From NCBI GenBank assembly GCA_020348925.1, contig CP070758.1:3681059-3702587 (forward strand): a stretch of DNA of 21,529 nt, read 5' to 3'. A program made the translations under genes and the position numbers. Every line of letters starts with the position of its first letter. Position 1 is the first letter of the stretch. Positions 1-21,529 of this stretch are shown piece after piece. The DNA is from Gemmatimonadota bacterium. GTDB taxonomy: Bacteria > JBHIER01 > G020348925. The notes beneath the pieces were generated by a model. The model ran no database searches and was not told the DNA's origin. It saw only the letters and a program-made list of their open reading frames with translations.

Positions 1-426
1 AATGACTCTTCCCAATATCGTTCGGAGTGATTCGAGATCCACAATGGCCTGATCGCGCTCACCCAAAGTTTTGAAAACCGCTGCATCGACCTCATCCCAT
101 TTCTTCTGAAATTCATCAAAAGAAGCCATATTCGGATATGCTTCCATAATCATGACATCCCAATCGTCAGGATTCGCCGGCCATTTTTTCATGATCTTGT
201 AATCGAGGAGAAAGCCTTTCTCTATGGCCACATCCAATTCTTTCCGAAATCTTCCATTCAAATTCTCCATATACCTGTCAAACATACCCGGCTTTGTCCT
301 TACAAAGATTATGAGCCATACCGTGCCTTCCTCGTAAACACGATCATCTCCAATTACTGACATTGGCAATTGAGCAAACAACAGTAGAAGTAAAAATGAA
401 ACTATGAAAAGGTATTTTTTACTCAT
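1..426 (-). CDS. Small secreted protein, 5' part only (runs off the window)
   Basis: I translated this frame from the ATG at 426; it stays open to position 1, giving 142 residues with the C-terminus outside the window. A good ribosome binding site (AAGGAG, 8 nt before the ATG) supports the start. The N-terminus is a clear signal peptide: MSKKYLFIVSF, a Leu-rich core, then about AQLPMSVIGDD. The mature part (VWLIIFVRTKPGMFDRYMEN, later DWDVMIMEAYPNMASFDEF) has the beta-alpha-beta rhythm and 'M..Y/F..F...W' spacing of small dimeric alpha/beta-barrel (NIPSNAP/EthD/ABM-like) proteins. That fold guess is inference and no catalytic residue is recognisable. It lies 113 bp downstream of the amidohydrolase gene on the same strand and may be the last gene of that run. 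Confidence 0.75.
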   Translation of the reverse strand, partial: MSKKYLFIVSFLLLLLFAQLPMSVIGDDRVYEEGTVWLIIFVRTKPGMFDRYMENLNGRFRKELDVAIEKGFLLDYKIMKKWPANPDDWDVMIMEAYPNMASFDEFQKKWDEVDAAVFKTLGERDQAIVDLESLRTILGRVI

Positions 427-490
427 TGTTTTCTCTCCTTATTCTTGTTCTTGAATTTCGTCTCATCAAAACACCCGGAATCTGGCTCAT

Positions 491-514
491 TTCCCCGGCC
501 TAAGCTAAGGGGAA
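491..514 (-). terminator. Hairpin after the amidohydrolase gene (possible weak terminator)
   Basis: TTCCCC at 491-496 pairs with GGGGAA at 509-514 around a 12-nt loop. It lies about 25 nt past the amidohydrolase stop and before the next start. No U-tract follows on the minus strand, so it is at best a weak or Rho-assisted terminator, or an RNA-stabilising structure. Confidence 0.3.
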
Positions 515-539
515 CCATCAGAACTTTTTCCTTCCAATA

Positions 540-2264
540 TTATTCTTCTCTAATGATCTCCCCGTTGTGGATGACCAGTCGAACATCTAATAGAGATTCC
601 AAGTTGTCGAGAGGGTTGCCATTTACTACAAGTATATCGGCAATCTTGCACGGTTCAATGGTTCCCAATTTATCTTCGAGACCACATACATGAGCGGCGT
701 GCTTCGTCCCGGCAACTATGATCTGCATGGGCGTCATCTCCGCCTCAACCATCAACCGAATTTCTGTAATGGGCATGCCTAAATCAAACGGAGTCACGTA
801 TCCACTATAATCCGTGCCCAAGGCGACTTTCCCTCCCGCCTGAACAAAACGCTGAAGATTATCTCTTGCCGCTGCACTCCAATTCAGGTTATGTAACTCG
901 TCCGAACCGTTCCAGAGCTCAAGCGTCGGCACCCAGTACATATCCTCCTCGATCATGGACGCAATACGCCCATCGGACACATAATTGATGACCATATGAT
1001 TCACATCGTCCACTCCGCCTTGAATGGCCATATCAAGCTGGTAATGTCGGCTGATATGGGCAGTGACCAGTCTCCCCCTGTTATGTGCGGTATCCACAAT
1101 CCTCGTGATTTCCTCCATGGAGAGCAGGGGCCACGTCCGACCCTGGAGATTATCCTCAATGGCAATCTTGATGATATCGGCTCCGACATCTATGAGCCAG
1201 TGAATGACTTCCTCCGCATCATCCGGTGACGTCACCGGATAGTTTCCGTAGCCGCCCACCGTCGTTACAACCGGTCCTGCAGCCACGAGTCGCGCATTTC
1301 TATTGTCAGTGAGAAGAGCATCCCGTATGGAAAAAGTCTCTTCTGGAGAACTTATGACGCCTCCGAGATCGCGCACTGTCGTAACTCCGGATCTCGCCCA
1401 CTCCTGCAAGTTATCTTCGTTATATGCATTGTGCACATGGGTATTCATAAATCCCGGTAATATATACGCTCCCTGGACGTCAATTATTTCTGACCCTGTG
1501 GGAATCTCCACACTCGACCCCGTTCCCACGGCTTTGATATACTCACCCTCAATGAGAATAACTGCATCCGGTATTGGCTCCGCACCTGTGCCGTCTATTA
1601 ATAATCCATTCGTTATGGCCATACAGGCATCACCCTCTTCACATGGATCGAAGGTACTGATGTGCTCACATTCACCAGTCAAAGGATTACAAGAGTCATC
1701 CGTACACGCGTCGCCGTCACCGCAGTCCATCGGAGTGTGGCTGCACTCACCGGTATTCGAATCACAGAAATCATCCGTGCACAGATCACCCTCGTCGCAG
1801 TCTTTCGGCATCCCTTGACAGATTCCATCAGCACACGCATCGTTTTCCGTACAAGGGTCGCCATCATCGCATGGTGTTCCAGGATCAAGTAGGTCATGTC
1901 GACACTGAACGAGTAACGAATCGCAGTAATCCTCAGTACAGGGATTTCCATCGTCGCAGTCCACTTCATCACAGGAGGAAACGCACGTTCCCATCCCCAG
2001 AATGAGGTTGACGATACCCAGAGCATCGAGAACATCGGCTTCTCCGTTACCATCGCAATCGGCCGCCCAGAGATCCTCTTCACTCGGCGGTGGTGACGTT
2101 CCCAGAACAATATTTACTGTCCGAAGAGCGTCCAGAATATTAACCTCTCCATCATCATTGACATCCCCCCTCTCTCTCTGTCCACTCATAATTTGGGAAG
2201 AGACGGAGACGACAAAGCCAATGAGGAGTACGACGATGCCTGCACGGAAAACTCGCTTTTTCAC
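540..2264 (-). CDS. Secreted amidohydrolase with N-terminal dockerin and Cys-rich CTDD repeats
   Basis: 574 residues from a GTG start that has a strong ribosome binding site (AGGAGG, 4 nt spacing). Order of parts: signal peptide (about 1-27); a dockerin-like pair at about 32-92 (GDVNDDGEVNILDALRTVN, then [19 protein letters not shown]); Cys-rich repeats of the Dictyostelium type at about 98-213 (CDDGNPCTEDYC, CDDGDPCTEND, CGDGDACTDDSC); then an amidohydrolase-superfamily TIM barrel. Metal-site residues visible are H276 and H278 (NTHVH), K366 (DIIKIAIE), H403 (TAHIS), H423 (VNHM) and D485 (LGTDYSG), a complete imidazolonepropionase/prolidase-like set. The C-terminal end (KIADILVVNGNPL) is typical of the family. 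The substrate cannot be named; a secreted peptidase or a cyclic-amide hydrolase is possible. There is no C-terminal sorting domain, unlike the two upstream secreted neighbours. The gene follows the phosphatase by 75 bp. Confidence 0.88.
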   Translation of the reverse strand: MKKRVFRAGIVVLLIGFVVSVSSQIMSGQRERGDVNDDGEVNILDALRTVNIVLGTSPPPSEEDLWAADCDGNGEADVLDALGIVNLILGMGTCVSSCDEVDCDDGNPCTEDYCDSLLVQCRHDLLDPGTPCDDGDPCTENDACADGICQGMPKDCDEGDLCTDDFCDSNTGECSHTPMDCGDGDACTDDSCNPLTGECEHISTFDPCEEGDACMAITNGLLIDGTGAEPIPDAVILIEGEYIKAVGTGSSVEIPTGSEIIDVQGAYILPGFMNTHVHNAYNEDNLQEWARSGVTTVRDLGGVISSPEETFSIRDALLTDNRNARLVAAGPVVTTVGGYGNYPVTSPDDAEEVIHWLIDVGADIIKIAIEDNLQGRTWPLLSMEEITRIVDTAHNRGRLVTAHISRHYQLDMAIQGGVDDVNHMVINYVSDGRIASMIEEDMYWVPTLELWNGSDELHNLNWSAAARDNLQRFVQAGGKVALGTDYSGYVTPFDLGMPITEIRLMVEAEMTPMQIIVAGTKHAAHVCGLEDKLGTIEPCKIADILVVNGNPLDNLESLLDVRLVIHNGEIIREE

Positions 2265-2302
2265 GACACCTCCTCGATCAGAACTTTTATACTTTGCTTT
2301 CG

Positions 2303-2322
2303 AGAAACCTCCTCAGGTTTCT
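2303..2322 (-). other. Perfect 8-bp hairpin between phosphatase and amidohydrolase genes
   Basis: AGAAACCT (2303-2310) and AGGTTTCT (2315-2322) form a perfect stem with a 4-nt loop, inside the 75-bp spacer. It starts 18 nt after the phosphatase stop and ends about 38 nt before the amidohydrolase start. No U-run follows, so an intercistronic processing or stability element is as likely as a terminator. Confidence 0.45.
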
Positions 2323-2339
2323 TCCTTAAATATCGAAGT

Positions 2340-4145
2340 TCATTTCATCAATACCATCCGCTTCGTTGCTGTGAATTCATCCGTTGAGAGTCGATAAAAA
2401 TAGACCCCACTGGGTGCACTCTTGCCAAACGCATCCCTCCCGTCCCAGGACACTTCATAAGAACCAGGGTTCCGAATATCATCGACCAGTGTTCTCACAC
2501 CTTGCCCCAATACATTGTAAATCTTCAAAGTGACATGGAGGGGGGATTGATCACTGAAGACTGAATACTGAATACTCGTCGAAGGGTTGAAGGGATTGGG
2601 ATAATTCTGACTGAGCCTGTACTCGATCGGCATCTGCACTTCCTTGACCAGAGCCATAAACCTGACAAAGTCTTCAACAGGCAGATAAGGCTTCAACGAA
2701 TTCAGAAACGCAATCACTTCCGGGGTAATCCCGGGTCGAGCGGCGTCCGGTTCGCACTGGCCACTCCCCAGAATCACATTCACAATACCGAGAGCATCCA
2801 AGACGTTCACGATTCCGTCTCCACTGCAATCCGCCGCCCACAATTCATCCTCAGTCGGCGGATCTCCCACTCCCAGGACAATATTCACAACACCCAATAC
2901 ATCCAAAATATCGACAGCACAATCGGAGCTGACGTCCCCTCTCGTAAATTCTCCGAAGGAGACTGTCCCTCCTTCATGAAACACCAGAAGATCCCCGGTC
3001 TGAGCATTCACGAAGTCAACTTCACGAAAGAAAAGCTGCGTACTTCCACCAACAGGTGCCTCTTCACTGAGAGCGAATTGTACCTCGGCTACGGGTCCGA
3101 TCCCACATTCAATCGTGTTCCCGGAAATACGAAGGGTCAATAAACCAGGATTCGGAATATCCCAACCGAATTCACCGAAATTGATCGTCCTTGCTGTTGC
3201 CTCAATCCCGATGGGAGTCAAAAGGTCCTCATCATATCCCAATTCAAAGTAAGCACTATCCACAGAAACTTCAATCTTCGTTTGATTATCAACATTGATG
3301 AAAACAGTAGCCATGCCCCCCGGGGCAGTACAGATGTGCGAAGCAGTCACGATAGCCGTCTCGTTGTATAAGCTAAAGATGACGTGGGCGATATTGGTGT
3401 TATCGATGTACGGACCACGTTGAATATCACTATGTGCCGCATACGCCTCGAAGCGCTCGCTGCCGAAACCTTGGGCAAACAGTGGAATCAGGGAATTTGT
3501 GTGGTATCCTGAGTAATATCTGTAGCCCGGCATAACGCCGGCACCGTTATCCACGATTGGATTGAAGGTTGCCGGCGTACCCGAATCAGGCCCCAAGAGG
3601 TACCCGGTCTCATGGTCGCCAGTAACTATCACCAAAGCCTCCTCCCAATTACTGTTCGCCTCCACCCATTCGAGTACTGCCTCGAAGGCGTTATCAAAAT
3701 CGATCTGCTCCTCGATCATACGACCGAGCTGGTTGGCATGGTTGGCCCAGTCGACGGCACCACCCTCGATCATCAGGAAGAAACCGTCGGGATCGTTGTC
3801 AAGAACATTCAAAGCAGCTCTCGTCATCTCTTCCAGGGTTGGAACGGTCGAGATGAAGGGTTCAGTATACGGAGGTTGAGGATTGTTCGGGCCCGGACCG
3901 CCCGGTCGTGCCTGCTGCAATGTCAAACGTGTCTGGGCCGTGCCAAGAACACGGTCCGGTGTATGACCGTGGGCCAGAGCCTGGAACTCCTCCCGCGTCT
4001 GAATAAGAGTCCAGGGATCATCGATGCCGTCACCATCTCCATCACCACCTGCAACACCAGTTATGAGTTCCTCCCAGGTTGTCTGACCTCCGACGTACTC
4101 ATAATAAAAACTGCTGCTCAGAAGGTTACCCTCCTCATCATACAT
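2340..4145 (-). CDS. Alkaline phosphatase, C-terminal part with cohesin-like, dockerin and type IX sorting modules (downstream of in-frame TGA)
   Basis: This is the continuation, in the same frame, of the phosphatase that begins at 4697; only the TGA at 4160-4158 separates them. It would need readthrough, or re-initiation at the ATG at 4145, which has no good ribosome binding site. In this fragment's numbering, the phosphatase metal ligands are E127, D132 and H136 (EGGAVDWANHAN), D177 and H178 (VTGDHETG), and H215 (YHTNSLIP). Residues about 264-399 form a cohesin-like beta-sandwich (FELGYDEDLLTP, EEAPVGGSTQLFF, GGTVSFG). Residues 402-464 are a dockerin pair, and 511-601 a FlgD-like/T9SS sorting domain ending RMVLMK. 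All downstream motifs are intact, so the interruption is recent, recoded or a sequencing error. The full-length product would be about 785 residues, exported and surface-bound. Loss of activity is not established. Confidence 0.85.
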   Translation of the reverse strand: MYDEEGNLLSSSFYYEYVGGQTTWEELITGVAGGDGDGDGIDDPWTLIQTREEFQALAHGHTPDRVLGTAQTRLTLQQARPGGPGPNNPQPPYTEPFISTVPTLEEMTRAALNVLDNDPDGFFLMIEGGAVDWANHANQLGRMIEEQIDFDNAFEAVLEWVEANSNWEEALVIVTGDHETGYLLGPDSGTPATFNPIVDNGAGVMPGYRYYSGYHTNSLIPLFAQGFGSERFEAYAAHSDIQRGPYIDNTNIAHVIFSLYNETAIVTASHICTAPGGMATVFINVDNQTKIEVSVDSAYFELGYDEDLLTPIGIEATARTINFGEFGWDIPNPGLLTLRISGNTIECGIGPVAEVQFALSEEAPVGGSTQLFFREVDFVNAQTGDLLVFHEGGTVSFGEFTRGDVSSDCAVDILDVLGVVNIVLGVGDPPTEDELWAADCSGDGIVNVLDALGIVNVILGSGQCEPDAARPGITPEVIAFLNSLKPYLPVEDFVRFMALVKEVQMPIEYRLSQNYPNPFNPSTSIQYSVFSDQSPLHVTLKIYNVLGQGVRTLVDDIRNPGSYEVSWDGRDAFGKSAPSGVYFYRLSTDEFTATKRMVLMK

Positions 4146-4157
4146 CGGGTGCCCAGC

Positions 4158-4160
4158 TCA
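4158..4160 (-). other. In-frame TGA inside alkaline phosphatase
   Basis: The codons around it read GAC GTC ATC ATG TGA GCT GGG CAC CCG ATG. The stop sits where family members have glycine in the D-V-I-M-G-x-G stretch, so GGA to TGA, a single G-to-T change, explains it. The frame is unbroken on both sides. A 6-bp stem capped by a GUAA tetraloop lies in the mRNA at 4135-4120, with its loop 28-31 nt past the UGA. Confidence 0.9.
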
Positions 4161-4697
4161 CATGATGACGTCAACAGCGCTGTCGTAAACCATTTCCCTG
4201 GCAATTTGAGTGTAGTTATTACGGGAGCGGTTATGGGCAACAAAACAGGCAGGAGTGCCTTGTGACCACTGGACACTCGTAATCACCCCGGTAGCCATGC
4301 CCAGGGCTTCTGCTCGTTCGATCACATGCTCCAACGGCTGCATTCCCGGACCGAAACAAATCGCTCCTTGATACGTCTTCACACCTGTCGACATGGCCGT
4401 TGCAGCGGCTGCAGAGTCTGTGTAGCGCGAAAGGACATAGTTGAAATCGCTCCAAGCCTGATCCGTATCATAGCTTCCCAACCACATAAAGGTGCTCATG
4501 GGGTAAGCACTATTCCAGGATTCATACTCTCTGACGATGCCTGTCCAGTACCGAGTGGCCGTAATCTGGTTGTATCCCCATCCATCCGCAATCATGACGA
4601 TGACATGCTTGACTCCGGCATGGGCGATGCCACACAACAGAAGGATGAGGATAAGGTCTAACAAACACAATCCACTTTTAAAGAGTATTCTTCTCAT
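4158..4697 (-). CDS. Alkaline phosphatase, N-terminal part (ends at premature TGA)
   Basis: 179 residues from the ATG at 4697, which is preceded by GAAGGA at 9 nt; a GTG two codons earlier is too close to that site. The signal peptide is about residues 1-27 (Leu-rich core, GIAHA cleavage region). The alkaline phosphatase signature follows: VIVMIADGWGYNQ with the metal ligand D38, and RYTDSAAAATAMSTG with the phosphorylated serine S95. The next block (VITSVQWSQGTPACFVAHNR) is the conserved 'T..hATPA.f.aH...R' region. The chain stops at DVIM-TGA, before the rest of the metal site, so this fragment alone cannot be an active phosphomonoesterase. It starts 41 bp (from the ATG) after the DUF362 gene ends, probably in the same transcript. 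Confidence 0.85.
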   Translation of the reverse strand: MRRILFKSGLCLLDLILILLLCGIAHAGVKHVIVMIADGWGYNQITATRYWTGIVREYESWNSAYPMSTFMWLGSYDTDQAWSDFNYVLSRYTDSAAAATAMSTGVKTYQGAICFGPGMQPLEHVIERAEALGMATGVITSVQWSQGTPACFVAHNRSRNNYTQIAREMVYDSAVDVIM

Positions 4698-4738
4698 AGG
4701 CACAGATCCTTCTCAAGGTCAGAAAGAGAGATCCAGAG

Positions 4739-7090
4739 CTATTTCAGCAGGAGCATTCTTCTGGTCGCTGTGAAATCACCCACAGTGAGACGGTAAAAAT
4801 AGATCCCGCTGGGCGCACTGACGCCCAACGCATCCTCCACGTCCCAGGTCACAGTATACTGTCCGGGATTTTGAAGCTCATCCACCAGGGTTCGAATCTC
4901 CTGTCCCAGGCTATTGTAAATTTTCAAGCTGACGTGCGGGAGGGACAGCTCACTGACCACCGAATACTGAATAGTGGTTACAGGATTGAAGGGATTCGGG
5001 AAATTTTGCGACAGAAGAAACTGATCCGGAATCTGCAATCCTTTGACCATGGCCATAAAGCGTGCATACTCTTCAGGAGGAAGATACTGCTGCAGCGATT
5101 TCAAAAACGCTCTCACCTCCGGTGTGACTTTGGGTCTGCCTGCCTCCGGTGCACACTGTCCGATCCCCAGAATCACGTTCACAATCCCCAGGGCATCAAG
5201 GACGTTGACACCTCCGTCGCCGTTGCAATCGGCCCGCTCCAAAGGGGCACCGGCCAGGGGATGGCTGCCTAATATGTGATTCACCACCGCCAGCACATCC
5301 AGGACGTCGCTGCCGCCCTCGCAATTGATGTCTCCTCTGTCAACCTCGATCTGGTCAGGATTGAAGGTTTCCGGGCAATTGTCCTCGTCACACGTATTAG
5401 TCGAATACCCCGGATCGCCGTATCCGTCGTCATCGGTATCGGTGCACTGATCGCATGCATCGCCAGTACCATCGTAGTCACCATCGGCCTGATCCGGATT
5501 GAAGTCATCCTGACAATTATCGCAGACATCGCCAATTTCATCGCCATCCCCATCATCCTGCTCAGGGTTGTAGTCATCGGGACAGTTATCGTTCCAATCG
5601 GCGATCCCGTCGTCATCCACATCCCCGCGTTCCAATTCGACTCGGGTACAATTCAGGTATTGGTCATAGGCGAAAAGGGTGATCTGATGGTTCACCGGTT
5701 CAACAGGACCAATGGAGAGCGCAATGTCATCGAAGTCCTGGATGACGATTTCCATGAGGCGTACTCCGTCGATGGCCACTTCGAGTTTGGCCACTTCTTC
5801 GGTCTCGGTCAATCTCAGATACAACATATCGCCCTCTATGGCTGCATAATCGATTTGGAATTCCGGTGGGGTGTCATCGTAAAACTTGGAATATGTCCCG
5901 TAGGAACAGCTTTCAAAATCCTCCTTGACCTCATCGACCATGACGCCTTCGACCCTGATGAGCTCGGCGTGAGCGCAGCCGGCATGGTCGTTGTGGAGAT
6001 AGGTCAGGTGGGGCACGTTCAAAGGATCATGACGCATGATGAGGGCCGCTATGGCATCCACGGCCACGGCATCCCGGCCGGCCAGAACGAGTCTCATGTT
6101 CTTCTGGTCATGCTCGATGTTCGGAGACTGATATCCTGGTCCACAGTTGCACAGCGGGCCGTGCTGCAGTCCCTGGAGGCCGTCCATGATCACATAGTCG
6201 ATGGGCCTGCACAGGAAGAAGTCGTGGAGCCATTGCTGCAGGTAGGTATACTGGTGATCGATCCCCCAGTCCCTTTGCGTCGGGTATTGTCCGCCGAAGT
6301 TCCCGTAAATGCTGGCCGGTGTGGCACCGATGCCCACATTCTTTATGGCCCCGGTAACGCCGCCTATATAATGATTTTTCAACACAGGCAGGCAGATGAG
6401 AACGTCCGCTTCGTAGTAGAGTCTGTTGAGATAGATGGCCCTCGTTCGGTTCGGTTTCCGATTGTCGGGGTAGAGAGCCAGGGAATCGGGCAGCTCCACG
6501 GCGGCCAGTTTGTCGGAATCGTATTCCCGCCATCCGCCACTCGAGTCCTCGATACAGATGAAGTCGTCCGCATCTTGAATTCTCTGCGGCGTATAGCCCA
6601 GGGCTTGAAAATTGTCCCGGGTCCAGCCCACACCGGAACCTTCCATGACGTAGATTTCTCCGCTGGGATTGCGCTCGCGGACGAGCTCGGCAACCGCTTT
6701 GACGAACCGGTAATCTGTGGTTACTCCGTTGACCTTTTGAGCCAAGTCTCTCCCCTGCTGTGACATGTCGTACGGCGAAATGAGATTCGGCTTGAGAACA
6801 ACCACATCACCGTCCTGAATGAGCGTTTCAAATCCACCCGCTTTGTCGACGGCGTCTTCAATCATGGCCCTGATCTCATCGTACCCAATGTCCTGAGCAT
6901 CATCCTGGGAAGACCGGACGATACCCACCGTGGATTGCGGGAGAACGACCTGTTTTTCCGGGAGCCGAACCGTCAACGGTATGCGGACCAAAGCATCATC
7001 GATGCTGGCGTTGCCCTGAAACAGGAAGGATGCCATCATCAACGTCAGGATGATGCCCAAAAAACCCTTTTGCGGCGCAGAGAGTTTCAT
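4739..7090 (-). CDS. Secreted DUF362 protein with thrombospondin-3, dockerin and type IX sorting modules
   Basis: 783 residues, ATG start with a perfect AGGAGG at 6 nt. A signal peptide covers about 1-29. The DUF362 domain runs about 52-400, shown by [38 protein letters not shown] (conserved K-N-H), [10 protein letters not shown] and [16 protein letters not shown] beta-rich linker follows (about 405-487), then Asp-rich thrombospondin type-3 Ca-binding repeats at about 489-580 ([35 protein letters not shown]). A dockerin-like pair sits at 586-646 and a FlgD-like/T9SS C-terminal sorting domain at about 692-783 ending RRMLLLK. DUF362 proteins have no firmly established general activity and many are cytoplasmic and ferredoxin-linked; an exported, surface-anchored version is notable. 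The start is 18 bp after the permease stop, so the two are very probably cotranscribed. Confidence 0.88.
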
Positions 7091-7108
7091 GTCTCTCCTC
7101 CTTTCTCT

Positions 7109-7996
7109 TTAGTGGTACAACACACCTGCGATAATCGAATACCCAATCAGACTGAAAATATAGAGAACGATAAAGAGCGGTCGTAACACGGTGGCCAGGG
7201 CCATCAGCGGGGTCACGCGGGTTGCCGGGCCGACGATGAAAAAGGTCAGAGCAGAGCCCTTGCTCATCCCTTTGAGCATCATGGAGCGCACCAGGGGGAT
7301 TGTTCCTCCACCACAAGGGTAGAGCGGCACCCCGAGCAGAGCGGCCATCAGCACCGACGAGGTCTGCCCCGGCTTAAAAAGAGCCGTAAGATATTTGCCG
7401 GGCACATACACCTCAACCAGGGACCCCAACAGAATTCCGATAACCATGTAAAATCCTATAAATTGCAAACTGTTCCAGACGCTCAGGAGAAATTTTTTCG
7501 GCTCCAATCTCTTGGGCGAACCCCCTCTGCTCTCACTCGGATCCGGATGTTTCGAAAATATGCCAGGATTCAGAATCCACTTCTGCGGAAGCCGCAGGAG
7601 GAAGAGACCCAGAAGAATCCCAAGTACGAGTACCGCACCCGCCCTGATCGCCGCCATCTCCGGGCCGATCCAGAACCAGGTCATGAGAAAAAGCTGGGGA
7701 TTCATCAATGATGAAACCGCCAAAAACGTAACCAGAGGCGGCAGAGGAAATCCTGCCTGAAAAAAAGTGATAACCACCGGCACTGTTCCGTAGGTGCATA
7801 ACGGCGAAATCATGCCCAAAACGGCACACACCACTATCGATACGAGACGGAATTTTGTGCTTCCTTTCGAGATCCATCCTTTCCACGGAACCAGTCTCAA
7901 GATTTCTCCCAAAACGAGGCCCGCCAGAACGTATGGGAACAGTCCAAAGACAGTCCGCCCGGATATCTGCAAGACGGCTACGATCTGTTCTTCCAT
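7109..7996 (-). CDS. Inner-membrane permease, DUF318/ArsP (UPF0718) family
   Basis: 295 residues and strongly hydrophobic, with about eight predicted membrane segments in two halves separated by a polar loop at about 140-168 (HPDPSESRGGSPKRLEPKK). Each half carries the family's Cys-Gly-Pro signature: SPLCTYGTVPV (64-74, C67) and LYPCGGGTIPLV (225-236, C228), matching the 'P.C.(C/Y)G..P' pattern of this permease family. Known members export trivalent organoarsenicals, but many have no known substrate and no arsenic genes lie nearby, so I do not assign one. The ATG start is supported by a long hydrophobic N-terminal helix. It is the first gene of the 7996-to-1 run and has a potentially structured leader immediately before its start codon. 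Confidence 0.85.
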   Translation of the reverse strand: MEEQIVAVLQISGRTVFGLFPYVLAGLVLGEILRLVPWKGWISKGSTKFRLVSIVVCAVLGMISPLCTYGTVPVVITFFQAGFPLPPLVTFLAVSSLMNPQLFLMTWFWIGPEMAAIRAGAVLVLGILLGLFLLRLPQKWILNPGIFSKHPDPSESRGGSPKRLEPKKFLLSVWNSLQFIGFYMVIGILLGSLVEVYVPGKYLTALFKPGQTSSVLMAALLGVPLYPCGGGTIPLVRSMMLKGMSKGSALTFFIVGPATRVTPLMALATVLRPLFIVLYIFSLIGYSIIAGVLYH

Positions 7997-8058
7997 AGAG
8001 TATACCGTCCTCTGAAGGTTTTTTCAGGATCCGCTCGACGTATGTTACAGACGGACTC
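7997..8058 (-). promoter_or_regulatory. Potentially structured 5' leader of the permease operon
   Basis: In the minus-strand mRNA, GAGUCCGUC (8058-8050) can pair with GACGG-UAU-ACUC (8009-7998), closing one nucleotide before the AUG. Inside lies a CUGAA/UUCAG hairpin (8027-8012) and the only Shine-Dalgarno-like stretch, AGAGGA. Closing this stem would hide the ribosome binding site, so translational control or a riboswitch-like element is possible. No known riboswitch class is recognised. Confidence 0.35.
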
Positions 8059-8590
8059 CCTTGCTTTTTGCTGACATACCTCAGATTTTCTCAATGAATG
8101 TCTCTCCTTTGAAAACTTTCCAATGTATTAATCATCGATGAACACCTTTACAGACAATACGTTTTCAAGTACTCGAGAGGTAAATTTATCCTCATTGCCC
8201 AAAAAAGAACGATTGTATCGTAATCCCCCTAACCCCTTAGACAACAAAAGTCATTCATCGTGACAAACTTTTTACATCAATTCATGCCTTCAAATGACCT
8301 GCAACGAGCACCTCTTTCTCCTGACACAGAGAGCAACTTCACAATGCCGTTTTGTGAATATCCGCAAAACATGTGCCGAGATTTTTTAAATGTCCTGCTG
8401 ACAGTCTAAGTCCTTTCTTGTCGGTTTTGTACGTTTGATGGGATTACCGGAAGAAAAGTTTCTCAGCTTTCAGGCGTGCAAAATATTGCACCGAAAATTG
8501 ATTTCAACCCTCTTCCCCTCGGTATTTTTTCAGGCGTTCATATATTTGAGACTTCCGGCGAGGGCGTTTTTCACATCCGCAGGGTGATTG
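8059..8590. other. Intergenic region between the oxidase and permease genes
   Basis: With the leader, 594 bp lie between the 3' end of the oxidase gene and the start of the permease gene, AT-richer than the genes and without a convincing ORF. It holds two copies of a 21-bp direct repeat (8468-8488 and 8528-8548) and an interrupted palindrome at 8476-8491. The promoter of the permease run should lie here, but I see no unambiguous -35/-10 pair. Confidence 0.6.
8468..8548. repeat. Direct repeat TTTCAGGCGTKCA.. with 60-bp period, plus palindrome
   Basis: The stretch starting TTTCAGGCGT occurs at 8468-8488 and again at 8528-8548, 16 of 21 positions identical and offset by exactly 60 bp. The first copy overlaps the palindrome GTGCAA-AATA-TTGCAC (8476-8491). 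These could be paired operators upstream of the permease run; the binding protein is unknown. Confidence 0.45.
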
Positions 8591-9751
8591 TTACCGCAGC
8601 GCCTCTGAGCATCCGGTGTAATCGCGATAATAGCTGAAATAATCGAAGAGTTCTTCGGGCAGGAGCGGTTTTCCGTCTAAAATAAGATGGGCCAGGTTTG
8701 CGGCCACACCAGGCCCAAGCATGAGGCCCTGTCCGCACATTCCCACTACCACGTAGAAGCCCTCGACCTCGTCGATCTCATCGATAATAGGTATGCCATC
8801 AAGGGTCATGGGGTACAGACCCCGCCAGGTGCGACGCACTTTGATATTCTGAAGCTTGGGGAACAGACGTATGAGGCGCTGGCCGGCGTCGGGCAAAAAA
8901 GAGGAAGTCGCCCGCCGGTCAGTACCCTCAATAGGGGGATACGGTGTGATGCAAAAAATGAAATGACCTTCGAAGTTTTGATAGAAATAGAAGTTTTTTG
9001 AACGAGGAAACTGTCTGATATCCACCACCATGGGATCGAGAAAATGTTTGACCGGCTCTGTTACCCCGGCCTCGTGGCAGTCGGGATACACGGGAAGATC
9101 AAGGCCAATCATGTCCCCGATCTCTCTGGCCTGAGCACCGGCTGCATTGATGACCACAGGAGCAGTGTATGTGTCCCTCTCCGTTTTCACTCCGCTCACG
9201 GCATCATTGTTTTGAATTATATCTATCACTCTCTCCCCGCAACGGAATTCGACTCCCAAGTTTTTCGCCTGTCGATAAAAAGCAGCAGCAGCCTTGATGG
9301 GCGAAAGATGGCCGTCCTCCGGTGAATAGGTTCCCCCCAACAGCCCGTTATGGTTGATGCCCGGTAGCACATCAAGGAGATCCGGACCATCCAGCCAGTC
9401 GATATTGAGCCCATAGTGCTTCTGTGTGTCCAGAAGTGTCTTTAAGTTTGCCGCATCAGTCTCTGTGTAAACCGGGAAGGTATATCCCCCGGGCTCAAAA
9501 TCGATATCATCTCCGTATTCATCCTTCCAGGTGGCAAAGATCTCCAAGCTCTTCAGACAGGTCTGAATCTTGGCCGGATCGGAATGGGTAGCACGCACAC
9601 CGCCGATGGCGCATTTATTCTGGCCCTGCCCCACTGAAGGATAGATATCCAGTACAAGCACCTTGAGCTTCTCCTTGGCCAGATAGAGAGCAGTGGGAAG
9701 TCCAACACTCCCTGCGCCGATGATGATGATGTCAAACGTGTTTTTGTTCAT
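8591..9751 (-). CDS. FAD-dependent oxidoreductase, DAO family (sarcosine oxidase beta/opine-proline dehydrogenase type)
   Basis: 386 residues, the usual size for single-domain DAO flavoproteins. The N-terminal FAD-binding Rossmann motif is FDIIIIGAGSVGLPTALYLA (GxGxxG) and its second strand ends in the acidic residue of VLVLDIY. Further family blocks are GGVRATHSD near residue 50, VVINAAGAQAREIGDMIGL (about residue 200) and, near the C-terminus, RRTWRGLYPMTLDGIPIID and GFYVVVGMCGQGLMLGPGVA, the second FAD-contact region. It probably oxidises a secondary amine or amino acid. The gene lies 173 bp downstream of the iron-sulfur flavoprotein on the same strand; this pair matches the alpha and beta subunits of dye-linked opine, proline or hydroxyproline dehydrogenases. 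No clear ribosome binding site is visible before the ATG. The substrate is not determined. Confidence 0.87.
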   Translation of the reverse strand: MNKNTFDIIIIGAGSVGLPTALYLAKEKLKVLVLDIYPSVGQGQNKCAIGGVRATHSDPAKIQTCLKSLEIFATWKDEYGDDIDFEPGGYTFPVYTETDAANLKTLLDTQKHYGLNIDWLDGPDLLDVLPGINHNGLLGGTYSPEDGHLSPIKAAAAFYRQAKNLGVEFRCGERVIDIIQNNDAVSGVKTERDTYTAPVVINAAGAQAREIGDMIGLDLPVYPDCHEAGVTEPVKHFLDPMVVDIRQFPRSKNFYFYQNFEGHFIFCITPYPPIEGTDRRATSSFLPDAGQRLIRLFPKLQNIKVRRTWRGLYPMTLDGIPIIDEIDEVEGFYVVVGMCGQGLMLGPGVAANLAHLILDGKPLLPEELFDYFSYYRDYTGCSEALR

Positions 9752-9886
9752 AATATGCGTTTTTAGAATACGTTATTCCAGTTTGATCCCGATACTCTGA
9801 GGGTCCAAGGATTCGAGGGTTTCAAGTGGTCACAAATTCTTGTATCTGAGCTTTCATTCTTAGAACGTTGCAGTTTTTTTGTTTTT

Positions 9887-9900
9887 CAATTTTCAAATTG
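9887..9900. other. 14-bp AT-rich palindrome in the flavoprotein-oxidase spacer
   Basis: CAATTT-TC-AAATTG lies in the 173-bp spacer, 25-38 nt from the upstream gene's 3' edge and flanked by T-runs on the left. It could be an operator or weak hairpin; nothing more specific can be said. Confidence 0.3.
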
Positions 9901-9924
9901 TATTTTGCATGTACCTGAAAATAT

Positions 9925-12009
9925 TTATTCTTCTTTCAGCCCGGCCAACACGTTAAGGGGAACTTCCGCCAGAAGCGGACGCTTCGTATACGGAAAGACC
10001 TCTTTCTCATCAATCCCCTCCTGTTTATACAAAGAGAGGATTAAAGGCTCGCACGTTTTCCCGCCGCAGGCACCCATACCGCATCGCAGCACTTTCAGTT
10101 GATTCATATCCCGCACGCCCTCACGAATGAGCCGTCGGATCTCCCCTGCGGTGACCCGCTCGCACCGACAGACGACGGTCTCATCGCCGATCTTCGTCTG
10201 ATACCCTTCGCCTAAAGCCCCATATGGAACAACCTCCTTTCTCTTGAATCCTGCAACGGAGGTGGCGATTTCTTTGGGCACCCGCAGAACCACCAGAAGT
10301 GTTCGATCGTACGCTCTTCTTTGTATTACCTTCTCCACCTTGACCGTAGTGAGTACCCGGCCTTCAATTTCCATGGCGTCTACCTCATCACCCACTTTGA
10401 TGAGATCCTCGGAGAGCTCGAAGGGTACCGTAACGAGGCCACTATCTCCCTCCTGCCGCAGATCGACCAGTGTGATGGCCAGTCCGGGACAAAAGGCGAC
10501 ACAGCGGTAACAGCCCGTACATTCGTCCTTGTGTATCTCAGGGATAGACATGATACCGTCACCTGGGATGACGATCATATCCTTGGGGCAGATTTTTGTG
10601 CATGGGTCGCAGGGGATCTCCTGATGGCAAAAGATGACGGGAAAAAGACCGGAGGGAAAGGACTTCGCTTTCAGGGGAAAGGTCTCTCCCGGCTTGCTCT
10701 TCAATATTTCGGCCTTTTGAGACCATTCCTCGGGAACGGGCTCACCCTTTTCAAGATCCCTGGCGATGTGGCGGCCGGCGATTCGACCGCTGAAAATGGC
10801 GGCACTGGCCTCGGCGATCTCCTGGGAGTCCCCGGCACTGTATACCCTCATGCCCATCCTCTCGGCCTGGAGATAAAGCTCATCAATGGGATCCAAACCG
10901 ACGGCTATCAGGAGCGTGTCGGCCGCAAAAGTTCGTTCAGTGCCCTGAATAGGATTGAAGGAAGCGTCAACTCGGGCAATAGTCACTCTCTCTAATCGAC
11001 CATCACCTCCAGCCCCGAGAACAGTGTGGGACGTATGGATGGGTACACCGTGGCGCTTCAACTTGTCCGCATGAACCTTATATCCTCCGACTTTGTCCAT
11101 AACTTCCACGAGACCGACCACATCTATGCCCGCCTGCAGGGCATGATAACCGGCAATGAGTCCAACGTTTCCGCCGCCAACGATAAAGAGCTTCTCCGAG
11201 GAACGCACGAGGTCCCGATTGACCAGGGTCTGAAATGCCCCGGCTCCGTAAACTCCGGGCAGGTCACAGCCTGGAAAAAGAAGCCCCTTTTCGCGAGCAC
11301 CTGATGCAATAAGGATGGCTTTAGGAACGGTCAAAAAATATTCTTCCCCGCGAACAAGCCCGATCTTTCCGTCGCTGAAGACACCCACAGCTTGAGTATT
11401 GAGCGAGACACTCGCATGAGGAAACCGCCCCACCTCCTCAGTCAGTCTGGTCGCAATATCGATACCACGGGTTCCTGCGTATACATCCTCCACAGTGCCG
11501 AAAAAGGAGTGGGTTTGGAGTACCAACTTCCCTCCGAGCCGGTGCTTGTCATCAACAATGAGGACATCCAGACCAGCTTTTCCAAGTTCAATTGCCGCTG
11601 CAATCCCAGCCGGACCACCACCGATGATGAGGACCTCGGTTTCGACCTCACCATGTTGTGCAAACGTGTCAGAAAACGCCCTCACTTCCGGAAGTTCCGG
11701 GAGACCATCGCAGGACTGGAGACTCATCTCCTCCTCGACCCGGATCATGCAGCCTTTCACCGGGACACCATTCGCGATGACGGTGCACTGGGCACATTGT
11801 CCGTTGGCGCAGAACATCCCCTGTGGGCTCGAATCCTTGGGATGATGCCCGAAGATACGGATCCCGTTGGCAAACAGTGCCGATGTGATCACCTCACCCT
11901 TGTGAGCATACAATTTTTTCCCGTTGAAGGTGAAGGATATCCGCTTCGCGGATGTGACTGTAAGTATAGGATGTTTTTCTATTCTGAATATGTCCCGCAG
12001 CTCAGACAA
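9925..12009 (-). CDS. Multi-cofactor iron-sulfur flavoprotein, amine/opine/proline dehydrogenase alpha-type subunit
   Basis: 694 residues from a TTG start with GGGGA about 8 nt upstream; the RIEKHPIL beginning matches the family N-terminus. Domains in order: a [2Fe-2S] domain (C67, C72, C75, C87; MFCANGQCAQC); an FAD/NAD pyridine-nucleotide-disulfide-type fold (VLIIGGGPAGIAAAIELG near 126-143, second Rossmann KLFIVGGGNVGLIAG near 275); a 2x[4Fe-4S] ferredoxin insert at about 470-530 (IPCDPCTKICP, CTGCYRCVAFCP); and a BFD/SoxA-A3-like [2Fe-2S] C-terminal domain (CRCERVTAGEIRRL, CGMGACGGKTCEPL). In two-subunit dye-linked dehydrogenases these parts are often separate small proteins; here they form one chain. 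It should pass electrons from the partner oxidase subunit downstream to an acceptor. The physiological substrate cannot be read from the sequence. Confidence 0.9.
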   Translation of the reverse strand: MSELRDIFRIEKHPILTVTSAKRISFTFNGKKLYAHKGEVITSALFANGIRIFGHHPKDSSPQGMFCANGQCAQCTVIANGVPVKGCMIRVEEEMSLQSCDGLPELPEVRAFSDTFAQHGEVETEVLIIGGGPAGIAAAIELGKAGLDVLIVDDKHRLGGKLVLQTHSFFGTVEDVYAGTRGIDIATRLTEEVGRFPHASVSLNTQAVGVFSDGKIGLVRGEEYFLTVPKAILIASGAREKGLLFPGCDLPGVYGAGAFQTLVNRDLVRSSEKLFIVGGGNVGLIAGYHALQAGIDVVGLVEVMDKVGGYKVHADKLKRHGVPIHTSHTVLGAGGDGRLERVTIARVDASFNPIQGTERTFAADTLLIAVGLDPIDELYLQAERMGMRVYSAGDSQEIAEASAAIFSGRIAGRHIARDLEKGEPVPEEWSQKAEILKSKPGETFPLKAKSFPSGLFPVIFCHQEIPCDPCTKICPKDMIVIPGDGIMSIPEIHKDECTGCYRCVAFCPGLAITLVDLRQEGDSGLVTVPFELSEDLIKVGDEVDAMEIEGRVLTTVKVEKVIQRRAYDRTLLVVLRVPKEIATSVAGFKRKEVVPYGALGEGYQTKIGDETVVCRCERVTAGEIRRLIREGVRDMNQLKVLRCGMGACGGKTCEPLILSLYKQEGIDEKEVFPYTKRPLLAEVPLNVLAGLKEE

Positions 12010-12054
12010 TGTAAAGTCCCCAATCTATTTTCTCTTATCCTCATCTATTATCTG

Positions 12055-13767
12055 TTATCTCTTTCCACGCATAAGCCACCGCGAAAGCAAACCCCAGATG
12101 GAGCCCAACCGTGTCGGCCACTCCAACTTTCGCTTTTCGCAGATGGTAGAACCTCCCATGTCGTTGATGGCCGACATGAGTTGTCTCATTTGCTCCCCTT
12201 CCACATTCCCCCCTACATCTTTCAGTTCGTCCACTCGCCTCATGACCCTCACGGATTCCCGGATCTGTGCTGCGATCTCACTCCCCCTTCTCGCATCCAA
12301 CAACTTGTGGTCCACCCTCATCTGGTTCAATTGGAACGCAGCTTCATACGTTGCCTGGGCAATCTCGTCGCGGTTCATCCACGCCGTCTCGTAATTGAGC
12401 ATGTGCTTCCACGTGGGCTGCAGGAAGGCCTCCCGGTGCTCCTCCAACGTGCGACAGAAGAATCTGTAGCCGTGTTTCTCAGGCTCCTCGAAAGCCCTGC
12501 TCCCCGGATCAACGGAAAGGGCAAGAGGAGCGATGTAGGGATGGACCCGTTGATCCCTGCCGAATGTCTTGAGAAGATCGCCACAGTATCGGGCGGTTTC
12601 AGCGACTGAATGGGGTGTCTGCTTGGGGAGCCCCACGGTGAAGAATATATCAACTCTCTTCACCCCGTTGGAGAGAGCCTCATCGAGAGCTTTTTCAAGA
12701 CCATGGTTGTCAATGGCCCGACCGAAGGTTCTGGCAACCTCAGGATCGTGGGACTCGGGCGAGATCTGCAGGTTACAATTGGGGAACACCCTCGAAAGAC
12801 GATGAATATAATTGTCCGTTAAAGGATTGAACAATTCGATGACGACATGGTTCTCCACCGCTTTCTGCTCCATCGCTGCGAAGAATCGATCGACGTAGTC
12901 GCCGTTGCCCTGGCGAAGATCCCCCAGGACAAAGATGGGCGCTTTCGAGTACGTCGAAATCAACCGGATATCCCGAGCCAGATCCTCCGGTTTTCTGAAG
13001 GCAGGGCGTTTCCGCCCGCAGACCCTGCGATAGCCCGTCCTCGATCCACCACAGGAGATGCAGTCGTTGAGACACCCTCGCCACAGGGTCACGGCCGTGA
13101 TGGGATAACGGAGCCAGTCTTTAAAGGGCACGTGACCGGCCAGATCGAAATGGCGAAAAACGGACCTGGCCATCCCCTTGTAATCGTAGGAGAGCATATC
13201 AAGATCATCGGGCACATGGGAGAGAGGATTTTCGAACACCTCACCACGTTCGTCCTTCCAGGTCAGGTTGGGGATATTTTCAGGTTTCCGATCTTTATTG
13301 ATTGCCTCTAAGAGGCGCCGGAGAGGCTCTTCAGTGGAATCACCCCGCAAGACGAAATCGACATACGGATAGTCGATCAGCTCCCGATGATAATACGATG
13401 CGGAAAATCCACCAAAGATGATGGGACTCTTGGGATGATGTTTCTTCACAAGCCGAGCAACTTCCATACTTCCCTGGGCGTGAACGAGCCAGTGAAGATC
13501 GATGCCGAAGGCCCGTGCCCTCAGGGATCGTACCAATTTCTCCGGATCAAAACCGGGATCGCTCAGCATTCTGTATGCAAGATTGACCGTTCGAACCCCG
13601 AAGCCGTGACTCCTCAAGTAGTTCGTCATCGTCAGATAGCCCATGGGATACATCTCAAACACGGGCGTCGAGGGGATCACATCGCTTATTGGCCCAAGCA
13701 GAGCCGGACGTGTCCGAAAGTCGTATATGGCCGGTGCATGTAATAATATCAGATCAGGTTTGCTCAT
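12055..13767 (-). CDS. B12-binding/radical SAM protein of unknown function
   Basis: 570 residues. The N-terminal 150 residues resemble a cobalamin-binding Rossmann domain of B12-radical SAM proteins (YPMGYLTMTNYLRSHGF, PKSPIIFGGFSASYYHREL, YVDFVLRGDSTEEPL) without an obvious B12-ligand DxHxxG motif. The radical SAM core begins near 224: TLWRGCLNDCISCGG supplies the [4Fe-4S] ligands C232, C236 and C239 (CxxxCxxC). Later strands match the class (NLQISPESHDPEVAR, KRVDIFFTVGLPKQTP). It resembles the Ta0216-like B12/radical SAM group, but I cannot confirm that without a search, and the reaction is unknown. Its ATG overlaps the Smr gene's stop (ATGA), so translation is probably coupled. The iron-sulfur flavoprotein starts 45 bp after its end. 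Confidence 0.85.
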   Translation of the reverse strand: MSKPDLILLHAPAIYDFRTRPALLGPISDVIPSTPVFEMYPMGYLTMTNYLRSHGFGVRTVNLAYRMLSDPGFDPEKLVRSLRARAFGIDLHWLVHAQGSMEVARLVKKHHPKSPIIFGGFSASYYHRELIDYPYVDFVLRGDSTEEPLRRLLEAINKDRKPENIPNLTWKDERGEVFENPLSHVPDDLDMLSYDYKGMARSVFRHFDLAGHVPFKDWLRYPITAVTLWRGCLNDCISCGGSRTGYRRVCGRKRPAFRKPEDLARDIRLISTYSKAPIFVLGDLRQGNGDYVDRFFAAMEQKAVENHVVIELFNPLTDNYIHRLSRVFPNCNLQISPESHDPEVARTFGRAIDNHGLEKALDEALSNGVKRVDIFFTVGLPKQTPHSVAETARYCGDLLKTFGRDQRVHPYIAPLALSVDPGSRAFEEPEKHGYRFFCRTLEEHREAFLQPTWKHMLNYETAWMNRDEIAQATYEAAFQLNQMRVDHKLLDARRGSEIAAQIRESVRVMRRVDELKDVGGNVEGEQMRQLMSAINDMGGSTICEKRKLEWPTRLGSIWGLLSRWLMRGKR

Positions 13768-14099
13768 TCCGTGCTGTGATCCTCACCTTTGTTTTGATCA
13801 TTCAATTCAATGATCGTCGCTCCCCAACCACCGTAACCGGCCGGAGCATCGCCAAACCAGAGAACATGAGGATTGCTCCGGAGCGCTTTTCGGACTTCGT
13901 ATTTCAACCTGCTCTTTCCCTTTCCGTGAATGATCCGGAGACTCTTCAAGTTTTTCTCGACGGCGCTCTCTATAAAATTGCGAATGATCTCAGGGATTTG
14001 GTCTGGAAAGAATCCGTGAAGGTCGAGAACGTCGGTGATTTCGACGGGTTCGGGGACGTGCATCTCTCCATTTTTCATTGTCTCGTTGGATGGCTTCAT
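13764..14099 (-). CDS. Stand-alone Smr-domain protein
   Basis: 111 residues. The Smr domain covers about 20-100 and shows its three diagnostic blocks: DLHG at 26-29, RIIHGKGKSRLK with HGKG at 58-61, and the terminal GYGGWGATIIEL strand. Smr domains bind nucleic acid and some nick DNA or cleave RNA; they occur at the C-terminus of MutS2 or as single-domain proteins like this one. The first eight residues may not be translated, since an internal Met8 is possible. The gene lies 44 bp after the peptidase stop and overlaps the radical SAM start by 4 nt, so it probably belongs to a short polycistronic transcript. No mutS2 body is present. Confidence 0.88.
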   Translation of the reverse strand: MKPSNETMKNGEMHVPEPVEITDVLDLHGFFPDQIPEIIRNFIESAVEKNLKSLRIIHGKGKSRLKYEVRKALRSNPHVLWFGDAPAGYGGWGATIIELNDQNKGEDHSTE

Positions 14100-14143
14100 G
14101 GTAGCAGAGTCACAATTTTATGTTTTGACTTTTCGACTTCAAA

Positions 14144-16363
14144 TCAAAGATTCTCCAAAAAATACTCCGTAATCATCTCAAAGAGATGAACCCTCGCTTC
14201 CTCACCCAGAATACTGTGGGCTTTCCCAGGATAGATCATCAAATCGAAATGCTTGCCAGCATTCTGTAATGCCACTGCCAACTGCATCGTGTTCGCCAGA
14301 TGGACATTATCATCAGAGCTGCCGTGGGCCAACAACAGTTTCCCCTTGAGACCATCGGCGTACTGCATGACAGAACTCCTTTCATATCCCTCCGGGTTAT
14401 CCTCAAGCGTACTCATGTAACGTTCAGTATAAATGGTATCATAGTTTTTCCAGTCCGTCACCGGTGCGACGGCAACGCCCACCTTGAAATAGTCAGGTTC
14501 TTTCAGCATGCACATGCATGTCGTATATCCACCATAGCTCCAACCCCACATACCTATGCGGTCCTGATCGACATATGGCAAGGTCTGAAGATACTTGATT
14601 CCACTCACGTTATCCCTCACCTCATATTCTCCCAGATTTTTGTATACCGTCCACATCCACTCAGTTCCCCGCCCAAAGGTCCCGCGATTGTCAAGACCGA
14701 AAACAATATAACCCTTCTGAGCCATGAGCTCATGCCACAACCTACCCATACCCTTCTTCCATTCATTTACAACTATCTGCGAAGCAGGCCCCCCGTAAGT
14801 ATAGATCAGAACCGGATACCTTTTCGACGGATCGAAATCCGGAGGTTTGATCATAAAGGCATTCAATTGAACACCGTCATCCGAGAGAACGCTCAAAAAC
14901 TCAGGCGGTGAGAGTGCAAACTCCTCAAACAACACCTTCATCTCGTTCGGCTCAAGTATCTCCTTCAAACTTCCAGTGTGCGTATACAACGATACTCTCG
15001 GGGGTGATGAAATGCTGGAATACGTATCGAGGTAATACGCATTGTCCGGTTTCATGTTAATTTCGTGAGAACCATCACCAGTCGTGAGCCTCTCAAGTCC
15101 GGCGCCGTCAAGACGTACAACATAGAGATGTCGCTCGATAATACTTTTCTCCGTGGCAAGAAAGTATACTCTTCCCCTCTCCTCAGCAAGCGCCACCAAC
15201 TCCGTCACATCCCAAGGCCCGCTTGTAAGCTGGCGCACAAACCCTCCCTCCAAATCGTAGAGGGACAAATGGGTATAGCCATCTTGTTGGGACAACCAGA
15301 GAAAAGCTTTCTCATGTTCCAGGAAGGTCAAAACATCATTCATTTCAATCCAGCCGTCCTGCACCTCATCAGTCAAAATGATTCGACTTTGTCCTGTCCT
15401 CACATCCGCTAGGAGGAGCTCAAGTTTATTCTGTTTTCTATTGAGACGCTGGATAGCCAGTCTCTCGCCATCCGGATGCCAATGAATACGAGGTATGTAA
15501 ACGTCCCTCTCTGGACCAAGATCCATCCAGACCGTCGCAAAAGGCCGCTCTATGGGTACGACTCCGATGTCCACGGTCGCATTTCGATCTCCAGGTTTCG
15601 GATACCGCACGGGGTGCATCTCATTGTGCACAGGGATGAAGTCGACTACGGGAAATTCGGGGATGTGGCGTTCATCAACTTGAAAGTAGGCAATATACTT
15701 GCCGCCCGGAGACCAGAAGAATCCCGTCCTGATATCAAACTCCTCCTCGTAGACCCAGTCGAAGCGCCCGACCAGAAGGTGCGCCGTCCCCTGATTCGTC
15801 AATTGCGTCATCGTCCCCGTTTCAATATTGAGGACATGGAGATTGTCTCTCTTCAGAAAAGCGAGGGAGGTACCATCCGGCGAAAATTGAGGATCACGCT
15901 CCTCCTCCTCGTCCTCGGTGAGTCGCTTGAGGACCCCTGAGGAGAGATGATACAGATAGAGATCCTGTTTGTCGGGAAACAAGATGTCCGCGCCTGTCGG
16001 GGACCATATATAATTATCCAGGGTGAACCGCTTTTCTCGTCTCTGTTCCCCGAGAACGCTCACTTCCTCTGAACTTACGACAAGGGATCGCTGGCCCGAG
16101 TCGATATCATAATTCCATATTTCGAGATTTCCGGTCTCCTCGTCGGTCCGAAGATACGTAACCCCCTTCCCATCCGGTCTCCATTGCACACCGTCGAGAG
16201 AAGCGCTTTCGAACTTTTCTTTGCCGTACACCTGCTCCACAGTGAGATGTTTTTGTGCGGCCAGCGGATCGCTTGTGAATAGGAACAGGATCAGTCCCAC
16301 GAACAGTGAACTTAACCTTTTGAGATGATTCATGTTGAAATAGAAATCTTGTTTCTTTGACAT
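14144..16363 (-). CDS. Secreted dipeptidyl peptidase IV-type prolyl oligopeptidase (S9B)
   Basis: 739 residues from the ATG at 16363; GGAG lies 15 nt upstream, and a TTG eight codons earlier includes that site and is less likely. A signal peptide follows (NHLKRLSSLFVGLILFLF ... PLAAQ), and a later ATG at 16331-16333 would give a more compact one. The N-terminal half is a DPP IV beta-propeller with the substrate-amine-binding Glu motif DWVYEEEF (about 202-209). The alpha/beta-hydrolase half has the nucleophile in GWSYGGY (Ser about 609), the acid in SSDDNVH (about 684) and the histidine in GKAHSI (about 716), a complete triad. The enzyme should release X-Pro or X-Ala dipeptides from peptide N-termini in the periplasm or outside the cell. 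Size and motif order fit bacterial DPP IV. Confidence 0.93.
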   Translation of the reverse strand: MSKKQDFYFNMNHLKRLSSLFVGLILFLFTSDPLAAQKHLTVEQVYGKEKFESASLDGVQWRPDGKGVTYLRTDEETGNLEIWNYDIDSGQRSLVVSSEEVSVLGEQRREKRFTLDNYIWSPTGADILFPDKQDLYLYHLSSGVLKRLTEDEEEERDPQFSPDGTSLAFLKRDNLHVLNIETGTMTQLTNQGTAHLLVGRFDWVYEEEFDIRTGFFWSPGGKYIAYFQVDERHIPEFPVVDFIPVHNEMHPVRYPKPGDRNATVDIGVVPIERPFATVWMDLGPERDVYIPRIHWHPDGERLAIQRLNRKQNKLELLLADVRTGQSRIILTDEVQDGWIEMNDVLTFLEHEKAFLWLSQQDGYTHLSLYDLEGGFVRQLTSGPWDVTELVALAEERGRVYFLATEKSIIERHLYVVRLDGAGLERLTTGDGSHEINMKPDNAYYLDTYSSISSPPRVSLYTHTGSLKEILEPNEMKVLFEEFALSPPEFLSVLSDDGVQLNAFMIKPPDFDPSKRYPVLIYTYGGPASQIVVNEWKKGMGRLWHELMAQKGYIVFGLDNRGTFGRGTEWMWTVYKNLGEYEVRDNVSGIKYLQTLPYVDQDRIGMWGWSYGGYTTCMCMLKEPDYFKVGVAVAPVTDWKNYDTIYTERYMSTLEDNPEGYERSSVMQYADGLKGKLLLAHGSSDDNVHLANTMQLAVALQNAGKHFDLMIYPGKAHSILGEEARVHLFEMITEYFLENL

Positions 16364-16387
16364 TTCGATTATTCTTCTCTCCTGCAA

Positions 16388-16648
16388 AATAGAAGAGTTC
16401 TACCCTTTTCACTCTCAGTGAATCTAAGACAGTGTCATCGGGGTCTTATAATATGAGTGAGGTATTGATGTTACCGGCGCCTCGTGCCTTCCTGAGGCCG
16501 ATGCAAATATAATTAATTTGCCCGGTATAAACAAGGTGGAACAGGCTGCATCAGTGAGATCGAGGCTTTCTGTGAGTACCCTCGTACTGTTTCTTCCACA
16601 TTTTTTTATCCACGATGTAACAATTTTCTCCTGCATACGTCTCTTTAG
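16388..16648. promoter_or_regulatory. Divergent intergenic region between peptidase and ECF sigma operon
   Basis: About 260 bp separate two divergent transcription units and must contain both promoters. A perfect TATAAT lies at 16447-16452 on the plus strand, but no good -35 is found 16-18 bp before it. GGAAC at 16538-16542 resembles an ECF-type -35, and the matching -10 is unconvincing. Small hairpins occur at 16575-16588 (AGTAC/GTACT) and 16479-16498 (GCCTC/GAGGC). None of these is decisive. Confidence 0.35.
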
Positions 16649-16657
16649 GTGAAGAAG

Positions 16658-17176
16658 ATGAAAACGGCTCAATTCAAACGGGTTGCACAGCAGTACAAGG
16701 ATTTCATTTACAGTTACGCCTACTACTTTACAGGCACTCGTGAAGACGCCGAGGATCTGACACAGGAGATGTTGCTCAAGATATGGGAGAACATGGATTC
16801 ACTCCGCCTTGGACTGACCAAGAGCTGGGTCACGAAGGTGACCAGAAACCTGTGTATCGACTGGTTGAGGCGAAGGGGGGCAAGGCCTGAAACGCCACCG
16901 CCGCTTGATTCGGGTGAACGCGACCCTGATCTCCCGGCTCCTTTCGTGGAATCTGATGTTGAGACAGAAGAGTTGAGAAGGAATATCAAAAAGGCGATAG
17001 CCAAACTTCCGGAGAAATCGAGGAGCGTGATTATTTTGAGAGAGATCGAAGATTTGAAATACGAAGAGATCAGCGAAGTGCTGGACATGCCCATCAACTC
17101 TGTCAAATCCTACATTCACCGTGGCCGGCGCCTGCTGCGCCAGCATCTGAGCGCAATATACGAAAATGATTATTGA
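16658..17176 (+). CDS. ECF-family RNA polymerase sigma factor
   Basis: 172 residues from the ATG at 16658, which has AGGTG 6 nt before it; an in-frame GTG at 16649 overlaps that site. Sigma region 2 is FIYSYAYYFTGTREDAEDLT followed by QEMLLKIWENMDS, the core-binding and -10-recognition helices. Region 4, after the acidic linker (SGERDPDLPAPFVESDVE), is SRSVIILREIEDLKYEEISE and a -35-recognition helix ending SVKSYIHRGRRLL. Regions 1 and 3 are absent, as expected for ECF sigma factors. The gene begins a tight rightward operon whose second gene has anti-sigma features, so the likely role is response to an envelope signal. Its target promoters cannot be identified from the window. Confidence 0.94.
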   Translation: MKTAQFKRVAQQYKDFIYSYAYYFTGTREDAEDLTQEMLLKIWENMDSLRLGLTKSWVTKVTRNLCIDWLRRRGARPETPPPLDSGERDPDLPAPFVESDVETEELRRNIKKAIAKLPEKSRSVIILREIEDLKYEEISEVLDMPINSVKSYIHRGRRLLRQHLSAIYENDY

Positions 17177-17185
17177 ACGGGAAGC

Positions 17186-17755
17186 ATGGAAATGGTAACG
17201 TGTAAGAAAATCGACAGTCTCTTGGAATCCTTTGTGGATGGGGATCTTGCCCTGGATCTCAGTCAGGACATTCGTGATCATGTCGCCGATTGTCCCGACT
17301 GTCGGATCAAATTACAGCTGGCCAAGGACATTGCCGCTGAACTCCATTGTTTCCCGCAGCAAACATGTCCTGATTCTGTTGTACAAAAAGTACTCGCTCG
17401 GGTGCAAACCAGGCGTAAGACAGTCTTTGGCCGACTCCTGCCAGCCCTGTCTCAAGTGCGGCCGCGTTACGACCTGGGTTTTTCCTTGGGATTCGTTCTC
17501 ATTCTTGTGGCTTTTGTTTCTCTCAGCATCTATCACCCCAGTCTCATCTTTAAAGACAAGCGGCCCCATTACACCGAAGAGGAAATTGCTCAGGCCAAGA
17601 AAGACATTTACATGGCCCTGGGATACGTCAATTACGCCACAAACCGCATGCAACAGATCATTGAGAAAGAGGTTGTCCCGCAGAAGGTGATCCGTCCCCT
17701 TCAAAAAAGTCTCGACGCCATTCATACCAACAAAGAGAAAGGAGATACATCATGA
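17186..17755 (+). CDS. Zinc-finger membrane anti-sigma factor
   Basis: 189 residues, beginning 9 nt after the sigma factor stop with GGGA shortly before the ATG. The N-terminal cytoplasmic part has the zinc-binding anti-sigma signature: C6, then H32-x3-C36-x2-C39 (DHVADCPDCR). A single membrane segment follows at about 98-117 (LGFSLGFVLILVAFVSLSIY). The C-terminal part, presumably periplasmic, is helical and lacks a recognisable sensor domain (EEEIAQAKKDIYMALGYVNY). The arrangement fits a ZAS/HC2-type factor that holds the adjacent sigma factor at the membrane until a signal arrives. Its stop overlaps the next start (ATGA), so translation is coupled. The partnership with this sigma factor is inference from adjacency and type. 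Confidence 0.85.
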   Translation: MEMVTCKKIDSLLESFVDGDLALDLSQDIRDHVADCPDCRIKLQLAKDIAAELHCFPQQTCPDSVVQKVLARVQTRRKTVFGRLLPALSQVRPRYDLGFSLGFVLILVAFVSLSIYHPSLIFKDKRPHYTEEEIAQAKKDIYMALGYVNYATNRMQQIIEKEVVPQKVIRPLQKSLDAIHTNKEKGDTS

Positions 17756-18333
17756 AAAAAGCATTATTCATCTCCGCAGCACTTCTATTGATCCTGTTGG
17801 CCTTTAACGCTGGGGCCGATGATGAGAAATTGGAAAAGCTCCCCGGCTATTTCGATTTCGGCTCCTTCGATGATTACCAGGACAGAGAGACATCAGTGGA
17901 AGTCTATGTCAAAGAGCCGCTTCTTTCAATCGTTCGAGTGGCTATGCGCCGTGAGGAGCCCGAACTCGCGGAATTGCTCTCCAAAATCAAGCTGATCAAA
18001 GTTCGCACGTTCTCCATCGATGATCAGGACACTGACGAAATCAGTACCAGGGTCACCGACATGGGCCAAAAATTGGACAGGGAGGGATGGGAGAAAATCG
18101 TCCGGGTGAAGGATTACGACGAACAGGTCTACGTCTACATGAAGTCGACGAACGGAAATATTGATGGCATGGTCGTCATCGCTGTCGAATACGATGAAGA
18201 GGCAGCCTTCGTCAATATCGTCGGCGAGATCACTCCGGAATCATTGGAGAAATTGTACGGCCGGTTCAGCATTCCGGAGCTGGATTCGATCCGGACGTCT
18301 TCACGTTCCAAAAGAATAGGGAGAATCAGATGA
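17752..18333 (+). CDS. Exported DUF4252-like protein
   Basis: 193 residues; the ATG overlaps the anti-sigma stop. A signal peptide is clear (MKKALFISAALLLILLAFNA, cleavage near GADDE), without a lipobox. The mature region follows the DUF4252 plan: VEVYVKEPLLSIVRVAMRRE, IKLIKVRTFSID, LDREGWEKIVRVKDYDEQVY, VVIAVEYDEEAAFVNIVGEI, then a basic tail RSKRIGRIR. The family has no known activity; members sit in the periplasm or envelope and are often next to ECF sigma/anti-sigma pairs. In this operon it is a candidate regulon member or signal-input protein. It is paralogous to the next gene. Confidence 0.82.
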   Translation: MKKALFISAALLLILLAFNAGADDEKLEKLPGYFDFGSFDDYQDRETSVEVYVKEPLLSIVRVAMRREEPELAELLSKIKLIKVRTFSIDDQDTDEISTRVTDMGQKLDREGWEKIVRVKDYDEQVYVYMKSTNGNIDGMVVIAVEYDEEAAFVNIVGEITPESLEKLYGRFSIPELDSIRTSSRSKRIGRIR

Positions 18334-18878
18334 AATCGAGATCGATTATCCTTATCGTAACTCTTGGACTGATCCTTCCACTCGTATCAGGATGTGTTTT
18401 TACTCCGGATTTAGATTGCATCCAACGGATTGTGGCCACACAGATCGAGCCGGCTACGATGAAAACCCAGGTCAAACTGAATCTGGGGCCGGTGGCCCTG
18501 TCACTGGCGAGAATGATCACCGGCTTTGCCAACGTCGAGGATGAGGTCCAGGATTATCTCTCCTGCATAAAACGGGTCGAGTTGAATGTCCAGGAGATCT
18601 CCGGTCTTCACGCCATGCGTTCGATTCGATGGCCCAAGGACGTAGAGCACAAGCTGAAGCGCGAAGGGTGGGAAACTCTTGTCAAGGCAAAGGAAGAGGA
18701 CGAGATTACGTTTATCCTGTACAAGACACGCAAGAACAGAATATTGTCATTGTATGTCATCAATCTCAACCTCGATGAGCTTGTTCTCGTGAAGGTGGAG
18801 GGGAGGCTCGATACCCTTATCACCCGCGCGCTGGAGAATCACGGCTTCGTGGTGGACTTGACGGCGGATTTCCATTAG
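18330..18878 (+). CDS. DUF4252-like lipoprotein
   Basis: 182 residues; the ATG overlaps the preceding stop by 4 nt. A type II signal peptide ends in the lipobox LVSGC, so C22 should be lipidated and the protein membrane-anchored. The body parallels its upstream neighbour: LGPVALSLARMITGF, IKRVELNVQEIS, LKREGWETLVKAKEEDEITF, LYVINLNLDELVLVKVEGRL. The shared '(D/K)REGWE..V..K..DE' block supports duplication followed by divergence, with one copy soluble and the other a lipoprotein. It is the last gene of the sigma operon; a strong hairpin begins 24 nt after its stop. Function unknown. Confidence 0.82.
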   Translation: MKSRSIILIVTLGLILPLVSGCVFTPDLDCIQRIVATQIEPATMKTQVKLNLGPVALSLARMITGFANVEDEVQDYLSCIKRVELNVQEISGLHAMRSIRWPKDVEHKLKREGWETLVKAKEEDEITFILYKTRKNRILSLYVINLNLDELVLVKVEGRLDTLITRALENHGFVVDLTADFH

Positions 18879-18902
18879 ACATTCGCGTCATGGGTGGAAA
18901 AA

Positions 18903-18945
18903 GGGGACAGGTGACTTTTCCCAGATAAAATCACCTTGATCCCCC
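18903..18945 (+). repeat. REP-like long hairpin / operon-end terminator
   Basis: GGGG (18903-18906), AGGTGA (18909-18914) and TTTT (18916-18919) pair with AAAA (18927-18930), TCACCT (18931-18936) and CCCC (from 18941) around a 7-nt loop. The sequence GGGGACAGGTGACTTTT resembles REP/palindromic elements associated with IS200-like (RAYT) transposases. It lies 24 nt after the DUF4252 lipoprotein stop and could also end the transcript, although no U-tract follows. Confidence 0.5.
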
Positions 18946-19384
18946 GGTTTCTATACGCCGGGCGAATATTGCTACGGGGATATATATTTCATCTCCATTG
19001 TGTCCCACTGCCCTTTGTATTTCTAAAAGAACGGGTTCCTCTCAACAAGTGAGATAAACCATTCGTTTCAGAAAAGCTTGTGTTGCATTTGTTGTGCAAG
19101 GAACAATAATAGCTTCCAAAGGAAATTCCTATACGACCGAGTTACCGCATCAGCGGTTCATCTCTTTGAGTCCCCAGCAGGTAACACATTCCTCAATAAA
19201 ATTTTCGGGTTAAACTGCACTGTTCTTCGGCAAAGCTCTGGGTAAAATTTTAATGCAGCGCTATTCGTGACGGCCCTTTGCCAACCGCTCCATACCTTAC
19301 AACGTATAATAGTATCCATGTGCCGTGGAAAACACAACCACTCCTCCTACATGTTTCAATGTTGAGGTTCCCGTCATTCCGGGC

Positions 19385-19435
19385 AAAAGAAAACCTCCCG
19401 GGAGTTTTAAAACTTCGGGAGGTAACATGTCTTTT
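19385..19435 (+). terminator. Strong orphan hairpin followed by T-run
   Basis: ACCTCCCG (19393-19400) and AGTTTT (19403-19408) pair with AAAACT (19409-19414) and CGGGAGGT (19416-19423), with a GG/T internal bulge. AAAAGA before and TCTTTT after can extend the stem, and a T-run begins at 19432. This is terminator-like in the plus direction, yet the nearest plus-strand gene ends 507 bp upstream. Confidence 0.5.
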
Positions 19436-20071
19436 TTCTTATCGATTTCCCGAATTCTCAATTCCGGACTTTTTTCTATCTCCTCTCTTGTTTTGGTGAT
19501 ACGGAAATAACGTATAAATTAACTCTGTAACTGATTATTCAAAAGATCTGAAAAATACAATTTCCAAAAAATTCCGCTATGTTCCCTCTTTTCGAAACGG
19601 TAAAATCAAAAAGGAATACCGAAATGGTCGAGTATGCACCTTGTGAGCAAGAGGATGATGTCGTATCCTGAAAAATCGGATCAGGCCTGAATGGTTCCAT
19701 CAGGATTCCAGAGGAGTGGGCTTTATGAATTTCCGCTCCTGCTTTCAAGGGACAAGCATGACAGTTAGAAAAATAACATCTCCCTATTGAGAGACTCAAT
19801 TCCTCAAACAGTGCATAGGAAGAGATGGATAATCACTTGAATGAGCGTAAAAACCTTTATATCAACTCCTTTTCATTATTAAGAGGTTCATCACAGACAA
19901 ATAAAACAGATGATGATCAAAGAGATCTTGATCATAGGAATGATGCACAAAAAGCGGGGTGGTTGAATATGACAAATACTATCCTTCCCTCGAAAAGATT
20001 TGTATCTCCATTCACGAATCAAGAGCTCAAAAGGAATCCATCTCTTCACGGAAAACACAAACCTAAGATTT

Positions 20072-21529
20072 TTATATATTAAACAAATTTACTCGTGTTG
20101 TCAATATGGTAAGATTATGTACATAATGCGTACGAAATCTACGCGTTATGAGATGGCGAGTAGTTTTAAGATCTTTGAAGTAGGTGGTTAGGTTGATTTT
20201 CTTATTCGACAAACCGAGCTTCTTACGGATGTTATTCCGGTGCCTTTCCACGGTCCTGTGCGAGGAATGTTTCAGACGGGCGATCTCCTTGGACGTTAGT
20301 CCGCTCCGGATCATGTTGCAGATTTCGATCTCCTTGGGGGTCAGGCTGTGCAGCTTTCTCGAAATCCTATTCCCGAAGGAGGATATGAGTTGTTTCACAT
20401 TTTCTTCTAAGAGTGTGATGTACATACTGTCAAGAGACGACGTCTCCTTTCGCAGTTTCGTCAAGAGCGGAAGCAAAAGACTGTCAACATTGGCCACGAC
20501 CTCTCCCTCAATTCTCTCTTTTTCCACCCTCAACTGCCCTGTCAGTTCCCTGAGAGCAATATTTTTTTCCTGAAAGAGCACATTCTGCTTTGTAAGTTTC
20601 CTCTCACTTTTCCTGAGCTCTCCGACCGCCTTTTTTCGCTCAGCAATCTCCTGGCGAAGTTTCACATTCGCAGCATGCAACTCTGCCGTGCGCTTCATTA
20701 CCCGCATTTCCAGTTCATCTTTGAGCCTTTGCAGTGCTTCCTCGGCCCGCTTCCTGTCCGTAATCTCCTGAGAGATGATCTGAACAGCAAATGGCTCGCC
20801 GTGTGTCTCCTTGATGGGTCGGATGCTCGATGAAAACCAACGTTTGCCAGCAGGGAGTTCAAACGCATCCTCAAAATAATCCCCCTCCCCCGACTCGAAA
20901 ACCCGACGATTCCTTTCCAGTAGCTCATGGCCCCTCTCAGGAAAAAGTTCATGCATTGATTTACCCACAAAAGCATCCGGTGCTCCACCGAGATTGAGAG
21001 CCCCCTTGGTATTCATCCATAACACGACGCCATCCCTATTAAAAAGCGTGATGGCCGTGCCTGAATGTTCCACAAGCAACCGATATCTCTCCTCGTTCTC
21101 TTTGAGAGCTTCCTCTGCCCGCACCCGCTCGGTGATGTCTCGAACCGATTCAACAATACCCGTCAATGCACCATCTTCGCTGAACAGCGGCGAGGCAATG
21201 ATCTCGACAAGGGTTTTCTCTTTGTCTCCTGAGACGTGTTCGTGTAACATAGTGACAGGGCGTAACGTTTTTCGAACCTGCTCAAAGGGGCAGGGATGAG
21301 CAGTGCCATCGCATGGTATTTCCCGATCGTGGAAAGCCCGATAACAATAGAGGGGTCCGCTTTCTCCACCAATTGGGAGGCTCTTCCAGGCCGCATGGTT
21401 CATCAATTTCACTTCGTACTTGTCATTGATGAGAAGAATCGGAATATCCACAGCATCTATGATACTGCGCATAAGTGTAGGGGTTGCAAACTTCTCCTTT
21501 TCCAACTCTGCGCAATCGATCTTTTCCGG
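20072..21529 (-). CDS. PAS-PAS-LuxR regulator, 5' end outside the window
   Basis: The frame is open to the right edge, so the true start is probably beyond 21529; the TTG at 21505 is only the first possible start inside the window. In that numbering: PAS 1 at about 10-127, with a Cys-rich segment (YCYRAFHDREIPCDG, then HPCPFEQV) seen in some redox- or metal-sensing PAS domains; PAS 2 at about 137-253 (YRLLVEHSGTAITLF, GKSMHELFPERG, WFSSSIRPI); a coiled coil at about 254-345; a helical spacer; and a LuxR/FixJ-type DNA-binding helix-turn-helix at 386-446 (LTPKEIEICNMIRSGLTSKE, HRTVERHRNNIRKKLGL). No response-regulator receiver domain is visible. About 31 extra residues follow the HTH, encoded over palindromic DNA. 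It probably senses a small molecule or redox state and regulates transcription; targets are unknown. Confidence 0.88.
   Translation of the reverse strand, partial: PEKIDCAELEKEKFATPTLMRSIIDAVDIPILLINDKYEVKLMNHAAWKSLPIGGESGPLYCYRAFHDREIPCDGTAHPCPFEQVRKTLRPVTMLHEHVSGDKEKTLVEIIASPLFSEDGALTGIVESVRDITERVRAEEALKENEERYRLLVEHSGTAITLFNRDGVVLWMNTKGALNLGGAPDAFVGKSMHELFPERGHELLERNRRVFESGEGDYFEDAFELPAGKRWFSSSIRPIKETHGEPFAVQIISQEITDRKRAEEALQRLKDELEMRVMKRTAELHAANVKLRQEIAERKKAVGELRKSERKLTKQNVLFQEKNIALRELTGQLRVEKERIEGEVVANVDSLLLPLLTKLRKETSSLDSMYITLLEENVKQLISSFGNRISRKLHSLTPKEIEICNMIRSGLTSKEIARLKHSSHRTVERHRNNIRKKLGLSNKKINLTTYFKDLKTTRHLITRRFRTHYVHNLTILTTRVNLFNI
20114..20150. repeat. Nested palindrome and hairpin at the 3' end of the LuxR-type gene
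   Basis: ATTATGTACATAAT (20114-20127) is a perfect 14-bp palindrome. Overlapping it, CATAATGCGTA (20122-20132) pairs with TACGCGTTATG (20140-20150) at 10 of 11 positions around a 7-nt loop. Both lie inside the extra C-terminal coding stretch. They could be a regulatory site or the remains of a terminator or mobile-element end. Confidence 0.5.

Follow-up and report, generated by a model that had tools for sequence, protein, structure and literature searches.

Cohesin and dockerin modules at a Gemmatimonadota locus: probable parts of a non-cellulosomal assembly network that spans the genome and is linked to type IX secretion

Three adjacent genes for exported proteins lie on the minus strand of the window, the whole analysed stretch of 21,529 nucleotides. 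An open reading frame at 4742..7090 encodes a 783-aa DUF362 protein (PF04015, E 1.2e-24), which consists of a signal peptide, the DUF362 domain (6044-6802), TSP3-like calcium repeats (5342-5626), a dockerin (residues 584-640; 5171..5341), a helical linker and a type A sorting domain of the type IX secretion system (T9SS; 4742..5008). It is followed by an alkaline phosphatase that is split into two ORFs of one frame (4158-4703 and 2340-4145). The N-terminal part (4158..4703) carries a signal peptide and the start of the catalytic domain (PF00245, E 5.1e-26), and the larger fragment holds the remaining catalytic domain (fragment residues 1-261; 3363..4145; PF00245, E 4.9e-24), a cohesin (262-399; 2949..3362), a dockerin directly after it (402-464; 2754..2942), a conserved helical linker of ~48 aa (2610..2753) and a T9SS type A sorting domain (2343..2609). 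The signal peptides of these two proteins were read from the sequence. The third gene (540..2264) encodes a 574-aa amidohydrolase (PF01979, E 2.6e-22; PF00526, E 1.4e-17) with a signal peptide, an N-terminal dockerin (residues 32-95; 1980..2171), Cys-rich repeats (1647-1976) and the amidohydrolase domain (543-1628). The preliminary description placed all three proteins at 2340-7090, a span that does contain the phosphatase and the DUF362 protein, but the amidohydrolase that it names lies outside.

Dockerins had been proposed for all three proteins, and each contains a match to Dockerin_1 (PF00404) above the curated cut-off of 22.9 bits: 40.3 bits in the amidohydrolase (33-88; 44.5 bits in the genome search), 28.2 bits in the phosphatase fragment (403-456) and 31.5 bits in the DUF362 protein (586-638), where both 12-residue calcium loops were aligned. 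All three possess two calcium-binding loop-helix repeats with type I loops (Asp/Asn at positions 1, 3, 5, 9 and 12), and three of the six loops deviate at a single position (Ser at 3 in both phosphatase loops, Glu at 5 in the first DUF362 loop). The PDB chain nearest to the phosphatase dockerin is 4dh2_B (E 1.6e-5).

The beta-sandwich of the phosphatase, previously delimited as 264-399 and called cohesin-like, has a predicted fold that spans 262-399 and is that of a cohesin. Pfam's Cohesin profile (PF00963) reached 19.3 bits (E 0.0014), below its cut-off of 24.1, and a profile of the genome's other cohesins, most of which exceed Pfam's own cut-off, reached 84.1 bits (E 3.8e-25). Profile A2, which includes the module itself, scored 98.5 bits (E 9.2e-28) in the genome search and matches PDB cohesins (best E 9e-13), among them that of Archaeoglobus fulgidus (2xdh, E 2.3e-12). 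AlphaFold2 modelled most of the module at a pLDDT of about 90-98, and the predicted fold resembles solved cohesins over ~130 residues with Z scores of 17-20 and an rmsd of mostly 1.6-2.0 (best 6kgf_A, Z 20.1, rmsd 1.7 over 133 residues; 2xdh, Z 17.9); all of the 50 matches listed in the fold search are cohesin entries. As judged by profiles and predicted structure, the modules in the window are confirmed as a genuine cohesin and genuine dockerins. The anticipated sorting domains are likewise present in two of the three proteins, with TIGR04183 scores of 36.4 bits (phosphatase) and 32.7 bits (DUF362 protein) against a cut-off of 23 bits, while a Pfam and TIGR04183 search of the amidohydrolase listed no sorting-domain match. 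Since the genome encodes a SprA translocon (708 bits), the phosphatase and the DUF362 protein show both features of T9SS type A cargo, the TIGR04183 domain and SprA, but the amidohydrolase does not.

The phosphatase frame is interrupted by an in-frame TGA (4158..4160, minus strand; VDVIM*AGHPMY). An intact paralogue, L049, has GGA in its place, and for this reason selenocysteine, readthrough or recoding was rejected as a first reading; it is also countered by several relatives whose version of the motif (DVIMGAGHP and variants) contains Gly, and by the ordinary use of TGA as a stop codon in this genome, where it ends 49 of 172 complete module-bearing ORFs. The TGA might also stem from a sequencing error. 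At the L049 locus the phosphatase is paired with a paralogous amidohydrolase carrying the same modules (dN/dS about 0.16-0.19), so the pairing has been kept within the genome.

Many more cohesin and dockerin genes were found when the survey was extended to the whole genome. Pfam recognises 81 cohesins, 73 of them over the cut-off, and the genome's own profile at least 150, alongside at least 150 dockerins and at least 150 sorting domains in the genome search, counts that include cut proteins as the record consists of contigs joined by 100-N gaps. Fifteen other genomes have 0-9 cohesins each, and a set of 82 genomes from the phylum of G002 (a locus labelled candidate division KSB1), which is not the phylum of the host, does not exceed 24 cohesins and 7 dockerins in any genome (E<=1e-5). 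In 60 stretches, selected for cohesins or a high density of dockerins, a sorting domain ends 23 of 27 cohesin-only and 27 of 86 dockerin-only proteins (Fisher p 1e-6), and 51 of the 59 dockerin-only proteins that lack one have no more than 26 residues past the dockerin. The linker from dockerin to sorting domain measures 47-49 aa in 34 of 36 junctions (the window phosphatase being counted twice, as PHOS_C and L089). Proteins with three to six cohesins and no catalytic Pfam domain occur elsewhere in the genome but not in the window; scaffoldin-like arrangements (C cohesin, D dockerin, T sorting domain) include CCCCCCT, CCCCT, CCCT and CCCD, and L073, in which Pfam recognises no catalytic domain at E<=1e-4, combines six cohesins with Ig-like domains and a sorting domain. 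The cargo is non-cellulosic, as had been supposed: the Pfam families most commonly found with dockerins are lectin-like, FG-GAP, Ig-like, PKD, TSP3 and beta-lactamase-like, and no glycoside hydrolase family is among the best 25 of 64 (69 regions of dockerin proteins).

In an alignment of 122 dockerins, Asp occupies loop position 12 of both repeats in every case and Asp/Asn position 1. Positions 10, 11, 14 and 17 are all hydrophobic in both repeats of 98 dockerins, and Asn is found at 18 in ~80% of both repeats. The alignment indicates that the dockerin face is two-fold symmetric, conserved and hydrophobic at the positions through which dockerins touch cohesins in solved complexes. The three window dockerins match the genome-wide consensus at 10, 11, 14, 17 and 18, so that nothing marks them as private partners.

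Of several possible explanations we favour, with a probability of roughly 0.6, that the modules are parts of an assembly system which extends across the genome, is not cellulosomal and is coupled to type IX secretion. Proteins with sorting domains, including the non-catalytic scaffoldin-like ones with three to six cohesins, would be exported and presented at the cell surface, where their cohesins would capture exported proteins that carry dockerins. The DUF362 protein would then combine a dockerin with a sorting domain of its own and the amidohydrolase would be a dockerin client without one, while the intact phosphatase, with its cohesin-dockerin dyad, sorting domain and single cohesin, could be both captured and capturing, much like an adaptor. 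We infer binding between the modules, the matching of particular pairs and the surface as the site of assembly.

The phosphatase cohesin falls into a seven-member clade (support 99/96) in which a dockerin directly follows in every case, on hosts as unrelated as alkaline phosphatase (2), beta-lactamase-like proteins (2), an M64 peptidase and a further two proteins whose scanned part gave no catalytic Pfam match; the pair thus travels as a unit, a dyad cassette, among unrelated enzymes. Such constancy would also suit a fixed two-module tail, in which the cohesin stabilises or orients its own dockerin and captures none itself, leaving the dockerin as the sole docking part of the phosphatase. The short gap points the same way (18-23 aa between profiles in 19 of 38 junctions, the window phosphatase counted twice; in the AlphaFold2 model the cohesin strands extend to 137 and the dockerin starts at ~141). 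An Ig-like X module is the companion of the dockerin in type II and R. flavefaciens X-dockerins. In the present clade, too, a module always precedes the dockerin, but its fold is that of a complete cohesin, and AlphaFold2 does not pack the two with confidence in a fixed arrangement (pTM of 0.55 over residues 262-601 and of 0.71 over 262-466, despite a mean pLDDT of 89-91). We regard such a tail as possible but on the whole unlikely. A purely structural use, where cohesins would serve T9SS proteins as Ig-like spacers and dockerins would be calcium-clamped tails that aid folding or stability, without specific recognition, is an improbable reading, and the earlier suggestion that the modules only bind calcium or support folding has lost ground with it. 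Cohesins often stand immediately before a sorting domain (typical gap 27-28 aa), as other stalk domains do, and in the 82 G002-phylum genomes cohesins are common and dockerins few; in two of these, with at least five cohesins each, no dockerin appears at E<=1e-5, which shows that a cohesin fold can be retained where dockerins are missing. Spacers and tails would, however, leave unaccounted for the conserved symmetric hydrophobic surface, the complementary distribution of modules and sorting domains, the multi-cohesin proteins without catalytic Pfam domains, and a covariation of cohesin and dockerin counts across the 82 genomes that goes beyond sorting-domain load (partial r 0.34, p 0.002 with sorting-domain load and genome size controlled for, uncorrected for phylogeny).

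The preliminary description saw the phosphatase as the scaffold that gathers its two neighbours, and the same-strand arrangement with short gaps (4739/4703 and 2340/2264) as well as the paralogous pair at L049 are in keeping with this. We nevertheless consider such a local scaffold rather improbable: the phosphatase has one cohesin only, of a clade always fused to a dockerin, and a nonsense codon in its gene; its neighbours' dockerins are consensus-like; no dockerin-bearing DUF362 gene exists at L049 within the stretch read; none of 28 related phosphatases elsewhere possesses a cohesin or dockerin; and the multi-cohesin proteins elsewhere in the genome are far better candidates.

Most dockerin-only proteins have no sorting domain, and their crossing of the outer membrane is not explained by the assembly model. 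For type II secretion as an exit, the matches to GspD and GspE were below the cut-offs and the secretin frame is broken. A very unlikely route would be hitch-hiking, whereby dockerin proteins folded in the periplasm bind the cohesin of a sorting-domain carrier and both pass the type IX channel together. It would explain why most cohesin-only proteins have sorting domains and most dockerin-only ones terminal dockerins, and would extend type IX secretion to cargo without a signal; among the papers listed in a literature search, none dealt with such 'piggyback' co-export via type IX secretion, as judged by titles and abstract starts.

If the modules of the favoured surface-assembly system do bind, a lone lineage would possess a system at least equal in size to the largest described cellulosome, tied to type IX secretion and serving proteins of the cell surface as well as non-cellulosic enzymes. 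The role of non-cellulosomal cohesins and dockerins, the service of ~150 cohesins by one dockerin surface and the exit of dockerin proteins without sorting domains would all become testable.

The system shares with cellulosomes its cohesins and dockerins, multi-cohesin non-catalytic proteins (such as L073, outside the window), C-terminal dockerins and comparable numbers, the cellulosome of Pseudobacteroides cellulosolvens having 78 cohesins and 212 dockerin ORFs (PMC5590126). It differs in that anchoring is by T9SS sorting domains and not by SLH domains, and in that the dockerin cargo, as seen in the best 25 of 64 Pfam families, is not dominated by plant-polysaccharide enzymes as in a cellulosome. 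The A. fulgidus cohesin (2XDH), which matches in sequence and fold, has a likewise non-cellulosomal setting, but an archaeal one without a T9SS; a high-affinity cohesin-dockerin pair of A. fulgidus has already found application (PMC9705933). ANME archaea, again different in being archaeal, have proteins that combine a single dockerin with as many as five cohesins and, as here, non-cellulosic cargo (PMC9012536). A further relevant case is Candidatus Stygibacter (Cloacimonadota), for which a type-IX-anchored scaffoldin with dockerin enzymes has already been proposed (PMC8542988): both have a tandem-cohesin scaffoldin-like protein, a conserved C-terminal anchor and exported dockerin enzymes, with assembly at the surface being deduced. 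That organism has one scaffoldin of 3,755 aa with carbohydrate-binding modules and a few peptidases and glycosidases (PMC8542988), whereas many small carriers, at least 150 cohesins, non-cellulosic cargo and cohesin-dockerin dyads are found here. In comparison with Ca. Stygibacter, it is the scale, the non-cellulosic cargo and the dyad cassette that are new.

The preliminary description proposed that cohesins and dockerins assemble exported proteins, with the phosphatase of the window as scaffold for the DUF362 protein and the amidohydrolase. What was observed proved correct, and the general idea, a non-cellulosomal assembly in which binding is predicted, is well supported at the genome level, while the case for the phosphatase as local scaffold is weak. 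The genes for the DUF362 protein (7090-4739), the alkaline phosphatase (4703-2340, split) and the amidohydrolase (2264-540) are neighbours on the minus strand. All three proteins start with a signal peptide (by reading the sequence) and carry a Dockerin_1 domain above the Pfam cut-off, and T9SS type A sorting domains end the phosphatase and the DUF362 protein but not the amidohydrolase, which is ordered signal peptide, dockerin, Cys-rich repeats, enzyme. Immediately upstream of the DUF362 gene, and in the same orientation, lies the gene for a permease (7109-7996) similar to Cu/Zn or SaoE-type efflux transporters, with scores below the NCBIfam cut-offs.

The boundaries drawn by eye for a cohesin-like beta-sandwich, residues 264-399 of the C-terminal phosphatase fragment, proved nearly exact: AlphaFold2 places it at 262-399 (pLDDT about 90-98 over most), and the predicted fold matches solved cohesins with Z of 17-20. 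The module reaches 19.3 bits (E 0.0014) against the Pfam cohesin model, below the cut-off of 24.1, so that a family scan alone would overlook it, and 84 bits (E 3.8e-25) against a profile made from the genome's other cohesins. A profile that takes in the module matches PDB cohesins with E values reaching 9e-13; the non-cellulosomal cohesin 2xdh of A. fulgidus is one of them.

An in-frame TGA at 4158-4160 (VDVIM*AGHPMY) interrupts the phosphatase, and the cohesin-bearing fragment, as written, has no signal peptide. A second phosphatase-amidohydrolase pair, intact and equipped with the same modules, lies at 1255.4-1259.6 kb (3422-7619 of fetched stretch L049), 80-81% identical over aligned codons, with GGA in place of the TGA; several phosphatases elsewhere have Gly in this motif. 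Comparison of the two pairs gave a dN/dS of about 0.16-0.19 and revealed no frameshift; the stop is therefore a recent nonsense mutation or a sequencing error. Beside a contig gap (stretch L084) there seems to be part of a third amidohydrolase, again with its dockerin at the N-terminus.

The genome record (G000) consists of contigs joined by 100-N runs in one-contig form, and the window starts directly after such a gap (e.g. 3680959-3681058). The suggested survey for further modules was productive: Pfam finds 81 cohesins (73 over the cut-off) and the genome's own profile at least 150, with dockerins and sorting domains each numbering at least about 150; SprA was also found. Fifteen other genomes have 0-9 cohesins each at E<=1e-5, and in 82 genomes of one phylum (KSB1 by locus title) the counts range over 0-24 cohesins and 0-7 dockerins. 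As a yardstick, the cellulosome that its 2017 paper describes as the most intricate known comprises 78 cohesins and 212 dockerin ORFs (PMC5590126), although counting methods differ. A secretin-like gene at G000:C1:4469627-4470763 has an internal stop codon.

Among 60 fetched stretches, picked around cohesins and dense dockerins, few layouts occur: dockerin alone, dockerin-sorting domain, cohesin-sorting domain, cohesin-dockerin(-cohesin)(-sorting domain), and multi-cohesin, with up to six cohesins. Spacing is strict, the dockerin-to-sorting-domain gap being 47-49 aa in 34 of 36 junctions and the cohesin-to-dockerin gap 18-23 aa (between profile ends) in 19 of 38. The window phosphatase is counted twice in these tallies, as fragment and as fetched locus (L089); the latter was left out of the dockerin alignment, the sorting-domain tallies and the cohesin context tally below. 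In the window (2610-2753, 5009-5170) and genome-wide, dockerin and sorting domain are joined by a conserved, helical linker about 49 aa long (TPEV.AFL.SL..YLP.E...FMA.VK). Terminal sorting domains are found on 23 of 27 cohesin-only vs 27 of 86 dockerin-only proteins (p 1e-6), and among the 59 dockerin-only proteins that lack it, 51 have at most 26 residues after the dockerin. In seven multi-cohesin proteins scanned, Pfam identified Ig-like and similar domains and none that is catalytic. Dockerin proteins most commonly carry lectin-like, FG-GAP, Ig, PKD, TSP3 and beta-lactamase-like domains; papain-type and M64 peptidases also occur. One scaffoldin-like gene cluster (L073, G000:C1:4330001-4346000) encodes a protein with six cohesins and a sorting domain, adjoining two with three cohesins and a dockerin.

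Indirect support for cohesin-dockerin recognition comes from dockerin positions 10, 11, 14, 17 and 18, which contact the cohesin in solved complexes: across 122 dockerins they hold hydrophobic residues or Asn, and they are conserved with two-fold symmetry. Cohesin and dockerin counts also co-vary over the 82 genomes once sorting-domain load and genome size are controlled for (partial r 0.34, p 0.002, kinship ignored), but two of these genomes, each with at least five cohesins, have no dockerin at E<=1e-5, which counts against recognition.

In a tree of 118 cohesins, context labels cluster far more than in shuffles. The cohesin of the phosphatase falls in a seven-member clade (support 99/96), every member of which stands immediately before a dockerin; the proteins that carry them are two phosphatases, two beta-lactamase-like proteins, one M64 peptidase and two others. 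Since this clade is always pre-dockerin on varied proteins, and none of 28 related phosphatases of other genomes has a cohesin or dockerin, the pair is a cassette that several kinds of enzyme have gained. It may serve as an adaptor, offering one socket and one plug, or the cohesin may be a companion module of its dockerin; AlphaFold2 models that contain the pair (pTM 0.55 and 0.71) favour neither.

T9SS exports folded cargo (PMC9251779), and this, together with the sorting-domain distribution among cohesin-only and dockerin-only proteins, raises the improbable alternative that dockerin proteins lacking a sorting domain would be co-exported with a cohesin carrier through the type IX channel. 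As to known systems, a cohesin scaffold anchored by way of type IX secretion, together with dockerin-bearing enzymes, was proposed earlier for Ca. Stygibacter (PMC8542988), as were archaeal counterparts that carry several cohesins for ANME (PMC9012536). What stands out in the predicted assembly described here is its scale, its cargo and the cohesin-dockerin cassette.
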